Shown here one piece after another: positions 1 to 64,000 of a stretch of 64,000 nt of DNA. Where the stretch lies: the NCBI GenBank assembly GCA_023266575.1, contig JAHFPV010000005.1, forward strand, positions 124,001 through 188,000, in the 5' to 3' direction. The position numbers and the translations under genes are program-made. The notes below the pieces were generated by a model. That model saw only the letters and a list, made by a program, of their open reading frames with translations. It was not told where the DNA came from and ran no database searches. The first letter of the stretch is position 1. Every line of letters starts with the position of its first letter. Origin of the DNA: Sphingobium sp. Its GTDB lineage: Bacteria; Pseudomonadota; Alphaproteobacteria; Sphingomonadales; Sphingomonadaceae.

Positions 1-1086
1 AAAGGGATCGAACAGGCAGTCCGGGCCGCGCACCACGACCGGGGCACGCTCCGCCGCCGTGCTGAGCGTCGGGTTCGCCATGACGCCCATGAACTGGTAA
101 AGCGGCATGAGCAGAACAAGCACCAGCGCATACCCGATCATAATGGGTTTGCGGCGACCGATACGATCGGACAAATGTCCGAAATAGATCATCGACGCCA
201 CCCCGGCCAGGGCGCTGACCCCGACCAATAGCTGCGCCATACCCTGCGTGACATGCAATCCGCTTTGCAGAAAGCTGAGCGCCTGGAACATGACTGTATA
301 GGCGATCACTGTGAACCCGGCAGCGACACCGATCATCGCGACCAGCATCCGTTTCTTGTTGCCCGGATAGGTGAAGGCTTCCTTGATCGGATTTTTCGAC
401 TGGGTGCCTGCCTTCTTCATCGCGGTGAATACCGGACTTTCGCGCAGCATCAGCCGCATCCACAGCGATATGCCGAGCAGGGCAAGCGAGAAAAGAAAGG
501 GCAGCCGCCAGCCCCAATCGGCCCAGATTTCCGGCCCGACCAGCCATTGCGTGCCGACCACGACGATCAGCGAGAGGATGAAGCCGCCGATCACCCCGGC
601 CTGAATGAAGCTGGTATAAAAACCGCGCCGTCCCGGCGGCGCATGTTCGGCGACATAGATGGCCGCCCCGCCATATTCGCCGCCCAGCGCCAGCCCCTGC
701 GCGATCCGCAGCGTGATCAGAATGATGGGCGCGGCAATGCCGATGCTGACGGCGGAAGGGGTGAGGCCAACCCCAGCCGTCGCGACGCCCATCAGGATGA
801 TCGTGGCCAGGAAGGTATATTTGCGCCCCAGCCGGTCGCCCAGATAGCCGAACAAGGCCGCGCCGATCGGACGGAAGGCAAAGCCGATCGCGAAACCCGC
901 CAGCGTGTAGAGCAGTTCGACGGTAGGATTGTCGGTCGGGAAGAAGGTCCGCCCGATGATCGGTGCGAGGACGCCATAGATGTAGAAATCATACCATTCG
1001 AACACGGTGCCGAGCGCTGAGGCGGTGATGACCAGCCGGTCGCGCCTGACGTCCATCACATAGTCGCTGCCGACCGCTCCGCTCAT
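1..1086 (-). CDS. MFS transporter, metabolite:H+ symporter type (3' end cut by window edge)
   Basis: An inner-membrane secondary transporter, probably a proton symporter for a small organic acid or similar metabolite; the substrate cannot be read from the sequence. The frame is open from an ATG at 1086 to the left edge (362 codons, no stop), so the C-terminus is missing. The N-terminus reads MSGAVGSDYVMDVRR, then a first membrane helix with EWYDFYIYG. The loop motif GYLGDRLGRK is the classic MFS loop 2-3 signature, and GGEYGGAAIYVAEHAP is typical of the MHS subfamily (ProP, KgtP, ShiA). A second GHLSDRIGRRK motif lies after the central loop. A perfect palindrome about 50 bp upstream may be its operator. 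The family call is secure; the substrate is unknown. Confidence 0.85.
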   Translation of the reverse strand, partial: MSGAVGSDYVMDVRRDRLVITASALGTVFEWYDFYIYGVLAPIIGRTFFPTDNPTVELLYTLAGFAIGFAFRPIGAALFGYLGDRLGRKYTFLATIILMGVATAGVGLTPSAVSIGIAAPIILITLRIAQGLALGGEYGGAAIYVAEHAPPGRRGFYTSFIQAGVIGGFILSLIVVVGTQWLVGPEIWADWGWRLPFLFSLALLGISLWMRLMLRESPVFTAMKKAGTQSKNPIKEAFTYPGNKKRMLVAMIGVAAGFTVIAYTVMFQALSFLQSGLHVTQGMAQLLVGVSALAGVASMIYFGHLSDRIGRRKPIMIGYALVLVLLMPLYQFMGVMANPTLSTAAERAPVVVRGPDCLFDPF

Positions 1087-1134
1087 CCCCTGCCCCCTTA
1101 ACTTCGCACTTTTCCCGGTAATTGTGAAATTGCG

Positions 1135-1150
1135 TTACCCCACGGGGTAA
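1135..1150. promoter_or_regulatory. Palindromic operator candidate upstream of the MFS gene
   Basis: TTACCCC-AC-GGGGTAA is a perfect inverted repeat with a 2-bp centre, lying 49 bp before the MFS start codon. Its length and position suit a dimeric repressor or activator site. No regulator gene is adjacent, so the binding protein is unknown. Confidence 0.35.
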
Positions 1151-1251
1151 TTAAATTTCCAACACCGCTTTGCGCAACCGCCACTGTCGGCGCGCGGAAC
1201 AGGGGCCGATATCGCATGAAGCGGGGGCAATAGGACAGGCTAAAAAAGGCC

Positions 1252-1941
1252 TCAGCGGCGCAGTTGCAGCGTGACCAGCAGGACATGGTCGACATCATCG
1301 GCCCGACCGCGATTTTTGACATATTGGTTGAGATAGCCGACCTCCACGGTCGACTTGCCCGCCACCGGCACTTCCAGCCCGGCAAAGCTGCGCAGCCGGT
1401 CAAACCCTTCACGCGCGCCCCAGTCGGTATCGTTCAGCGCCACGAACCCTTCCGCATAGGTCAGCGCCGACACGCCGCCCGGCTTGCCGGTCAGCGGCAC
1501 CGCCAGCCGCAACCATTGCCGCAGCCGCCAGCCCATATCGTCGCCGCTCGACACCCAGCGTTGCTCGATCCGCGTGCGCGAGGAGAGCGGTCCGCCAGCC
1601 AACTTGCCCAGCGACCAGTTGATCTGCTGGAAGCTGCGATGCTCGCGCGTATCCCCGCCACCGGACCGCGGCGTGCGGACATAGGCATAGCCCTGAAAGA
1701 CGGTCAGCCGGTCGGACAGTTTGACGCCGATCGCGGGCCTCAGCAGCATCTGGTCCAGCCCGTCCATGTCCCTGCCAAAGCGCGACTGCACCTCGGCAAA
1801 ATAGACGATGTCGCCGGAGATCGGCCCCTGCGCGATGGTCTGCAGCCAATATTGCTCATCTTCGGCACCGTGCGCCGGCAGCGCTATCATGGCCGTGAAG
1901 AGGGCGGAAAGGCGGAGGATCGTCTGTCGCAGGCTGCTCAT
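1252..1941 (-). CDS. DUF2490 family protein, predicted exported
   Basis: A protein of about 229 residues beginning MSSLRQTILRLSALFTAMIALPAHGAEDEQ, which gives a short basic N-region, a hydrophobic core and an AHG-A cleavage site, so it is predicted to be exported to the periplasm or outer membrane. The rest has alternating beta-strand character (EVQSRFGRDMDG, RTRIEQRW, RLRQWLRLAVPL) typical of DUF2490, whose members are predicted outer-membrane beta-barrel-like proteins of unknown function. The ATG at 1941 was preferred over the in-frame ATG at 2001 because only the former puts the signal peptide at the N-terminus. The next gene upstream (pccA) is separated from it by a terminator, so it is probably transcribed alone. 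Confidence 0.7.
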   Translation of the reverse strand: MSSLRQTILRLSALFTAMIALPAHGAEDEQYWLQTIAQGPISGDIVYFAEVQSRFGRDMDGLDQMLLRPAIGVKLSDRLTVFQGYAYVRTPRSGGGDTREHRSFQQINWSLGKLAGGPLSSRTRIEQRWVSSGDDMGWRLRQWLRLAVPLTGKPGGVSALTYAEGFVALNDTDWGAREGFDRLRSFAGLEVPVAGKSTVEVGYLNQYVKNRGRADDVDHVLLVTLQLRR

Positions 1942-2000
1942 GCCGCGGCTGCTAGGGGAAAGGCCGGGACCGGGGCAAGGCGCGACAGCCCAGCGAAACA

Positions 2001-2042
2001 TTAAATAACAAAGGGCCGCCCTGCCTCAGCGGAGCGGCCCTT
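2001..2042 (-). terminator. Intrinsic terminator of the propionate operon (after pccA)
   Basis: A 9-bp perfect stem (AAGGGCCGC at 2011-2019 paired with GCGGCCCTT at 2034-2042). Read on the minus strand it is followed by TTTGTTATTT. It lies 22 bp past the pccA stop codon, so it ends the pccB-to-pccA transcript before the DUF2490 gene. Confidence 0.8.
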
Positions 2043-2064
2043 GTTCCTGCGACACAGCTCGCGC

Positions 2065-4065
2065 TTATTCCATTTCGAGAATGACCGCATCCACGGCCAG
2101 GCTGTCGCCCTGCGCCGCCGACACGCTCTTGACCACGCCTGCCTTTTGCGCGCGGAGGATATTTTCCATCTTCATCGCCTCGATCACGGCGAGCGGCTGC
2201 CCGGCCTCAACCTTGTCGCCCTCGCCAACATGCAGCGCAACCAGCAGGCCCGGCATCGGACAGATCAGGAAGCGCGACAGATCTGGCGGGATTTTTTCGA
2301 TCATGTGCGCAGCATAGGGTGCAGCATGGGCGGGCAGGATGCGCAGCTTGTGACTGGCCCCGTGGCAGGTCAGGACAAAACCCGACCGCACCGGCGCGAT
2401 GCGGACGGCGAGTTGCTCGTCGCCAAATTCCGCCTCGATCAGGCGATCGCCCGGCGTATATTCCAGCGCCATGTCGAGCGCTTGCCCATCGACGGTCACT
2501 TCGTCCCCGTCGATTTCGACGTCATGGATCGCGTCCCCAATCTTGACCTGCCAGCCGGTCGGCGGGGGCAGGCGCTTGCCCAGCTGTCCGTCGATCCGAC
2601 GCGCGCGGTCGGCCTGCGCCATCGCGGCGAAAGCACCGATGGCGGACAGTCGCACCAGCAATTCGGCCGACGCAGGCGCACCCTGAAAGCCGTCGGGATA
2701 TTCCTCGGCGATGAAGCCGGTGGTGATGTTGCCCGACCGGAACCGCTCATGCTGCATCAGCGCGGAGACAAAATCGATATTGTGGCCCGGCCCCTCAATC
2801 TCGAACTTGTCGAGCGCCTCGATCTGCTTGTCGATCGCTTCCAGCCGCGTCGGCGCCCAGGTGATCAGCTTGGCGATCATGGGATCGTAGAACATGGAGA
2901 CTTCGCCGCCCTCCTCCACGCCATCATCGACGCGGATCAGCGCGCCGCTTTCATCCGCGCCGGTTTCGGGCGGATTGTAGCGGACCAGGCGACCAGTGGA
3001 CGGCAGGAAGCCGCGATAGGGATCTTCGGCATAGACGCGGTTCTCGATCGACCAGCCGTTGATCTTGACGTCAGCCTGCGTGAAGGCCAGCGCCTCGCCA
3101 TTGGCGACGCGGATCATCTGTTCGACCAGATCGACGCCGGTGATTTCCTCGGTGACGGGATGTTCGACCTGGAGCCGGGTGTTCATTTCCAGGAAGTAGA
3201 AACCGTCGCCGGTCTTGTCCTCGCCCGACACGATCAGTTCGACCGTGCCAGCGCTGAAATAGCCGACCGCGCGGGCCAGGGCGACGCACTGCTCGCCCAT
3301 CTTCTTGCGCATTTCAGGGGATACGAAGGGCGACGGCGCTTCCTCGACCACCTTCTGGTGACGGCGCTGGATCGAACATTCGCGTTCGTTCAGGTAAACG
3401 ATATTGCCGTGCTGGTCGCCCAGCACCTGAATTTCGATATGGCGCGGGCTTTCGATGAATTTTTCGATGAACACACGGTCGTCGCCGAAGCTGGCGAGGC
3501 CTTCGCGCTTTGTCGCTTCGAACCCTTCGCGGACATCCTGTTCGGAATAGGCAAGGCGCATCCCCTTGCCGCCGCCGCCAGCGGACGCCTTCATCATCAC
3601 CGGATAGCCGATCTCGTTGGAGATTTTGACGGCATGTTCGGTGTCATCGATGACGCCGACGAAGCCGGGGACGACATTGACGCCCGCTTCCAGCGCCAGC
3701 TTCTTGGACTCGATCTTGTCGCCCATAGCCGCGATGGCGTTTGCGGGCGGCCCGACGAAGATGATGCCCTCCGCGTCCAGCGCCTTGCGGAAACTCTCCC
3801 GCTCCGACAGGAAGCCATAGCCCGGATGCACCGCATCCGCGCCGGTCTGCTTGCAGGCCGCGATGATCTTGTCGGCGATCAGATAGGATTGAGCGGCGGG
3901 CGACGGGCCGATATGCACGGCCTCGTCGGCCATCAACACATGCGGCGCGCGCGCATCGGCATCGGAATAGACCGCGACGGTCTTGATGCCCATCTTCTTG
4001 GCCGTGCGCATGACACGACACGCAATTTCGCCACGGTTCGCGATCAGGATCTTGGTGATTGCCAT
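2065..4065 (-). CDS. pccA: Propionyl-CoA carboxylase alpha subunit (biotin carboxylase + biotin carrier)
   Basis: The biotin-dependent half of propionyl-CoA carboxylase, which makes methylmalonyl-CoA with PccB in the cytoplasm. The 666-residue chain opens with the biotin carboxylase domain (KILIANRGEIACRVMRTAKK near the start, the glycine-rich ATP loop KASAGGGGKGMR, the EMNTRLQVEHPVTE catalytic stretch) over about residues 1-450, followed by a BT-type linker region. The biotinyl domain closes it with EAMKM; the lysine to be biotinylated is about K632. Length and domain order match PccA and argue against MccA or AccC. It is the last gene of the pccB-mce-mutase-bioB-pccA run and is followed by a terminator. 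Having bioB directly upstream suits its need for biotin. Confidence 0.95.
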   Translation of the reverse strand: MAITKILIANRGEIACRVMRTAKKMGIKTVAVYSDADARAPHVLMADEAVHIGPSPAAQSYLIADKIIAACKQTGADAVHPGYGFLSERESFRKALDAEGIIFVGPPANAIAAMGDKIESKKLALEAGVNVVPGFVGVIDDTEHAVKISNEIGYPVMMKASAGGGGKGMRLAYSEQDVREGFEATKREGLASFGDDRVFIEKFIESPRHIEIQVLGDQHGNIVYLNERECSIQRRHQKVVEEAPSPFVSPEMRKKMGEQCVALARAVGYFSAGTVELIVSGEDKTGDGFYFLEMNTRLQVEHPVTEEITGVDLVEQMIRVANGEALAFTQADVKINGWSIENRVYAEDPYRGFLPSTGRLVRYNPPETGADESGALIRVDDGVEEGGEVSMFYDPMIAKLITWAPTRLEAIDKQIEALDKFEIEGPGHNIDFVSALMQHERFRSGNITTGFIAEEYPDGFQGAPASAELLVRLSAIGAFAAMAQADRARRIDGQLGKRLPPPTGWQVKIGDAIHDVEIDGDEVTVDGQALDMALEYTPGDRLIEAEFGDEQLAVRIAPVRSGFVLTCHGASHKLRILPAHAAPYAAHMIEKIPPDLSRFLICPMPGLLVALHVGEGDKVEAGQPLAVIEAMKMENILRAQKAGVVKSVSAAQGDSLAVDAVILEME

Positions 4066-4098
4066 CTTCTATCCTTGCCCCAGTCCTATATCCAATTC

Positions 4099-4280
4099 GT
4101 CACCCCGGACTTGATCCGGGGTCCAGGGTGGCAGGCGTTGTGCTTGCCGCTCTGGATGCCGGATCAAGTCCGGCTTGACGGTCATTTCCTCTCACCCCGT
4201 TCGGGCTGAGCAAACAAATCAATCAGCGTGGTTTACGACGCCAGAAGAACAACTGGACCTCGGATCAAGTCCGGGGTGAC
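4099..4280. repeat. Palindromic repeat cluster between bioB and pccA (CCCCGGA/TCCGGGG family)
   Basis: Three related 28-bp arms: 4099-4126, 4154-4181 (inverted, diverged) and 4253-4280 (inverted). Each contains a small palindrome such as CCCCGGA-CTTGA-TCCGGGG at 4103-4121. A fragment of another repeat family (CCGTTCGGGCTGAGC) lies near 4198. Nothing here looks coding. The arms would fold into hairpins in the operon mRNA. Confidence 0.8.
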
Positions 4281-4297
4281 GAAGGTTGGAGTGAAAT

Positions 4298-5305
4298 TCA
4301 CTCCGCCGCCTCCATCGCAACCTTCACCTCGGCCTGCATAGGCACCACGCCCAGCTTCGCGAATAGCGCCGCATCCGCATTGTCGCCCGCATTGGCGGTG
4401 GTCAGCAGCTTGTCGCCGGTGAAGATGCTGTTCGCCCCCGCCATGAAGCAGAGCGCCTGGCACGCATCCGACATGCTCTCACGCCCAGCCGACAATCGCA
4501 CCATGCTCTCCGGCATCACGATCCGCGCCACCGCGACAGTTCGCACAAACTCGATCTCGTCGATCTTCGCCAGCGGCGTGTCGGCCAGCATATTGCCCAG
4601 CACCGTGCCCTTGACCGGCACCAGCGCGTTGATCGGCACGCTTTGCGGATGGGTCGGCAGCACGGCCAGCGCGTGCAGGAAGCCAACGCGGTCCTCGCGC
4701 GTCTCGCCCATGCCGACAATGCCGCCGGAGCAGACATTGATCCCCGAATTACGCACATTCTCCAGCGTTTCCAGCCGGTCGTCGAACGTCCGGGTAGTAA
4801 TCACCTTCTCATAATGTTCGGGCGAGGTGTCGATATTGTGGTTGTAATAATCCAGGCCCGCATCGGCCAGAACCTTGGCCTGCCCTTCGCTCAGCATCCC
4901 CAGCGTCATGCAGGTTTCCATGCCCATCTGGCGCACGCCCTTCACCATCTGGACGATGGCGGGCATGTCCCGCTCTTTGGGGTTGCGCCAGGCCGCGCCC
5001 ATGCAGAAGCGCGAGCTGCCCGCATCTTTCGCCTGCGCCGCCGCCTGCATCACGGCCTGCACGCTCATCAGTTTCTCGGCCTTGAGGCCGCTTTCCGCCG
5101 ACGCGGACTGGTTGCAATAGCCGCAATCTTCCGGGCAACCGCCGGTCTTGATCGACAGCAGGGTGGAAAGCTGCACCTCATTACGCGGGAAATTCGCGCG
5201 ATGGATCGACTGCGCCTCGAACAACAGGTCGTTGAAGGGAAGGTCGAACAGCGCGGCGATTTCGGCGCGGGTCCAGTCGGTGCGGGCGGTTGTCACGGCG
5301 TTCAT
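4298..5305 (-). CDS. bioB: Biotin synthase
   Basis: A radical-SAM enzyme that inserts sulfur into dethiobiotin to form biotin. The 335-residue protein carries the BioB signature [13 protein letters not shown]; the cluster-binding cysteines are C57, C61 and C64. [26 protein letters not shown] and SGGIVGMGE follow in family order. No other bio genes are nearby. Its place between the methylmalonyl-CoA mutase gene and pccA implies that biotin supply is co-expressed with a biotin enzyme. The start at 5305 (ATGAACGCC) is the only ATG that leaves the normal N-terminus; palindromic repeats fill the gap upstream. Confidence 0.95.
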
Positions 5306-5314
5306 TCCCCACCT

Positions 5315-5415
5315 CCGTTCGGGCTGAGCGAAGTCGAAGCCGTCTGCTGAGCGAAGCGAAGCGCAAAGCCTTCGACAGGCTCAGGCCGGCCCTTCGACAG
5401 GCTCAGGGCGAACGG
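5315..5415. repeat. Palindromic repeats between the mutase gene and bioB
   Basis: At least three units: 5315-5341 (CCGTTCGGGCTGAGCGAAG...), 5369-5388 (partial) and 5390-5415. The last is the same 26-bp sequence that borders the GIY-YIG element at 17117-17482. They fill almost the whole 124-bp gap inside the operon. Confidence 0.85.
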
Positions 5416-5429
5416 ATTTAAGATCATCA

Positions 5430-7583
5430 TTATGCGGCGTCCTCCAGCCCGGCGGGGGGCATGTTGTGGCCGAGGAGGCGCAGCACGTCGGCGGCGCATT
5501 CCACGACGTTGGAGCCTGGTCCATAAATGCCCTGGACGCCCGCGTCACGGAGGAAGTCATAATCCTGCGGCGGGATGACACCGCCCGCAATCACCTTGAT
5601 GTCGGTGCGGCCCGCTTTGCGCAGCTTGGCGATCAGGTCCGGGATCAGCGTCTTGTGGCCCGCCGCCAGCGACGACGCGCCTACGACATCGACGCCGCTT
5701 TCCAGCGCCAGCACCACGGTTTCGTCGGGCGTCTGGAACAGCGGTCCCGACACGACGTCGAAGCCCATGTCGCCGAACGCGGACGCTATGACGTTGGCGC
5801 CCCGGTCATGCCCATCCTGCCCCATCTTGGCTATGAGGAGTTTGGGTTTGCGACCGAGGCGCCGCTCGACGGCCTGCACGCCGTCGAGTACCTGTTGCCA
5901 GCGGCTGTCGCCCTCGTAGGGCGCGCTATAGACGCCTTTCACCGGCGTCGGCTGGGTTCCGTAGCGATCGAAGCTTTCTTCCATCGCCGAAGAGATTTCG
6001 CCCAGCGTCGCGCGGGCGCGGGCGGCCTCCACGGCGAGGGCGAGGAGGTTGTTGTCGAGGCTGGACGGCCTGGCTGCGCCGTCGCGCAGCGCTTGCAACG
6101 CCGCATCGCATTTTGCGCTGTCGCGTTCCGCCTTCACCCGGTTGATCCGGGCGATCTGGCCTTCGCGCACCTTGGCATTGTCGATGTCGAGCGTTTCGAG
6201 GAAATCCTCGCTCGCGAGCCGATATTTGTTCACGCCCACAATCACGTCGTCGCCGCGATCGACCCGCGCTTGCCGCGCCGCTGCCGCCGTCTCGATCATC
6301 GCCTTGGGCCAGCCAGCCGCAACGGCCTTCGCCATGCCGCCATCGGCCTGCACCTTCTCGATGATCGCCCAAGCTTCGTCGACCAGTTGCTGCGTCAGTG
6401 CCTCTACATAATAAGAGCCGCCCAGCGGATCGACCACCTTGGTCATGCCGGTTTCTTCCTGGATCACGATCTGCGTGTTGCGCGCGATCCGGGCGGAAAA
6501 ATCGGTGGGCAGCGCGATGGCTTCGTCCAGCGCATTGGTGTGGAGCGACTGCGTCCCGCCCAGCATCGCGGCCATCGCCTCGATCGTGGTGCGCATGACG
6601 TTGTTATAGGGGTCTTGCTCGGTCAGCGACACGCCCGACGTCTGGCAATGGGTGCGCAGCATCTTGCTGCGCTCGTCCTTCGCGCCCAGTTGCGTCATGG
6701 CGCGATGCCACAATACGCGCGCCGCGCGCAGCTTGGCGATTTCCATGAAGAAGTTCATGCCGATCGCGAAGAAGAAGCTCAGACGGCCTGCGAACTTGTC
6801 GATGTCCAAGCCCGACGCCACGCCATATTTCACATATTCCATGCCGTCGGCGATGGTGAAGGCCAGCTCCTGCACCTGCGTCGCGCCCGCTTCCTGCATA
6901 TGATAGCCGGAAATGGAGATGCTGTTGAACTTGGGCATCTCGCGCGACGTATAGCCGAAAATGTCGCTGATGATCCGCATGGAGGGTTCGGGCGGGTAGA
7001 TATAGGTGTTGCGGACCATGAACTCCTTGAGGATGTCGTTCTGGATGGTCCCGTCGAGCAATTTGCGATCGACCCCCTGCTCCTCGCCCGCGACGATGAA
7101 GAAGGCCAGGATCGGGATGACCGCGCCGTTCATGGTCATGCTGACCGACATCTGGTCGAGCGGGATGCCGTCGAACAGGATTTTCATATCCTCGATCGTG
7201 TCGATCGCCACGCCTGCCTTGCCGACGTCGCCGGTGACGCGCGGATGGTCGCTGTCATAGCCGCGATGGGTGGCGAGGTCGAAGGCGACCGACAGCCCCT
7301 TCTGCCCGGCGGCGAGGTTGCGGCGGTAAAAAGCGTTGGATTCCTCGGCGGTCGAAAAGCCCGCATATTGCCGAATGGTCCAGGGACGCCCGGCATACAT
7401 GGACGCGCGCACGCCGCGCGTGAACGGCGCGAAACCGGGCAGGCCGGGATCGACGGTCACGTCGTCGGCCGTGTAGAGCGGCTTGACCGCGATCCCTTCC
7501 GGGGTCGCCCAGGTCAAATCCTTGCCCTTCACTTCCTTGGCGGCAGCGGCGGCCCATTGGTCCAGCGTCGGCTTGTCGGTCAT
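5430..7583 (-). CDS. scpA: Methylmalonyl-CoA mutase (single-chain, B12-dependent)
   Basis: Interconverts (R)-methylmalonyl-CoA and succinyl-CoA using adenosylcobalamin. The 717-residue chain matches the full-length single-polypeptide form. The TIM-barrel domain comes first ([66 protein letters not shown]). The cobalamin-binding domain follows, with DGHDRG at residues 590-595; H592 is the lower axial ligand. The start ATG at 7583 follows AGGGTAGAAT. It is the central gene of the propionate operon; the epimerase lies upstream and bioB and pccA downstream. The mutase chaperone gene (meaB) is not in this window. An alternative symbol in use is mcm. Confidence 0.96.
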
Positions 7584-7596
7584 ATTCTACCCTTAC

Positions 7597-7763
7597 TCCC
7601 TCTCCCCGGTGGGGAGAGGATACGCAGGCTTGGCAGCTTGTCTGCCTAGCCGAAGTTGGAGAGGGTGACCGACCCATCGGGCGTCGTACCCCCCTCTCCG
7701 TTGCGACTAAGGGTCTGCTACGCATCCCCCAAGTCTCGCGCCTCCCCCCCGTGGGGGGAGGGT
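7597..7763. repeat. Two palindromic repeats between mce and the mutase gene
   Basis: One unit spans about 7597-7668. It starts with CTCTCCCCGGTGGGGAGAG, continues with GATACGCAGGCTTGGC and ends GCCGAAGTTGGAGAGGG, a common sphingomonad repeat layout. A second, diverged unit spans about 7688-7763 and ends in CCTCCCCCC-GT-GGGGGGAGG. They occupy nearly all of the 187-bp gap; no reading frame here looks real. Confidence 0.8.
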
Positions 7764-7770
7764 TAAACCG

Positions 7771-8208
7771 TCAATGCGCCTCCTTCGGCGTCTCCATAAT
7801 CTCGGTCAGCACGCCATTCATATCCTTGGGATGCACGAAGAAGATCGGCGTGCCATGCGCCCCGATCCGCGGTTCGCCCAGCACCCGCGCGCCCTTCGCC
7901 TCGAACCAGGCCTTCGCCTCAAGAATGTCCTGCACTTCATAGCACATATGATGCTGCCCCCCGGCCGGGTTCTTGGCGATGAAGGCGGTGATCGGCGAGC
8001 TTTCATCGAACGGCTCGATCAGTTCGATCTGTGTCCCCACAGTCCCGTTTTCCCCTGGCGTATCGACAAAACACACCTTCACCCCCTGCGCGGGCAGGTC
8101 GAATGGTTCATGAATTTTCGTCGCGCCCATCACATCGCGATAATAAGCGATGCTCTTTTCCAGGCTGGGCGTGGCGACACCGATATGATTGAGACGGCCG
8201 AGTTTCAT
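7771..8208 (-). CDS. mce: Methylmalonyl-CoA epimerase
   Basis: A vicinal-oxygen-chelate (glyoxalase-fold) enzyme that converts (S)- to (R)-methylmalonyl-CoA, linking propionyl-CoA carboxylase to the mutase. The 145-residue chain starts MKLGRLNHIGVATPSLEKS and shows the metal ligands expected of the family: H8, H86 or H87 in GGQHHMCYEV, and E136 in GVLTEIME. KGARVLGEPRIGAHGTPIFFVHPKD is also characteristic, although glyoxalase I-like relatives share the fold. The ATG at 8208 is preferred to 8220 because family members begin at MKLGRLNH. Its place between pccB and the mutase gene makes the function firm. Confidence 0.93.
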   Translation of the reverse strand: MKLGRLNHIGVATPSLEKSIAYYRDVMGATKIHEPFDLPAQGVKVCFVDTPGENGTVGTQIELIEPFDESSPITAFIAKNPAGGQHHMCYEVQDILEAKAWFEAKGARVLGEPRIGAHGTPIFFVHPKDMNGVLTEIMETPKEAH

Positions 8209-8217
8209 GCTTCTTGT

Positions 8218-8331
8218 CACCCCTCCCGCTTGCGGGAGGGGACGGGGGAGGGCCTGTCCGATCCGGCAACGGATAGTCTGTCGAGAGGGACATGCCCTCC
8301 CCTAACCCCTCCCGCAAGCGGGAGGGGAACT
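8218..8331. repeat. Inverted pair of palindromic repeats between pccB and mce
   Basis: Left arm CCCCTCCCGC-TT-GCGGGAGGGG (about 8220-8241) and right arm CCCCTCCCGCAAGCGGGAGGGG (about 8307-8328) are each nearly perfect palindromes. They lie in inverted orientation around about 65 bp that itself contains GGGGGAGGGCC and GGCCCTCCCC-like segments. They fill the gap between two genes of one operon. Confidence 0.85.
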
Positions 8332-8335
8332 CTAG

Positions 8336-9874
8336 TTAAAGCGGAATATTGTCATGCTTCTTCCACGGATTCTCCAGCGCCTTGTTGCGCAGTTTGCGCA
8401 GGCCCAGCGCGATGCGGCGGCGCGTCGAGTGCGGCTGGATCACCTCGTCGATAAAGCCTTTTGACGCGGCCACGAACGGGTTGGCGAAGCGGGCCTCATA
8501 TTCCGCCGTGCGCTCGGCAATCTCGTCCGCTGTCTTGCCGCGGAAGATGATCTCGACCGCGCCCTTGGCACCCATCACCGCAATTTCGGCGGTCGGCCAG
8601 GCATAGTTCAGATCGCCGCGCAGATGCTTGGACGCCATCACGTCATAAGCGCCGCCATAGGCCTTGCGCGTGATGATGGTGATTTTCGGGACCGTCGCTT
8701 CGGCATAGGCGAACAGCAGTTTCGCGCCATGCTTGATGATGCCATTATGCTCCTGCGCGGTCCCCGGCAGGAAGCCCGGCACGTCCACCAACGTCACGAT
8801 CGGTATCTCGAACGCATCGCAGAAGCGCACGAAGCGCCCGGCCTTCTTGGACGAGTTGATGTCCAGCACGCCCGCCAGCACGAAGGGCTGGTTAGCGACG
8901 ATGCCGATCGTGCGCCCTTCAACCCGGCCAAAGCCGCAGATGATATTGCCGGCGTGCGCGGGCTGCACCTCGAAGAAATCGCCCTCATCCACGATCTTCT
9001 TGATCAGTTCGTGCATGTCATAGGGCTGGTTCGCATTCGCCGGGATCAGCGTGTCGAGGCTGGGCTCGATCCGGTCCCACGGGTCCGCGCTCGGCCGCTC
9101 CGGCACCGGTTCCTTGTTCGACGCGGGCAGGAAGTCGACGAAATCGCGCACCGCCAGCAGCGCCTCTATGTCGTTCTCGAACGCCACGTCCGCCACGCCG
9201 GACTTGGTCGTGTGCGTCACCGCGCCGCCCAATTCTTCCTGGGTCACCACCTCATTCGTCACCGTCTTGACCACATCGGGTCCGGTCACGAACATGAAGC
9301 TGCTATCCTTCACCATGAAGATGAAGTCGGTCATCGCGGGCGAATAGACTGCGCCGCCCGCGCATGGCCCCATGATGACGCTGATCTGCGGCACCACGCC
9401 GCTGGCCAGCACATTGCGCTGGAAAATCTCCGCATAGCCCGCAAGCGACGCCACGCCCTCCTGAATCCGCGCGCCGCCGCTGTCATTCAGGCCGATCACC
9501 GGCGCGCCGACCTTTAACGCCATGTCCATGATCTTGCAGATCTTCATCGCGTGCCGTTCCGACACTGCGCCGCCATAAACCGTGAAATCCTGGCTGAACA
9601 GGAATACCAGCCGCCCGTTGATCGTGCCGGAGCCGGTGACGACGCCATCGCCGGGAATATGCGCCTCATCCATGCCGAAATCGGTGCAATTATGCTCGAC
9701 ATACATGTCCAGCTCTTCAAAGCTGCCCTCGTCCAGCAACACCTCTATCCGCTCGCGCGCGGTCAGCTTGCCCTTGCCATGCTGCGCGTCGATGCGGCGT
9801 TGGCCGCCCCCCATACGCGCGCCTTCGCGCTTGGCTTCCAGCTGTTCGATAATGGCGAGCTTCGACATAGGCAT
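8336..9874 (-). CDS. pccB: Propionyl-CoA carboxylase beta subunit (carboxyltransferase)
   Basis: Transfers the carboxyl group from biotin on PccA to propionyl-CoA. The 512-residue chain is made of two crotonase-fold halves. The first carries [14 protein letters not shown] and [16 protein letters not shown]; the second carries [21 protein letters not shown] and [14 protein letters not shown]. These motifs and the genomic partner pccA separate it from acetyl-CoA carboxylase subunits. GGAGAG lies just before ATG 9874; a second ATG at 9868 (MSKLAI) is also possible and has the better spacing. It is the first gene of the minus-strand operon, and TTTGCAAA-like sites for the divergent regulator lie 50-105 bp upstream. 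Confidence 0.95.
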
Positions 9875-9923
9875 ATCTCTCCGGTCAGGACACGGACGTC
9901 GTTATAGCCGCCCTTTTCCCGTC

Positions 9924-9979
9924 TTTGCGATTTTTCGCAAATGCAAATTTGCTAATTTGCAAATCACCACTTCGCAAAT
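9924..9979. promoter_or_regulatory. TTTGCAAA-type operator cluster between pccB and the ScfR regulator
   Basis: A dense set of related half-sites: TTTGCGA-TTTT-TCGCAAA (9924-9941, perfect inverted repeat), GCAAATTTGC (9943-9952), TTTGCTAA-TTTGCAAA (9948-9963) and TTCGCAAA (9971-9978). The ScfR protein PccR of Rhodobacter sphaeroides is reported to bind paired TTTGCAAA sites, and the gene for an ScfR-family protein starts 120 bp away. The cluster lies between divergent genes, so it may control both pccB and the regulator. Confidence 0.75.
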
Positions 9980-10000
9980 TAGGGTCGCCCACACTTCCCT

Positions 10001-10067
10001 CCGTTCGTTTCGAGCGAAGTCGAGAAACGTCGCGCACCGGTTTCTCGACTTCGCTCGAAACGAACGG
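10001..10067. repeat. Perfect 28-bp inverted repeat (palindromic element)
   Basis: The arms at 10001-10028 and 10040-10067 are exact reverse complements around an 11-base loop. The arm begins CCGTTCGTTTCGAGCGAAG. It lies in the 5' region of the ScfR regulator gene, between the operator cluster and the start codon, so a transcript starting at the operators would carry a very strong hairpin. A diverged relative is at 13822-13894. Confidence 0.9.
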
Positions 10068-10099
10068 CGGTTGGATTAGACAAAGGACAGGCAACCATC

Positions 10100-11515
10100 A
10101 TGGCACGCGGCAATCGTATCTTTGCAGGACCAAGGCTGCGCCAGCTGCGGCTCGACCATCGCATGGATCAGGCGACGATGGCGCAGGCGCTGGGCATATC
10201 CGTGTCCTATTTGTCCCAGATGGAAAATGACGATCGCCCCCTGACCGCCAAGGTCAAGGCGGCGCTCGCCAATGCCTTTCCCACCGACTGGGCCAGTTTC
10301 GACGCGCGTGAGGACGAGCAGATGCTGGGCGCCTTCACCTTCGCGCTCAGCCATCCCGAACTGCCCGGCGTCGCGCTGGAGCCGGAGCGGATCGAGAAAT
10401 TGCATCTGCAATTCCCCGAATTCGCGGCCCGCTATCTCGACCTCTACAACGCCCATATCCGGGCCAATGAACGCATCAACATGATCGAGGAAGCGATCGC
10501 CAATGACAGCACGGTGCAGGCACGCTTGCCGTGGGAGGCCGCACGCGACTGGTTTCATGAGGCGGGCAATTATGTCCACACGCTCGACTGCCTGGCCGAG
10601 GATATGGCCGCGAGCTTCACTGCCGGCCAGGCGCTGGACGAAGGGATGTTGGTCGAGGCACTGGCGCGGCGGCACGGCATCGAAACGCTGATCGCCGACA
10701 CGCCAGACAGCGCGCTGCGATCCTATAGCGCGGCGGACAGACGCCTGTTCATCAACGCGGCGCTGCCTACCGAAAGCCGCAAATTCATGCTGGCGCACCA
10801 GTTGATGATGCTGGAGGGGCAGGCGGTGATTGCCGACGTGGTGACCAAGGCTGCCCTGCCCGTCACTGGCGCGGACCGGCTGCTGGCGATCGGCCTGGGC
10901 AATTATGCCGCCGGTGCGCTGCTGATGCCCTATGCCCCGTTTCGGGAAGCAGCGCGGGTCATGCGTCACGATATCGACCGTCTGGCCCGCACCTTTGGCG
11001 TCAGTTTCGAGCAGGCCTGCCATCGCCTCTCCACCCTGCAACGCCCCGGCCTGCGCGGCATTCCCTTCTTCTTCTGCCGCGTCGATATGGCGGGCAATAT
11101 CACCAAACGCCACAGCGCCACCCGGCTGCAATTCGCCCGCTTCGGCGGTGCCTGCCCGCTGTGGAACGTCCACGAAGCCGTCGCCATCCCCGACCGGATC
11201 AACGTGCAACTGGGCGAGACGCCCGATGGGGTGCGCTATGTGTCGATGGCCAAGGGGCTGGTGAAGCCATCGGGCAGCTACAGCCGCACCCCGCGCCGCT
11301 TTGCCGTGGTGCTGGGGTGCGAGACCGCCCATGCCGCCAACTTCGTCTATGCGGACGGGCTGCGGCTGGAGGATGAGGGCGCGGCGACACCGATCGGCAT
11401 CACCTGCCGCCTCTGTTCGCGCCAAAGCTGCGACCAGCGCGCCTTCCCGCCCGCCGACCGGCCGATCCATGTCGACCCGGACAATCGCCAGATCGTCCCC
11501 TACTGGATCGGGTGA
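10100..11515 (+). CDS. ScfR-family short-chain fatty acyl-CoA regulator (PccR/RamB-like)
   Basis: A 471-residue transcription factor that most likely senses propionyl-CoA or a related acyl-CoA and controls the divergent pcc operon. An XRE-type helix-turn-helix is at about residues 10-65 (LRQLRLDHRMDQATMAQALG, SVSYLSQMENDDRPL). A large central region with an IrrE-like segment follows (LFINAALPTESRKFMLAHQL). The DUF2083 C-terminal domain ends in a cysteine motif, C436-x2-C439-x4-C444. This architecture is that of RamB, MccR and PccR. Its position next to pccB and the TTTGCAAA-type sites support the propionate role; the effector itself is inferred. Confidence 0.88.
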   Translation: MARGNRIFAGPRLRQLRLDHRMDQATMAQALGISVSYLSQMENDDRPLTAKVKAALANAFPTDWASFDAREDEQMLGAFTFALSHPELPGVALEPERIEKLHLQFPEFAARYLDLYNAHIRANERINMIEEAIANDSTVQARLPWEAARDWFHEAGNYVHTLDCLAEDMAASFTAGQALDEGMLVEALARRHGIETLIADTPDSALRSYSAADRRLFINAALPTESRKFMLAHQLMMLEGQAVIADVVTKAALPVTGADRLLAIGLGNYAAGALLMPYAPFREAARVMRHDIDRLARTFGVSFEQACHRLSTLQRPGLRGIPFFFCRVDMAGNITKRHSATRLQFARFGGACPLWNVHEAVAIPDRINVQLGETPDGVRYVSMAKGLVKPSGSYSRTPRRFAVVLGCETAHAANFVYADGLRLEDEGAATPIGITCRLCSRQSCDQRAFPPADRPIHVDPDNRQIVPYWIG

Positions 11516-11573
11516 CGCCACCATGTGGAAAGCGGCCCTATTGCTCGTTTCAGCAGGGTAGTAGGGAGACATA

Positions 11574-12305
11574 ATGACCGACTGCGCACTGATCGACCCC
11601 GTAACTGACGCCCTCGCGACGATTGGCTATGCACGCCTGTCGGGCAGTCAGACCTTTGCGCAGCTGGGCATCGATATGGCGGACTGGCGCGCTTTCGCCG
11701 ATAGCTGGAACGATCTGGGACCGGACCTCTATATGGCCGACGGCGGACGCTATCGCCGCCGCCGCCACGCGACCTTTCGCTGTGAGGATGGTGCCTTCAC
11801 CCGCCAGCCGCACCAGCCCCATTATCAGAGCCGCGATTATAATGCGCTCAATGGCGATGTGCAGCGCTGGTTCGATCCGGTCGAGCAGGCCACGGTCGAT
11901 AATCCGGTCTGCCAAGCGATCTTCGCCTTTTGCGCCGCACATTTCCCGATGAGCGGCCCGGCGCATGTCGAAATGCATCAATTCCGTATCGAGGCAAAGC
12001 CCGGCGAAGTCGGTCGCCCGACACCCGAAGGCCTGCACCGCGACGGGGTGGATCATGTGTTCGTGATGCTGATCGAGCGGCGTAACGTGCGCGAAGGCGT
12101 GACCCGCATCGGCGCCCCCGACGGCACGGCGCTGGGCGAATTCATGCTGGCGGAACCGGGCGACGCGATGCTGATCGACGATCGACGGATATTGCACGGG
12201 GTGACGGAAATCCACGCGGTGGATGTCGCCCAACCGGCCTGGCGCGATGCGCTGGTGGTGACGTTCATATCCTCCCCGGCACGGGGAGGGGGACCGCTGG
12301 CGTAG
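11574..12305 (+). CDS. 2-oxoglutarate/Fe(II)-dependent dioxygenase (PF10014-like)
   Basis: A non-heme iron oxygenase of about 243 residues. The facial triad is visible as H155-x-D157 (GLHRDGVDH) and H208 (ILHGVTEI), with R224 placed to bind 2-oxoglutarate. The family includes amino-acid hydroxylases such as L-isoleucine dioxygenase, so a free amino acid is a plausible substrate, but the sequence does not decide it. It begins 58 bp after the ScfR gene with AGGGAGACATA before the ATG and may share its transcript. The last eight or so codons (SSPARGGGPLA) come from the palindromic repeat that starts at 12269, so the native C-terminus has been replaced or extended. Confidence 0.75.
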   Translation: MTDCALIDPVTDALATIGYARLSGSQTFAQLGIDMADWRAFADSWNDLGPDLYMADGGRYRRRRHATFRCEDGAFTRQPHQPHYQSRDYNALNGDVQRWFDPVEQATVDNPVCQAIFAFCAAHFPMSGPAHVEMHQFRIEAKPGEVGRPTPEGLHRDGVDHVFVMLIERRNVREGVTRIGAPDGTALGEFMLAEPGDAMLIDDRRILHGVTEIHAVDVAQPAWRDALVVTFISSPARGGGPLA

Positions 12306-12386
12306 CCAGTGGTGGAGGGGGCGTGAGGCTTGGCAAGCCCCCTCCGTCAGCCCTATGGGCTGCCACCTCCCCGCAAGCGGGGAGGA
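12269..12386. repeat. Inverted palindromic repeats between convergent genes
   Basis: The left unit, near 12270-12291, reads CCTCCCC-GGCA-CGGGGAGG; the right unit, near 12365-12386, reads CCTCCCC-GCAAG-CGGGGAGG. About 75 bp lie between them. The repeat overlaps the 3' end of the dioxygenase gene (stop at 12303-12305) and stops exactly at the gor stop codon. It could act as a two-way terminator. Confidence 0.85.
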
Positions 12387-13733
12387 TTATTTCAACAGCA
12401 CCAATTCCTCCGCCATGCTGGGATGCAACGCCACCGTGTCGTCGAAATCCTGCTTGGTCAGCCCGGCCTTCACCGCGATGGCGGCGGCCTGCAATATCTC
12501 CGGCGCGTCGGGACCGATCATGTGCAGGCCCACCACCCGGTCGGTCGTCGCATCCACGATCATCTTGTAGAGCGCCCGCTCCTCGCGCCCCGCCAGCACA
12601 TATTTCATCGGGCGGAAGTCGGACGTGTAGACCTTCACTGTCCCCAGCTTGTTCTTCGCCTGGGCCTCGGTCATGCCGACACCGGCGAGCGGCGGGTGGC
12701 TGAACACGGCGGACGGCACGCAGTCATAATCGACCGTGCGCGGGTTCCCCCCAAACACCGTGTCGGCAAAGGCGTGACCCTCACGGATCGCCACCGGGGT
12801 CAGTTGCAACCGGTCTGTGACGTCACCCACGGCATAGATGCTCTCGCAGCTCGTCTTGTTATAGTCATCGACCTTGATCGCGCCCTTGTCGTCCAGATCG
12901 ACGCCCGCGCTCTCCAGCCCCAGCCCGTCCACATTGGGCTTGCGCCCGGTCGCGAACAGGATGACGTCCGCGGCCACCGGGTCGCCCGACTGGAAGTGGA
13001 CGCACAGCGTGCCATCCTCGGTCTTTTCGATCCGCTCCATCTGCGCATTGAAGCGGAAATTGATGCCCTTGCTCATAGAAATCTGGAGCAGCCGGTCGCG
13101 TATCTGTTCGTCATAGCCGCGCAGCAAAGTGCCGGACCGGTTGACGATCGTCACGTGGCTGCCGAACTGGTGGAAGATACCGGCAAATTCATTGGCGATA
13201 TAGCCGCCACCGACGATGACGATCCGCTTGGGGCATTGTTCCAGATGGAACACCTCGTTGGAGGTGATGCCATGTTCCGCGCCCTCAATCTCCGGCATGA
13301 TCGGCCAGGCGCCGGTCGCGACCAATATATATTTAGCGGTGACTTCCCGCCCGCTCGCCAGCTTCACGCTGTGCGGACCGGTCACGACCGCGCGTTCGGG
13401 GATCATCTCGACCTTATGGCTATTGAGCGTATTCTTGTAGAGACCCTCCAGCCGATCGACCTCGCCCAGCACATTGTCGCGCAGCGTGGTCCATTCAAAG
13501 CCGCAGTCGGGGACATTCCAGCCGAACCGGCGCGCGTCCTTCAGATCCTCGGCAAAATGCGCGCCATAAATCAGCAGCTTCTTGGGCACGCAGCCGCGAA
13601 TGACGCAGGTGCCGCCGACGCGAAATTCCTCGGCCACCGCAACCTTCGCCCCATGCGCCGCCGCCACGCGCGACGCACGCACGCCGCCCGATCCTGCACC
13701 GATGACGAAAAGGTCGAAATCAAACTCGCTCAT
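12387..13733 (-). CDS. gor: Glutathione-disulfide reductase
   Basis: An FAD- and NADPH-dependent enzyme that keeps glutathione reduced in the cytoplasm. The 448-residue chain has the FAD motif FVIGAGSGGVRASR. The redox disulfide is C43-x4-C48 in GGTCVIRGCVPKK, and the NADPH motif is VIVGGGYIANEFA. The C-terminal catalytic histidine is H437 in LHPSMAEE. RSGTLLRGYDEQ downstream of the second dinucleotide motif fits NADPH preference and glutathione reductase rather than lipoamide dehydrogenase or mercuric reductase. No partner genes adjoin; palindromic repeats lie on both sides. The start MSEFDFDLFVIGAG is the usual one. Confidence 0.93.
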   Translation of the reverse strand: MSEFDFDLFVIGAGSGGVRASRVAAAHGAKVAVAEEFRVGGTCVIRGCVPKKLLIYGAHFAEDLKDARRFGWNVPDCGFEWTTLRDNVLGEVDRLEGLYKNTLNSHKVEMIPERAVVTGPHSVKLASGREVTAKYILVATGAWPIMPEIEGAEHGITSNEVFHLEQCPKRIVIVGGGYIANEFAGIFHQFGSHVTIVNRSGTLLRGYDEQIRDRLLQISMSKGINFRFNAQMERIEKTEDGTLCVHFQSGDPVAADVILFATGRKPNVDGLGLESAGVDLDDKGAIKVDDYNKTSCESIYAVGDVTDRLQLTPVAIREGHAFADTVFGGNPRTVDYDCVPSAVFSHPPLAGVGMTEAQAKNKLGTVKVYTSDFRPMKYVLAGREERALYKMIVDATTDRVVGLHMIGPDAPEILQAAAIAVKAGLTKQDFDDTVALHPSMAEELVLLK

Positions 13734-13821
13734 GCCTGGCCTCCGATTGGGTGCGGGGGATATGGCGGTTGGGCGCGGGAGTTACAAACGGGAATCGTGC
13801 TGCTGGTAGCCAAACCACCTC

Positions 13822-13894
13822 CGTTCGCTTCGAGCGTGTCGAGAAGCGTGCAGCGTCGCTTCCGCGTTTCTCGACTGCGCTCGAAACGAACGGC
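13822..13894. repeat. Diverged inverted palindromic repeat between gor and pgi
   Basis: The left arm starts CCGTTCGCTTCGAGC at 13822; the right arm ends GCTCGAAACGAACGG at 13894. The same family as the perfect inverted repeat at 10001-10067, but with mismatches in the arms and a longer centre. It lies between two minus-strand genes, downstream of pgi (stop at 13904). Confidence 0.8.
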
Positions 13895-13903
13895 TGTTGT
13901 GAT

Positions 13904-15409
13904 TTACTCCGCCCCCAGCGCAATCTCGATCAATGCCATGGTCGATGGATCAAACCCCGTCGGCCCATCACTCTCGATCGACTTGGCAATCTCCTTGCCT
14001 AGCTCCACGCCGAACTGGTCGAACGGGTTGATCCCCATCAGCACCGCATTGGCAAAGGTGCGATGCTCGTAAAAGGCGATCAGCGCGCCCAGCGCGTGCG
14101 GGGTCACATCGTCCATCAGGATGGTGGTGGATGGACGATTGCCGGGATAGGCGCGCGCCGGATCGGCAGCATTATCCTTGCCCCGCATCAGCGCTGCCCC
14201 CTGCGCGAAGCAGTTGACCAGCAGGGCGCGATGATGCGCCGGGTCCAGCGCATGGCCCGGCTCGATCGCGGCGATAAACTCGACCGGCGTGATGATCGTC
14301 CCCTGATGCAGCAGCTGGAACACGGCATGTTGCGCATCCGTCCCCACCCCGCCCCAGGTGATCGGCGCGGTCGGGCCATCGACGGGTGATCCGTCCAGCT
14401 TCACCGCCTTGCCATTGCTCTCCATCTCCAGCTGCTGGAGATAGGATGGCAGCAGCGCCAGCCGCTCGTCATAGGCAAACACGGCGCGGGTCTGGCAGCC
14501 CAGCACCCGCGCATAATATTGGTCGGCAAAGGCCGCGATAAGCGGGATATTCTGCGCCGGATCGGACAGGCGGAAATGGCGGTCCATCTCAGCCGCGCCC
14601 TCCAGCAGGCTTTCAAACGCATCCCAGCCCAGCGCCAGCGCGGCAGGAAAGCCGATCGAGGACCAGAGCGAATAACGCCCGCCCACGGACTCGGCAAAGG
14701 GCAGGATGCGGGTTTCATCGACACCCCATTCCATCGCCCGGTCGGGCGCGGCGGTCAGCGCGACGACGCGGCCATAGGGATCATCCACCCCGCCCTCGAC
14801 CATCCAGTTGATCGCGCTCGCCGCGTTCAGCATGGTTTCGCTGGTGGTGAAGGTCTTGGAGGCAATCGCGATCAGCGTCGCATGGGGATCAAACCCCTCG
14901 ATCGCCCGCTCCAGCGCGGTGCCATCGACGTTTGACACGATCGCCACGTCATACCGCACTCCGTCGCCGTCCAGCGCATCGACGATCAGGTCGGGGCCAA
15001 GGGCCGAGCCGCCAATGCCGATATGCAGGATATGGCGAATCTCGCCTAGCGCCCCGGCCTCGATCGCATCGATCAAGCCGCGCATCCGGTTATGCAGCAT
15101 CTTGGCATGGGCAACGCTGTCGGGGTTCCCCTCCCCGCGCTCGGCAGGATGTTCGGCGGCGCGGCCTTCGGTGTTGTTCACCGCCTCGCCCGCAAACAGC
15201 GCGTCGCGCCGCCGGGCAAAGCCCTGCTCGTCCGCGAGCGCCAGAAATCCGGTCATCAGATCATCGGTCAAATGCGTCTTGGACCAGTCGAAGCGGATCG
15301 GTCCCTGGGTCAGCACCAGCTTGGACAGGCGATCGGGATCGGTCGTGAAAATCGACTTGAGGTCGGCTTGCGGCAGGGCGGCGATGGCCGCCAGTGCAGG
15401 ACTCGGCAT
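13904..15409 (-). CDS. pgi: Glucose-6-phosphate isomerase
   Basis: Interconverts glucose-6-phosphate and fructose-6-phosphate. The protein is about 501 residues. Recognisable motifs in order are HIGIGGSALGPDL (phosphosugar loop), ASKTFTTSETM, VGGRYSLWSSIGF (the PGI signature), QLEMESNGKAV and GINPFDQFGVELGKEIAK near the C-terminus. The start at 15409 (MPSPALAAIAALPQ) has GAGG seven bases upstream; the longer in-frame ATG at 15493 would add an arginine-rich tail unlike the family. It is divergent from lepB. The shorter length compared with enteric Pgi is usual in alphaproteobacteria. Confidence 0.95.
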   Translation of the reverse strand: MPSPALAAIAALPQADLKSIFTTDPDRLSKLVLTQGPIRFDWSKTHLTDDLMTGFLALADEQGFARRRDALFAGEAVNNTEGRAAEHPAERGEGNPDSVAHAKMLHNRMRGLIDAIEAGALGEIRHILHIGIGGSALGPDLIVDALDGDGVRYDVAIVSNVDGTALERAIEGFDPHATLIAIASKTFTTSETMLNAASAINWMVEGGVDDPYGRVVALTAAPDRAMEWGVDETRILPFAESVGGRYSLWSSIGFPAALALGWDAFESLLEGAAEMDRHFRLSDPAQNIPLIAAFADQYYARVLGCQTRAVFAYDERLALLPSYLQQLEMESNGKAVKLDGSPVDGPTAPITWGGVGTDAQHAVFQLLHQGTIITPVEFIAAIEPGHALDPAHHRALLVNCFAQGAALMRGKDNAADPARAYPGNRPSTTILMDDVTPHALGALIAFYEHRTFANAVLMGINPFDQFGVELGKEIAKSIESDGPTGFDPSTMALIEIALGAE

Positions 15410-15585
15410 GGAATATCCTCTTCGATGAAATCGAAACCGGCGCTGCACCTGCCGATTCTTGGCCTCTTTAGCCAATGTTTCGACCAATTGCATCGGTCAG
15501 GACGCGCTTGACGTGTCAGGGCGCAAGCCTCAAAAGCCGCGACGGCCGCCTTATCGGCGATTTCACAGGGATAGAACGACCACCC

Positions 15586-16425
15586 ATGACTGCAAAATCG
15601 GAAACGCGGGACTTTATCTGGTTCCTCGCCAGGCTGGGCCTGTTCGTCTTTGTGCTGCGCAGTTTCATCATTTCGCCGTTCAATATCCCGTCGGAATCGA
15701 TGCAGCCGCGCCTGCTGATCGGCGACTATCTGCTGGTCGCCAAATGGCCCTATGGCTATTCGCGCTATTCGCTGCCCTTCAGCATCCCGCTGATCCCCGG
15801 CCGCATTTTCGCGTCCACCCCCAACCGGGGCGACGTGGTGGTGTTCAAGGCGCCGCCAAGCCAGAGGAACGACTATATCAAGCGGGTGATCGGCCTGCCC
15901 GGTGACATGATCGCCGTGCGCGGTGGCACCGTTTACCTCAACGGCGCGGCCATCCCCAAGCAGAAGGTCGCCGACCTCGTTATTCCAGTGACCCCGAATA
16001 TGACCGATGCGGCGGCCAAGGAAGGCGCGGAGTCCCCCTGCTATCGCCCCGATTTCGAGGAAGCCGCACCCGGCGGTGGCAAGCAGTGTCGCTACCCGCA
16101 ATATCGCGAAACCCTGCCCGCGACCAAGGATACGCCCGCGAAAAGCTATAACGTCCTAGATCTGGTGCCGGACGGCGCAGCGGATGATCGCGACACGGTG
16201 CTGGTGCCGCAGGGCCATTTGTTCATGATGGGCGACAATCGCGATCGCAGCGCCGACAGCCGCTTCCCGGCGGTCGATGGTGGCGGCATCGGCCTCGTCC
16301 CGGAGGAAAATCTGGTCGGCAAGGCGATGATTTCGGTATTTTCGACCGATGGCAGCGCCAACTGGCTGCTGCCCTGGACCTGGTTCTCGGCTGCGCGCTG
16401 GAACCGGATCGGGGAAGGCTTTTGA
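15586..16425 (+). CDS. lepB: Signal peptidase I
   Basis: The membrane-bound serine protease that removes signal peptides from exported proteins. A single N-terminal transmembrane helix (FIWFLARLGLFVFVLRSF) is followed by the catalytic serine S38 in FNIPSESMQP and the general-base lysine K99 in DYIKRVIGLPGD. The box MGDNRDRSADSR lies near the C-terminus. It is 279 residues long from the ATG at 15586, which places the helix at the N-terminus as in the family; an upstream in-frame ATG at 15475 was rejected. It overlaps rnc (TTGA), giving the familiar lepB-rnc-era order. Confidence 0.95.
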   Translation: MTAKSETRDFIWFLARLGLFVFVLRSFIISPFNIPSESMQPRLLIGDYLLVAKWPYGYSRYSLPFSIPLIPGRIFASTPNRGDVVVFKAPPSQRNDYIKRVIGLPGDMIAVRGGTVYLNGAAIPKQKVADLVIPVTPNMTDAAAKEGAESPCYRPDFEEAAPGGGKQCRYPQYRETLPATKDTPAKSYNVLDLVPDGAADDRDTVLVPQGHLFMMGDNRDRSADSRFPAVDGGGIGLVPEENLVGKAMISVFSTDGSANWLLPWTWFSAARWNRIGEGF

Positions 16426-17105
16426 ATCATAAGGCACCCCGGCCCGACACCGATGGCTGGCTGGCGGCGCTGATCGGGCGTCCGCCGCGTGACCCTGCGC
16501 CGTTCAACCAGGCACTCACCCATGGCAGCGCCAATCCGGTCAATTATGAGCGGCTGGAATTTCTGGGCGACCGGGTGCTGGGGCTGCTGGTATCCGAATG
16601 GGTGTTCGAACGCTTTTCTGGCGAACCCGAAGGCAAATTGTCGCGCCGTTTCAATGCGCTGGTATCAGGCGAAACCTGCGCAGAGGTAGCGCGCGCAGCG
16701 GGCGTACCCACCCATCTGGTGCTGGGCAAGCAGGCGCGCGACGATGGCGCGGCCAATAGCGACAATGTGCTGGGCGACGTCATGGAAGCGCTGATCGGTG
16801 CGCTCTATCTGGAGGCGGGGCTGGAGGAAGCGCGCACGCTCGTCCGCCGCCTCTGGGCCGACCGGGTCGATACCCAGACCGCCGCCCCCCGCCATCCCAA
16901 ATCCGCGCTCCAGGAATGGGCTGCCGCCAACAAGCGCAAGCCCCCCGAATATGAAGTCAAGGACCGCTCCGGCCCCCACCATGCGCTGCGTTTCGTCGTA
17001 TCAGTGACGATCAAGGGCGCGGGCGAGGCGAGCGCGACCGGCGGATCGAAACAGGAAGCGGAGACAGCGGCAGCGGCGGCGTTGCTGGAGAAGCTGACGG
17101 GGTGA
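16422..17105 (+). CDS. rnc: Ribonuclease III
   Basis: A double-strand-specific endoribonuclease for rRNA and mRNA processing. It is 227 residues long. The RNase III signature ERLEFLGDRVLGLL contains catalytic E46 and D50, and a second acidic set is in DVMEALIGALYLEAG. A dsRNA-binding domain follows from about residue 155 (PKSALQEWAAANKRKPPEYEV, ATGGSKQEAETAAAAALLEKL). The start is TTG at 16422 and overlaps the lepB stop as TTGA, with GGGGAAGG just upstream, so translation is probably coupled. In most relatives era follows directly; here a 366-bp repeat-bounded element separates them. Confidence 0.95.
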   Translation: MNHKAPRPDTDGWLAALIGRPPRDPAPFNQALTHGSANPVNYERLEFLGDRVLGLLVSEWVFERFSGEPEGKLSRRFNALVSGETCAEVARAAGVPTHLVLGKQARDDGAANSDNVLGDVMEALIGALYLEAGLEEARTLVRRLWADRVDTQTAAPRHPKSALQEWAAANKRKPPEYEVKDRSGPHHALRFVVSVTIKGAGEASATGGSKQEAETAAAAALLEKLTG

Positions 17106-17116
17106 TCATCACAACC

Positions 17117-17482
17117 CCGTTCGCCCTGAGCTTGTCGAAGGGTCTTACTTCTTCTTAAATCCGACGATGCCCTTCTGGACCTACCTTCTCCATTGCGCAG
17201 ACCGCAGTTTCTATGTCGGCCATACCGACGATCTGGAAAGCCGTATCGGTCAGCATGAAGCGGGCAGCATCGCTGGCTACACGCAATCGCGCCTGCCTGT
17301 GAAACTGGTCTGGTCGCAATCGTTCGGCACACGTATAGAGGCGCTCGAAGCCGAGAGACAGACTAAGGGTTAGGGCCGGGCGAAGAAGCTGGCGCTGATC
17401 CGTGAGGATTGGACGTTGATCTCGACATTGGCGCGATCAAAGACAGAAAAGTAAAGCCCTTCGACAGGCTCAGGGCGAACGG
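17117..17482. mobile_element. GIY-YIG palindromic element A, inserted between rnc and era
   Basis: A 366-bp unit bounded by inverted 26-bp repeats at 17117-17142 and 17457-17482, which match at 25 of 26 positions. Nearly everything between them is a GIY-YIG nuclease reading frame ending two bases before the right repeat. The border repeat also occurs alone or in partial form at 5390-5415, 29094-29190 and 60445-60543. No target duplication could be made out. It has separated the normally adjacent rnc and era genes. The mobile status is inferred from structure. Confidence 0.65.
17167..17454 (+). pseudogene. GIY-YIG nuclease, interrupted by an in-frame amber codon
   Basis: A COG2827-type single-domain GIY-YIG endonuclease reading frame. 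MPFWTYLLHCADRSFYVGHT carries the family's two tyrosine-containing strands, followed by R27-type arginine (DLESRIGQH) and the glutamate helix EALEAERQTKG. At 17371-17373 the frame meets TAG. The same frame then continues GRAKKLALIREDWTLISTLA to TAA at 17452-17454. Relatives have a tryptophan at the stop position, so one TGG-to-TAG change explains the break. The 68-residue product would lack the last helices. Readthrough cannot be excluded. It lies inside inverted repeats at 17117-17142 and 17457-17482. Confidence 0.75.
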
Positions 17483-17490
17483 AGTATAAT

Positions 17491-18399
17491 TTGGAAGTTT
17501 CAGAAACCAATCAGCGCTGCGGCGTCATTGCCGTTGTCGGCGCGCCCAATGCGGGCAAGTCCACGCTGGTCAACGCGCTGGTGGGGCAGAAGGTGGCGAT
17601 CACCAGTGCCAAGGCGCAGACCACGCGCACCCGCGTGATGGGCGTCGCGATAGAGGGCGACGCGCAACTGGTGCTGGTCGATACGCCCGGCATTTTCGCG
17701 CCCAAGCGGCGGCTGGACCGCGCCATGGTGCAGGCGGCCTGGGGCGGCGCGCAGGGCGCGGACCTGATCGCGATGGTGGTGGATGGCAAGGCGGGCCGTG
17801 GCCCAAAGCTGGAACCCATCATCGAAGCGCTCAAGCATCGCACCGAACGCAAATGGCTGATCCTCAACAAGGTGGATATCGCCATCAAGGAAAAGCTGCT
17901 GACCCATACCCAGGTGCTGAACGACACGCTGGGCTTTGACGAAATCTTCTTCGTGTCCGCCGCGACCGGCGATGGCCTGCCTGAACTGAAAGCCGCCTTC
18001 GCCGCCGCGATGCCGCAGGGACCATGGCATTTCCCCGAAGATCAGGTGTCGGACGCGACCGACCGAATGCTGGCGGCGGAAATCACCCGCGAGCAGCTTT
18101 ATCATCAACTCCATGCCGAGCTACCCTACGCGGCTGCCGTCGATACCGAACAATATAAGGAGCGGCAGGACGGATCGGTCGAAATCCACCAGCAAATCCT
18201 GGTCGGCCGCTCGACCCAGCGCGCCATCGTGCTGGGCAAGGGGGGGCAGCGCCTCAAGGAAATCGGCTCAAAAGCGCGCGAGGAACTGGCGAACCTGCTG
18301 GGGGTGAAGGTCCACCTCTACCTGCACGTCAAGGTCAAGGAAGATTGGGAAAATGATCGCGGCATCTACCGCGACATCGGGCTGGACTGGGTCGAGTAA
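17491..18399 (+). CDS. era: GTPase Era, 16S rRNA/30S assembly factor
   Basis: A GTPase that binds 16S rRNA during small-subunit assembly. It is 302 residues long. G1 is GAPNAGKST, G3 is DTPGIF, and G4 is NKVD; a C-terminal KH domain follows (HQQILVGRSTQRAIVLGKGGQRLKEIG split over residues 232-260). The start is TTG at 17491, chosen because GGAG at 17481-17484 sits six bases upstream and the next in-frame starts would cut into the G domain. The first two bases of that ribosome binding site belong to the right border of element A, so the insertion has built part of the initiation region. Confidence 0.94.
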   Translation: MEVSETNQRCGVIAVVGAPNAGKSTLVNALVGQKVAITSAKAQTTRTRVMGVAIEGDAQLVLVDTPGIFAPKRRLDRAMVQAAWGGAQGADLIAMVVDGKAGRGPKLEPIIEALKHRTERKWLILNKVDIAIKEKLLTHTQVLNDTLGFDEIFFVSAATGDGLPELKAAFAAAMPQGPWHFPEDQVSDATDRMLAAEITREQLYHQLHAELPYAAAVDTEQYKERQDGSVEIHQQILVGRSTQRAIVLGKGGQRLKEIGSKAREELANLLGVKVHLYLHVKVKEDWENDRGIYRDIGLDWVE

Positions 18400-18412
18400 G
18401 AGTTCCCCACCA

Positions 18413-18509
18413 CCGTCATCCTGACGAAAGTCAGGATCCATTCGACGCTACGCTGCTTACTCTCACAGCGCTGCGCCGAATGGATCCCGCATCAAGTGCG
18501 GGATGACGG
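18413..18509. repeat. Inverted palindromic repeats between convergent era and topA
   Basis: The left unit 18413-18444 contains TCCTGAC-GAAA-GTCAGGA. The right unit 18477-18509 contains ATCCCGCA-TCAAG-TGCGGGAT. Both share outer parts CCGTCATCC and GGATCCATTCG in inverted orientation. It fills the gap between the two stop codons and could terminate both transcripts. Confidence 0.85.
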
Positions 18510-18527
18510 AGTGAATGGGCGCGACGC

Positions 18528-21113
18528 TTACTCCGCCGCCGCCTTCTTCTTGGTCGGTGCCTTCTTCGCCGCCGGCTTTTTCGCCGCGCCGTCCGTCTTG
18601 GAGCTGGCCTTCTTCGCCGGCGCCTTCTTGGGCGCGGCTTTCTTCTTCGCGCCCTTCTTGGCCGGTGCCGCCGCTGCCCGCGCGTCGATCAGTTGCGCGG
18701 CTTCTTCCAGCGTCAGCTGGTCCTTGTCCACCGTCTTGGGCAGGGTCGCATTGGTCGTGCCGTCGGTGACGTAAGCGCCATAGCGCCCTTCCATCAGCTT
18801 GATCTCAGCTTCCGTGCGCGGATGCGCGCCCAGCACCTTGAGCGGCTCCCGTCCGGCACTGCGTGGCCCACGGTTGGCGGCCTCGGCGAGCTTCACCACC
18901 GCGCTGTTCATCCCGACCTCGAAAATCTCCGACGTCGATGACAGTCGCCCATATTTGCCGTCATGCAGCAGATAGGGGCCAAAGCGCCCGATATTCGCCA
19001 CGATCGGCTTGCCCGTTTCGGGGTGCAGGCCAATTTCGCGCGGCAGGCTCAGCAATTTGACGCCCCAGTCGAGCGTCAGTTCGCCGTCGGGCAAATCCTT
19101 GGGGATCGACCCGCGCTTGGCCTCCTTGCCCTCACCCATTTCGATATAGGGACCAAAACGGCCGGATTTCTTGACGATATCCTGCCCGGTTTCTGGGTGT
19201 TTCCCCAACACTTCCGGTCCCGTATCCTCGCCATCCTTGCCACCCGGCTGGCCGAATTTGCGGGTATATTTGCATTCGGGGTAATTGGAGCAGGCGATGA
19301 ACGCCCCGAACCGCCCGCCACGCAGCGACAATTGCCCCTCCGCGCACAACGGACAGGCGCGCGGATTGCTGCCGTCGGCCTTGGGCGGGAACAGCATCGG
19401 CTCCAGAAACTTGTCCAGCGCCGCGGTAATGTCGCTCGGCTTCTGCTCCATGACCTCAGCGGTCTTGGGCTTAAAATCCTTCCAAAAGGCTTCCAGCACC
19501 GCCTGCCACTGGGCACGGCCACCGGAAATATCGTCCAGTTCGTCCTCAAGCCCCGCCGTGAAGTCATAGGAGACATAGCGCTCGAAAAAGCGCTCCAGGA
19601 AAGCCGTCACCAGCCGCCCGCTCTCCTCGGCGAAAAAGCGGTTCTTCTCGATCCGCACATAGTCGCGGTCTTTCAGCACCTGCAACGTCGAGGCATAGGT
19701 GGACGGACGCCCGATCCCCAATTCCTCCAGCCGCTTGACGAGGCTGGCTTCGGAATAGCGCGGCGGCGGCTGGGTGAAATGCTGCTCGGCGCTCACCTTC
19801 TTCTTGGCGGGCGCATCGCCCTCGCTCATGCGCGGCAGCAGCTTGCCGTCCTCGTCATCGCTATCGTCGCGACCTTCCTCATACAGCGCCAGGAAGCCGG
19901 GGAAGATCACCACCTGCCCCGTCGCGCGCAGCGTATGCGTGCCGGTGGCGTCGTTCATGTCGATGGTGGTGCGTTCCAGCCGCGCCGACGCCATCTGGCT
20001 GGCCAGCGCCCGCTTGAACACCAGGTCATAGAGCCGGGCATGATCGCCGCTGCCCACCTTGTCGCGTGAAAAGTCGGTCGGGCGAATGGCTTCATGCGCT
20101 TCCTGCGCATTCTTCGCCTTGGTCTGGTAGATGCGCGGCTTGTCCGGCACATAGCCGCCATCATAGCGCTGCGCGATCGCGGCGCGTGCGGCGGAAATGG
20201 CGCTGCTGTCCATCTGCACGCCGTCGGTCCGCATATAGGTGATCGCGCCATCCTCATACAGCTGCTGCGCGATCCGCATCGTGTGACTGGCGGAAAAGCC
20301 AAGCTTGCGCGCGGCTTCCTGCTGGATGGTCGATGTGGTGAAGGGCGGCGGCGGGTTGCGGGTGAGCGGCTTGGTCTCGACCTTCTCGACAGTGAAGCGA
20401 CCGGCCTCGACATCGGCCTTGGCCGCCATCGCGTCGCCCTCGCGACCGATCGTCAGCCGCTCGATCTTCTCGCCCTTCCAGCGGACCAGCCGCGCGGTAA
20501 AGGCAGTGCCGTCCTGCTCCATCTCCGCCGCGACCGACCAATATTCCTGGGGCGTGAAGCTCTCAATCTCCCGCTCCCGCTCCACCACAAGCCGCAACGC
20601 GACCGACTGCACCCGGCCTGCCGACTTGGCACCGGGCAGCTTGCGCCACAGCACCGGCGACAGGGTAAAGCCCACCAGATAGTCGAGCGCCCGGCGCGCG
20701 CGGTAGGCGTCGATCAGATCCTCGTCCAATGCGCGCGGCTTGGCCATCGCGTCCAGCACGGCGGCCTTGGTGATCGCGTTGAACGTCACCCGGTCAACCA
20801 CCGCAGGCAGCGCCTTCTTGGCGCGCAAAACCTCCTGCACATGCCAGCTGATCGCTTCCCCTTCGCGATCAGGGTCAGTCGCCAGGATCAATCGTGACGC
20901 GCCCTTGGCCGCGTCGCTGATGGCCTTGAGCTGCTTGCCCTTGTCGCCATAATTTTCCCACTGCATAGCAAAGCCGTCATCGGGGTCCACCGACCCGTCC
21001 TTGGCCGGCAGGTCGCGGATATGGCCGTAGCTGGCCAGAACATGGAAATCCCCGCCCAGATATTTCTCGATGGTCTTGGCCTTGGCAGGCGATTCGACGA
21101 TGACAAGCTGCAT
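18528..21113 (-). CDS. topA: DNA topoisomerase I
   Basis: A type IA topoisomerase that relaxes negative supercoils. It is 861 residues long. The Toprim domain (VIVESPAKAKTIEKYLG, TDPDREGEA) opens it, and the catalytic tyrosine is about Y293 in AITYMRTDG. One four-cysteine zinc ribbon is seen (CPLC, then CSNYPEC), followed by several repeated RFGPYI-type C-terminal modules (GRFGPYIEMGEG, GRFGPYLLHDGK, GRYGAYVTDGT). The last 45 residues are a lysine- and alanine-rich tail (KKAPAKKA-like repeats), common in alphaproteobacterial TopA and probably a DNA-binding extension. It is convergent with era. dprA lies upstream in the same orientation, as in many genomes, but separated by element B. Confidence 0.95.
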   Translation of the reverse strand: MQLVIVESPAKAKTIEKYLGGDFHVLASYGHIRDLPAKDGSVDPDDGFAMQWENYGDKGKQLKAISDAAKGASRLILATDPDREGEAISWHVQEVLRAKKALPAVVDRVTFNAITKAAVLDAMAKPRALDEDLIDAYRARRALDYLVGFTLSPVLWRKLPGAKSAGRVQSVALRLVVEREREIESFTPQEYWSVAAEMEQDGTAFTARLVRWKGEKIERLTIGREGDAMAAKADVEAGRFTVEKVETKPLTRNPPPPFTTSTIQQEAARKLGFSASHTMRIAQQLYEDGAITYMRTDGVQMDSSAISAARAAIAQRYDGGYVPDKPRIYQTKAKNAQEAHEAIRPTDFSRDKVGSGDHARLYDLVFKRALASQMASARLERTTIDMNDATGTHTLRATGQVVIFPGFLALYEEGRDDSDDEDGKLLPRMSEGDAPAKKKVSAEQHFTQPPPRYSEASLVKRLEELGIGRPSTYASTLQVLKDRDYVRIEKNRFFAEESGRLVTAFLERFFERYVSYDFTAGLEDELDDISGGRAQWQAVLEAFWKDFKPKTAEVMEQKPSDITAALDKFLEPMLFPPKADGSNPRACPLCAEGQLSLRGGRFGAFIACSNYPECKYTRKFGQPGGKDGEDTGPEVLGKHPETGQDIVKKSGRFGPYIEMGEGKEAKRGSIPKDLPDGELTLDWGVKLLSLPREIGLHPETGKPIVANIGRFGPYLLHDGKYGRLSSTSEIFEVGMNSAVVKLAEAANRGPRSAGREPLKVLGAHPRTEAEIKLMEGRYGAYVTDGTTNATLPKTVDKDQLTLEEAAQLIDARAAAAPAKKGAKKKAAPKKAPAKKASSKTDGAAKKPAAKKAPTKKKAAAE

Positions 21114-21232
21114 TTACGGCCCCGGAATTTGATGCCTCACACGTACGCGCGAGTCTGGAAGGCGATGACGGCGGGCGTCAAGCGGTGCGTGTGATTAGGG
21201 GAGATGCGGGGGGAGCGCCAGCCCCCTGGCGC

Positions 21233-21612
21233 TGCCGTCATGCCAGCGAAGGCTGGCATCTCAGGCGACTACACGATGAAGTCGAACAGTTCGCGCCATT
21301 CCGGGTTCATTTCCTCAATCAACCGGATTTTCCATTCGCGCTTCCAGGCCTTGATCGCTTTCTCCCGCGCTATGGCCTCCGCGATATGATCATGGCGTTC
21401 CGCCAGAACGAGACGATGCAGATTATACTGACGACAGAAATCCGATCCAACGCCGCGCCGATGCTGGTCCACGCGCACATGGAGTGAATTGGTCACGCCA
21501 ACATACAGCACGCCACGCGGCTTGTTGGTCATGATGTAGGTCCAGCCGCCGCGTATGGGGCAAATGTTACGCGCGGCCGCCTGAGATGCCAGCCTTCGCT
21601 GGCATGACGGCA
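21233..21612. mobile_element. GIY-YIG palindromic element B, between topA and dprA
   Basis: A 380-bp unit bounded by perfect 35-bp inverted repeats at 21233-21267 and 21578-21612. Each arm contains the hairpin ATGCCAGC-GAAG-GCTGGCAT. The enclosed GIY-YIG gene ends one base inside the left arm and its first possible ATG lies at the outer edge of the right arm, so the arms and the gene form one compact unit. Another hairpin, GCGCCAG-CCCC-CTGGCGC, abuts the left arm at 21215-21232. No target duplication was found. The mobile nature is inferred from this layout. Confidence 0.7.
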
Positions 21613-21613
21613 T
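21269..21613 (-). CDS. GIY-YIG family nuclease (COG2827/UPF0213-like)
   Basis: A small single-domain GIY-YIG nuclease of about 95 recognisable residues. GGWTYIM and GVLYVGVT give the two tyrosine strands, LHVRVDQHR the catalytic arginine, and AIAREKAIKAWKREWK the metal-binding glutamate; NPEWRELFD is the usual C-terminus. The start is unclear. The homologous start (before RGGW) is ATA at 21556, the ATG at 21532 would remove the first strand, and the only ATG keeping the domain whole is 21613, at the edge of the right inverted repeat. The gene lies between 35-bp inverted repeats. Possible roles are repeat mobilisation or DNA repair; neither is shown. Confidence 0.7.
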   Translation of the reverse strand: MPSCQRRLASQAAARNICPIRGGWTYIMTNKPRGVLYVGVTNSLHVRVDQHRRGVGSDFCRQYNLHRLVLAERHDHIAEAIAREKAIKAWKREWKIRLIEEMNPEWRELFDFIV

Positions 21614-21619
21614 TGATAA

Positions 21620-22702
21620 TCACCGCAAACTCACCCGTCCCCCCGCCAGCCGGTCCAGCCGCTCGGCCAGTTCCAGTTCCAGCAGCACTGTCTGCACCAC
21701 CGCCGGACTAAACCCGCTCAGTCGGATCAGTTCATCCACCGGCACCGGCGCATGGCCCAGCAGCGCAATCACGGCGCTTCGTTCGCCCGCCGCGACGTCG
21801 CTCGACACCGGTTCGCCTGCGAAATCGAAACTACCCTGCCGCACCATGCGGATGTCGATGCTGCCCACCGCCTCCAGCACATCGTCGGCATTCTGGATCA
21901 GCGTCGCGCCTTCGCGGATCAACTGGTTGCAGCCCTGCGCGCGCGGATCGAGTGGCGATCCCGGCACGGCCATCACCTCGCGCCCCGCCTCGCCCGCCAG
22001 CCGCGCAGTGATAAGCGATCCCGATTTGGGCGCCGCCTCCACCACGACCGTGCCTTCCGCCAGTCCGGCGATGATCCGGTTGCGCGCCGGGAAATGCCGC
22101 GCCAGCGGCTGCACGCCGGGCGGATGCTCCGTCACCAACAACCCCACCTCGGCAATCTGCGCCTGCAAATCGCGATTTTCCGGCGGAAACACCACGTCCA
22201 GCCCGCAGGCGATGACGCCGATCGTCCCGCTGCCCACCGATCCCTGATGCGCCGCCGTGTCGATACCCCGCGCCAGTCCCGATACGACCACCGCCCCGCG
22301 CTGCCCCAGATCCTGCGCCAGCGTCCGCGCAAAGCGCACCGCCGCCGCCGACGCATTGCGCGCACCGACCATGGCGATGCATTTGCCAGCGGCCAGCGCA
22401 GCGTCGCCCCGCACGATCAGCGCAGGCGGCGCGCCTTCAAACTGATCAAGCAGAGCGGGATAGTCCGCATCCCCCATCAACAAATAGCGCGCGCCCAATG
22501 CCCGCGACGCCGCAATCTCCCGCTCAACCGCGCCCGCATCGGCAACGCTGGCCTTGCCCCCGCCGCGCGCCGCCAGATCGGGAATGGCGCGCAACGCCGC
22601 CCCCGCCGTGCCAAAGCGCGCCAGCAATTGCCGATAGCTGACCGGGCCGATCCGGGGCGATCGGATGAGCCGCAGCCGGTCGAACCGCTCCTGCTCGCTC
22701 AC
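21620..22702 (-). CDS. dprA: DNA-processing protein DprA
   Basis: A recombination mediator that loads RecA on incoming single-stranded DNA during transformation. It is about 360 residues long. An N-terminal SAM-like region (RFDRLRLIRSPRIGPVSYRQ) is followed by the Rossmann-type DprA domain (GMVGARNAS-like IAMVGARNAS, SGLARGIDTAAHQGS, GVIACGLDVVFPPENR, FPARNRIIAGLAEGTVVVEA, SGSLITA) and a C-terminal winged helix (VPVDELIRLSGFSPAVVQTVLLELEL). The GTG start at 22702 overlaps the plsY stop (GTGA), which fixes it; the longer open frame upstream runs through plsY and was rejected. Its order plsY-dprA-topA is common in alphaproteobacteria. Confidence 0.93.
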   Translation of the reverse strand: MSEQERFDRLRLIRSPRIGPVSYRQLLARFGTAGAALRAIPDLAARGGGKASVADAGAVEREIAASRALGARYLLMGDADYPALLDQFEGAPPALIVRGDAALAAGKCIAMVGARNASAAAVRFARTLAQDLGQRGAVVVSGLARGIDTAAHQGSVGSGTIGVIACGLDVVFPPENRDLQAQIAEVGLLVTEHPPGVQPLARHFPARNRIIAGLAEGTVVVEAAPKSGSLITARLAGEAGREVMAVPGSPLDPRAQGCNQLIREGATLIQNADDVLEAVGSIDIRMVRQGSFDFAGEPVSSDVAAGERSAVIALLGHAPVPVDELIRLSGFSPAVVQTVLLELELAERLDRLAGGRVSLR

Positions 22703-23298
22703 CCTTTGCTGGACCCGATCTTCGGCTCCGTGCCTTGCATCAGCCGCGCGATATTGGCGCGGTGCCGCCACAGCAGGATCAGCGCCATCGCCAGCGCCAC
22801 CGGCACCAGTTCGATCCGCCCCATGAACCACAAGGCGACCGGCGCGCTCACCGCCGCCGCCATGCCGCCAACCGACGACCATTTCGTCCCGAACAGCGCG
22901 CCCAGCCAGACCGCTGCAAAAATGCAGCCAGCGGGCCAGTGCAGCGCGGTCACCACCCCCATCATCGTCGCCACGCCCTTGCCCCCGGCAAAGCGCAACC
23001 AGACCGGATAGCAATGGCCGATAAAGGCCGCCGCGCCCGCCATAGGCCCGCCACCGTCGATCAAAGCCGCGCCGATCAGCACCGCCGCCGCGCCCTTGAG
23101 CAGGTCCAGCAGCAGCGTCGCTGCCGCCAGCCCTTTGCGCCCCGTTCGCAACACATTGGTTGCCCCGATATTGCCGGAGCCAATCTGCCGCAAATCGCCC
23201 GCCCCGGTGAAGCGGGTCAGCAACAGGCCAAAGGGGATGGAACCCAGCAGATAGCCAAGCACCAGAACGAAGAGGGGAAGCAGCCAGGGAGGTGTCAT
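22699..23298 (-). CDS. plsY: Acyl-phosphate:glycerol-3-phosphate acyltransferase
   Basis: A membrane enzyme that adds the first acyl chain to glycerol-3-phosphate. It is about 199 residues long with at least five hydrophobic helices. The three family motifs are present: GSIPFGLLLTR, GSGNIGATNVLRTGRK, and GGKGVATMMGV. FIGHCYPVWLRFAGGKG is also diagnostic. The start ATG at 23298 (MTPPWLLPLFVLVLGYLLG) puts the first helix at the N-terminus; the ATG at 23406 adds an unrelated leader. It overlaps dprA by four bases, so the two are probably translated together. Confidence 0.95.
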   Translation of the reverse strand: MTPPWLLPLFVLVLGYLLGSIPFGLLLTRFTGAGDLRQIGSGNIGATNVLRTGRKGLAAATLLLDLLKGAAAVLIGAALIDGGGPMAGAAAFIGHCYPVWLRFAGGKGVATMMGVVTALHWPAGCIFAAVWLGALFGTKWSSVGGMAAAVSAPVALWFMGRIELVPVALAMALILLWRHRANIARLMQGTEPKIGSSKG

Positions 23299-23394
23299 AG
23301 TCTCGCCGATAAGAGGGTAAGGCGACCATAGCGTGACAGGCGGCGCGGACAATAGAAATGGATTTGAGCGAGAAATGCACCTAGGAGTTGCGCC

Positions 23395-23790
23395 ATGCGT
23401 AGCCATGTCGAATTTCGGTCTGCCGCCCTTATAGATCCGTCTCCAGCCGCAGGTGGCGGGATGGTCGCCGGCATCCTGAAGGACAATTTGCCGTTACATG
23501 GATTCGAGGTCGTGGCCGTCACACAGGAGGATTGGGGCGTTCACATCGCCCTCACCAACGACGCCTTCGCCCTTTCGATCGGTTGCGGGCATTATGCCGA
23601 ATATCCAGATGGGCATCTCTGTTTCATCGAACCGTCCAAACCCGCAATACGACGCTGGCTCAGAAAAGTCTCTACCACCGAAACGGTAGAAAAACTGGCG
23701 GCGGTGTTGGACGATATCCTGGCCCAACGAAACGATATCCATCATTTGCGATGGTGGACGGAGGCCGAAGTGACAGGCCAGCCGGATTGA
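23395..23790 (+). CDS. Conserved hypothetical protein
   Basis: A soluble acidic protein of 131 residues with AGGAG seven bases before its ATG, so expression is likely. No membrane segment, signal peptide or catalytic motif is apparent. The stretch IGCGHYAEYPDGHLCFIEPSKP, read in two parts, and the C-terminal LRWWTEAE resemble a family of small uncharacterised proteobacterial proteins that I recognise only loosely. It ends 35 bp before murI in the same orientation and may be co-transcribed. No function is assigned. Confidence 0.6.
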   Translation: MRSHVEFRSAALIDPSPAAGGGMVAGILKDNLPLHGFEVVAVTQEDWGVHIALTNDAFALSIGCGHYAEYPDGHLCFIEPSKPAIRRWLRKVSTTETVEKLAAVLDDILAQRNDIHHLRWWTEAEVTGQPD

Positions 23791-23825
23791 CACCCTCGCC
23801 CGATCCCGCGACATGTCCCTCCATA

Positions 23826-24629
23826 ATGACGGTCGCGCCACAAGCTCCCATCCTCTTTTTCGATTCCGGCGTCGGCGGGCTGTCCATCCTCGCCCCCGCC
23901 CGCGCGCTGATACCGACCGCGCCGGTCGTCTATGCCGCCGATAGCGCGGGCTTCCCCTATGGCACCAAGAGCGAGGCGGAGATTGCCGCGCGGGTGCCGG
24001 CGCTGCTGGGGCGGCTGGTGGAGCGATACCGCCCGCGCCTGGCCGTCATCGCCTGCAACACCGCCTCCACCATCGCGCTCAGCCATGTGCGCGCGGCGCT
24101 CGACATCCCGGTCGTCGGCACCGTCCCGGCGATAAAACCCGCCGCGCTGGCGTCCAAAAGCCGCGTGTTCGGGGTGCTGGGGACCGACGCCACCGTGCGC
24201 CAGCCTTATGTCGATCGGCTGGCGGCGGAGCATGGCGCGGACTGCATCATGCTGCGCCATGGCTGCGCCGCGCTGGTGCAACTGGCCGAAGCCAAGCTGC
24301 GCGGCGAACCGCTCGATCCCGCAATCGCCCGCGCTGCGCTGGCGGGCCTGACCGATCAGCCGGGCGGCGACCGCATGGACACCGTGGCGCTGGCCTGCAC
24401 CCATTTTCCGCTGGTGGAGGCGGAACTGGCCGCTGCGGCATCGCGCCCGCTGACCTTCGTCCATGGCGGCGAAGGGATCGCCCGGCGCATAGCCTTTCTG
24501 ACGCAGGGCCAGCCCTGGCCGGACGCGCCAGCGCCGGGCATCGCCGTGTTCACGCGGGTCGATGGTCATGTCCGCGCGCTGGCTCCAGCGCTCGCCCGAT
24601 ACGGTCTCGACCGGATCGAACAGCTCTGA
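23826..24629 (+). CDS. murI: Glutamate racemase
   Basis: Supplies D-glutamate for peptidoglycan. It is 267 residues long. The N-terminus shows FFDSGVGGLSIL, and the first catalytic cysteine is in AVIACNTAST. The second catalytic cysteine is in ALACTHFPL, with VVGTVPAIKPA between them. Both active-site cysteines are intact, which separates it from the related aspartate racemases only together with the GVGGL motif. The ATG at 23826 is the start because upstream in-frame sequence belongs to the preceding gene in another frame. No genes of cell wall synthesis adjoin. Confidence 0.94.
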   Translation: MTVAPQAPILFFDSGVGGLSILAPARALIPTAPVVYAADSAGFPYGTKSEAEIAARVPALLGRLVERYRPRLAVIACNTASTIALSHVRAALDIPVVGTVPAIKPAALASKSRVFGVLGTDATVRQPYVDRLAAEHGADCIMLRHGCAALVQLAEAKLRGEPLDPAIARAALAGLTDQPGGDRMDTVALACTHFPLVEAELAAAASRPLTFVHGGEGIARRIAFLTQGQPWPDAPAPGIAVFTRVDGHVRALAPALARYGLDRIEQL

Positions 24630-24638
24630 TCCTGCTGC

Positions 24639-24655
24639 TTGGACAAAAAGTCCAA
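24639..24655. promoter_or_regulatory. Palindrome TTGGAC-N5-GTCCAA between murI and hemA
   Basis: A perfect 6-bp inverted repeat around AAAAA, lying 115 bp before the hemA start. It has no U-run, so it is a poor terminator. It could be an operator for hemA, but it does not match the FNR/FixK pattern TTGAT-N4-ATCAA. Confidence 0.3.
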
Positions 24656-24769
24656 TTGCTCTGATCGTAATTCTTGCCCCTAACTGAGAGTGGTTATCGC
24701 TGGTAATGGGGAGCGAGTGCCGGTAAACGGCGCCCCAGAGGATGCGGGTTGTCAAGGGATAGGGCGAGC

Positions 24770-25996
24770 GTGAACTACAAGCATATCTTTGCGCAGGCGA
24801 TCGACCGTCTCCATGAAGAAGGCCGGTATCGGGTTTTTATCGACATCCTCCGCAACCGGGGTGCCTACCCCAATGCGCGCTGTTTTCACGGCCATAACGG
24901 TCCCAAGCCCATCACCGTCTGGTGCTCCAACGACTATCTCGCCATGGGCCAGCATCCCAAGGTCGTGGCAGCCATGGAAGAGGCGCTGCACGATGTCGGC
25001 GCAGGCTCCGGCGGCACCCGCAATATCGGCGGCAACACCCATTATCATGTCGATCTGGAAGGCGAATTGGCCGACCTGCATGGCAAGGACGCGGCTCTGC
25101 TGTTCACGTCGGGCTACGTCTCGAACGAGGCGACGCTGTCCACACTGGCCAAGTTGCTGCCCGGCTGCATTGTCTTTTCCGACGAGCTGAACCACGCCAG
25201 CATGATCGCGGGCATCCGCAATTCGGGCTGCGAAAAGCGCGTGTTCCGCCACAATGACGTCGATCATCTGCGCGAATTGCTGGAGGCCGAAGATCCCGAA
25301 GCCCCCAAGCTGATCGCGTTCGAGAGTGTCTATTCGATGGACGGCGATGTCGCGCCGATCGCTGCGATCTGCGACCTGGCCGACGAGTTCAATGCGCTCA
25401 CCTATCTGGACGAGGTCCATGCCGTGGGCATGTATGGCGCGCGCGGCGGCGGCATTTCGGAACGGGATGCTGTCGCGGACCGGCTGACCATCATCGAAGG
25501 CACGCTGGGCAAGGCGTTCGGTGTCATGGGCGGCTATATCGCCGCTGACCAGATGATCGTCGACGTGATCCGCAGCTATGCGCCGGGCTTCATCTTCACC
25601 ACCTCGCTATCCCCAGTACTGGTCGCAGGCGTGCTGGCCAGCGTACGCCATCTGAAAGGCTCCAGCGAGGAACGTGAGGGCCAGCAGGCGTCGGCTGCGC
25701 TGCTCAAGCAACTCATGGCCGAATCCGGCCTCCCGGTCATGGATACCGTCACCCATATCGTTCCGCTGATGGTGGGTGACCCGGTCAAGGCCAAGCGGAT
25801 CAGCGACATTTTGCTCGCCGAATATGGCGCCTATGTTCAGCCGATCAATTATCCCACCGTCCCCCGCGGCACCGAACGCCTCCGCTTCACCCCCGGCCCC
25901 GCCCACACCGAAGCGATGATGCGCGATCTGGTGAAGGCGCTGGTGGAAATCTGGTCGCGCCTGGACCTGGAACTGGCGGAGCGCAAAGCGGCGTGA
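24770..25996 (+). CDS. hemA: 5-aminolevulinate synthase
   Basis: A PLP enzyme that condenses glycine with succinyl-CoA, the first step of heme synthesis in alphaproteobacteria. It is 408 residues long. [21 protein letters not shown] is the standard N-terminus. The substrate and PLP motifs follow: [43 protein letters not shown], and the Schiff-base lysine K248 in [14 protein letters not shown]. The GTG at 24770 is chosen because it gives this N-terminus and follows AGGGCG; a TTG at 24749 is in frame. Product of the propionate operon (succinyl-CoA) is its substrate, though co-regulation is not evident. Confidence 0.95.
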
Positions 25997-26006
25997 GCGC
26001 AAATCC

Positions 26007-26073
26007 TTCTCCCATCGGGAGAAGGATACGCAGCCTTACTGGCGCAGCCAGTTAGGCGAAATTGGATGAGGGC
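26007..26073. repeat. Palindromic repeat overlapping the 3' end of btaB
   Basis: It begins CCTTCTCCC-ATC-GGGAGAAGG, continues GATACGCAG and CTGGCGCAGCCAG, and ends GAAATTGGATGAGGG. It has the same layout as the repeat at 7597-7668. It lies between convergent hemA and btaB and supplies the last codons of btaB (SSNFA). Confidence 0.85.
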
Positions 26074-26720
26074 ATCTGCCCTATCGCCACCCCACCCCGC
26101 ACCGCATAACCGCGGTACAGCGCCCGTACGCTCGGCTCACCACCGACATCGCGCGCTACCGCCTCGATCGCATCGCCCAGCACCGCGCGCGGCGTCACAT
26201 GGAACCGCGCCAGCCAGCCGAACAGGGCCGCGCGCCAGGCACCCGGCAGCCGTTCCTGCTGTCCGAAATCGACCACCTCCAGCCGCCCGCCCGGCGCGAC
26301 ACAGAGCGCGGCCTGACGCAATGCCGCCTCCCAGTCGGGGATCATCGACAGCGCATAGCTGATGAACACCCGGTCGAACGTCGCTCGCCCGAACAGCGCT
26401 TGCGGATCGAAATCGACCGCATCCCCACGCGCCAGCCTGACGCGGCAGGCCATGCCGACCCGCTCCACCGCGATCTGCGCCGTATCCAGCATCGCCGCCG
26501 AAATATCGACGCCATAGAGCCGCGCATGGGGCCAGACCTTCCCCACCGCGATCAGGTTGCGCCCGGTGCCGCAGCCAATTTCCAGCACGCTGCCACCCGA
26601 TGGCGGGGCGAGATCGGCGATCAGGCCATCCCGCCCCAGCAGATAATATTTGCGCGTCACATCATAGATATGCCGCTGCCACCGATAGGTGCCGTCCATC
26701 AACCGCCCATGGTCGCTCAT
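26052..26720 (-). CDS. btaB: SAM-dependent methyltransferase, betaine-lipid headgroup (BtaB-like)
   Basis: Probably performs the three N-methylations that finish the betaine lipid DGTS. It is about 222 residues long. The class I methyltransferase motif I is VLEIGCGTGRNLIAVG, motif II region YGVDISAAMLDTA, and ALSMIPDWEAALRQA follows. ATG at 26720 overlaps the stop of btaA (ATGA), so the pair is coupled; this context is what makes it BtaB rather than a general methyltransferase. The last few residues are encoded by a palindromic repeat, so the natural C-terminus has been altered. Confidence 0.82.
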   Translation of the reverse strand: MSDHGRLMDGTYRWQRHIYDVTRKYYLLGRDGLIADLAPPSGGSVLEIGCGTGRNLIAVGKVWPHARLYGVDISAAMLDTAQIAVERVGMACRVRLARGDAVDFDPQALFGRATFDRVFISYALSMIPDWEAALRQAALCVAPGGRLEVVDFGQQERLPGAWRAALFGWLARFHVTPRAVLGDAIEAVARDVGGEPSVRALYRGYAVRGGVAIGQMPSSNFA

Positions 26721-27949
26721 TGCGCGTCCCTCAACACATAGAGATGCACGCCGCCATAAATGGCCGACCGGTCGCGCGCGGTGTAATCGCGTGACGCCTC
26801 GGCCTGATACGCCCACTGGTCCATCACCGCGTCCACGACCCGTCCGGGCAGGATGCTCGGCTCCCCCGCCGTGCGGAACAGCACCCGCGCGCCCGGTTTC
26901 GCCGTCCGCGTGATCTGCGCCCACAGCGCGTTCAACTGATCGTCGTCCATCCAGTCCTGCGCATCGAGCAAGATGTAGCGATCCGCCGACGCGGCGGGCT
27001 GATCGCGCAGGAAATCGGTGAAATTGACATGCCGCACATCGACCCGGTCCGCCCGCGCCCGCACCGCATCATGATTGGCGGCCTGCAAATAGGGCGGCAA
27101 CGGCCCCTCGCTTGCAGGGTCATTGGCAGCATAGCCCCGCCCAAACGCCTGCACCGCGAAATAATTATCCTTCAGATCAAAATCACAGGCCAGTTTCTTC
27201 AGGCGCGCTTTCAGCACAGCGTCCATCCGCTCATCGCCCGCCAGCGCCTCGAACTGCGCGGGCGGGATGCCCAGGCCAAAGAGCGAGGCGGGCTGGCTGG
27301 TCAGCCAGCGCACAAAGCCCTTGTCGAAAATCGGCGCCAGCTCCGCCTCGAAAATCACCCGCTGCTCGGCCAGCGTCGTGGCGTCCAGCATCCGCCGGGG
27401 ATTGACGCCATGCAGCCGCGCCAGCAGATGCGCCGCGCCGATGAAGCGCCCCAGCAGGCCATGCTTGTAAATGCCACGCGCAAAGCCGCCGATCCGCCGC
27501 CGCCCAATGAGGTCGCGCCCTTCCCAGTAACGCCGCGTCGCCTCGTCCAGATGCGGGGCCACCACGTCGCGATAGGCCGCGACATTCTCGCGGCTGTCCG
27601 CCTGCGCGAAGAAACGATGGAAGGCCGCATGATCGGGCAAAGTCCGCGCCGCCATCAGCTTCAATCGGTTGAGCGCGATATGCGCGGTATTGAGGTCCAC
27701 GGCAGTGATCTTCGCCGGATCGGCGGTCAGATAGGACAGGACATTGCAGCCCCCCGACGCGATCGTCACGACATGGCAATCGGGCGTGATCGCCAGCGCC
27801 TCCATATCCACCGCCGGGTCCTCCCATATCTGGGCATAGACCAGACCCCGGAACGCAAAGGTAAAGGCACGCTCCAGCACCCCCTGCTTCGACAGATGGC
27901 GGTGGCGATGCACCGCGCGCGTGATCTTTTTATGGGCCGGTGCCGCCAT
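26717..27949 (-). CDS. btaA: S-adenosylmethionine:diacylglycerol 3-amino-3-carboxypropyltransferase (DUF3419)
   Basis: Transfers the aminocarboxypropyl group of SAM to diacylglycerol, the first step to the phosphorus-free betaine lipid DGTS. It is about 410 residues long. The DUF3419 landmarks are present: LVYAQIWEDPAVDMEAL, IASGGCNVLSYLTADPAKI, AVDLNTAHIALNRLKL, and LLDAQDWMDDDQLNALW near the C-terminus. An ATG at 27949 and a TTG at 27958 are both possible starts. It forms an operon with btaB and is divergent from the exonuclease gene at 28084. In rhizobia and Rhodobacter these genes respond to phosphate limitation; no Pho box was evident here. Confidence 0.9.
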   Translation of the reverse strand: MAAPAHKKITRAVHRHRHLSKQGVLERAFTFAFRGLVYAQIWEDPAVDMEALAITPDCHVVTIASGGCNVLSYLTADPAKITAVDLNTAHIALNRLKLMAARTLPDHAAFHRFFAQADSRENVAAYRDVVAPHLDEATRRYWEGRDLIGRRRIGGFARGIYKHGLLGRFIGAAHLLARLHGVNPRRMLDATTLAEQRVIFEAELAPIFDKGFVRWLTSQPASLFGLGIPPAQFEALAGDERMDAVLKARLKKLACDFDLKDNYFAVQAFGRGYAANDPASEGPLPPYLQAANHDAVRARADRVDVRHVNFTDFLRDQPAASADRYILLDAQDWMDDDQLNALWAQITRTAKPGARVLFRTAGEPSILPGRVVDAVMDQWAYQAEASRDYTARDRSAIYGGVHLYVLRDAQ

Positions 27950-28083
27950 GCTGTTCAAGCCTCCTCGCTATCGGGTCGTGGCGTGGCCCATAGGGCAACT
28001 GCGCGTCGTCACCGTGACGATAGCGTTACGTACCTGTGACCAGCTTGCGGAACCCGCGGCCCTCTCACATCTTCTGGACCTAT

Positions 28084-29079
28084 ATGGCCCATTGGATCGA
28101 ACCCCACCCCACCGGCATCTATGTTCGCCCCGCCGATGCGTGGATCGACCCGTCCGTCCCGCGTGATCGGGCGCTGGTCACCCACGGCCATGCCGATCAT
28201 GCGCGCGGCGGCCATGGCCATGTCTGGGCAACACGCGAGACGCTGGCGATCATGGCGCTGCGCTACGGCACCGCGTCCGGCACCCCGGTCGGCTATGGCG
28301 AGGAAATCCGGCTGGGCGGCGTCACCATCCGCTATGTCCCCGCAGGCCATGTGCTGGGATCGGCGCAGATCGTCCTGACCCATGCGGGCGAGCGCGTCGT
28401 CGTCACCGGCGATTACAAGCGCAGACCCGATCCCACCTGCCTGCCATTCGAGCCGGTCCCCTGCGACATTTTCGTCACCGAAGCGACCTTCGGCCTGCCC
28501 GTATTCCGCCACCCTGATACGGGCAGCGAGATCGACCGGCTGATTGCCGCGCTCCACGCCAACCCGGAACGCTCCGTGCTGGTCGGGGCCTATGCGCTGG
28601 GCAAGGCGCAGCGGCTCATCTGCGAACTGCGCGCGCGCGGCCACCACGACCCGATCTACCTCCACGGCGCGATGGAACGCATGTGCAATCTCTATGTCGA
28701 ACTCGGTGTCGAGTTGGGCGACCTGCGCCCCGCCACCGGCGTCGCGGCAAAGGATATGCGCGGCGCGATCATCGTCGCCCCGCCCTCCGCCCTCAACGAC
28801 CGCTGGAGCCGCCGCCTGCCCGATCCTATCACCGCGATGGCGTCCGGCTGGATGCGCGTGCGCCAGCGCGCCCGGCAGAAGAATGTCGAACTCCCGCTGA
28901 TCCTGTCCGACCATGCCGACTGGGACGAACTGACCGACACGATCCGCGAGGTTGCCCCCACCGAAACCTGGATCACCCACGGGCGCGAGGAAGCCTTGCT
29001 CCACTGGTGCATGACCCACCAGATCCGCGCCCGCGCCCTGGCACTGGTCGGGCGGGACGATGAGGAGGAGGAAGGGTGA
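28084..29079 (+). CDS. Ligase-associated DNA exonuclease (metallo-beta-lactamase fold)
   Basis: A predicted 3'-end processing nuclease that works with the bacterial ATP-dependent DNA ligase encoded next to it. It is about 331 residues long. The metal site THGHADHARGGH is the HxHxDH motif, followed by PAGHVLGSAQI, VVTGDYKRR and LSDHADWDEL, all in the order of beta-CASP-type nucleases. WITHGREEALLHW is typical of the ligase-associated subfamily. The ATG at 28084 (MAHWIEPHPTGIYVRP) matches that family's N-terminus; a GTG at 28036 is in frame. The ligase follows after 127 bp of palindromic repeats. Confidence 0.88.
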   Translation: MAHWIEPHPTGIYVRPADAWIDPSVPRDRALVTHGHADHARGGHGHVWATRETLAIMALRYGTASGTPVGYGEEIRLGGVTIRYVPAGHVLGSAQIVLTHAGERVVVTGDYKRRPDPTCLPFEPVPCDIFVTEATFGLPVFRHPDTGSEIDRLIAALHANPERSVLVGAYALGKAQRLICELRARGHHDPIYLHGAMERMCNLYVELGVELGDLRPATGVAAKDMRGAIIVAPPSALNDRWSRRLPDPITAMASGWMRVRQRARQKNVELPLILSDHADWDELTDTIREVAPTETWITHGREEALLHWCMTHQIRARALALVGRDDEEEEG

Positions 29080-29093
29080 TTATGCTCCATAAT

Positions 29094-29190
29094 CCGTTCG
29101 CCCTGAGCCTGGCGAAGGGTATGGCTGAGCGAAGTCGAAGCCCCTTCGCTCCGCTCAGTAGAAGGCTTCGACTTCGCTCAGCCCGAACGG
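29094..29190. repeat. Palindromic repeats between the exonuclease and ligase genes
   Basis: The unit starting CCGTTCGCCCTGAGCC at 29094 is the border repeat of element A. It is followed by an inverted pair around ATGGCTGAGCGAAGTCGAAGCC and GGCTTCGACTTCGCTCAGCC (split here), ending CCGAACGG at 29190. It divides a functional gene pair. Confidence 0.85.
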
Positions 29191-29206
29191 ATGGGGGTGT
29201 CTCTCG

Positions 29207-30790
29207 ATGAGACCCTTCTCGCAACTGCTCGACGCGCTCGTCTATACCCGCTCACGCAACGGCAAACTCGCGCTGATCGCCGCCTATCTCCGCGCCGCGC
29301 CGGACCCGGATCGCGGCTGGGCGCTGGCTGCGCTCACCGGCAATCTGGACCTGAAAGCCGTCAAATCCTCCGCCATCAGCGAAATGATCCGCGCCCGCGT
29401 CGATCCAGTCCTCTATGAAATGAGCCGCGATTATGTCGGCGATCTTGCCGAAACCGTCGCCCTTCTGTGGCCTCCACCGCCAGGCGAACCGCCCGATCTG
29501 GACGATGGCACGCTGACGCTGGCCACCGTGGTCGATCGCCTCCACGCCACCAGCCGCGCCGCCGCGCCCGATGCCCTCGCGCAGATGATGGATCATCTCG
29601 ACGCCTCTGGCCGCTTCGCCCTGCTCAAACTCGCCACCGGGGGCCTCCGCGTCGGCATCTCCGCCCGCCTGGCCAAGACCGGCTTCGCGCAGGCATTTGG
29701 CCTCGACGTCGATGATGTCGAGCAAGTCTGGCACGCCCTCTCCCCGCCCTACACCGCCCTGTTCGACTGGGCCGAAGGCCGCGCAGCCCGCCCCGACCCG
29801 GCAGGCACGCCCTTCTTCCGCCCCTTCATGCTCGCCCACCCGCTCGAAGCCGACAGCGTGGACTTGGCGGACTATGCCGCAGAGTGGAAATGGGACGGCA
29901 TCCGCATCCAGATCGTCGGCACGGGGAGCGAAACCCGCCTCTACAGCCGCGCGGGCGACGATATCTCCGCCAGCTTCCCCGAAATCGCCGCCGCCTTCAC
30001 CGGCCATGCCGTGCTGGATGGCGAGTTACTGGTGCGCGGTGAGTTTCAGGGTGGAGAGGCAGCCAGCTTCAACGCCCTGCAACAACGGCTCGGTCGCAAG
30101 CTGGTGAGCGCCAAGATGCAGGCCGACTATCCCGCCTTCGTCCGCCTTTACGACCTGCTGCTCGAAGGCGACGAAGATTTGCGCGCCCTACCATGGGCGC
30201 AACGGCGCGCCCGGCTCGAAGCCTATATGCCCGGTCTCGATGCCAAGCGGTTTGATTTGTCCGCCACCATCGACGCAGCCGATTTCGACGCCCTCGCCGA
30301 CATCCGCGCCGGCGCCCGCGATGCCGCGATCGAGGGGGTGATGCTCAAACGCCGCGACAGCCCCTATGTCGCCGGGCGCAAGGCCGCGCTCTGGTATAAA
30401 TGGAAACGCGATCCGCTGACCGCCGACTGCGTCATGATGTACGCCCAGCGCGGCCACGGCAAACGCTCCTCCTTCTATTCGGACTATACGTTCGGCTGCT
30501 GGACGGCGGACGGGGAGCTACATCCCGTGGGCAAGGCCTATAGCGGCTTCACCGACGAGGAGTTGAAATGGCTCGACCGCTTCGTCCGCCAGAACACGGT
30601 CGCCCGCTTCGGCCCGGTGCGAGAGGTGGAAAAGACGTTGGTGCTTGAAGTCGCGTTCGACAGCATCCACGACAGCAAACGCCACAAATCAGGCCTCGCC
30701 ATGCGCTTCCCAAGGATCGCGCGCATCCGGCGCGACAAACCAGCGGCGGAGGCGGATACGGTGGAGGGATTGAAGAAACTGGTCCGCTGA
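29207..30790 (+). CDS. ATP-dependent DNA ligase (bacterial LigC-like, Lhr-associated type)
   Basis: Seals nicks using ATP and probably serves a repair pathway with the upstream exonuclease. It is 527 residues long. An N-terminal alpha-helical DNA-binding domain fills roughly residues 1-200 (KLATGGLRVGISARLAK). The adenylation motif I follows, with the lysine at K228 in EWKWDGIRIQ. Motifs III to V follow as LDGELLV, EGVMLKRRDSPYVAGRK and WYKWKR, and the OB domain closes it. No Ku gene lies here, and the helicase and phosphoesterase that often accompany this ligase are not adjacent. The replicative NAD-dependent ligase must be elsewhere. Confidence 0.9.
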   Translation: MRPFSQLLDALVYTRSRNGKLALIAAYLRAAPDPDRGWALAALTGNLDLKAVKSSAISEMIRARVDPVLYEMSRDYVGDLAETVALLWPPPPGEPPDLDDGTLTLATVVDRLHATSRAAAPDALAQMMDHLDASGRFALLKLATGGLRVGISARLAKTGFAQAFGLDVDDVEQVWHALSPPYTALFDWAEGRAARPDPAGTPFFRPFMLAHPLEADSVDLADYAAEWKWDGIRIQIVGTGSETRLYSRAGDDISASFPEIAAAFTGHAVLDGELLVRGEFQGGEAASFNALQQRLGRKLVSAKMQADYPAFVRLYDLLLEGDEDLRALPWAQRRARLEAYMPGLDAKRFDLSATIDAADFDALADIRAGARDAAIEGVMLKRRDSPYVAGRKAALWYKWKRDPLTADCVMMYAQRGHGKRSSFYSDYTFGCWTADGELHPVGKAYSGFTDEELKWLDRFVRQNTVARFGPVREVEKTLVLEVAFDSIHDSKRHKSGLAMRFPRIARIRRDKPAAEADTVEGLKKLVR

Positions 30791-30821
30791 CTATCCTCTA
30801 TCGCAGAGAGGAACCCACCCC

Positions 30822-31169
30822 ATGCCCTACACCGGACACTGCCACTGCGGCGCAGTCACCTTCACCGTCGCCGCCGACGCGCCGACCGACGCGATGACCT
30901 GCAACTGTTCCCATTGCCATGCAAAGGGGCTGGTCCTGACCTTCGTCCCCGCCGACCAGTTCGCCCTGGACAGCGGCGCAGACCATCTGACCGACTATCA
31001 TTTCTACAAGCACGCTATCACGCATCAATTCTGTCGCACCTGCGGAACCCAGCCGTTCGCGCTCGGCCAGTCCGCCAGCGCACCGATGCGCGCAATCAAC
31101 CTGCGCTGCGTCCCGTCGATCGACATCGACACGCTGACCATCACCAAGGTGGACGGCGCGAGTTTCTGA
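30822..31169 (+). CDS. GFA family zinc-binding protein (CENP-V/GFA domain)
   Basis: A 115-residue protein of the GFA family, which includes glutathione-dependent formaldehyde-activating enzyme homologues; most members have no proven activity. The cysteine pattern is complete: GHCHCGAVTF near the start, CNCSHCHAKG at residues 27-36, and FCRTCGTQPF near residue 72, enough for two structural zinc sites. It begins 31 bp after the ligase gene with AGAGAGGAACC before the ATG and may be read from the same transcript. No formaldehyde pathway gene lies nearby, so the substrate is unknown. Confidence 0.85.
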   Translation: MPYTGHCHCGAVTFTVAADAPTDAMTCNCSHCHAKGLVLTFVPADQFALDSGADHLTDYHFYKHAITHQFCRTCGTQPFALGQSASAPMRAINLRCVPSIDIDTLTITKVDGASF

Positions 31170-31173
31170 CCCG

Positions 31174-31213
31174 CAAACAAACGGGCCGATGGCGAGGGGT
31201 AGCCATCGGCCCG
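31174..31213 (-). terminator. Intrinsic terminator after the fasciclin gene
   Basis: A 12-bp stem CGGGCCGATGGC / GCCATCGGCCCG (31182-31193 and 31202-31213) with an 8-base loop. On the minus strand it is followed by TTTGTTTG. It lies 28 bp past the fasciclin stop codon and just beyond the GFA stop, so it may also slow plus-strand transcription. Confidence 0.8.
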
Positions 31214-31240
31214 TCGGCCATCACATCATTTTGACAGGGA

Positions 31241-31804
31241 TCAGGGCATCAATACCGTGTCGATGACGTGGATGACGCCGTTGGACTGATTGACGTCGGC
31301 GATGGTGATCTTGGCCGATCCGCCCTTCGCGTCGGTGACATACCAGTCCTTACCCTTCTGCCACACGGTCAGGGTTTCGCCCTGCGCGGTGGTCAGCACG
31401 GCCTTGCCGCCATTGGTTGCGGCCTTGGCGGCAATGTCGGTGGCGTTCATCTTGCCCGGCACGACATGATAGGTCAGCACGCCGGTCAGCGTCGCCTTAT
31501 TCTCTGGCTTCAACAGCGTATCGACGGTGCCTGCGGGCAGCTTGGCGAAAGCGGCATTGGTCGGCGCGAACACGGTGAACGGCCCGGCGCTCTTGAGCGT
31601 ATCGACCAGACCAGCGGCCTTCACCGCAGCGACCAGCGTAGTGTGGTCCTTGGAGTTGACCGCATTATCGACAATATCCTTGGTGGGATACATGGCCGCG
31701 CCGCCGACCATCGGGTTCTTGGCCATCTGCGCCTGGGCGATCCCGCCACCGCTGGCCGTCACTATGATGCTGGCAAGGGCGATCGTCACGGGGGAAAATT
31801 TCAT
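31241..31804 (-). CDS. Fasciclin domain protein, secreted
   Basis: An exported protein of about 187 residues with one FAS1 domain. The N-terminus MKFSPVTIALASIIVTASGGGIAQAQ is a clear signal peptide with an AQA-Q site (split across residues 20-26). The FAS1 domain shows its two conserved boxes, GPFTVFAPTNAAFAKLPAG (H1) and HVIDTVLMP (H2), joined by LTGVLTYHVVPGK. FAS1 proteins serve in adhesion or extracellular matrix, but the role of bacterial members is mostly unknown. The ATG at 31804 gives the best signal peptide. It is divergent from the polyamine genes and ends in its own terminator. Confidence 0.88.
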   Translation of the reverse strand: MKFSPVTIALASIIVTASGGGIAQAQMAKNPMVGGAAMYPTKDIVDNAVNSKDHTTLVAAVKAAGLVDTLKSAGPFTVFAPTNAAFAKLPAGTVDTLLKPENKATLTGVLTYHVVPGKMNATDIAAKAATNGGKAVLTTAQGETLTVWQKGKDWYVTDAKGGSAKITIADVNQSNGVIHVIDTVLMP

Positions 31805-32007
31805 GGGGGGCATCCTTCTTCTATCTCCGCATCCCAAATAGTGTCGGGGTGCGGCGCTGATACGCCTGAGGCGGGCTAATGGATGCAGGCATGACCTAAA
31901 GGGCATGGGCGAAGATAAGGCAATTGCACTGCGTCTTTGCGCTGTCATCCCAAGCCCCTATATGGGCGCTTTCGCGGGACGCCCGCGCACAGCATATGGA
32001 GACGAGA

Positions 32008-33213
32008 TTGAGCAAGGTTCTGGTCATCGGCGCGGGCGGCGTCGGGTCGGTCGCGGTGCATAAGATGGCGATGAACAGCGATATATTCTCGCATATCACG
32101 CTGGCCAGCCGCCGCATCGTCAGTTGCGAGAAGGTCGCCGAATCAGTGCTGGCCCGCACCGGCGTGACCATCGACGTGGCGCAGGTGGATGCCGACGATG
32201 TCGCCGCCACCATCGCCCTGATCGAGAAGGTCCAGCCGAAGCTAGTGGTCAATCTGGCGCTGCCCTATCAGGATCTCAACATCATGGACGCCTGTCTGGC
32301 GACCAAGACCGATTATCTCGACACAGCCAATTACGAACCGCGCGACACGCCCAAATTCGAATATGGCTGGCAATGGGCCTATCAGGAGCGCTTCAAGGAA
32401 GCGGGCATCATGGCGCTGCTGGGGTCGGGTTTCGACCCCGGCGTCACAAGCGTGTTCGCATCCTACATCAAAAAGCACCTGCTCGACACCATCGACACGC
32501 TCGACATTCTCGACTGCAATGGCGGCGACCATGGCCAGCATTTCGCCACCAACTTCAACCCGGAAATCAACATCCGCGAAGTGACCGCCCCGTCGCGTCA
32601 CTGGGAAGGCGGGGAATGGGTCGAAGGCCCGGCGCTCAGCCACAAGCAGACGTTCGACTTCGACCAGGTCGGCCCGAAGAACATGTTTCTCATGTATCAT
32701 GAGGAGCTGGAAAGCCTCGCCAAATTCTATCCCGAAATCAAACGCATCCGTTTCTGGATGACGTTCGGCGACGCTTATCTCAAGCATCTGGAAGTCCTCC
32801 AGAATGTCGGCATGACCCGCATCGACCCGGTCATCTATGAGGGCAAGGAGATCATCCCGCTCCAGTTCCTCAAAGCCGTTCTGCCCGAGCCGTCGAGCCT
32901 GGGTTCGACGACAAAGGGCAAGACCAATATCGGCGACATTGCGACCGGCACCAAGGATGGCGTCCAGAAAACCGTCTATGTCCTCAACATCTGCGATCAT
33001 GAGGATGCCTATGCCGAAACCGGCAATCAGGCGGTCAGCTACACCACCGGCGTCCCCGCGATGATCGGCGCGGCGATGATGCTGACCGGCGCCTGGAAAG
33101 GCGAAGGCGTGTTCAACATCGAACAGTTCGATCCCGATCCCTTCATGGACATGCTCAACAAGCATGGCCTGCCCTGGCAGATAAAGGAACTGGACGCGCC
33201 GCTGGCATTCTGA
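32008..33213 (+). CDS. Carboxyspermidine/carboxynorspermidine dehydrogenase (saccharopine dehydrogenase fold)
   Basis: Reductively condenses aspartate-beta-semialdehyde with putrescine to carboxyspermidine using NADPH. It is about 401 residues long. The dinucleotide motif KVLVIGAGGVGSVAVHKMA is at the start; MALLGSGFDPGVTSVF and LDCNGGDHGQHFATNFNPE are conserved in the CASDH/CANSDH group. The start is probably TTG at 32008 (MSKVLVIG), because GGAG at 31998-32001 sits six bases upstream; an in-frame ATG at 31996 is the alternative. It is followed by nspC and ornithine decarboxylase, which define the pathway. Sequence alone does not tell diaminopropane from putrescine as substrate; the neighbouring ODC favours putrescine. 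Confidence 0.88.
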   Translation: MSKVLVIGAGGVGSVAVHKMAMNSDIFSHITLASRRIVSCEKVAESVLARTGVTIDVAQVDADDVAATIALIEKVQPKLVVNLALPYQDLNIMDACLATKTDYLDTANYEPRDTPKFEYGWQWAYQERFKEAGIMALLGSGFDPGVTSVFASYIKKHLLDTIDTLDILDCNGGDHGQHFATNFNPEINIREVTAPSRHWEGGEWVEGPALSHKQTFDFDQVGPKNMFLMYHEELESLAKFYPEIKRIRFWMTFGDAYLKHLEVLQNVGMTRIDPVIYEGKEIIPLQFLKAVLPEPSSLGSTTKGKTNIGDIATGTKDGVQKTVYVLNICDHEDAYAETGNQAVSYTTGVPAMIGAAMMLTGAWKGEGVFNIEQFDPDPFMDMLNKHGLPWQIKELDAPLAF

Positions 33214-33220
33214 ACAATCA

Positions 33221-33301
33221 CCGTCATCCCCGCGAACGCTGGGATCGCCCTTTTCTGTTGCGCCACAAAGAAGTGAGACCCCAGCTTTCGCTGGGGTGAC
33301 G
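33221..33301. repeat. Palindromic repeat pair between the dehydrogenase and nspC
   Basis: The left unit begins CCGTCATCCCCGCGAACGC at 33221. The right unit, near 33278-33301, contains ACCCCAGC-TTTC-GCTGGGGT. It is related in its outer parts to the repeats at 18413-18509. It sits inside a likely operon. Confidence 0.75.
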
Positions 33302-33320
33302 AGGTGGCGGAGGATGTTTC

Positions 33321-34493
33321 ATGGAAACCAAAGCCGGCGATCCCGCCGCCTTCGCGCATTTCGACCTGTATCGCGTCCCATCCCCCGCCTTCGTGGTGGA
33401 TGAGGCCGCGATCCGGCGCAACCTGGCCATCCTTGCCGATGTCCGCGACCGCGCGGGCATCAAGGTGTTGGGGGCGCTCAAAGCCTTTTCCATGTGGTCG
33501 CTGGGCAGCGTCGTGGGCGAATATCTGGACGGCGTCTGCGCGTCGGGCCTCTACGAAGCGCGCCTTGGCCGCGAGGAGTATCAGGGCGAAGTCGCGACCT
33601 ATTGCGCCGCCTACAAGCCTGCGGACCTGGCCGAAATCCTCACCATTTCCGACCATGTCATCTTCAACAGCCCCGGCCAGATCGCCCGTTTCAAGCCGCA
33701 GATCGACGCCGCCCGCGCGGCCGGGCACAGCTTCGACATCGGCCTGCGCATCAACCCGCAAAACCCCGAAGGCGAAGTCGCCAAATATGACCCGTCCCAG
33801 CCGCACAGCCGCCTCGGCTTCCCGGTCAGCCAGCTGACGCCCGATCATCTGATTGGCGTGGACGGCATCCATTTCCACAATCTGTGCGAACAGGATCTTA
33901 GCCCCCTGGAGCGCACATGGGCCGCGGTCGAACCACATATCATGCCGCACATCTCCAGCCTCAAATGGCTCAACTTCGGCGGCGGCCATCACATCACCCG
34001 CGCCGATTATCAGCGCGACGACCTCATCGCCTTCCTCCAGGGCGTCAAGGCGCAGACCGGCCTCAACCTCTATCTCGAACCCGGCGAAGCGATGGCGCTC
34101 GACGCGGGCATCCTTGTCGGCGAAATACTCGACGTCATCGACAATGGCATGGAAGTCGCCATCACCGACATTAGCGCCACCTGCCACATGCCCGACGTGA
34201 TCGAGGCACCCTATCGCCCCGCCATGCTCCACGAGCCATTCGACGGGCCCGAAACGCGCCTTGGCGGTCCATCCTGCCTGGCTGGCGACATTATCGGCGA
34301 CTATCGAATCCCCGGCGGCGCGGAACCGGGCGCTCGGATCGCCTTCCTTGATCAGGCGCATTACTCGATGGTCAAGACCAACACCTTCAACGGCGTCCCC
34401 CTGCCCGCCATCTGGCTCTGGGACTCAACCACCGACAAACTCAGGGAAATTCGCGCCTTTTCCTATCAGGATTTCAAGGCCCGCCTCTCCTGA
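33321..34493 (+). CDS. nspC: Carboxynorspermidine/carboxyspermidine decarboxylase
   Basis: A fold III PLP decarboxylase that turns carboxyspermidine into spermidine. It is 390 residues long. The Schiff-base lysine is K54 in LGALKAFSMWS, followed by GLYEARLGREE, the histidine loop GIHFHNLCEQD, the phosphate-binding LNFGGGHHITRADY, and EPGEAMALDAGILV. A dimer-interface cysteine is in DISATCHMPDVIE. GGAGG eight bases before the ATG makes the start firm. It follows the dehydrogenase after a palindromic repeat and precedes ornithine decarboxylase. Confidence 0.93.
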   Translation: METKAGDPAAFAHFDLYRVPSPAFVVDEAAIRRNLAILADVRDRAGIKVLGALKAFSMWSLGSVVGEYLDGVCASGLYEARLGREEYQGEVATYCAAYKPADLAEILTISDHVIFNSPGQIARFKPQIDAARAAGHSFDIGLRINPQNPEGEVAKYDPSQPHSRLGFPVSQLTPDHLIGVDGIHFHNLCEQDLSPLERTWAAVEPHIMPHISSLKWLNFGGGHHITRADYQRDDLIAFLQGVKAQTGLNLYLEPGEAMALDAGILVGEILDVIDNGMEVAITDISATCHMPDVIEAPYRPAMLHEPFDGPETRLGGPSCLAGDIIGDYRIPGGAEPGARIAFLDQAHYSMVKTNTFNGVPLPAIWLWDSTTDKLREIRAFSYQDFKARLS

Positions 34494-34503
34494 GCCACGC
34501 TTC

Positions 34504-34674
34504 ATGGCCCCCTGCGCAACAAAATTTACACATGCGCTTTACAGGGGGGACCCCTACGCATATAGCGACCGTCCGCTGCCCCATGGGACTTCCACCGCAA
34601 GGCAGCTTTTTATGCCCATGAACGACACTGGAGGTCCCTTGAATTGCACAAGCATCCTAGCGCGCTGGGGGTAG
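34504..34674 (+). other. Possible leader reading frame overlapping the ornithine decarboxylase start
   Basis: A 56-codon frame starting ATG at 34504, 10 bp after the nspC stop, and ending TAG at 34672-34674, 31 bases inside the ornithine decarboxylase gene. It spans the attenuator-like hairpin. The peptide contains HALYRGDPYAYSDRPLP. It is not similar to a protein I know and has no clear ribosome binding site. It might be a regulatory leader peptide, as for enteric speF, or chance. Confidence 0.25.
34575..34611 (+). terminator. Attenuator-like terminator in the ornithine decarboxylase leader
   Basis: GCTGCC (34575-34580) pairs with GGCAGC (34601-34606) and is followed by TTTTT. The ornithine decarboxylase ribosome binding site (GGAGG, 34630-34634) begins only about 20 bases later. 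No promoter fits in between, so the gene must be expressed by reading through this hairpin. This suggests regulation by polyamine or ornithine through attenuation. Alphaproteobacteria have a known speF leader motif, but I could not match it here. Confidence 0.6.
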
Positions 34675-35834
34675 CGACCACCCTCACACCGGCAGCACCG
34701 GTAACGCTGATTCGCCCGCAGGCTGCGGCCCGCGCTGCCCGATTCTTCGTGGAGAAGTTTCCGGGGCGCTCGCTTTATGCTGTAAAGGCCAATCCCTCGC
34801 CCGATTTGCTTCGGACGTTGTGGGACAGCGGTATCTCGCACTTTGACGTCGCTTCCATCGCGGAAGTGCGTCTTGTCGCGGAAACTCTGCCGAACGCGAA
34901 GCTTTGCTTCATGCATCCGGTCAAGGCTGAAGAAGCCATTGCCGAAGCCTATGCCATCCATGGCGTGCGCACCTTCTCGCTCGACACGATCGACGAGCTG
35001 GAAAAGATCATGCGCGCCACCAATGACGCCACCGATCTGGAACTGTGCGTCCGCCTGCGCGTGTCGTCGGAACATAGCGAACTGTCCCTCGCGTCGAAAT
35101 TCGGCGCGGAACTGGGCGAAACCCGTGAATTGCTGATGGCCACCCGCCAGGCCGCCGATGCCCTTGGCATCTGCTTCCATGTCGGCAGCCAGGCGATGTC
35201 GCCACAGGCCTATAGCGACGCGATCGAACGGGTCCGCGCGGCGATCGTCGATGCGGCGGTCACGGTCGACATCATCGATGTCGGCGGCGGCTTCCCGTCG
35301 GTCTATCCGGGCATGGAGCCGGTTGCGCTCGAAAATTATTTCGACGCGATCCACCGCGGTTTTGAAAGCCTGCCGGTCAGCTATTCGTCCGAACTGTGGT
35401 GCGAACCCGGCCGGGCGCTGTCCGCCGAATATAGCTCCATCATCGTCCGGGTAGAGCGCCGTCGCGGCACCGAACTCTACATCAATGACGGTGCCTATGG
35501 CGCCTTGTTTGACGCCGCGCATATCGGCTGGCGTTTCCCGGTCGTGCTGCTGCGCGACGAGGAAAGCGACGCAGCGATGACCGGCTTCTCCTTCTATGGT
35601 CCGACCTGCGACGATATGGACCATATGGTCGGTCCGTTCATGCTGCCCGACGATGTCGCAACCGGCGACTATATCGAAATCGGGATGCTGGGTGCCTATG
35701 GCTGCGCCATGCGCACCGGCTTCAACGGCTTCACGGCGGAAACGGTGGTCGAGGTAGCGGACGAGCCGATGGCCAGCCTCTACGCCGAACCGGCCCCCGC
35801 CCGCCGTCGCGCGACTGTCATCAAGCTGGGCTAA
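34644..35834 (+). CDS. Ornithine decarboxylase (fold III, alanine racemase-like)
   Basis: A PLP enzyme that makes putrescine from ornithine. It is 396 residues long. The Schiff-base lysine is K48 in YAVKANPSPDLL. GICFHVGSQAMSP, DVGGGFPSVYPGME and WCEPGRALSAEYS follow. The substrate-binding cysteine and aspartate are in FYGPTCDDMDHM, which marks ornithine or broad-range decarboxylases of this fold. The TTG at 34644 has GGAGG nine bases upstream, and the N-terminus MHKHPSALGV matches relatives. It supplies putrescine for the two upstream genes. A strong terminator follows. Confidence 0.92.
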   Translation: MHKHPSALGVATTLTPAAPVTLIRPQAAARAARFFVEKFPGRSLYAVKANPSPDLLRTLWDSGISHFDVASIAEVRLVAETLPNAKLCFMHPVKAEEAIAEAYAIHGVRTFSLDTIDELEKIMRATNDATDLELCVRLRVSSEHSELSLASKFGAELGETRELLMATRQAADALGICFHVGSQAMSPQAYSDAIERVRAAIVDAAVTVDIIDVGGGFPSVYPGMEPVALENYFDAIHRGFESLPVSYSSELWCEPGRALSAEYSSIIVRVERRRGTELYINDGAYGALFDAAHIGWRFPVVLLRDEESDAAMTGFSFYGPTCDDMDHMVGPFMLPDDVATGDYIEIGMLGAYGCAMRTGFNGFTAETVVEVADEPMASLYAEPAPARRRATVIKLG

Positions 35835-35864
35835 AAGGCTCAAGCTCCCCTTTGGAGAGGGTGC

Positions 35865-35905
35865 CTGTCCCTCGCTGCGTCCCCCCGCAGCGGGGGACAG
35901 TTTTT
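35865..35905 (+). terminator. Intrinsic terminator after ornithine decarboxylase
   Basis: A 15-bp stem (35865-35879 with 35886-35900, one G-T pair) with a 6-base loop is followed by TTTTT at 35901-35905. It lies 30 bp past the stop codon and touches the stop codon of the convergent RNA methyltransferase gene. Confidence 0.9.
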
Positions 35906-37109
35906 ATCGCCGAAATATCCCCACCATCTCGACATGGGTAGACCAGCGAAACTGGCCGACCGGGCGGACCTGATCCAGCCTATATCCGCCCGCCAGCAAG
36001 TGCACGGCGTCCCGCGCGAAACTCGCCGGATTGCATGACACATAGGCGATCACCGGCACGTTCGACTGCGCCAACTGCATCACCTGCTCCCGCGCCCCCG
36101 CGCGCGGCGGATCGATCACCACGGCGGCAAAGCGGTTCAGTTCCTCAGGCGTCAGCGGACGGCGGAACAGGTCGCGATGATTCGCCACCATCCGCCGCTG
36201 CGCCCGTTGTCCCGCCAGCTTGAGCGCCAGCACCACGTCGCGCGCTCCCTCTGCCGCATAAACCGGTCTCCCCGCACCCAAAGCCAAAGCAAATGTGCCA
36301 AGCCCGCAAAACAGGTCGGCTACTGCGCCCGTCTCCGGCATGGCGTCGCGCACCATCGCGACCAGCGCCGCCTCGCCATCGGGCGTCGCTTGCAGGAAGG
36401 AGAAGGGCGGGAAGGCCACCGGCACACCACCGAATGTCACCGTCGCGGCCTCCGGCTCCCAGCGCGTCTGTGGCCCGTCGCCTTCGTCGATCGTCAGCCG
36501 CGCCAGCCCATGCGTCCGCGCAAAGTCGCCCAGCCCTTCATCCGCCGCCAGCCCCTCGACCTTCACGCCCTCCAGCAGCAGGTCGACCCCCTGGTCGATC
36601 AGCGACATGCGTACATGCGCCGCCCGTTTGTCCGGCAGGATCAGCCGCAGCAGCCCGCGCAACGGTGCCAGCAACGCGAACAGGCGCGGGTCCAGCACGG
36701 CGCACATCTGAAGGTCAATCAGCGTATGACTGCCCGCTTCGGCAAAGCCGATGGTGATGGTCTTGCCCGCCCGCGCCGCGCGCAGCGATGCCCGCCGCCG
36801 TGTCATCGGCGGTGAGATATGCGGCGGCAACACCGTCTGCGCCACGACGCCCTGCCCCGACAGCGCGCCGACCACGCGACCAGTGACGAAATCGGCCAGG
36901 CTCGCCTCGTCAACATGCTGCAATTCGCACCCGCCACAGGACGGGAAATGGACGCAGGGCGGCGCGACGCGATGCGGCCCGGTGATGGTCGTGCCATCGG
37001 CCAGCAGCCGGTCGCCCGGCGCGGTCAGCGCCGCATGGCGGCCATCGGCGGTGAGGCCATCGCCCTTGGCGGCGATGCGGATGATGATGTCTGGGTCAGT
37101 GTCGGTCAC
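35904..37109 (-). CDS. TrmA/RlmD-family 23S rRNA (uracil-C5) methyltransferase
   Basis: A SAM-dependent enzyme making 5-methyluridine in RNA, most likely 23S rRNA. It is 401 residues long. An N-terminal Fe-S site is formed by C52, C58 and C61 (PCVHFPSCGGCELQHV) plus a later cysteine in LIDLQMCAVLD. The methyltransferase core has DLFCGLGTFALALG, and the catalytic cysteine is in VIAYVSCNPASFARD; VIDPPRAGA is the family's motif IV. Sequence fits RlmC or RlmD and does not show which uridine is modified. Its start overlaps the stop of nnrDE (ATGA), placing it last in a seven-gene run. Confidence 0.88.
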   Translation of the reverse strand: MTDTDPDIIIRIAAKGDGLTADGRHAALTAPGDRLLADGTTITGPHRVAPPCVHFPSCGGCELQHVDEASLADFVTGRVVGALSGQGVVAQTVLPPHISPPMTRRRASLRAARAGKTITIGFAEAGSHTLIDLQMCAVLDPRLFALLAPLRGLLRLILPDKRAAHVRMSLIDQGVDLLLEGVKVEGLAADEGLGDFARTHGLARLTIDEGDGPQTRWEPEAATVTFGGVPVAFPPFSFLQATPDGEAALVAMVRDAMPETGAVADLFCGLGTFALALGAGRPVYAAEGARDVVLALKLAGQRAQRRMVANHRDLFRRPLTPEELNRFAAVVIDPPRAGAREQVMQLAQSNVPVIAYVSCNPASFARDAVHLLAGGYRLDQVRPVGQFRWSTHVEMVGIFRR

Positions 37110-38491
37110 AATCGCGCGGCGATAGCCGCTGGCAGCGCGGCAAGCAAATCATCGGCGATAAAAGCCGCGCCCGCCCGCCGCGCGGCATCGCCATGCAGCC
37201 ACACCGCCTCGCCTGCCGCGCCAAATGGATCGCCGGTCACCGCCAGCCGCCCGGCGACCAGCCCAGCCAGCACATCGCCGGTCCCGGCGGTCGACAGCCA
37301 GTGCGACGCGCCCGACGCCACCGCCACCCGCCCGTCGGGCGCTGCGATCACGCTGTCCGCGCCCTTGTAGATCACCACCGCGCCGCTGCGCTCTGCCGCC
37401 ACCCGCGCCCGGTCGATCTTGCTGCCCGGCAGCTCGCCGAACAGCCGCACAAATTCGCCCTCATGAGGGGTCAGGATCGCGCCACCTGGTATCTGATCGA
37501 CGCCGATCAGCGTCAGCGCATCCGCATCGAGCACCAGCCGATGCCCACAACCCAACACCTTGTCGAGCCGCGCCCGCGCCACAGCATTACGCCCCAGCCC
37601 CGGCCCGACCAGCACCGCCGCCAGCCGCGCATCGTTCAGCCCATCGCGGAGCGCCTCGATCGTCCCGGCCTCCGCCGTCACGATAGCGTCAGCCCCATGA
37701 CGCAGGTCATCCGCCGCCAGTCGCCGCACCATCCCCGCACCCGATCGCGCCGCCGCCTGCGCCGCCAGCAGGCTTGCCCCGGCCATCGCGCCCCCGACCA
37801 CGGCAACCAGTCCGCGCGTATATTTATGATCCTCCGCCCCCGGCACGGCGAGTCGAGGCGGCATCAGCCGGTGAACCCTATCCGATGCCGGGATGCCGAT
37901 GTCCGCGCAAACGAGCCGCCCGATATGCCCCGCCGCCGGGTAGAGCAGATGCGCAGGCTTGAGCGCCCCCAGCGCGATGCAGACACCAAAGTGCGGCACT
38001 GCCGACAGCAGCGCCCCGCTGTCCGTATCCACCCCGCTCGGCAGATCGATCGCATAGCTGCGGCTCGCCGCCCCGGTCAGGTCGCACAGCCGGGCCGCCA
38101 CCGCCGGATCAAGCCCCCGCGACAGGCCCGTGCCGAACAGCGCGTCGACCAGTTGCGTCGCAGGCGCAGCCGTCGCCAACGCCTCCACCGGCCCATCCCA
38201 CGCCGCCAGCGCGCGGCGGCTGGACGCCGTGCCACTTTCCCCCAGCGCCGCCACCCGAACAGGCACGCCCCACGCGCGCAGCAGCCGGGCGATCACATAG
38301 CCATCTCCGCCATTATTGCCCGGCCCGCACAGGACAAGCGTGTCGCGCTGCCCGCCCGCGCGCCAGATAATCTCCGCCGCCGCCGCGCCCGCCTTTTCCA
38401 TCAATCCATAATCATCGACGCCGACGTCAAACAAAGCCTGTTCTGCAGCGCGCATCTGCGCGGCGGTCAGGATCGGCGTTCCGGCACTCAT
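37106..38491 (-). CDS. nnrD: Bifunctional NAD(P)H-hydrate epimerase / ADP-dependent dehydratase
   Basis: Repairs hydrated NADH and NADPH. It is 461 residues long. The N-terminal YjeF_N epimerase domain fills about residues 1-210 (GLMEKAGAAAAEII, CGPGNNGGDGYVIARLL, AIDLPSGVDTDSG). The C-terminal ribokinase-like dehydratase domain carries HKYTRGLVAVVGG, GPGLGR, LTPHEGEFVRLFG, and the ATP-site motif STAGTGDVLAGL. This fused form is the usual bacterial one, also named nnr or yjeF. The ATG at 38491 overlaps the stop of the upstream lipoprotein gene. Confidence 0.94.
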   Translation of the reverse strand: MSAGTPILTAAQMRAAEQALFDVGVDDYGLMEKAGAAAAEIIWRAGGQRDTLVLCGPGNNGGDGYVIARLLRAWGVPVRVAALGESGTASSRRALAAWDGPVEALATAAPATQLVDALFGTGLSRGLDPAVAARLCDLTGAASRSYAIDLPSGVDTDSGALLSAVPHFGVCIALGALKPAHLLYPAAGHIGRLVCADIGIPASDRVHRLMPPRLAVPGAEDHKYTRGLVAVVGGAMAGASLLAAQAAARSGAGMVRRLAADDLRHGADAIVTAEAGTIEALRDGLNDARLAAVLVGPGLGRNAVARARLDKVLGCGHRLVLDADALTLIGVDQIPGGAILTPHEGEFVRLFGELPGSKIDRARVAAERSGAVVIYKGADSVIAAPDGRVAVASGASHWLSTAGTGDVLAGLVAGRLAVTGDPFGAAGEAVWLHGDAARRAGAAFIADDLLAALPAAIAARL

Positions 38492-38856
38492 GGCGCCGAT
38501 CCGGCGACCTTCACGGGCAGGCGATAGCGATCGCCGCCGATGCGGATTTCGACCAGCCCGGCCTCGACGATCTGCAACCGCGCCATCTCGGCACCATCCG
38601 CCGCCTCCAGCCCGCGCCCGTCCGCCAGCACCCGAAATCGGCGGAAACCTCCGTCAGGATGGCGGATCGTCAGCAGATCGCCCGCCCGCTCGATCAGGCA
38701 ATCTCGCGCCCAGGCCGCATCCGCGCCAATCGCGCAGTCGGCCTTGCCGTCATCGACCGGTTCCGCCGCCTGCTCCGGCTGCGCCTCGTTGCCCAGCTTG
38801 CCCGTTTCCCCGCCACAGGCCGCCAGCAACAGACATCCGGCGAGCAAAAGTCTCAC
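38488..38856 (-). CDS. Small predicted lipoprotein, function unknown
   Basis: A protein of about 122 residues. It starts MRLLLAGCLLLAACGGETG, a type II signal peptide with LAAC as lipobox, so it should be lipid-anchored. The mature part has two cysteines (ADCAIGADAAWARDC) and a beta-rich C-terminus (LTIRHPDGGFRRFRVLADG, RYRLPVKVAG) and resembles nothing I can name. The GTG start at 38856 overlaps the stop of the upstream gene as GTGA, and this fixes the N-terminus; the ATG at 38874 would spoil the signal peptide. It lies inside the seven-gene operon. Confidence 0.75.
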   Translation of the reverse strand: MRLLLAGCLLLAACGGETGKLGNEAQPEQAAEPVDDGKADCAIGADAAWARDCLIERAGDLLTIRHPDGGFRRFRVLADGRGLEAADGAEMARLQIVEAGLVEIRIGGDRYRLPVKVAGSAP

Positions 38857-39569
38857 GTCAAAGCCCTCCGGCAAGCCAGCACCACCGGCCCCAAAATATC
38901 CGCAAAGCGCCGCTGTCCCGCTGCGTCCCCCACCAGATCCTGCCGCATCTCGATGCCCAGATAGGGGATGCCATTGGACTCGGCATGGCGGTTCATCGTC
39001 GCATTCAATTGCTTGCCCGAATAGGGCAGTTGGTCGCCGACCATCAGCCCCGCCGCCTCCAGCAGGGGGATCGCGATCCGCGCGGCGCGATCATCACCAT
39101 TATACAGCACGCCAATATCCCAGGGCCGTTTCTGCTCCGGATCGCTGGCCAGATGCGGCGTGAAGCTATGCACCGACAGGATGAACGGCGCGGTCATCGC
39201 CGCCAACTGCCGCTCGACCTGATGATGATAGGGATGGTGGAATCGCACCATCCGCTGTGCCAGATCAGCGTCGCGATTGCCGGATATGGCATGGCCGTCG
39301 CTCATCACCGGCAACAGGCCGGGCGCATCCGCCTCGCGATTAAGGTCGATCACCAGCCGCGATACGCCGCCCAATATCGCGGTGCAGCCCAGTTGCGCCG
39401 CCAGCAGCGCGCTGACCTCTGCGACACCAATGTCGATGGCGATATGATTGGCCAGCAGCACCGGGTCGATGCCCAGGTCAATATCATCCGGCACCCGCGC
39501 CGACGCATGATCGGCGATGATCAGCACGTCGAGCGCACCGCCGTCAATCTGGGTGAAAGCCTCGCTCAT
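38853..39569 (-). CDS. N-formylglutamate amidohydrolase family protein
   Basis: A predicted zinc amidohydrolase of about 238 residues. Family landmarks are LIIADHASARVPDDI (metal-binding histidine region), GGVSRLVIDLNREADAPGL, HPYHHQVERQL, SVHSFTPHLA and GIEMRQDLVGD. True HutG enzymes release glutamate from N-formylglutamate in histidine breakdown, but no hut genes adjoin, so the substrate here is open. The ATG at 39569 overlaps the ispE stop (ATGA); its stop overlaps the lipoprotein start (GTGA). Confidence 0.85.
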   Translation of the reverse strand: MSEAFTQIDGGALDVLIIADHASARVPDDIDLGIDPVLLANHIAIDIGVAEVSALLAAQLGCTAILGGVSRLVIDLNREADAPGLLPVMSDGHAISGNRDADLAQRMVRFHHPYHHQVERQLAAMTAPFILSVHSFTPHLASDPEQKRPWDIGVLYNGDDRAARIAIPLLEAAGLMVGDQLPYSGKQLNATMNRHAESNGIPYLGIEMRQDLVGDAAGQRRFADILGPVVLACRRALT

Positions 39570-40411
39570 GCCGTCCTGATCCGCGTTTCCATCATCCACC
39601 AGTCGCGATGCGCCGCCTGCACCGCCATCGCCGCGTCGGCCATCGCCGCATCGCTGTCGAACAACGCAAAACAGGTCGCGCCGGACCCCGACATGCGCGC
39701 CAGCCGCACCCCCCGCTGCCCCGCCAGCGCATCCAGCACCTGCGCAATCACCGGGGCCGCAGCCATCGCGGGCGCCTCCAGATCATTGCGCCCCTGCGCC
39801 ACCAGCGCCTCCAGACTAGCCGCGTTGAGCGGCCCGCGATCCACCCGATCCCAACCGCTGAACACCTGTGCCGTGGACAGGCCAACCCCCGGATTGACCA
39901 GCAGCATCGCCATACCCTCCAGCCCCTCGACCCGGTGCCGCCGCAGCCCTTCGCCACGCCCCGTCACCATCTGCGTCACGCTGGCGACGCAGGCAGGCAC
40001 ATCGGACCCCAGGTCGAGCGCCAGCCCGGCCAGCTCCTCCGCCTCGATCCGCACGTCCCACAAGCGCGCCAGCAACCGCAGCGTCGCGGCCGCATCTGCC
40101 GATCCGCCGCCAATGCCCGACGCCACCGGCAATATCTTGGTCAGGCGGATCGCCGCGCCGCGCTGGTCGCCCAGATAGCTCTGCAAGGCCCGCGCCGCCT
40201 TCACCACCAGATTGCCCGGCCCTGCCTCCAGCGCCCCGCCAAACGGCCCGTCGATGATGAGGTCTATCGCCCCGTCATCGGTCGCCACCGCGCTCAGCCG
40301 GTCGCCATGCTCGGCAAAGGCGAACAGGCTTTCCAGCGCATGATAGCCATCGTCCCGCCGCGCCCGCACATGCAGCGCGACATTCACCTTGGCATAGGCG
40401 GATTCGATCAT
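39566..40411 (-). CDS. ispE: 4-diphosphocytidyl-2-C-methyl-D-erythritol kinase
   Basis: A GHMP kinase of the MEP isoprenoid pathway. It is about 281 residues long. AYAKVNVALHVRARRDDGYH is the standard N-terminus, and the ATP-binding loop is PVASGIGGGSADAAATLRLL. NPGVGLSTAQVF and ARMSGSGATCFALF complete the set. ATG at 40411 begins the conserved region directly; ATG 40441 would add ten residues and overlap the upstream TPR gene, so it remains possible. Downstream coupling to the amidohydrolase gene is by ATGA. Confidence 0.94.
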   Translation of the reverse strand: MIESAYAKVNVALHVRARRDDGYHALESLFAFAEHGDRLSAVATDDGAIDLIIDGPFGGALEAGPGNLVVKAARALQSYLGDQRGAAIRLTKILPVASGIGGGSADAAATLRLLARLWDVRIEAEELAGLALDLGSDVPACVASVTQMVTGRGEGLRRHRVEGLEGMAMLLVNPGVGLSTAQVFSGWDRVDRGPLNAASLEALVAQGRNDLEAPAMAAAPVIAQVLDALAGQRGVRLARMSGSGATCFALFDSDAAMADAAMAVQAAHRDWWMMETRIRTA

Positions 40412-40427
40412 TACGCCCGCGTCCAGA

Positions 40428-42074
40428 TCAGGGTGCGGCATATTCTGGCTTCAATCCCTGCTCGACCTTCGCCGCGATCCGCGCCGCGCCATCCCCCTGC
40501 GCGAACAGCGACGCCGCCGCCCAGGCATAGCGCGCCTCGTACCGTCGCCCCGCGCTCCACAGCGCGTCGCCCAGATGCTCGTTGATCGTCGCATCGCCCG
40601 GCGCGCCAGCCGCCGCCCGCTCCAGCACCGGCACCGCGCCCGCGACATCACCGGTCACATAATGCGCCCAGCCCAGCGAATCGGCGATCGAGGCATCCTG
40701 GGGTTTGAGCGCACTGGCCTTGCGGATCAGTTCCAGCGCCGCCGTAACATTCTGCCGCCGCTCGATCTGCGCATAGCCCAGATAGTTCAGCACCATAGGC
40801 TCATTGGGGGCCAGCGCCGCCGCCCGCTCCAGCACGACCCGCGCCTCGTCCCAGCGCTTGCCCTGTTCCAGTGCGCTCCCCTCGAACAGCAGCAGCGCCC
40901 AGGGCAGTTCACCCTCGCCATAGCCCGCCTGCGCCGCGCGGAACGCCGCCGCCGCGCCGTCAAAATCATCCATATCCGCCAGCAACCGCCCCAGCCGCAC
41001 CTGCCGTTCGCTCCCCGCGCCCGGTTCCGCCGCCAGCGATCGCGCCAGCGCCAGCGCCGTCTGCGTCTCGCCCGCCGCCGCCAGCGCATCGACCAGTTCG
41101 GCCTGCCCCAACGCGCCATACCAGCCATCGACCGGCACCTTGCGCGCTTCGGCCACGCCGCCCACCGCCAGCCCGCCCGCGCTCAGTAGCCGCGCCGCGA
41201 CCAGCTGCGCCTCCGCCCCGCCCGGATCGGCAAAGGTCGCGGTCCGCGCAAGCCGTATGCCCATCGCCGACCCGCTGGGGTCAGACGCGACATCCACCGC
41301 CAGCCGCGACAGCAGCCGCGCATAGCCCTGCACCGGGGTGATCGCTGCAGCCTTCACCTTGCCGCGCGCCAGATCGGCCCGCGCTCGCGCATATATAGCC
41401 TCTCCCGCTGGCAGCAGCATCAGCGCCTCGGCCTTCGCGCCGCGCCCTGCCAGTTGCGCCGCCAGGGTCACGCGCAACGCCGCGCTCTCCCCGCCCCGCA
41501 GCGAAATCGCTCGCCGTATCGCCGGCACCGCCGCCGTCAGGTCGCCGCGTCCCAGCGCCTGCAATGCTACATGCTCATCGACATAACGCTGCGCCAGCGC
41601 GGCAAATCGGTCCTGTCCCGCCACCACCGGCGCGCCGTAGCGGCCCTCGCCCAGGCTGATCCAGCTAGTGATGATGGGCGCGAGGAAAGAGAAATTCCCC
41701 TCCTCCACCATCCGCGCCGTCAGCGTCCGCGCGCCCGTCCAATCCTTGCGCCCTAGCGCCTCGCCGATCAGCAGCAAAGTTCCGTCGCGCGGCAAGGCGC
41801 CCTGATCGTCCAGCAATCGCGCCGATCGCAGCGCCAGCACCCTGTCGCCGCTTTCCACGGCCTGGACATAGGATCGCCGCGCGACCTCTACGCTGTCCGG
41901 ATCGAGCGCCAATGCGGCGCGATAACTGTCCACCGCCAGCCCCATCGCGCCATCCCCGTCCGCCAGTCGCGCCCGCGCATAGGCGTGCAGCGCGCCTTGG
42001 GGATCGACCGACGCCCCGGCGGGCACCGCCACCGGGACTGTCAGCAGGACGAACGGGATCAGGCGCTTACATAT
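40428..42074 (-). CDS. Tetratricopeptide repeat protein, predicted exported; start codon unusual
   Basis: A protein of about 548 residues with a hydrophobic N-terminal segment (CKRLIPFVLLTVPVAVPAGA) that looks like a signal peptide. Several TPR-like helical repeats follow (HAYARARLADGDGAMGLAVD, WDEARVVLERAAALAPNEPM, NYLGYAQIERRQNVTAALEL, GDVAGAVPVLERAAAGAPGD). It probably acts as a periplasmic assembly scaffold; no partner is known. No ATG, GTG or TTG lies between the etfQO stop region and the signal peptide in this frame: the codon at the expected place is ATA (42074). CTG at 42062 and GTG at 42032 are alternatives, the latter losing the signal. Confidence 0.72.
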   Translation of the reverse strand: MCKRLIPFVLLTVPVAVPAGASVDPQGALHAYARARLADGDGAMGLAVDSYRAALALDPDSVEVARRSYVQAVESGDRVLALRSARLLDDQGALPRDGTLLLIGEALGRKDWTGARTLTARMVEEGNFSFLAPIITSWISLGEGRYGAPVVAGQDRFAALAQRYVDEHVALQALGRGDLTAAVPAIRRAISLRGGESAALRVTLAAQLAGRGAKAEALMLLPAGEAIYARARADLARGKVKAAAITPVQGYARLLSRLAVDVASDPSGSAMGIRLARTATFADPGGAEAQLVAARLLSAGGLAVGGVAEARKVPVDGWYGALGQAELVDALAAAGETQTALALARSLAAEPGAGSERQVRLGRLLADMDDFDGAAAAFRAAQAGYGEGELPWALLLFEGSALEQGKRWDEARVVLERAAALAPNEPMVLNYLGYAQIERRQNVTAALELIRKASALKPQDASIADSLGWAHYVTGDVAGAVPVLERAAAGAPGDATINEHLGDALWSAGRRYEARYAWAAASLFAQGDGAARIAAKVEQGLKPEYAAP

Positions 42075-43719
42075 TGGGATAGTTCGGTCCTCCGCCGCCT
42101 TCTGGCACGACCCAGTTGATATTCTGGGTCGGGTCCTTGATGTCGCACGTCTTGCAATGGACGCAATTTTGCGCGTTGATCTGGAAGCGGGGATTGCCCT
42201 CTTCCTGACCGACCACTTCATAGACGCCTGCGGGACAATAACGCTGCGCCGGCTCGTCATAAAGGGGCAGATTGTAGCTGATCGGGATCGCAGGGTCCTT
42301 CAGCTGCAAATGGACCGGCTGGTCCTCTTCATGATTGGTGTTGCTCAGGAACACCGACGACAACCGATCGAAACTCACCACGCCGTCGGGCTTGGGATAG
42401 ACGATCTTTTCGCAGGCATCCTTGGGCCAGATCTTCTCATTGTCCGGCTTGTGCTTCATCGTGAAGGGCAGGCCGATCTTGAGCGTCCGCATCCACATGT
42501 CGATGCCCGCCAGCGCGGTGCCGATCGTGCCGCCGAACTTGCTCAGCAGCGGCTCGGCATTCTTGACCAACTTCAGCTCGTCCGCGATCCAGCTGGAGCG
42601 CAGCACATCTTCATAATCGCTCAGCACGTCGCTGCCGCGCTGGCGCTGCACTGCGGCGAAGGCCGCTTCGGCCGCCAGCATACCGGACTTCATCGCCGTA
42701 TGCGTGCCCTTGATCCGCGGCACGTTCACAAAGCCCGCCGAACAGCCGATCAGCGCGCCGCCGGGGAATACCAGCTTGGGAATGGACTGCCAGCCACCCT
42801 CATTGATCGCCCGCGCGCCATAGGACACGCGCCGCCCGCCTTCGAGAAATTTGCGGATTTCCGGGTGCTGCTTCCAGCGCTGGAACTCCTCGAACGGATA
42901 AAGATGCGGGTTGCGATAGCCCAGCCCGACGACGAAGCCCAACGCCACCTGGCCATTGGCCTGATGATAGAGGAAGCCGCCGCCATAGGCATCGGTCAGC
43001 GGCCAGCCCTGCGAATGGATCACCAGCCCCGGCTTGTGCATGGCAGGATCAATGTCCCACAATTCCTTCATGCCCAAACCATAGACCTGCGGCTCGCAGT
43101 CCGCGTCCAGCGCAAACTGGCGCTTCAATATCTTGGTCAGGTGGCCGCGCGCGCCTTCGGCAAAGAAAGTATATTTCGCGTGCAGCTCCAGGCCGGGCTG
43201 ATAATCGCCCTTATGATTACCCTCACGGTCGACGCCCATGTCGCCGGTGGCCACGCCCTTCACGCTGCCATCCTCATGGTAGAGAATCTCGGCAGCGGCG
43301 AATCCGGGGAAGATTTCAACGCCCAGCCCTTCGGCCTGCTCCGCCAGCCAGCGGCAGAGATTGCCCAGCGATCCGGTATAGGTGCCCTTATTGTGCATCC
43401 ATCCTGGCGTCATGATGTGCGGCATCGCCATCTTGCCGCTTTTGGTCAGGAACCAGTGCTGATTGTCGGTCACCGGCGTCTCGGCCAGCGAACAGCCCAT
43501 GTCGCGCCATTCCGGCAGCAATTCGTCCAGCGCCTTCGGGTCGATCACTGCGCCCGACAGGATATGGGCGCCGATTTCCGACCCTTTTTCCAGCACGCAC
43601 ACGGCCAGTTCCTGCCCGGCGTCATTGGCCAGCTGTTTCAGCCGGATTGCCGCTGACAATCCCGCCGGTCCCCCACCAACGATGACCACGTCATAGGGCA
43701 TCGATTCCCGTTCGCTCAT
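42067..43719 (-). CDS. Electron transfer flavoprotein-ubiquinone oxidoreductase
   Basis: Passes electrons from acyl-CoA and amino-acid dehydrogenases, via ETF, to ubiquinone at the inner membrane. It is 550 residues long. The FAD motif VVIVGGGPAGLSAAIRL opens it. LSGAVIDPKAL, GCSAGFVNVPRIKGTHTAMKSG (split) and the ubiquinone-binding region follow. The 4Fe-4S cysteines are in YCPAGVYEV and NCVHCKTCDIKDP near the C-terminus. GGAGGG before the ATG supports the start. Its stop lies inside the next gene's predicted start region. ETF subunit genes are not in this window. Confidence 0.95.
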   Translation of the reverse strand: MSERESMPYDVVIVGGGPAGLSAAIRLKQLANDAGQELAVCVLEKGSEIGAHILSGAVIDPKALDELLPEWRDMGCSLAETPVTDNQHWFLTKSGKMAMPHIMTPGWMHNKGTYTGSLGNLCRWLAEQAEGLGVEIFPGFAAAEILYHEDGSVKGVATGDMGVDREGNHKGDYQPGLELHAKYTFFAEGARGHLTKILKRQFALDADCEPQVYGLGMKELWDIDPAMHKPGLVIHSQGWPLTDAYGGGFLYHQANGQVALGFVVGLGYRNPHLYPFEEFQRWKQHPEIRKFLEGGRRVSYGARAINEGGWQSIPKLVFPGGALIGCSAGFVNVPRIKGTHTAMKSGMLAAEAAFAAVQRQRGSDVLSDYEDVLRSSWIADELKLVKNAEPLLSKFGGTIGTALAGIDMWMRTLKIGLPFTMKHKPDNEKIWPKDACEKIVYPKPDGVVSFDRLSSVFLSNTNHEEDQPVHLQLKDPAIPISYNLPLYDEPAQRYCPAGVYEVVGQEEGNPRFQINAQNCVHCKTCDIKDPTQNINWVVPEGGGGPNYPNM

Positions 43720-43847
43720 AAACCCTCCAATGGGCCACCGGCGGGCTGCACCCCGTCCATCCAGTCGCCTTATTACTCCAACACTTTACCAGCCATGGCG
43801 ATGAAGAATCTTGACCCCCTCGTCAACCTCTGGCCCTAGATGATCGT

Positions 43848-44579
43848 ATGCGGGGTGAATTGCAGGATCATGCGGCGGCTGCCGACGCCTATATGGCGTG
43901 GTGGACGCTCGCGGGCGTAGATGGCGCCGTGGCCGAATCGCCGGTGAACTGGTTGCGTCCGATGACTGTCGCGGATGCGAAGGGGGCGATTCGCGCCGTT
44001 CCGGCGTCGGCCACCATCGAAAAAAAGCCCCAAAGCCTCGATTCGTTCCTTGGCTGGCTTGCGACCGATCCCGAACAGCCCGAACGACGCTGGCCCGGCG
44101 CACCCATATTGCCAATGGGTGGCGAGGGCGCGCCGCTGATGGTCGTCACCGACCTGCCCGATCCGGCGGACATGGCGGCGGGGCAATTGCTGGCCGATCG
44201 CGCAGGCGCGCTGTTCGAAGCGATGCTGCGCGCGATCGGGCTGGACCGCTCCACCATCCATCTTGCCTCCCTCTTCACCGCCCGCCCGCCTGGCGGCATG
44301 GTGGAGGCGGCTGATCTGGCTGCCGTCGCCGACCGGATGCGCGCCCATGTCGCCCTCGCCCGGCCCCGCCGCCTGCTGCTGCTGGGCGATCGGACGATCC
44401 GTGCGCTGCTTCCGACGGATGCCGCCACGCCCCCCGATGGTTTACGCGACTTTAACCATGAAGGCGGCATTGTGCCTGCCGTCGCCGCATTTCATCCCCG
44501 CCTGCTGCTGACCCAGCCTGCGGCGAAAGCGGAATGCTGGCGCGCCCTGCAAAGCCTGATCGAGGAAGTCCGCCCGTGA
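43848..44579 (+). CDS. Uracil-DNA glycosylase-like protein, key residues missing
   Basis: A 243-residue protein with the outline of a family 4 UDG. MVVTDLPDPADMAAGQLLAD stands where the family has VGEAPG; LFTARPPGG matches the conserved arginine-proline stretch; and VAAFHPRLLL matches the HPxxLL motif. The GEAPG catalytic loop is replaced. The protein has a single cysteine, so it cannot bind the 4Fe-4S cluster of active family 4 enzymes. Activity is therefore doubtful. It is coupled to the transglycosylase gene by GTGA, and the pair is common in sphingomonads to my knowledge. Confidence 0.65.
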   Translation: MRGELQDHAAAADAYMAWWTLAGVDGAVAESPVNWLRPMTVADAKGAIRAVPASATIEKKPQSLDSFLGWLATDPEQPERRWPGAPILPMGGEGAPLMVVTDLPDPADMAAGQLLADRAGALFEAMLRAIGLDRSTIHLASLFTARPPGGMVEAADLAAVADRMRAHVALARPRRLLLLGDRTIRALLPTDAATPPDGLRDFNHEGGIVPAVAAFHPRLLLTQPAAKAECWRALQSLIEEVRP

Positions 44580-46357
44580 TTCGTGCCGCGACCCAAATGT
44601 CCAGCCTGGCCCTGATGGCGATGGGACTGGCTGCAACGCTGCCCGCCCGTGCCGAGACCGCCCCGATTTCTCCCGCAATCACCGCCGCGCCCGCTTCCCC
44701 GCTCCAGATTGGCGACGGGGCCAAGGCCAGCTATCGCGCCATCTTCACCGCCCTTCAGGGCCAGCAATGGGCCGAAGCCAGAACGCTGATCAACGCGCTG
44801 GATGCGCAGGACGCTGTTCGCCCGCTCGCCTTGTCCGAACTCTATCTCGCCAAGGGATCGCCCAAGGTCGAACTGTTCGACCTGCTCGACCTCATCAACA
44901 AGGCCGCCTGGCTGCCCAAGGCGGACCAGCTTTCCCGCCTCGCCGAAAAGCGCGGCGCGACCATGCTGCCCACCCTGCCGCAGGTGCAGAAAATGGTATG
45001 GCTGGGGTCCGCCCCCCGGCGCGAATATGTCGGATCGACCAAGACGGACACGCTGGCGATCGCGCTGGCGGGCCAAATCCAGGCCTTCGTCAAGGCCGAC
45101 GATCCGGTCGGGGCCGAAGCGCTGCTGGCCAGCGGCGAAACCGGCCTGACGCCCGAAGGGCTGACCGAAGTGCGCCAGCGGGTTGCCTGGGCCTATTATA
45201 TCGAAAATGACGACGCCAACGCCCGCCGCATGGCCGCCCGCGCGCTCGAAACCCGCACGGGTGGCGACTGGACGGTGCAGGCGCACTGGACTGCAGGCCT
45301 GGCCGCATGGCGTCAGAATGACTGCCGCGCCGCCGCCCCGGCCTTCGCCAATGTCGCGGCCTTTGCCACCAATGCGGACATGCGCGCCGCTGGCGCCTAT
45401 TGGGCCTCGCGCGCCTATATGGTCTGCGGCGAAGCGCCCAAGGTCGCCAATTATCTCAAACTCGCCGCCCGTTCGGAAGAAACCTTCTACGGTCTGCTGG
45501 CGCGCGAATCGCTGGGGATGCCGCTCGGCGCGCCGCCGGTCGCGACCCGGTTCGGCCAGGCTGAATGGCTGGCGCTCAAGGACAGCCCCAACGCCCGCGC
45601 CGCCATCGCTCTCGCCGCGATCGGCGATACTGGCCGCGCCGACGAAATGCTCCGCTATCAGGCGAAGATCGGCGGCACCGGCCAATATGACGCGCTGCTT
45701 CGCCTGGCGAGCGCGCTCAACCTGCCCGCGACCCAACTCTGGCTTGCCCATAACGGCCCGGCGGGCAAGCAACCGGCCAGCTTCGCCCGCTTCCCCGCGC
45801 CCGACTGGCGCCCCGATGGTGGCTGGCGGGTCGATCCTTCGCTCATCTACGCCCACACCTTGCAGGAATCGGGCTTTCGTTCCGATGTCGTCAGCAGCGC
45901 GGGCGCGCGCGGCCTGATGCAGGTGCGCCCCGGCACCGGCAGCGACATGGGGCTGGAGTCAGCCGCACAACTCTTCGTGCCATCCACCAACATGGAATTT
46001 GGCCAGCGCTATCTGGAGGCGCTGCGCGACATGAGCGCCACCGGCGGGCTGCTGCCCAAGGTGATGGCCGCTTATAATGCCGGGCCGCTGCCGGTCGAAC
46101 GCTGGAACGCGCAGGTCAAGGACAAGGGCGATCCATTGCTGTTCATGGAATCGCTGCCTTATTATGAAACCCGCGCCTATGTGAACATCGTCATGCGCAA
46201 TTACTGGATGTACCAGATTCAGGCGAAGGGGACCGCCGACTGCCTGACCGGCATGGCGCAGGGCATGTGGCCGACCTTCCCCAATGCCAAGGGCGTGAAG
46301 CTGGTCCGCCTCAGCCAGTCTGACGGTCGCGCCAGCATGGGCGGTGGCGCGGACTAA
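44576..46357 (+). CDS. Soluble lytic murein transglycosylase
   Basis: A periplasmic enzyme that cleaves peptidoglycan glycan strands. It is 593 residues long. The signal peptide is in MSSLALMAMGLAATLPARAE. An alpha-helical U-shaped region of about 380 residues follows, like Slt70. The catalytic SLT domain has E431 in HTLQESGFRSDVVSSAGARG (split), then GLMQV and AAYNAGPLPVERW. The GTG at 44576 overlaps the upstream stop as GTGA and keeps MIRAATQ before the signal. Its TAA stop directly touches the 270-bp MITE-like element; before insertion the stop would have overlapped the moaB ATG. Confidence 0.92.
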   Translation: MIRAATQMSSLALMAMGLAATLPARAETAPISPAITAAPASPLQIGDGAKASYRAIFTALQGQQWAEARTLINALDAQDAVRPLALSELYLAKGSPKVELFDLLDLINKAAWLPKADQLSRLAEKRGATMLPTLPQVQKMVWLGSAPRREYVGSTKTDTLAIALAGQIQAFVKADDPVGAEALLASGETGLTPEGLTEVRQRVAWAYYIENDDANARRMAARALETRTGGDWTVQAHWTAGLAAWRQNDCRAAAPAFANVAAFATNADMRAAGAYWASRAYMVCGEAPKVANYLKLAARSEETFYGLLARESLGMPLGAPPVATRFGQAEWLALKDSPNARAAIALAAIGDTGRADEMLRYQAKIGGTGQYDALLRLASALNLPATQLWLAHNGPAGKQPASFARFPAPDWRPDGGWRVDPSLIYAHTLQESGFRSDVVSSAGARGLMQVRPGTGSDMGLESAAQLFVPSTNMEFGQRYLEALRDMSATGGLLPKVMAAYNAGPLPVERWNAQVKDKGDPLLFMESLPYYETRAYVNIVMRNYWMYQIQAKGTADCLTGMAQGMWPTFPNAKGVKLVRLSQSDGRASMGGGAD

Positions 46358-46627
46358 GGGTGCAGACCCATAAATTACGAGGTCGAGATGGAGACGAAAA
46401 TGGCTGGTGGGAGGGAGAGCGCGCCGCAAGATAGCGGCAGCACTATCTTGCAAGCGTTCGACCACTCCACCGGCCATTTTCGTCCCACCCCTCCGGGGCA
46501 GGATTGTCCGGGCCCTGTGGCACGTCCAAGCCCTCGACCGGGCAATTTTGCCCGCTCTTCGCGCTTCTCCTCCCACAGAATCCCGGACAATCCTGTCTCG
46601 ATCCTCGTAATTTATGGGTCTGCACCC
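46358..46627. mobile_element. MITE-like structured element between slt and moaB
   Basis: A 270-bp element with perfect 24-bp terminal inverted repeats (46358-46381 and 46604-46627). Inside are two further inverted pairs. Arm 1 is 46393-46410 with 46467-46484 (17 of 18) around GCAAGATAG/CTATCTTGC. Arm 2 is 46499-46512 with 46582-46595 (perfect 14) around CGGGCAA/TTGCCCG. The whole could fold as a three-way junction. TAA flanks both ends, an apparent 3-bp target duplication. It encodes no transposase, so it is non-autonomous. The family is not one I recognise. Confidence 0.8.
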
Positions 46628-46629
46628 TA

Positions 46630-47157
46630 ATGCCGATCGACGAAAGCCGGACCTTCATCCCCGTCCGCATCGCCGTTCTGACCATATCCGACACCCGCAG
46701 CGCGGCGGATGATCGCTCCGGCGACACGCTGGTCGAACGACTGGAAAGCGCGGGCCATATATTGGCTGCCCGCTACATCGAGCGCGACGACAAATCCGCC
46801 ATCGTCGCCCGGCTTCATGCCTGGATCGACGACCCGGACATAGACGTGATCCTGACCACCGGCGGCACCGGCGTCACTGGCCGCGACATTACCCCCGAAG
46901 CGCTGGCCCAGGTGCAGGACAAGGAAATTCCGGGCTTTGGCGAACTGTTCCGCTGGCTCAGCTACCAGACGATCGGCACCTCGACCATCCAATCCCGCGC
47001 CACCGCCTGCGTCGCGCGCGGCACCTATATCTTCGCGCTCCCCGGATCGACCGGCGCAGTCAAAGATGCGTGGGACGGCATTTTGGTGAGCCAGCTCGAC
47101 AGCCGTTTCCGCCCCTGCAATTTCGTCGAGCTGATGCCCCGCCTGACGGAGCGCTGA
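46630..47157 (+). CDS. moaB: Molybdenum cofactor biosynthesis protein MoaB
   Basis: A molybdopterin adenylyltransferase-type protein of the MoaB/Mog fold. It is 175 residues long. [37 protein letters not shown] and [18 protein letters not shown] are the diagnostic motifs. The ATG at 46630 overlaps the right TAA flank of the MITE-like element; the frame stays open upstream through the element but that part is not coding. No ribosome binding site precedes the ATG apart from element sequence, so its expression may have been weakened. No other moa genes are nearby. Confidence 0.93.
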
Positions 47158-47203
47158 CGCAAACTTGCCATATGCGATATGGGCTAGTTTTACGAACTTC
47201 CGA

Positions 47204-47232
47204 TTGACCTTTTGTTCCTTTTATGTTCTTAT
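47204..47232 (+). promoter_or_regulatory. Promoter with LexA-type box GTTC-N7-GTTC
   Basis: A -35-like TTGACC is at 47204-47209 and a -10-like TCTTAT at 47227-47232, 17 bp apart. GTTC at 47214-47217 and 47225-47228 form the direct repeat GTTC-N7-GTTC, the LexA box known in alphaproteobacteria. It overlaps the promoter core, as expected for a repressor site. The predicted start of transcription is at or next to the ATG at 47239. Confidence 0.65.
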
Positions 47233-47238
47233 CCTTAT

Positions 47239-48306
47239 ATGGGAATAGAGAAAGGACGAGGCGCAACATTCAACACGCAAAGTGTGCGTTTTTCTCTGCC
47301 CCAACGCGAAATTGACGGGGACTGGCTTGACGCCATCACCGATATCGACGGCCCCATTCCCCGCCGTCGGACGCAGGTGATGATCGAACATCCCCGCACG
47401 ATCATCGCCCGCAACAGCTCGCCCGACATCGGTTTCGACCAGTCAATCAACGCCTATCGCGGCTGCGAACATGGCTGCATCTATTGCTATGCGCGCCCGT
47501 CCCACGCCTATCATGACCTGTCGCCGGGTCTGGATTTTGAAACGAAGCTGTTTGCCAAACCGGACGCCGCCAAATTACTCCGCGCCGAACTGTCGAAGAA
47601 AAATTACGCCGTCATGCCCATCGCGCTCGGCACCAATACCGATCCTTATCAGCCAATTGAAAAGGATTGGGGGATTACGCGATCCATCCTGGAACTGCTG
47701 GCGGAATGTCGCCACCCCCTGTTCATCACCACCAAGTCCGACCGTATCCTGCGCGACATGGATCTACTCACCGCCATGGCGCGCGACAGGCTGGTGTCGG
47801 TCGCGATTTCGGTGACGACGCTGGACCCGGCGATCGCCCGCACGCTCGAACCGCGCGCGCCGCATCCGCTGCGCCGGGTGGAGGCGATCCGACGACTCGC
47901 TGACGCTGGCGTGCCGGTCTATGCCAGCCTCTCGCCGATCATCCCGGCCATCACCGATCATGAGATTGAGAATATCGTCGCCCGCGTCGCCGCTGCCGGT
48001 GCGCGCGAAGTCACCTATATTCCCGTCCGCCTGCCCCATGAAGTCGCGCCTTTGTTCCGCGCCTGGCTCGCCGCCCATTATCCCGACCGCGCGGCGCGGG
48101 TGATGGCGATCGTCCGCGAATTGCGCGGCGGGCGTGACAATGACCCCAATTTCGGCAGCCGGATGCGGGGCCAAGGCGTATGGGCGGACCTTATCCGCAC
48201 CCGTTTCATCAAGGCCCGCAAACGCGCCGGGCTGGGGGCGGAACGGCTGATCCTGCGCACCGACCTGTTCCGCCCGCCCGAAGGCGCGCAGATGCGGCTG
48301 CTATGA
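47239..48306 (+). CDS. PA0069-family radical SAM protein (SplB-like)
   Basis: A radical-SAM protein of about 355 residues. MGIEKGRGATFNTQSVRF starts it, and the 4Fe-4S cysteines are C76, C80 and C83 in YRGCEHGCIYCYARPSH. TNTDPYQPIEKDWGITR and SLSPIIPAITDHEIE are conserved in the PA0069/SplB-like group. Spore photoproduct lyase is the best known relative, but this organism does not sporulate and the substrate is unknown; DNA damage repair is a reasonable guess. A LexA-type box covers its promoter. The ATG lies where transcription should begin, so the mRNA may be leaderless. It is convergent with dnaE. Confidence 0.85.
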   Translation: MGIEKGRGATFNTQSVRFSLPQREIDGDWLDAITDIDGPIPRRRTQVMIEHPRTIIARNSSPDIGFDQSINAYRGCEHGCIYCYARPSHAYHDLSPGLDFETKLFAKPDAAKLLRAELSKKNYAVMPIALGTNTDPYQPIEKDWGITRSILELLAECRHPLFITTKSDRILRDMDLLTAMARDRLVSVAISVTTLDPAIARTLEPRAPHPLRRVEAIRRLADAGVPVYASLSPIIPAITDHEIENIVARVAAAGAREVTYIPVRLPHEVAPLFRAWLAAHYPDRAARVMAIVRELRGGRDNDPNFGSRMRGQGVWADLIRTRFIKARKRAGLGAERLILRTDLFRPPEGAQMRLL

Positions 48307-48309
48307 TCG

Positions 48310-51300
48310 TCAGCCGACCAGTCGCATCCCGGCCCGGCGGTTGCGGGTGCGATAGCCATCCTGCGTCGCCTCCATCCGCTCGAACCGGTGGATCGTCAGG
48401 TTGGGAATCACCGACATGGCATCGACCTGATCCGCGCCCAGCAGGAAATCATCGCCCAGGAACAGCCGCACCGCCTGCCCGTTCTCAGCGGGCGTGCGCA
48501 AAAACAATTCGCTCCGCCCGCCCCGGCTCTGCGCCATCAGTGCGGCCAGTGCCTCGACCGCTGCCGGATCGGTCGCATCGACCACCAGTTCCATCCGCGA
48601 CGCGCTGGCGATCAGTTTGAACGGCTCGATCTTGCGCACCGTCACGCGCGGCGTTTCCTCGCCCGGCAAGCGGTCCAGCTCGACATAGAGCAGCGCACAA
48701 TCGCCATCGCGCGCCAGTTCCTCGATCGCCTTGCAGGCATCCTCTTCGAAGCAGCTAGCCTGAAACTGGCCGCTACTGTCGGAAAATGTCGCATTCGCAT
48801 AACGCGCCCCGCGCTTGGTCTCGCGCCAGCGTACGTCCTCGACCATCGCCGCCATGACGCCAGTGGCGCGCGCCTCCCCGGTCAATGGCTCCACGCAGAT
48901 CGCACCATAGCTTTTGGCGCCGCGCGCATCGGCCAGATGGCGGTAGCGATCGACCGGGTGGGCGGAGAAATAGAAGCCAAACGCTTCCTTCTCCTGCGCC
49001 ATCCGATCCGCCACCGACCAGGCCTGATGCGGCGGGATGCGGACATCGGCATGAGGCGTCTCGACATCGCCGAACAACCCGCCCTGCCCGCTTTCCCGCG
49101 CCTGCGCCGCGCTCGACGCGACGCTCAATATCGTTTCCGCCGCTGCGTGAACGCCCGCCCGGTCGGCATGGATCGCATCAAACGCACCCGACGCCGCCAG
49201 ACTCTCCAGCTGTCGCCGGTTGAGCAGGCGCGGTTCGATCCGGTCGGCTATATCGTCCAGGCTCTTGAACGGTCCACCAGCGTCGCGTTCGGCGACCAGC
49301 TGGTCCATCGCCTTCTCACCCACGCCTTTCAGACCGCCCAGCGCATAGCGCACCGCATAGCCCAGACGTGGATCGTCGCCCTCATGCGCGATCGGCTCGA
49401 CCGAAAAGTCCGCCTGACTACGGTTGATGTCGGGGGGCAGGCAGGTCAGCCCCATGCGCCGCATATCGTCGACGAATATGGTCAGCTTGTCGGTCAGATG
49501 GATATCGAACGCCATCGACCCGGCGTAGAATTCCGCCGGATAATGGGCCTTCAGCCACGCCGTCTGGTATGCGAGTAAGGCATAAGCCGCCGCGTGCGAC
49601 TTGTTGAAGCCATAGCCTGCGAACTTGTCGATCAAGTCGAACAATTCGTTCGCCTTGGCCGGCTTGATATCGCTGGCCGCACACCCCTCGACGAAGCGCG
49701 AACGCTGCGCGTCCATCTCCGCCTTCACCTTCTTGCCCATCGCGCGGCGCAGCAGGTCGGCGTCGCCCAGACTGTAACCGGCCAATATCTGCGCGGCCTG
49801 CATCACCTGTTCCTGATAGACGAAGATACCGTAAGTCTCTTCAAGGATCGGTTTCAGCAGGATATGGGGATATTCAATCTCTTCCTGCCCGTTCTTGCGG
49901 CGCCCGAACATCGGGATATTGTCCATCGGGCCGGGCCGATAGAGCGAGACCAGCGCGATGATGTCGCCGAAATTGGTTGGCCGCACCGCCGCCAGCGTCT
50001 TGCGCATCCCCTCCGATTCCAGTTGGAACACGCCGACCGTATCGCCGCGCTGGAGCAGGTCATAGACGGCCGGATCGTCCCACGCGAGTGTTTCCAGATC
50101 CACCGTGACACCCCGCGCCGCCAGCAATTGGACCGCCTTTTGCAGCACCGACAGGGTTTTGAGGCCCAGAAAGTCGAACTTCACAAGGCCTGCGCCCTCG
50201 ACATATTTCATGTCGAACTGGGTCACCGGCATGTCCGACCGCGGATCGCGATAGAGCGGGACCAGTTGCTGCAAAGGCCGATCGCCGATCACCACGCCCG
50301 CGGCATGGGTGGAGCTGTGGCGCGGAAAGCCCTCCAGCTTCATCGCATAGTCGATCAGCCGTTTGACCTGCGCGTCATTGTCATATTCCGCGCGAAACTC
50401 CGCCACGCCGTTCAGCGATCGTTCCAGCGTCCAGGGATCGGTCGGGTGATTAGGCACCAGCTTGGCGAGGCGGTCCACCTGGCCATAGCTCATCTGGAGA
50501 ACACGGCCGGTATCTTTCAGGACGGCGCGGGCTTTCAGCTTTCCGAAGGTGATGATCTGCGCGACATGATCGACGCCATATTTCTGCTGGACGTAGCGGA
50601 TCACCTCACCGCGCCGCGTTTCGCAAAAATCGATGTCGAAGTCGGGCATCGACACACGTTCCGGATTCAGGAACCGCTCGAACAGCAAACCCAGTTGCAG
50701 CGGATCAAGATCAGTGATCAGCAGCGCCCAGGCGACGACCGACCCAGCGCCCGACCCACGGCCCGGACCCACCGGAATATCATGATCCTTCGCCCATTTA
50801 ATGAAGTCGGCAACGATCAGGAAGTAGCCGGGAAAGCCCATCTGGATGATGATGTCGGTCTCGAACTTCAAACGGTCGAGATAGGGCTGGCGCGCTGCTT
50901 CGTCGATGATGCCGAGCTTCGCCAGCCGCGCGTCGAGACCGGCACTGGCGAGATCGCGCAACATCCGCGCTTCGCCCTCGATATCGCCGGCCAGGCTGGG
51001 CAGGATCGGCTTGCGCTTGGGCGCGGCGACGGCGCAGCGCTGGGCGACGACCAGCGTGTTGGCCAATGCTTCGGGCAGATCGTCGAACAGGCGCCGCATT
51101 TCCGCCGCCGGTTTCATCCAGGCATCGGGCGAACTGGTGCGCCGGTCGGGCATATCGACATAAGCGCTGTCGGCAATGCAGAGCATGACGTCATGTGCGG
51201 CGTGGAAATGCGGCTCGGTAAAGCAGGTCGGGTTGGTGGCCACCAACGGCAGGTTGCGGGCATAGGCCAGCTCCAGCAATTCCGGCTCCGCCTTCCCCTC

Positions 51301-51843
51301 GACCGGATCGAGCCGACGGCAGATTTCGATGTAGAGCCGGTCGGGGAACAGCGTTTCCAGCCGTTCCACATAGGACAGCGCTGCATCGGGCTGATCCTCG
51401 GCAAACAACCGCGCCAGTGCGCCTTCACCCCCAGCCGTCAGGGCGATCAACCCGTCTGTGTGCCCTTCCAGCACATCCAGTCCGACATGGGGTACTTCCT
51501 CCAGCGGCCGGTCCAGATGTGCCATCGACACCAAAGCGCACAGATTGTCATAGCCCGTTTCATCCTGCGCATAGAGCGCCAGCCAGTCATGCACCGGGGC
51601 CGCGTTGGCCGGACGACCCGGCCGCAATATGCCCAGCATCGCACCGATCAGCGGCTGCACACCCTCGCTCTTGCAGGCATCGGAGAAAGCCATCGAGCCG
51701 TAGAGACCATTGCGGTCCGTGATAGCAGCGGCGGGAAAGCCCAGCGCCTTGGCCTGCTTGGCGATCTTCTTGGGATCGATCGCCCCTTCCAGCATGGTGT
51801 AGGACGAGAAGATGCGGAGCGGAACGAAAGCGGCGTGGGGCAT
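48310..51843 (-). CDS. dnaE: DNA polymerase III alpha subunit
   Basis: The replicative polymerase. It is 1177 residues long. The PHP domain opens it (VPLRIFSSYTMLEGAIDPKK, AITDRNGLYGSMAFSDACK). The polymerase core has GPGRGSGAGSVVAWAL and the catalytic PDFDIDFCETRRGEVIRYV, and FVYQEQVMQAAQILAGYSLG, FNKSHAAAYALLAYQTAWLK follow. The C-terminus contains an OB-fold region (GVMAAMVEDVRWRETKRG). The length and PHP domain fit DnaE1 rather than error-prone DnaE2. ATG at 51843 begins the family N-terminus; the open frame upstream overlaps lolD and is not real. lolD and lolC lie upstream in the same direction. Confidence 0.96.
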   Translation of the reverse strand: MPHAAFVPLRIFSSYTMLEGAIDPKKIAKQAKALGFPAAAITDRNGLYGSMAFSDACKSEGVQPLIGAMLGILRPGRPANAAPVHDWLALYAQDETGYDNLCALVSMAHLDRPLEEVPHVGLDVLEGHTDGLIALTAGGEGALARLFAEDQPDAALSYVERLETLFPDRLYIEICRRLDPVEGKAEPELLELAYARNLPLVATNPTCFTEPHFHAAHDVMLCIADSAYVDMPDRRTSSPDAWMKPAAEMRRLFDDLPEALANTLVVAQRCAVAAPKRKPILPSLAGDIEGEARMLRDLASAGLDARLAKLGIIDEAARQPYLDRLKFETDIIIQMGFPGYFLIVADFIKWAKDHDIPVGPGRGSGAGSVVAWALLITDLDPLQLGLLFERFLNPERVSMPDFDIDFCETRRGEVIRYVQQKYGVDHVAQIITFGKLKARAVLKDTGRVLQMSYGQVDRLAKLVPNHPTDPWTLERSLNGVAEFRAEYDNDAQVKRLIDYAMKLEGFPRHSSTHAAGVVIGDRPLQQLVPLYRDPRSDMPVTQFDMKYVEGAGLVKFDFLGLKTLSVLQKAVQLLAARGVTVDLETLAWDDPAVYDLLQRGDTVGVFQLESEGMRKTLAAVRPTNFGDIIALVSLYRPGPMDNIPMFGRRKNGQEEIEYPHILLKPILEETYGIFVYQEQVMQAAQILAGYSLGDADLLRRAMGKKVKAEMDAQRSRFVEGCAASDIKPAKANELFDLIDKFAGYGFNKSHAAAYALLAYQTAWLKAHYPAEFYAGSMAFDIHLTDKLTIFVDDMRRMGLTCLPPDINRSQADFSVEPIAHEGDDPRLGYAVRYALGGLKGVGEKAMDQLVAERDAGGPFKSLDDIADRIEPRLLNRRQLESLAASGAFDAIHADRAGVHAAAETILSVASSAAQARESGQGGLFGDVETPHADVRIPPHQAWSVADRMAQEKEAFGFYFSAHPVDRYRHLADARGAKSYGAICVEPLTGEARATGVMAAMVEDVRWRETKRGARYANATFSDSSGQFQASCFEEDACKAIEELARDGDCALLYVELDRLPGEETPRVTVRKIEPFKLIASASRMELVVDATDPAAVEALAALMAQSRGGRSELFLRTPAENGQAVRLFLGDDFLLGADQVDAMSVIPNLTIHRFERMEATQDGYRTRNRRAGMRLVG

Positions 51844-51916
51844 GGGGCATACTATCCAGAAGGCGTGATTCGTGACCAGCCCTGCTGGAGAAAAGTCTGT
51901 GGGTAAGATTGGAGGG

Positions 51917-52588
51917 CTATTCCAAAACGCCCTCATGCAGCCGGACCACCCGGTCCATCTTGGCCGCAAGCCGTTCATTATGGGTCGCGACCAGTGCGGC
52001 CGATCCTTCTTCGCGGACCAGCCGCAAAAATTCGGCCAGCACGATGTCGGCGGTGCGCTCGTCCAGATTGCCTGTCGGTTCGTCCGCCAGCACCAAAGCG
52101 GGCCGGTTGGCAAGGGCGCGGGCGACGGCGACGCGCTGTTGTTCGCCGCCCGACAACTGGCTGGGGCGGTGGTCGAGCCGATGGCCAAGGCCCAGCGATG
52201 TCAGCAGCGATTCCGCGCGGGTGCGCGCGACCGCCATGTCGGTGTCGCGGATCACCTGCGGCAGGATGACATTTTCGGTCGCGTTGAAATCGGGCAGCAG
52301 ATGGTGGAACTGATAGACGAAGCCCATGGCATCGCGACGCAAGCGGGTGCGCCCGTCATTATCGAGCTTCGCGGCCTCCTCGCCATCGATGCGGATCGAC
52401 CCGTCAAAGCCTCCCTCCAACAGGCCAACCGCCTGAAGCAGCGTCGATTTTCCGGACCCCGATGGCCCCAGCAGCGCAACGATCTCGCCCTGACCCACGA
52501 TCAGGTCGACGCCGCGCAGGACGTGGATCGTCTCGCCGCCCTGAGTGAAGCTGCGGGTTAGGCCCGTGACCTTTAGAATATCATTCAT
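51917..52588 (-). CDS. lolD: Lipoprotein-releasing ABC transporter ATPase
   Basis: The ATPase that powers release of lipoproteins from the inner membrane. It is 223 residues long. Walker A is [11 protein letters not shown], the signature is [15 protein letters not shown], and Walker B is [33 protein letters not shown] is the LolD-type Q loop. Its start overlaps the end of the permease gene by eight bases, and it lies between the permease and dnaE, a normal sphingomonad order. MacB-type ATPases are similar, but the permease is of the Lol type. Confidence 0.93.
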
Positions 52589-53831
52589 AGCGGAGAACCT
52601 GCACCGGATCGGTATTGGCGGCCTTGAAGGCCGGATAGAGGGTGGCCAGGAAGCTGAACAGCAGCGCCATGATGCAGATGGTGGCGATCTCCACCGGATC
52701 GGCCTGGGATGGCAGTTCGGTCAGGAAACGGATCGAGGGGTCCCACAGATTTTGCCCTGTGACGAACTGGATCGCGTTGACCACATTCTGACGGAAGAAG
52801 AGGAAGGTGAAGCCGAGGATCAGCCCCGCGACCATGCCCAGCGTGCCGATCGTGACGCCCACGGTCATGAAAATCCGCACGAGGCCCGCGCGGCTGGCCC
52901 CCATCGTCCGCAGGATCGCGATGTCGCGCGTCTTTGCGCGCACCAGCATGATGAGCGAGGAGAGGATGTTGAACACCGCGACCAGCACGATGATCGACAG
53001 CACAACGAACATCGCCACCCGCTCGACGGCCAGCGCTTCGAACAGGGAGGCGTTCATCTGTCGCCAGTCGGTGATGACGGCGCGGCCTGCGACCTTGCCT
53101 GCCAGCGGCTCCAATATCTGGCCGACCTTGTCCGCATTGACCGTCTCGACCTCGATCATGCCGACGACATCGCCGAGCAGGAGCAGGGTCTGGGCGTCCT
53201 CCATCGGCATGACGACGAAGGCTTTATCATAATCATAGATGCCGACCTCGAAAATGGCGGCGACCTGATAGGCGACCTGACGCGGCACCGTGCCGAAGGG
53301 GGTGGAGCGGCCTGCGGGATTGATGACGGTCAGGCTGTCGCCCAACTGGATACCCATATTTTCGGCCAGGCGTGATCCGATGCCGATCTTGCCGCTATTG
53401 GCGGTCAGATTGTCCAGACTGCCGGCGATCACCTTGCCCTTGAGCGTCTTGTTGGTGCGGATGTCGGGCACGGTCATGCCGCGCACCAGCACGGCTTCGG
53501 CCCGGCCGTTGAAGGTGGCGAGCAAGGGTTGTTCGATCATCGGCGTCGCGCTGGTGACACCCGGCGTTGCTTTGGCCTCTGCCAGAACCGATTTCCAGTC
53601 GGGCAGGCGACCGCCATAGCCCTGGACCACGGCATGGCCGTTGAGGCCGACAATCTTGTCGAACAGTTCGGCGCGAAAGCCGTTCATGACGCTCATGACG
53701 ATGATGAGCGCAGCGACACCCAGCATGACGGCGGCCAAGCTGATCCCGGCGACGAGGAAGATGAAACCCTCCCCCTTGCCCGGCAACAGGTAGCGTTTGG
53801 CGATCATGCGTTCGTAGCGGGATAGAATCAT
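52581..53831 (-). CDS. lolC: Lipoprotein-releasing ABC transporter permease (LolC/E family)
   Basis: The membrane subunit of the Lol complex. It is 416 residues long. One helix lies near the N-terminus ([20 protein letters not shown]) and three lie in the C-terminal third ([55 protein letters not shown]). A large periplasmic domain lies between. [13 protein letters not shown] and [27 protein letters not shown] (split) are family motifs. A single permease gene rather than a lolC/lolE pair suggests the homodimeric LolF arrangement known outside gammaproteobacteria. Confidence 0.9.
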
Positions 53832-54147
53832 GTGGCGCGGGCGGCCTTTGTGAAGGGACAGGCTGATCGTCTAGGCATAGCGTCCTTGAACGGCAAGCAT
53901 TGCCAGATTGTTGCATCGTGGCCACAGGCACCGGCGCAAAATCACACGCACCTGATTTTGCCCGTGACTCCGCCCCGCAGCGGTCATAGCAAGACACTCG
54001 AAGCACAGGTAAAAGGCCGTGGTTCAGGGATACTGCATCCCGCTTCGAGCTTAGGGGGCTGAGAAGCGGTTGAGGCAGGCCAAGGGGGAGACGAGCAATC
54101 GTCCATTAAGCGCCCGGATCGTAAAAGCACGATCCGGGCGCTTTTTT
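53832..54147 (+). other. Gene-free region ending in an orphan intrinsic terminator; possible small RNA
   Basis: From the lolC start codon to 54147 no credible protein gene is seen; the longest plus-strand frame, 53832-54062, has no family features. The region holds local hairpins such as GGGAT-ACTGC-ATCCC near 54030 and ends in a strong rightward terminator, although no plus-strand gene precedes it. A small RNA of up to about 250 bases is the simplest reading. I could not match it to 6S RNA, SRP RNA, tmRNA or RNase P. The rest of the gap (54148-54351) carries the hsp20 promoter and leader. Confidence 0.4.
54108..54147 (+). terminator. Strong intrinsic terminator with no upstream gene
   Basis: A perfect 15-bp stem (AAGCGCCCGGATCGT at 54108-54122 with its complement at 54129-54143), loop AAAAGC, and a T-run to 54147. 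The T-run exists only for plus-strand transcription. The nearest plus-strand gene upstream is 5.8 kb away beyond oppositely oriented genes. Confidence 0.9.
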
Positions 54148-54232
54148 GTCTGCACTTTTTATCGCACCCTGGCGATAGGACAAACTGTCCACCCTTGTCC
54201 CTCCTTGCCGAGTTGGACACGCATAAAATCCT

Positions 54233-54260
54233 CTTGAAACCCCAAAAGCCCGAACCATAT
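54233..54260 (+). promoter_or_regulatory. RpoH (sigma-32) type promoter of hsp20
   Basis: CTTGAAA (54233-54239) and CCATAT (54255-54260) are 15 bp apart, matching the heat-shock sigma factor consensus CTTGAAA / CCCCATNT. The predicted transcription start is near 54267, about 85 bases before the hsp20 start. Confidence 0.75.
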
Positions 54261-54266
54261 CAAGCG

Positions 54267-54357
54267 CGTCCGGCCGCCATATGGGGCTGGACGCAGTATT
54301 GCCGGACGCCGGTTTCGGGTTCGGCTGGTTCATTTTGCTCTTTGGGAGATTATGACG
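54267..54357 (+). ncRNA. ROSE-like RNA thermometer in the hsp20 5' leader
   Basis: The leader holds two hairpins: one around GCGTCC...GGACGC (about 54264-54292) and one around GCCGG...TCGGC (about 54301-54325). A final short stem lies where TTTTGCTC, followed by TTTG, pairs with GGGAG, the ribosome binding site. The TTGCTC/GGGAG pairing is the hallmark of ROSE elements, which melt at heat shock and expose the site. It precedes an hsp20 gene, the typical ROSE target in alphaproteobacteria. Confidence 0.75.
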
Positions 54358-54825
54358 ATGCGTAACTTTGACCTGACCCCCTATCGCCGCTCGACCGTTG
54401 GGTTCGATCGCTTGTTCGACCTGATCGAAAACAACGCACGCTTGAGCCAGGGCGACAATTATCCGCCCTTCAACATCGAACGGCTCTCGGAAGATCGCTA
54501 TCGCGTGACGCTGGCCGTGGCAGGCTTCCGTCCTGACGAGATCGACATCACGGCGCAGCAGAATCTGCTCCAGGTGATCGGTCGCAAGGATGAAGGGTCG
54601 CCAGCCGACCGGTCCAAATATCTGCATGTCGGCATCGCCAACCGCAGCTTCGAGCGGCGGTTCGAGTTGGCCGATTTCGTGCGGGTGGAAAAGGCGGACC
54701 TGGCCGATGGGCTGCTGGTGATCGACCTGCTGCGCGAAGTTCCTGAAGCGATGAAGCCCAAGAAGATCGCCATCAATGGCGGTCAGCTTGTGGAAATCAC
54801 CGCAAAGGATCGCGACGCGGCCTGA
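54352..54825 (+). CDS. Small heat shock protein, Hsp20 family
   Basis: An ATP-independent holdase that binds unfolding proteins under heat. It is about 157 residues long. The N-terminus MRNFDLTPYRRSTVGFDRLFDL is typical of the IbpA-like group. The alpha-crystallin domain is at about residues 40-135 (NIERLSEDRYRVTLAVAGFR, ERRFELADFVRVEKADLADG, LLVIDLLREVP). ATG 54352 lies only three bases from GGGAG, so ATG 54358 (nine bases) may be the real start. Expression is set by the RpoH-type promoter and the ROSE-like leader. A terminator follows immediately. Confidence 0.93.
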   Translation: MTMRNFDLTPYRRSTVGFDRLFDLIENNARLSQGDNYPPFNIERLSEDRYRVTLAVAGFRPDEIDITAQQNLLQVIGRKDEGSPADRSKYLHVGIANRSFERRFELADFVRVEKADLADGLLVIDLLREVPEAMKPKKIAINGGQLVEITAKDRDAA

Positions 54826-54836
54826 TAGGCAAGTCG

Positions 54837-54868
54837 GGGCGCAGCCTGCCAAAGGCTGCGCCCTTTTT
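54837..54868 (+). terminator. Intrinsic terminator after hsp20
   Basis: GGGCGCAGCC (54837-54846) pairs with GGCTGCGCCC (54854-54863) and is followed by TTTTT. It overlaps the stop codon of the convergent kup gene by two bases. Confidence 0.92.
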
Positions 54869-56798
54869 ATATCTCGACCTGGCTGCCCAGTTCGACCACG
54901 CGGTTTGTAGGCAGGCGGAAAAATTCCATCGCGCTTTCCGCGTTTCGCAGCATCCAGGCAAAGATTTTTTCCCGCCATAGCGGCATACCCGGCTTTGCCG
55001 AGGGCAGCAGCGTCTGGCGCGCCAGGAAGAAGCTGGTATCCATCATCTTGAACGCCTGACCACAGCCCGCGACATTTTTGAGCGCGGCGGGAACGTCCGG
55101 TTCCTGCATGAAGCCAAATTGCAGCACCATGCGGAAGAAGCCCCGGCCCAGATCCTCCAGCTTGCAGCGCCCGTCATCCTCGACCACCGGTACGTCGCGG
55201 ATCTTGACGGTCAGCAGGATCACCCGCTCGTGCAGCACTTTGTTATGTTTCAGGTTGTGGAGCAGCGCGTGCGGGACGCCATCGGGCGTTGACGTCATGA
55301 ACACCGCCGTACCGGGAACACGCACCGCGCTATTGGCGGCGGAGGCGACGAATACCGGGATCGGCATCGCTGCTTCGCGCAGGCGATCCTGCACCAAGCG
55401 GCGACCGCGCGACCAGGTGGTGAGCAAGGTGAAGATGACGAAGCCGATCAGCAGCGGGAACCAGCCGCCGTCCGGCACCTTGGTCAGGTTCGCAGCGAGA
55501 TAGGCACCATCGACCAGATAGAATATCCCCAGCACCGGCGCGGCATAATACCATTTCCATTTCCACAGGCGATACAGGACCACCGTCAGCAGCACATTGT
55601 CGATGAACATAGCGCCGGTGACCGCGATGCCATAGGCGGCGGTGAGGTTGGACGATGTCCTGAAGGTCAGCACCAGCAGAATGACCATGACCATCAGACC
55701 CCAGTTGATCAGGGGAATGTAAATCTGGCCTGCGGTCGCGGCGCTGGTATGGGCGATGCGCAGGCGGGGCATGAAGCCCAACTGGATCGCCTGCTGCGTA
55801 ACCGAGAAAGCGCCGGAGATGACCGCTTGTGATGCAATGATCGCGGCCATGGTGGCCAGCATGATCAGCGGCAATTGCCCCCATTGCGGCGCGAGATTGT
55901 AGAAGGGGCTATGGAGCGCAGCAGCCCCTTCCCGAAACAGTAGTGCGCCCTGCCCCATATAGTTGAGCATCAGCGCGGGCAGGACGAAGGCCAGCCAAGA
56001 GACCCGGATCGGGTTGCGGCCGAAATGGCCCATATCGGCGTAGAGCGCTTCCGCCCCGGTGACCGCCAGCACGACCGACCCCAGCGCCAGAAAGGCGGGC
56101 AAGGGGTCGGTGACGAAGAACATCACGGCCCAATAAGGGTTGAAGGCGAAGAGGATGCCTGGCGTCTTGACGATGGAAAGGATGCCAAGACCCGCAATCG
56201 TGACGAAATAGAGCAGCATGATCGGGCCGAACAGGGTCGCGACCTTGTTGGTGCCCAGCCCCTGTATCCAGAACAGGCCGAGCAGGATGACGATGACCAC
56301 GGGCAGGATCGCGGGCGCAAGGGCGGGGTTATAGACCGCAAGCCCCTCCACCGCCGACAGCACCGACACGGCTGGCGTAATCATCGAGTCGCCGTAGAAA
56401 AGCGCGGTGGCGAACACGCCCAGCAGCACGATGCCGCGCGACCAGCGCTGTGTCTTGGTCTGGCCGTTGATCAGCGCCAGCAGAGCGAGGCTACCGCCTT
56501 CGCCCTTATTATCGGCGCGCATGATGATGCTGACATATTTCAGCGTCACCACCAGCATCATCGACCAGAACATCAGGCTGATGACGCCCAAAATATGGTC
56601 GGGATCCAGGGTGAGCGGGTGATGCCCGGCAAAGGTTTCGCGGAAGGCGTAGAGCGGGCTGGTGCCGATGTCACCGAACACGATGCCGATCGCACCGACG
56701 ACCAGCTTGATCGTCGCCTTCTGCCGGGAATGGCCATGGCCGCCATCATGATCGTCCTGAGCGGACGCCGGTGCGGTGTTGGGAAGGAGATCAGCCAC
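54867..56798 (-). CDS. kup: Low-affinity potassium transporter Kup
   Basis: A proton-coupled K+ uptake protein of the inner membrane. It is 643 residues long with about 12 hydrophobic helices in the first 460 residues and a hydrophilic C-terminal domain. The N-terminus after a histidine-rich stretch ([20 protein letters not shown]) reads [17 protein letters not shown], the KUP signature. [34 protein letters not shown] and [16 protein letters not shown] are also conserved. No K+ genes adjoin. It is convergent with hsp20 and shares its terminator region. Confidence 0.95.
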
Positions 56799-56929
56799 GA
56801 AGGAAAAGCCGAATAATCATGCTCTGTTCGACACCCGTTGAAAGGCGATCACGGAACATCCCGCCACCCCCGCAAGCCGCCGCGCCCTATCACGGCTCCC
56901 ATGACCACGCAATGCGGCCTTACGGCTGG

Positions 56930-57571
56930 TCATGGACGGGTAGGACCGCCTGCCGCCAGCAGCGAATCGATACGCGCGATATTGGCTTCCAGTTCCGTCC
57001 TGATCGCACTGCCCTGCGGCGTCGCGGCGGCAAGGGGTGCCCAAAGGTCACGCGCGGCCTGCAACTGGCCATTGCGGGCAAGGGCAAGGCCGTAAAAATA
57101 GCGGGGCGCGGGTCCATCGGGATCAAGGGTGAGTGCGCGACGATAGGCAAAATCGGCGCCGGGCGACACGACACCATCGGCATGGGAGACCAGCGCATTG
57201 CCAAGGCCAAGCCAGAGATTGGCGTCGTCGGGCGTCTGGCGCAGGCCCGCCAGCAGAATATTGGCCGATTCCTTGGTTTTGCCCTGCCGCCCCAAGCCGT
57301 CGGACATGACCAGCCACTGGCCAGCCGGGCCATAGCGTTCGGCAAGGCCGCGCCGTTGTTCGGCCAGCTTCTCGTCGAAAGGTTCTTCGACCTGCTTGAT
57401 GGAACGCGGCGCGCCAGCCAGGCCGGGATTGCCCTGCCAGGCATAGCCCGCAAGACCGAGCAGCAGCGCTGCGGCGCTGATTTCGCGCGCCGATCGAGGG
57501 ATGCGGCCGATGAGCAGCATGGCGAGGAAGGCCAGGGCAGCGAGGCCGAAGGCGAGCAACCAGCCGGTCAT
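56930..57571 (-). CDS. ccmI: Cytochrome c maturation protein CcmI-like (TPR)
   Basis: Probably the apocytochrome c chaperone part of the heme ligation complex. It is 213 residues long. Two N-terminal transmembrane helices (MTGWLLAFGLAALAFLAMLL and EISAAALLLGLAGYAW) flank a short cytoplasmic loop. A periplasmic TPR region follows (LLAGLRQTPDDANLWLGLGN, YRRALTLDPDGPAPRYFYGL). It is shorter than classical CcmI, as often in sphingomonads. The ATG overlaps the ccmH stop (ATGA). It is the last gene of the ccm operon. An alternative name is cycH. Confidence 0.85.
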   Translation of the reverse strand: MTGWLLAFGLAALAFLAMLLIGRIPRSAREISAAALLLGLAGYAWQGNPGLAGAPRSIKQVEEPFDEKLAEQRRGLAERYGPAGQWLVMSDGLGRQGKTKESANILLAGLRQTPDDANLWLGLGNALVSHADGVVSPGADFAYRRALTLDPDGPAPRYFYGLALARNGQLQAARDLWAPLAAATPQGSAIRTELEANIARIDSLLAAGGPTRP

Positions 57572-57975
57572 GATCGTGCCTTTCGCTTGATTCGGCTACG
57601 CAGGAGCAGGACGCCCAGCCCCAGCAGCACCAGCGGCGCGGCCCAGAGCGGCCAGAGGATCGGCGCGGCGGTGGGTTCATAGCTGACCCAGTCGCCATAG
57701 CGGGCGATGAGCCAGGCGCGGATCGCTTCTGGCTGTTCGCCCGCCATGATCCGTTCGCGGATTTGCGAGCGCATGTCGCCAGCCATGCTGGCGTTACTGT
57801 CGGCGATCGACTGGCTTTGACAGGTGAGGCAGCGGATGGTTTCCATCAGTGCCTTGGCCTTACGCTCCAGTGCCGGGTCGGCGAGCTGCTGGTCGGCATA
57901 GGGTGCGGGCGGGAGCGCGGTCTGGGCGGCCAGCGGGGTCGCTATCAGCGCGAAGAGGAGAAGGATCAGCTTCAT
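57568..57975 (-). CDS. ccmH: Cytochrome c maturation protein CcmH
   Basis: A membrane-anchored thiol protein that reduces apocytochrome c for heme attachment. It is 135 residues long. A signal sequence (MKLILLLFALIATPLAAQ) is followed by the redox motif RCLTCQSQSIADSNA, then RERIMAGEQPEAIRAWLIARYGDWV, and a C-terminal anchor (ILWPLWAAPLVLLGLGVLLL). All these are the CcmH/CycL family pattern. It overlaps its neighbours on both sides by four bases. Confidence 0.95.
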   Translation of the reverse strand: MKLILLLFALIATPLAAQTALPPAPYADQQLADPALERKAKALMETIRCLTCQSQSIADSNASMAGDMRSQIRERIMAGEQPEAIRAWLIARYGDWVSYEPTAAPILWPLWAAPLVLLGLGVLLLRSRIKRKARS

Positions 57976-58499
57976 TGTGCGGCCCTCAGCCGGTCGAGGA
58001 TCATCGGCACGTCATCGGCGCGGATTTCGCCGATATGCTGATAGGCGATCCGGCCCTTGCCATCGATGACGAAGGTTTCGGGGACACCAGACGAGCCGAG
58101 CGCGATCTGGACTTCGCTGCGGGCGTCGAGGCCGATGCGGGCATAGGGGTTGCCGTTGCGTTTCAGGAAGGCATCGACATCGGGCCGGGCGTCGCGGATG
58201 GCGATGGCGTCGATCTGGACACCGGCGGCCTTGAGCGCATCGAGCTGGGGCGCTTCGGCGGCGCAGGGGACGCACCAGCTGGCGAAGATGTTGAGCAGGC
58301 GCGGCTGGCCGGTGGCGAGTTGCGCGCTGGCGAGAGACGGGCGGTCGCTGGCGGCGGCGGGTAGCGTGAAGGCCGGGAGCGGCTGGCCGACGAGGCGTGA
58401 GTGGATGATGCGGTCGTCAGGCTGGAACAGGCCGCTCGCGAACAGGGCGATGAAACCCAGGAACAGGGCAAGCGGGAGCCAGATGAGCAACTTCCTCAT
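57972..58499 (-). CDS. dsbE: Thiol:disulfide interchange protein DsbE/CcmG
   Basis: A periplasmic thioredoxin-like protein that keeps the Ccm thiols reduced. It is 175 residues long. The single N-terminal anchor is LLIWLPLALFLGFIALFASG. The redox motif is FASWCVPCAAEAP, and SGVPETFVIDGKGRIAYQHIG (split) contains the cis-proline. ATG 58499 starts MRKLLIW and overlaps the ccmF stop; the longer open frame upstream is a shadow of ccmF. Also called ccmG. Confidence 0.94.
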   Translation of the reverse strand: MRKLLIWLPLALFLGFIALFASGLFQPDDRIIHSRLVGQPLPAFTLPAAASDRPSLASAQLATGQPRLLNIFASWCVPCAAEAPQLDALKAAGVQIDAIAIRDARPDVDAFLKRNGNPYARIGLDARSEVQIALGSSGVPETFVIDGKGRIAYQHIGEIRADDVPMILDRLRAAQ

Positions 58500-60421
58500 G
58501 CCGCCGCCCTCGCCCGCCATTTCATCAGCCAGCCGCGCCGTTCGCGACCCAGCAGGGCCAGCGCGCCGCCCAGCGCGATCATGATGCCGCCGAGCCAGAT
58601 GAGGGTGACAAAGGGCTTCCACCAGATGCGCAGTTGCCAGCGGCCACCCTCCACCTCCTCACCCAGCACGACGTAGAGCTGGCCGTCCCAGCGGGTCAGC
58701 AGTGCGGCTTCGCTGGTCGAGGTCGGGGGCGAGGCGAAGAAGCGGGACTGGGGATGGATGGTGACGGACGCGCCGTTGCGGCGGACTTCCATGTCGGCTT
58801 GCAGCGCGGTCCAGTTGTCGCCAGCGAGTGGCTGGATCTGGAGGAAGCGGAGCTGCCAGCCTGCGGTCTCGATCGTGTCGCCGGGACGGGCGGCAACCAG
58901 TTTTTCTACGGTGAAGGCGGAGTCGCTGGCCATGCCCCCTAAGCTGACGGCGCAGCCCAGATGGGCGATGACCATGCCATAGGTGAAGAGCGGCGTGCGG
59001 CGCAGGTTGCGTTTCCACAATGGGGCGAGGCTGGCCACGGCGACCGATCCGGCGATGACGAGGCCGAGGAATGGGAGGATGCCGATGCGGCCCCAGGCCA
59101 AAGCCGACACTAAGCTGGACAATAGTAAAGCGATTCCAAACGGGATCAGCAAACGTTTGCTAACGACCCGCGCCTGATCGCGTCGCCAGCGCACCAGCGG
59201 CCCCGCGGCCATGGCGATCATCAGTGCCAGCGCGATCGGCCCGGCGATGCGATCGAAATAGGGCGCGCCGACCGAGACTTTGTGGCCGAAGGCTTCGGTC
59301 ATCAGCGGATAGAGGGTCCCGATCAGGACGAGGCCAAGGATCACGGTCAACAGGAGGTTGTTGATGACCAGCATCGTCTCACGGCTGACCAGTTCGAACG
59401 GCGCGCCTTCGCGGACGGCACCGATACGCCAGCCGAACAGGGCCAGCGCGCCGCCGATATAGAGGGCGAGCAGACCGAGGATGAAGCTGCCCCGCGTCGG
59501 ATCGACAGCGAAGGCGTGAACGCTGGTCAGGATGCCGGAGCGGACGAGGAAGGTGCCGACCATCGACATGGAGAAAGCGACCACGGCAAGCATCACAGTC
59601 CAGGCGCGCAGGGCATCGCGAGTGGCCAGCACGGTCACGCTGTGAAGCAAGGCGGTCGCGGCCAGCCAAGGCATGAGCGACGCATTTTCGACCGGGTCCC
59701 AGAACCACCAGCCGCCCCAGCCCAGCTCATAATAGGCCCAGTAGCTGCCTGCGGTGATGCCGAGCGTCAGCAAAACCCACGCCCCCAACACCCATGGCCG
59801 CATCGCACGGGCAAAGGATGCGTCCACCTGCCGCGTCAGCAGTGCGCCGATGGCGAAGGAGAAGGCGACGGACAAGCCGACATAGCCAAGATACAGGGTG
59901 GGCGGATGGAAGGCGAGGCCGGGGTCTTGCAGCAGGGGGTTAAGCCCCTGCCCGTCCGCTGGTGCGGGGTCGATGCGGGCAAAGGGGTTGGAGGAGAAGA
60001 GCAGGAAGGCGTAGAAGCCCAGGCTGATCGCGGCCTGCCCGCCCAGCGTCGCCATATGCGTGTCGCGGCGCAGCGCGCGCTCGAACAGGGCGACGGCGGC
60101 TCCGGCGACGCCCATGACCGTGACCCACAGCAGCATCGAACCTTCATGATTGCCCCATGTCCCGGCGAATTTGTAGAGCCAGGGCTTGGCCGAATGGCTG
60201 TTGGTCGCGACCAGCAGCACCGACATGTCGGATCGCATGAAGAGGGCGATGAGCAGGGCGAAGGCGATCGCGGTCAGGACGCCCTGCGCCACGGCGGCGG
60301 GGCGCACGGCGGCGAGCAGGTCGGGCTTGTTGCCCTTGACGCCGACGAAGGCGAGGACCAGCTGGAGCAGCGCGAGCGACGCGGCAAGCCAGAGCGCGGC
60401 GAGGCCGGTTTCAGCGATCAT
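58496..60421 (-). CDS. ccmF: Heme lyase CcmF
   Basis: The large membrane subunit that ligates heme to apocytochrome c. It is 641 residues long with many transmembrane helices. The WWD motif is in GWGGWWFWDPVENASLMPWL; conserved regions before it include FAGTWGNHEGSMLLW and LQDPGLAFHPPTLYLGYVG. LVRSGILTSVHAFAVDPTRG follows. The ATG at 60421 gives MIAETGLAALWLA. A 107-bp stretch of palindromic repeats separates it from ccmE, while its 3' end is coupled to dsbE. Confidence 0.95.
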   Translation of the reverse strand: MIAETGLAALWLAASLALLQLVLAFVGVKGNKPDLLAAVRPAAVAQGVLTAIAFALLIALFMRSDMSVLLVATNSHSAKPWLYKFAGTWGNHEGSMLLWVTVMGVAGAAVALFERALRRDTHMATLGGQAAISLGFYAFLLFSSNPFARIDPAPADGQGLNPLLQDPGLAFHPPTLYLGYVGLSVAFSFAIGALLTRQVDASFARAMRPWVLGAWVLLTLGITAGSYWAYYELGWGGWWFWDPVENASLMPWLAATALLHSVTVLATRDALRAWTVMLAVVAFSMSMVGTFLVRSGILTSVHAFAVDPTRGSFILGLLALYIGGALALFGWRIGAVREGAPFELVSRETMLVINNLLLTVILGLVLIGTLYPLMTEAFGHKVSVGAPYFDRIAGPIALALMIAMAAGPLVRWRRDQARVVSKRLLIPFGIALLLSSLVSALAWGRIGILPFLGLVIAGSVAVASLAPLWKRNLRRTPLFTYGMVIAHLGCAVSLGGMASDSAFTVEKLVAARPGDTIETAGWQLRFLQIQPLAGDNWTALQADMEVRRNGASVTIHPQSRFFASPPTSTSEAALLTRWDGQLYVVLGEEVEGGRWQLRIWWKPFVTLIWLGGIMIALGGALALLGRERRGWLMKWRARAAA

Positions 60422-60444
60422 GAAAAGGATGCCACGATGAAAAT

Positions 60445-60543
60445 TCCGTTCGGGCTGAGCGAAGTCGAAGCCTTACACTGAGCGTAGCGAAGTGACCTCC
60501 CTGCGGTCGGTCGAACCCTTCGACTTCGCTCAGGGCGAACGGA
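60445..60543. repeat. Palindromic repeats between ccmE and ccmF
   Basis: The left unit begins CCGTTCGGGCTGAGCGAAG at 60445; the right unit ends CTCAGGGCGAACGG at 60543 and begins CCCTTCGACTTCGC near 60517. They are inverted relatives of the element A border repeat. They lie inside the ccm operon. Confidence 0.85.
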
Positions 60544-60557
60544 GGTTTGAGAATGGT

Positions 60558-61004
60558 TCACTGATCCACCTGCAATACGCGGGTGGTTTCATTGTAGCTC
60601 ATGCCTTCCAGTTCGCGGGGCATGTAGCGTTCGTCATGTTTGGCGAGCAGGTTGGTGGCGATGAAGGTGCCTTTGGCGTCGAACGATCCTTCGGCGACGA
60701 CGCCGCTGCCTTCCTTGAACAGGTCGGGCGCGATGCCGCTGAAGGTGGCGGGGACGGTCGCCTTGCCGTCGGTAACGTCGAAGGACATAGTGACGCCATC
60801 GGCCGCGCGCTTGAGGCTGCCCTTGACCACCATGCCGCCGAGGCGGATCGCCTTGCCGGGTTCGACGCCCTTGGCCTTCACATCGCCCGGCGCGTAGAAA
60901 TAGGCGGCTTCGTCCTTGAGCGCGGAGGCGGCGAGCAGGCCTGCGCCGATCAGCGCAGCCAGCGCGACCAGCGCCAGGATCAGCCTTTGATGTTTGGCTT
61001 TCAT
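60558..61004 (-). CDS. ccmE: Periplasmic heme chaperone CcmE
   Basis: Carries heme from CcmC to CcmF, bound covalently to a histidine. It is 148 residues long. An N-terminal anchor (LILALVALAALIGAGLLAAS) is followed by an OB-fold domain (IRLGGMVVKGSLKRAADG, SFDVTDGKATVPATFSGIAP). The heme-binding histidine is H123 in LLAKHDERYMP, with the tyrosine four residues later also conserved. Its ATG overlaps the ccmD stop (ATGA). Confidence 0.96.
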   Translation of the reverse strand: MKAKHQRLILALVALAALIGAGLLAASALKDEAAYFYAPGDVKAKGVEPGKAIRLGGMVVKGSLKRAADGVTMSFDVTDGKATVPATFSGIAPDLFKEGSGVVAEGSFDAKGTFIATNLLAKHDERYMPRELEGMSYNETTRVLQVDQ

Positions 61005-61132
61005 AGACGGCTCGCCAATGTTTCGGCCTGAGCCTCAGCGCGGTGCATGGCGCGCCAGCTGATCAGGCTGACCGTCGCTGTTCCCAGCAAGGTCACCACA
61101 TAGGCGGCGATGACGAAGGTCCATTGGTACAT
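61001..61132 (-). CDS. ccmD: Heme exporter protein CcmD
   Basis: A tiny membrane protein of 43 residues that helps release holo-CcmE. It reads MYQWTFVIAAYVVTLLGTA, then VSLISWRAMHRAEAQAETLA. This is one hydrophobic helix followed by a charged cytoplasmic tail, the CcmD pattern. It is placed between ccmC and ccmE as expected. The ATG at 61132 lies four bases after the ccmC stop, and its TGA overlaps the ccmE ATG. Confidence 0.88.
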   Translation of the reverse strand: MYQWTFVIAAYVVTLLGTATVSLISWRAMHRAEAQAETLASRL

Positions 61133-61136
61133 GGGG

Positions 61137-61865
61137 CTATCCTCTTGCAAGGCGCTGCATCCGCGCCTCGACCTTATTCTGTGCCAATATCGCCCGCATC
61201 CGCATCAGCACGATCGCGCCGAACCAGAGGGAAAAGCCCAGAAGCGTCAGGCCCAGCGGCCAGAGCAAGGCCATGTCGATGCTGGAGCCGCGCAGGGTGA
61301 TCGATGGTCCCTGATGAAGGCTGTTCCACCAGACGACCGAGCGGTTGATGATCGGGATGTTGATCGCGCCGACCAGGCCGAAAATGGCGGTGACGTTGCT
61401 GACGCCGCCCTGCCCTGCCCCCTGACGCGCGCTGGCATTGGCCAGGGCGATATAGCCCAAATAGAGGAAGAGCAGCACGAGCATGGAGGTCATGCGCCCG
61501 TCCCATTCCCACCATGTCCCCCAGGTCGGACGGCCCCAGATCGATCCGGTCGCGAGGCAGATGGCCGTAAACAGCGCGCCGGGCGCGGCGATGGCACGGC
61601 CCGCGACGGCGGCTAGCGGGTGCCGCCAGACAAGTTGCATCAACGCCGAGACAGCGATGCCGGTCCAGCCCGCCATCCCCAGCCAGGCGGCGGGGACATG
61701 GATGTAGAGGATTCGCACCGTCTGCCCCTGAAGATAGTCGGCTGGCGTCAGGAAAAGGCCACAGGCGCAGCCCGCCAGCAGCAGGACGAGACCGGACCAG
61801 AACAGCCAGCCGGTGAGCGGCCGGGCGATCTTGAGGAAGCGGGCGGGATTGGCGAAACGATGCAT
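61137..61865 (-). CDS. ccmC: Heme exporter protein CcmC
   Basis: The membrane protein that loads heme onto CcmE. It is 242 residues long with six hydrophobic helices. The WWD-type heme motif is WGTWWEWDGRMTSML, flanked by histidines in RILYIHVPAAWLGM and WWNSLHQGPSIT. The ATG at 61865 (MHRFANPARFLKIARPLTGW) is the family N-terminus; an ATG at 62027 adds unrelated sequence. It is the first gene of the operon. The ABC-type subunits ccmA and ccmB are not in this window. Confidence 0.95.
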   Translation of the reverse strand: MHRFANPARFLKIARPLTGWLFWSGLVLLLAGCACGLFLTPADYLQGQTVRILYIHVPAAWLGMAGWTGIAVSALMQLVWRHPLAAVAGRAIAAPGALFTAICLATGSIWGRPTWGTWWEWDGRMTSMLVLLFLYLGYIALANASARQGAGQGGVSNVTAIFGLVGAINIPIINRSVVWWNSLHQGPSITLRGSSIDMALLWPLGLTLLGFSLWFGAIVLMRMRAILAQNKVEARMQRLARG

Positions 61866-62098
61866 CAGGGCTGCGTCTTTAGCCGCGCGGGCGCGGCATG
61901 GCCAGTAGGGCATTTTGCCGATGGACGGGCCGATCGATGGAGAGGTGAGATTGGATGTGGCCGGCGCCGGGACGATATTGACATCGCCTGCTGCCTTCGC
62001 CGATAGCTTGGAGCATCGGGCCAACACGGACGCCCGGTCAGACGGGGTCCGTCCAAGTCCGTTCCCTTCGCCGTGCCTGCGGCGTCAGGAGCGCTTTC

Positions 62099-63295
62099 AT
62101 GACCGACCCGATGGATATAACCCGACCGCCGCCGATCAGCCTGATCGCCTTGTTCCTGAAATTCCTGCGTTTCGGCGCGCTCGCCTTTGGCGGGCCGGTG
62201 GCGCAGATTGCGATGGTGCGCCAGGCGCTGGTCGAGGAGGAGCGCTGGATCGCGCCTGCGCGCTTCAACCGGTTGCTGGCGGTGTTGCAGGTGTTGCCCG
62301 GACCTGAAGCGCATGAACTGTGCGTCCATTTGGGGATGATGGCACGCGGACGCATCGGCGGATTGCTGGCAGGGCTGGGATTCATGCTGCCTGGTCTGGC
62401 GCTGATGATGATTGCGGGCTGGCTCTATGTCGGCTGGATCGCGGGGCATGTCGGGCTGACCGGTGTGCTGCTGGGCGTGCAGATCGTCGTGCTGGCGGTG
62501 ATTGCGCGCGCGGTGGTGCGGATCGGCCAGCATATTATCGAGGACCGTTTACTGGCTGGCATAGCCATAGTGGCGCTGATCGCGACGCTGATGGCGGTGC
62601 CATTCTGGATCATCCTGCTGGCCGGAGGACTGGCCTATGCGGCGGCGGAGCGGCCCTTCGTGGCGGTTGTGGTGCTGCTGGTGCCGATATTGGGCGCGAT
62701 GATCATGCAGCATTTCGTGGGAGCGACGGGTGCGGCCGGGCCGATCGTCACCCACGCGCCTGCGACGCTGGCGATGCTGTTCATTGCCGGGCTGAAGGGC
62801 GGACTGCTGACCTTTGGCGGCGCTTATACGGCGATCCCCTATGTGCGGGCCGACACGGTCGGGCGCGGGTGGATCAGCGATTCGGCGTTTCTGGACGGAA
62901 TAGCACTGGCAGGGGTGCTGCCTGCGCCGCTGGTGATCTTCGCGACCTTTGTGGGCTATGTCGCGGGCGGGCCGCTGGGCGCGCTCGCCGTGACGGCGGG
63001 CATGTTCCTGCCTGCCTTTGCCTTTTCGATGCTGTTCTATGAGCGGCTGGAGGCGGTGGTCGCCAATCCGACATTACATCGGTTGCTGACCGGCGTGGCG
63101 GCGGCGGTGGTGGGAATCATCGCGGCGACCTTTGCCCAGCTGGCGCTGGCGACGGCTGCGCGCGTGGACACTATGCTGATCGCGGCGGCGTTGTTCGCCC
63201 TAGCCCTTGTCATCGCCTGGCGGGTCAAGGGCGCGTGGGTCACGCCCGCCATATTGGCTGGCGGGGCGGCGGCTGGCTGGCTGATTGCGCTCTGA
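62099..63295 (+). CDS. ChrA-family chromate transporter (two CHR domains)
   Basis: An inner-membrane transporter of about 398 residues with two CHR halves. Each half has the FGG motif: GALAFGGPVAQIAMVR near residue 30 and GGLLTFGGAYTAIPYVR near residue 245. LPGPEAHELCVHLG and LPAPLVIFATFVGYVAGGP are the paired second motifs. Members export chromate, but many chromosomal homologues have no proven role, and no chrB regulator is present here. AGGAG lies seven bases before the ATG at 62099. It stands alone between the ccm operon and purF. Confidence 0.9.
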   Translation: MTDPMDITRPPPISLIALFLKFLRFGALAFGGPVAQIAMVRQALVEEERWIAPARFNRLLAVLQVLPGPEAHELCVHLGMMARGRIGGLLAGLGFMLPGLALMMIAGWLYVGWIAGHVGLTGVLLGVQIVVLAVIARAVVRIGQHIIEDRLLAGIAIVALIATLMAVPFWIILLAGGLAYAAAERPFVAVVVLLVPILGAMIMQHFVGATGAAGPIVTHAPATLAMLFIAGLKGGLLTFGGAYTAIPYVRADTVGRGWISDSAFLDGIALAGVLPAPLVIFATFVGYVAGGPLGALAVTAGMFLPAFAFSMLFYERLEAVVANPTLHRLLTGVAAAVVGIIAATFAQLALATAARVDTMLIAAALFALALVIAWRVKGAWVTPAILAGGAAAGWLIAL

Positions 63296-63443
63296 CGGCA
63301 AGGCCCTTCCGGGCCGTTTCGCCCCACCGGGGTCGGTAAAGGAACGGCCTGCCACGCTTTTTTGTTACAGGAGGGCGACAAACGGGACGAGAGTGACTAT
63401 ATGCGCGCCAAAGCCCGGCCCCTGCGGTCGGACAGGATCGGCT

Positions 63444-64000
63444 ATGGACCCGCTCACACCCATGATCACGACCAACCCTTTCGACGACGACAAGTTGCGC
63501 GAAGAATGCGGCATTTTCGGCGTTTCCGGCGCTGACACAGCCTCTGCCATCGTGGCGCTAGGCCTTCATGCGCTGCAGCATCGGGGGCAGGAAGCCGCCG
63601 GTATCACCAGCTGGGACGGACATGATTTCCATACCCACCGGGCGATGGGCCATGTCGCGGGCAATTTCGACCGGGACGAGGTGATTCGCGGCCTGCCGGG
63701 CGGTTCCGCCTGCGGCCATGTACGCTATTCGACCACGGGTGAGACTTCGCTGCGCAATGTGCAGCCGCTTTATGCGGAACTCAATTCGGGCGGGTTCGCC
63801 ATTGCCCATAATGGCAATATCTCCAACGCGATGAAGGTGCGGCGGGAGCTGATTCGGCGCGGGTCGATCTTCCAGTCGACGTCCGACACCGAAGTCATCA
63901 TCCATCTGGTCGCAACGTCCAGCTATCGCACCCTGCTCGACAAGTTCATCGATGCGTTGAAGCAGGTCGAGGGTGCCTATTCGCTGATCGTCATGACGCC
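63444..64000 (+). CDS. purF: Amidophosphoribosyltransferase (5' part; runs off window)
   Basis: The first enzyme of purine synthesis, making phosphoribosylamine from PRPP and glutamine. Only the first 185 codons are here. The N-terminal Ntn glutaminase domain is clear: REECGIFGVSGAD with the nucleophile C22 behind a short propeptide, LQHRGQEAAGITSWDG, GHVRYSTTGETSLRNVQPL and AIAHNGNISNAMKVRREL. ATG 63444 has AGGA six bases upstream and is preferred to ATG 63462. No purine-type riboswitch was noticed in the 148 bp before it. Confidence 0.95.
   Translation, partial: MDPLTPMITTNPFDDDKLREECGIFGVSGADTASAIVALGLHALQHRGQEAAGITSWDGHDFHTHRAMGHVAGNFDRDEVIRGLPGGSACGHVRYSTTGETSLRNVQPLYAELNSGGFAIAHNGNISNAMKVRRELIRRGSIFQSTSDTEVIIHLVATSSYRTLLDKFIDALKQVEGAYSLIVMT

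Follow-up and report, generated by a model that had tools for sequence, protein, structure and literature searches.

GIY-YIG nuclease genes between outward-tagged CGTC REPs: a candidate REP element in Sphingobium sp. and its relatives

Described repeat systems and the unit at 21233-21612

The REP/RAYT systems (GTAG REPs, REPINs) have short palindromes that bear a 4-nt tag and sit in inverse orientation on either side of an enzyme gene; gene-less doublets occur as well, and the repeats are many where the gene copies are few. The unit reported here is from Sphingobium sp. and lies in a stretch of 64,000 nt, referred to as the window. It shares these properties with REP/RAYT, but its enzyme is a GIY-YIG nuclease (PF01541) and not an HUH Y1 transposase (PF01797), and its tag is CGTC and not GTAG. 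It behaves like REP/RAYT yet lacks the enzyme and the tag that define that family.

A second class, the CGTC REPs, is defined by a CGTC or TGTC tag, an 8-9 bp stem starting with AT and a loop of 4-5 nt (PMC3733652). The class includes neisserial dRS3 (PMC3733652; Di Nocera 2013), the repeats are listed in Neisseriae, Sinorhizobium meliloti, Azospirillum lipoferum and Novosphingobium aromaticivorans, and a CCA-like tail is part of the published description. In the main text of the 2013 survey these REPs are said to 'apparently lack a dedicated transposase', and a tyrosine transposase gene flanked by CGTC repeats was not found; the same main text contains no word beginning with GIY (PMC3733652). 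The REPs of the present unit and its relatives are alike in tag, 8-bp stem starting with AT, 4-nt loop, head-to-head doublets and a CCA-like tail in the family consensus. They are unlike the described class in that a dedicated enzyme, absent from that main text, is proposed here.

Free-standing and intron GIY-YIG homing endonucleases offer an analogy, as selfish units whose mobility depends on a GIY-YIG nuclease. The window nuclease differs in having about 100 aa and, in a domain search, PF01541 with no further domain found. Its predicted target is also different, being the palindrome at the element's own ends, whereas the homing model, in the main text of PMC1564403, has the empty allele as target. 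The UPF0213 and prokaryotic Slx1-like GIY-YIG proteins are similar in sequence (1zg2, 1ywl) and fold (1zg2, Slx1), but a tie of these to palindromic repeats was not seen, and the string 'palindrom' is absent from the main text of PMC1564403. In the part of the open-access literature that was listed, preprints aside, no paper tying GIY-YIG nucleases to REPs was found.

The unit consists of the following features.

21233-21612, no strand: whole REP-gene-REP unit, tag to tag 21236-21609, 374 nt
21236-21259, + strand: left REP, CGTC tag and ATGCCAGC-GAAG-GCTGGCAT, tag outward, inside arm 21233-21267
21269-21613, - strand: GIY-YIG nuclease ORF, 114 aa as read, conserved domain 21272-21550
21554-21556, - strand: ATA in the window, ATG (likely start codon) in the orthologues L139, L141 and L142
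21586-21609, - strand: right REP, the left-REP sequence in inverse orientation, tag outward, inside arm 21578-21612

The initial annotation had reported exact 35-bp inverted repeats, each holding a hairpin with a GAAG loop, around a GIY-YIG nuclease gene, and all three observations hold. An inverted-repeat comparison shows arms of 35 nt (21233-21267 and 21578-21612) that are 100% complementary with 310 nt spacing, the hairpin ATGCCAGC-NNNN-GCTGGCAT is exact at 21240-21259 and 21586-21605, and the enclosed ORF matches PF01541 with an E-value of 5.9e-12. The segment of the arm common to relatives is the 24-nt REP (CGTC, stem, loop, stem) and a short inner tail, and the outermost TGC/GCA of the arms falls outside the REP tag. 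As single-stranded DNA the left arm folds with -11.3 kcal/mol, and none of 200 shuffles is equally stable. The tight fit of gene to repeats proposed earlier stands on one side only: the ORF ends one base (21268) from the left arm, but as read it begins at 21613, spans the right arm and does not fit between the arms. The likely start ATG of the orthologues is lost in the window copy. Two-REP copies in five other genomes (G111, G139, G149, G169, G180) have tag-to-tag lengths of 370-376 nt.

Both window REPs carry an unpaired CGTC and the stem and loop ATGCCAGC-GAAG, and the window genome has 5 exact stem-loops and 15 of the wider CCAGC type. Tags of 254 REPs around relatives are CGTC in 208, TGTC in 39 and GGTC in 7, in a scan that admitted only C, T or G before GTC. 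The tail consensus around the relatives' genes is C 0.94, C 0.70, A 0.63, and the window copy reads CTC. The unit, first regarded as a lone nuclease case, is instead one member of a large family, and its palindrome belongs to a known class.

The tyrosine, arginine and glutamate residues of the GIY-YIG motif have a catalytic role. The two motif tyrosines, the arginine and the glutamate that mark the nuclease superfamily are all present in the window protein, and Y9, Y20, R30 and E67 (first-row numbers) are invariant across 13 sequences. An AF2 model from 32 sequences gives a pLDDT of 90.7. A Foldseek search of the PDB with this model gave no match at E 0.001; the best match is UPF0213 1zg2 (E 0.0096, probability 1.00), followed by Slx1-Slx4, At-HIGLE and UvrC. 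The modelled fold is UPF0213/Slx1-like.

REPs and palindrome types at GIY-YIG genes

Relatives were collected with 13 query sequences, mostly from loci already known to bear REPs, and the collection may favour such lineages. Of the named loci, which are the best 80 of 549 confirmed GIY-YIG loci, 32 display outward tagged REPs on both sides. The same is seen at 3 of 6679 control placements and at 0 of 478 other ORFs; these ORFs are at least 100 aa long, and none beside a unit or near a contig end was taken. One-sided counts are 45/80 upstream and 43/80 downstream, vs 11/478 and 12/478 for the control ORFs. In the remaining 48 of these best 80 of 549 loci a recognised outward REP is missing on at least one side; some REPs are missed because the scan used a fixed stem of 8 with one mismatch permitted. 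An exact inverted repeat of at least 14 nt joins the flanks in 43 of the best 80 of 549, and one of at least 20 nt in 18, vs 13 and 1 of 4476 control placements of the same geometry on the contigs of the 80 relatives. Chance and ordinary intergenic hairpins are ruled out by the placement and gene-matched controls.

A pool of 189 distinct domains, with identical copies dropped and enriched for chosen multi-copy sphingomonad genomes, shows outward REPs on two sides in 104, on one side in 46 and on neither in 39. The pool contains a few domains of a second kind, type B (e.g. L001, L003; see below), and two of the 39 are type B with another palindrome. Outward REPs are found upstream in 130/189 and downstream in 124/189, and inward ones in 31 and 41. 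By this pooled scan, with domain ends set slightly differently, 34 of the named loci (best 80 of 549) are two-sided.

By record labels the two-sided named loci include alpha-, beta- and gammaproteobacteria. They are also present in metagenome-assembled genomes labelled Leptolyngbya, Kapaibacterium, Bacteroidetes and Desulfosarcina, with further two-sided loci in those labelled Sulfurovum, Sedimentisphaerales and Chloroflexi (binning as deposited). On the N. aromaticivorans plasmid pNL2 a GIY-YIG gene sits in an exact outward GCCCCGTG-cttga pair, and CGTC REPs are found on both sides of GIY-YIG genes in S. meliloti Ak57 and, between sufB and sufC, in A. lipoferum 4B. In N. gonorrhoeae (L259) the ATTCCCGC (dRS3-class) REPs nearest the GIY-YIG gene face inward, and outward ones are further away. 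A close REP pair was not found at the Rhizobium tumorigenes gene (L260) in the stretch inspected. On a Planktothrix agardhii plasmid (L261), GTCATTCTGAG-type repeats surround a GIY-YIG gene whose neighbours are drmA and a type IIL restriction gene. A GIY-YIG subgroup with a GVLYIGVT..EQHRSGAV-like sequence (L175, L188, L201, L204, L220) has a REP on neither side and is possibly a domesticated lineage.

The two palindromes of a locus match each other. In 61 of the 104 two-sided domains the left stem is the same as the right, where 2000 shuffles give a mean of 6.8 and a maximum of 15. Left-right similarity just inside the REP is 0.97, 0.91 and 0.93, dropping over about 9 nt; outside the tag it is near background (0.51, 0.36, 0.37 vs 0.36, 0.28, 0.28), with the first base standing out and the next two slightly in excess. 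This drop at the tags makes them the leading candidates for the element's ends.

By sequence comparison, palindrome type goes with the lineage of the nuclease and not with the genome. From 150 REP-bearing domains there are 75 cases with a same-genome paralogue of <85% identity and, in some other genome, a nearer homologue; the palindrome of that foreign homologue is the closer one in 64, with 9 ties and 2 losses. Within genomes, stem and loop are shared in 0/65 pairs below 60% identity, 1/11 at 60-80% and 32/32 at 80% or more. The within-genome correlation of protein identity with palindrome distance is -0.71 (0/2000 permutations as extreme); without pairs of 85% identity or more it is rho -0.25 and not significant (501/2000 permutations as extreme). 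The window-type lineage has the stem AT[GC]CCAGC and a 4-nt loop, the WVYIMADRYRGT-type lineage pairs with ACCCCGGG-cttga, the YILAS-type with ATGCTGAA-cttgt and the LASRRNGTLYIGVTSNL-like with ATTCCCGC, the last with exceptions.

The window contains a second GIY-YIG system, 4 kb from the first unit, in the rnc-era spacer, a site that is variable in the genus.

17117-17142, + strand: left palindrome of the second unit, CCGTTCGCCCTGAGCTTGTCGAAGGG
17167-17373, + strand: second GIY-YIG gene (type B), PF01541 E 1.9e-15, TAG at 17371
17457-17482, - strand: right palindrome of the second unit, inverse orientation, exact over the outer 15 nt

Homology of the second gene continues past the TAG to about 17430. 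Inverted CCGTTCG-type palindromes enclose each of the three type B genes of the window genome (L001, L002 and L003, the last being window 17167). At 19/25 type B loci (20/26 with L001 = L256 double-counted) the gene is flanked by an exact inverted repeat of at least 14 nt, vs 1/418 control placements. The type B gene is found in 10 of the 30 rnc-era loci read (of 40 genus loci that matched), and 4 of these 10 are broken: the window copy and L272 by TAG and TAA, L267 by a frame change and L275 by frame changes and a TAG. The palindromes of broken copies persist on at least one side. Three type B arms fold not clearly better than shuffles (z 0.17, -1.32, -1.00), so that recognition of type B may be different. 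Cores of the CCGTTCG-type palindrome also occur in close groups at window 5315-5406, 10011-10057 and 60446-60542.

Other classes of element were considered for this region. Three proteins gave no PHROGs match at E 0.001, which rejects a phage origin. A defence system is rejected as well: PADLOC gave no match for the window nuclease, and for the second GIY-YIG protein its single hit was weak (E 0.022). No known RNA family reaches the gathering score in 16800-22000.

Occupied sites, multi-copy units and gene-less REPs

A partnership like that of REP and RAYT with an unrelated enzyme, the reading of the initial annotation, is backed by the controlled association, by the co-variation of palindrome and protein, by multi-copy units and by co-occurrence. 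That nuclease and REP are partners is very likely. The unit is probably an autonomous REP element, its nuclease a dedicated partner acting on its own REP, and active transposition by the nuclease is likely.

At topA-dprA, where 30 of the 41 genus loci that matched were read, the gene is present in 4 and a solo REP in 1 (L140, genome G184), and neither was found in the other 25, in a REP scan with one mismatch allowed; L155 had dprA out of reach. Three of the four carriers have both REPs and L141 has a left REP and a broken right REP. Thus the gene is not conserved at this site without repeats, all four carriers having at least one. The dN/dS ratio is 0.05-0.22 over 6 pairs of the four topA-dprA orthologues, indicating purifying selection on their sequences; among same-genome copies, with few changes, it is 0.06-0.96. 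At rnc-era some near relatives have, on visual inspection, gene-less CGTC doublets (among them L265, L266, L271 and L273), and others have a short spacer. In G184 the Era segment is 100% identical to that of the window, with the solo REP at topA-dprA and a doublet at rnc-era. Comparison of occupied with empty sites at topA-dprA and rnc-era did not yield a clean insertion junction.

Purifying selection at topA-dprA, retention of the gene there in four genomes and a fold near that of Slx1, a branched-DNA nuclease, would all agree with a domesticated host nuclease. Such an enzyme would serve the cell, e.g. by trimming hairpins or branched DNA, with the REPs as its substrates or genomic address and with little or no present transposition. 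This is unlikely, since the distribution is patchy (4 of the 30 loci read at this site), copies with stop codons are found in several genomes and multi-copy units exist.

The multi-copy units favour an element that moves. G139 has 5 copies, with units 0.93-0.98 identical and REPs identical in all five, and the three copies inspected have different neighbouring ORFs. Other genomes have 5 copies of one type (G071), 4 (G111), 4 (G149), 3 (G169) and 6 (G180, two of them within one shared 1.8-kb segment). Four G183 copies at contig ends were excluded from the count of dispersed copies. G229 (L341) has three REP-giy-REP units in tandem, 467 nt apart. Units are 0.85-0.99 identical within genomes, and genome means outside the tags are 0.55-0.93 over the first 20 nt and 0.35-0.70 at 61-80 nt, highest in the tandem G229, with a baseline of 0.37-0.40.

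A weakly conserved outer flank of ~60 nt beyond the tags is found in G180, G149, G169, G139, G071 and G111, so that a larger unit may have moved. The alignments of four G139 pairs extend over 549-605 nt, and 1.8 kb is common to two G180 copies. The REP-gene-REP unit could then be cargo, carried by an outer element and not self-moving. This is improbable, because identity falls most steeply at the tag, and in 33 named loci of other species a common outer flank was not found (baseline 0.37-0.40). A gene-less outer shell was sought by one pattern search, a weak test, and its 16 matches in 7 genomes are chance-like. Some sphingomonad units (L038-L042, L168-L172, L328-L337, L360) show a weaker common outer flank with GCGGAC / GTCCGC-like motifs, which are seen at the Novosphingobium plasmid copy too.

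The REPs far outnumber the genes. The CCAGC-type pattern has 1797 matches in 94 genus genomes, and a reversed-pattern control counts 0. It is found in 41/41 genomes with a close nuclease (at least 60% identity, our own choice, which separates the window lineage from the ACCCCGGG lineage) and in 36/53 without, with medians of 25 and 6. The repeats thus co-vary with the gene in that every carrier has them, but many genomes without the gene have them as well. The 41/41 is partly expected because gene-flanking REPs are counted too; the difference in medians exceeds that. Of 149 family genomes, 25 have the exact ATGCCAGC REP pattern, and each of the 25 belongs to the 104 that gave a nuclease match (Fisher p 6.5e-5); such co-occurrence p-values are too small because the genomes are related. 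The exact REP is present in 13/20 of the closest family genomes vs 12/129 of the rest, a cut-off set after seeing the table and not relied on.

Gene-less REP doublets are common. Among the places listed, in the first genomes only, 36 head-out REP pairs were matched by hand, of which 29 are 50-61 nt apart, 4 are at 340-350 nt, the gene-carrying length, and 3 lie between. The window has one such doublet near the CCAGC type.

33222-33301, no strand: gene-less head-out REP doublet, start-to-start 56 nt (50-61 nt class), members 33222-33245 (one stem mismatch) and 33278-33301 (ACCCCAGC)

Gene-less head-out CGTC pairs of other stem types are seen at window 4098-4180 and 18414-18508; one stem has a mismatch, and the two REPs of a pair differ.

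The stable hairpin, with one REP over the start region of the gene and the other adjoining its stop, would also suit a purely regulatory role, in which the REPs would serve the nuclease gene as operators, terminators or mRNA hairpins. This is very improbable with 1797 CCAGC-type matches in the 94 genus genomes, far above the gene number, and the same double flank at 0/478 other ORFs. Movement of the REPs by a RAYT or other IS200-type Y1 transposase, with the GIY-YIG gene as passenger, is scarcely credible: Y1 matches are found in 23/94 genus genomes, but a search gave none in 71/94, none (PF01797) in the window genome (G000) and none in 56 of the 77 genus genomes with these REPs, and the 2013 survey cited above points the same way.

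Proposed mechanism and significance

In the proposed mechanism two outward-tagged CGTC REPs and one small GIY-YIG gene would form a 374-nt autonomous element. The nuclease would bind the REP hairpin as single-stranded DNA or as a cruciform and, as a guess, nick at or near the CGTC tag. RAYT rejoins DNA by way of a covalent link and a hydrolytic GIY-YIG enzyme forms none, so that host repair or replication would have to complete the copying. Gene-less doublets 50-61 nt apart may be non-autonomous derivatives moved in trans, and solo REPs may be remnants of doublets.

More broadly, and with somewhat less assurance, we favour small GIY-YIG nucleases as the missing mobilising enzymes of the CGTC REPs, matched to them lineage by lineage, with a second lineage that independently took CCGTTCG-type palindromes. 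CGTC REPs, including dRS3 of Neisseria, are found in several phyla, and the main text of the survey that defined them reports no enzyme (PMC3733652). A nuclease matched to each palindrome type makes their origin directly testable, and the test system is small: one protein of ~100 aa, a single hairpin of 24 nt, and cognate and non-cognate pairs that nature already supplies. Should this be true, REP replicators would have had at least two origins, with unrelated enzymes, and nuclease-palindrome replicators would make up a general class alongside RAYT/REP, present in Proteobacteria and other phyla.
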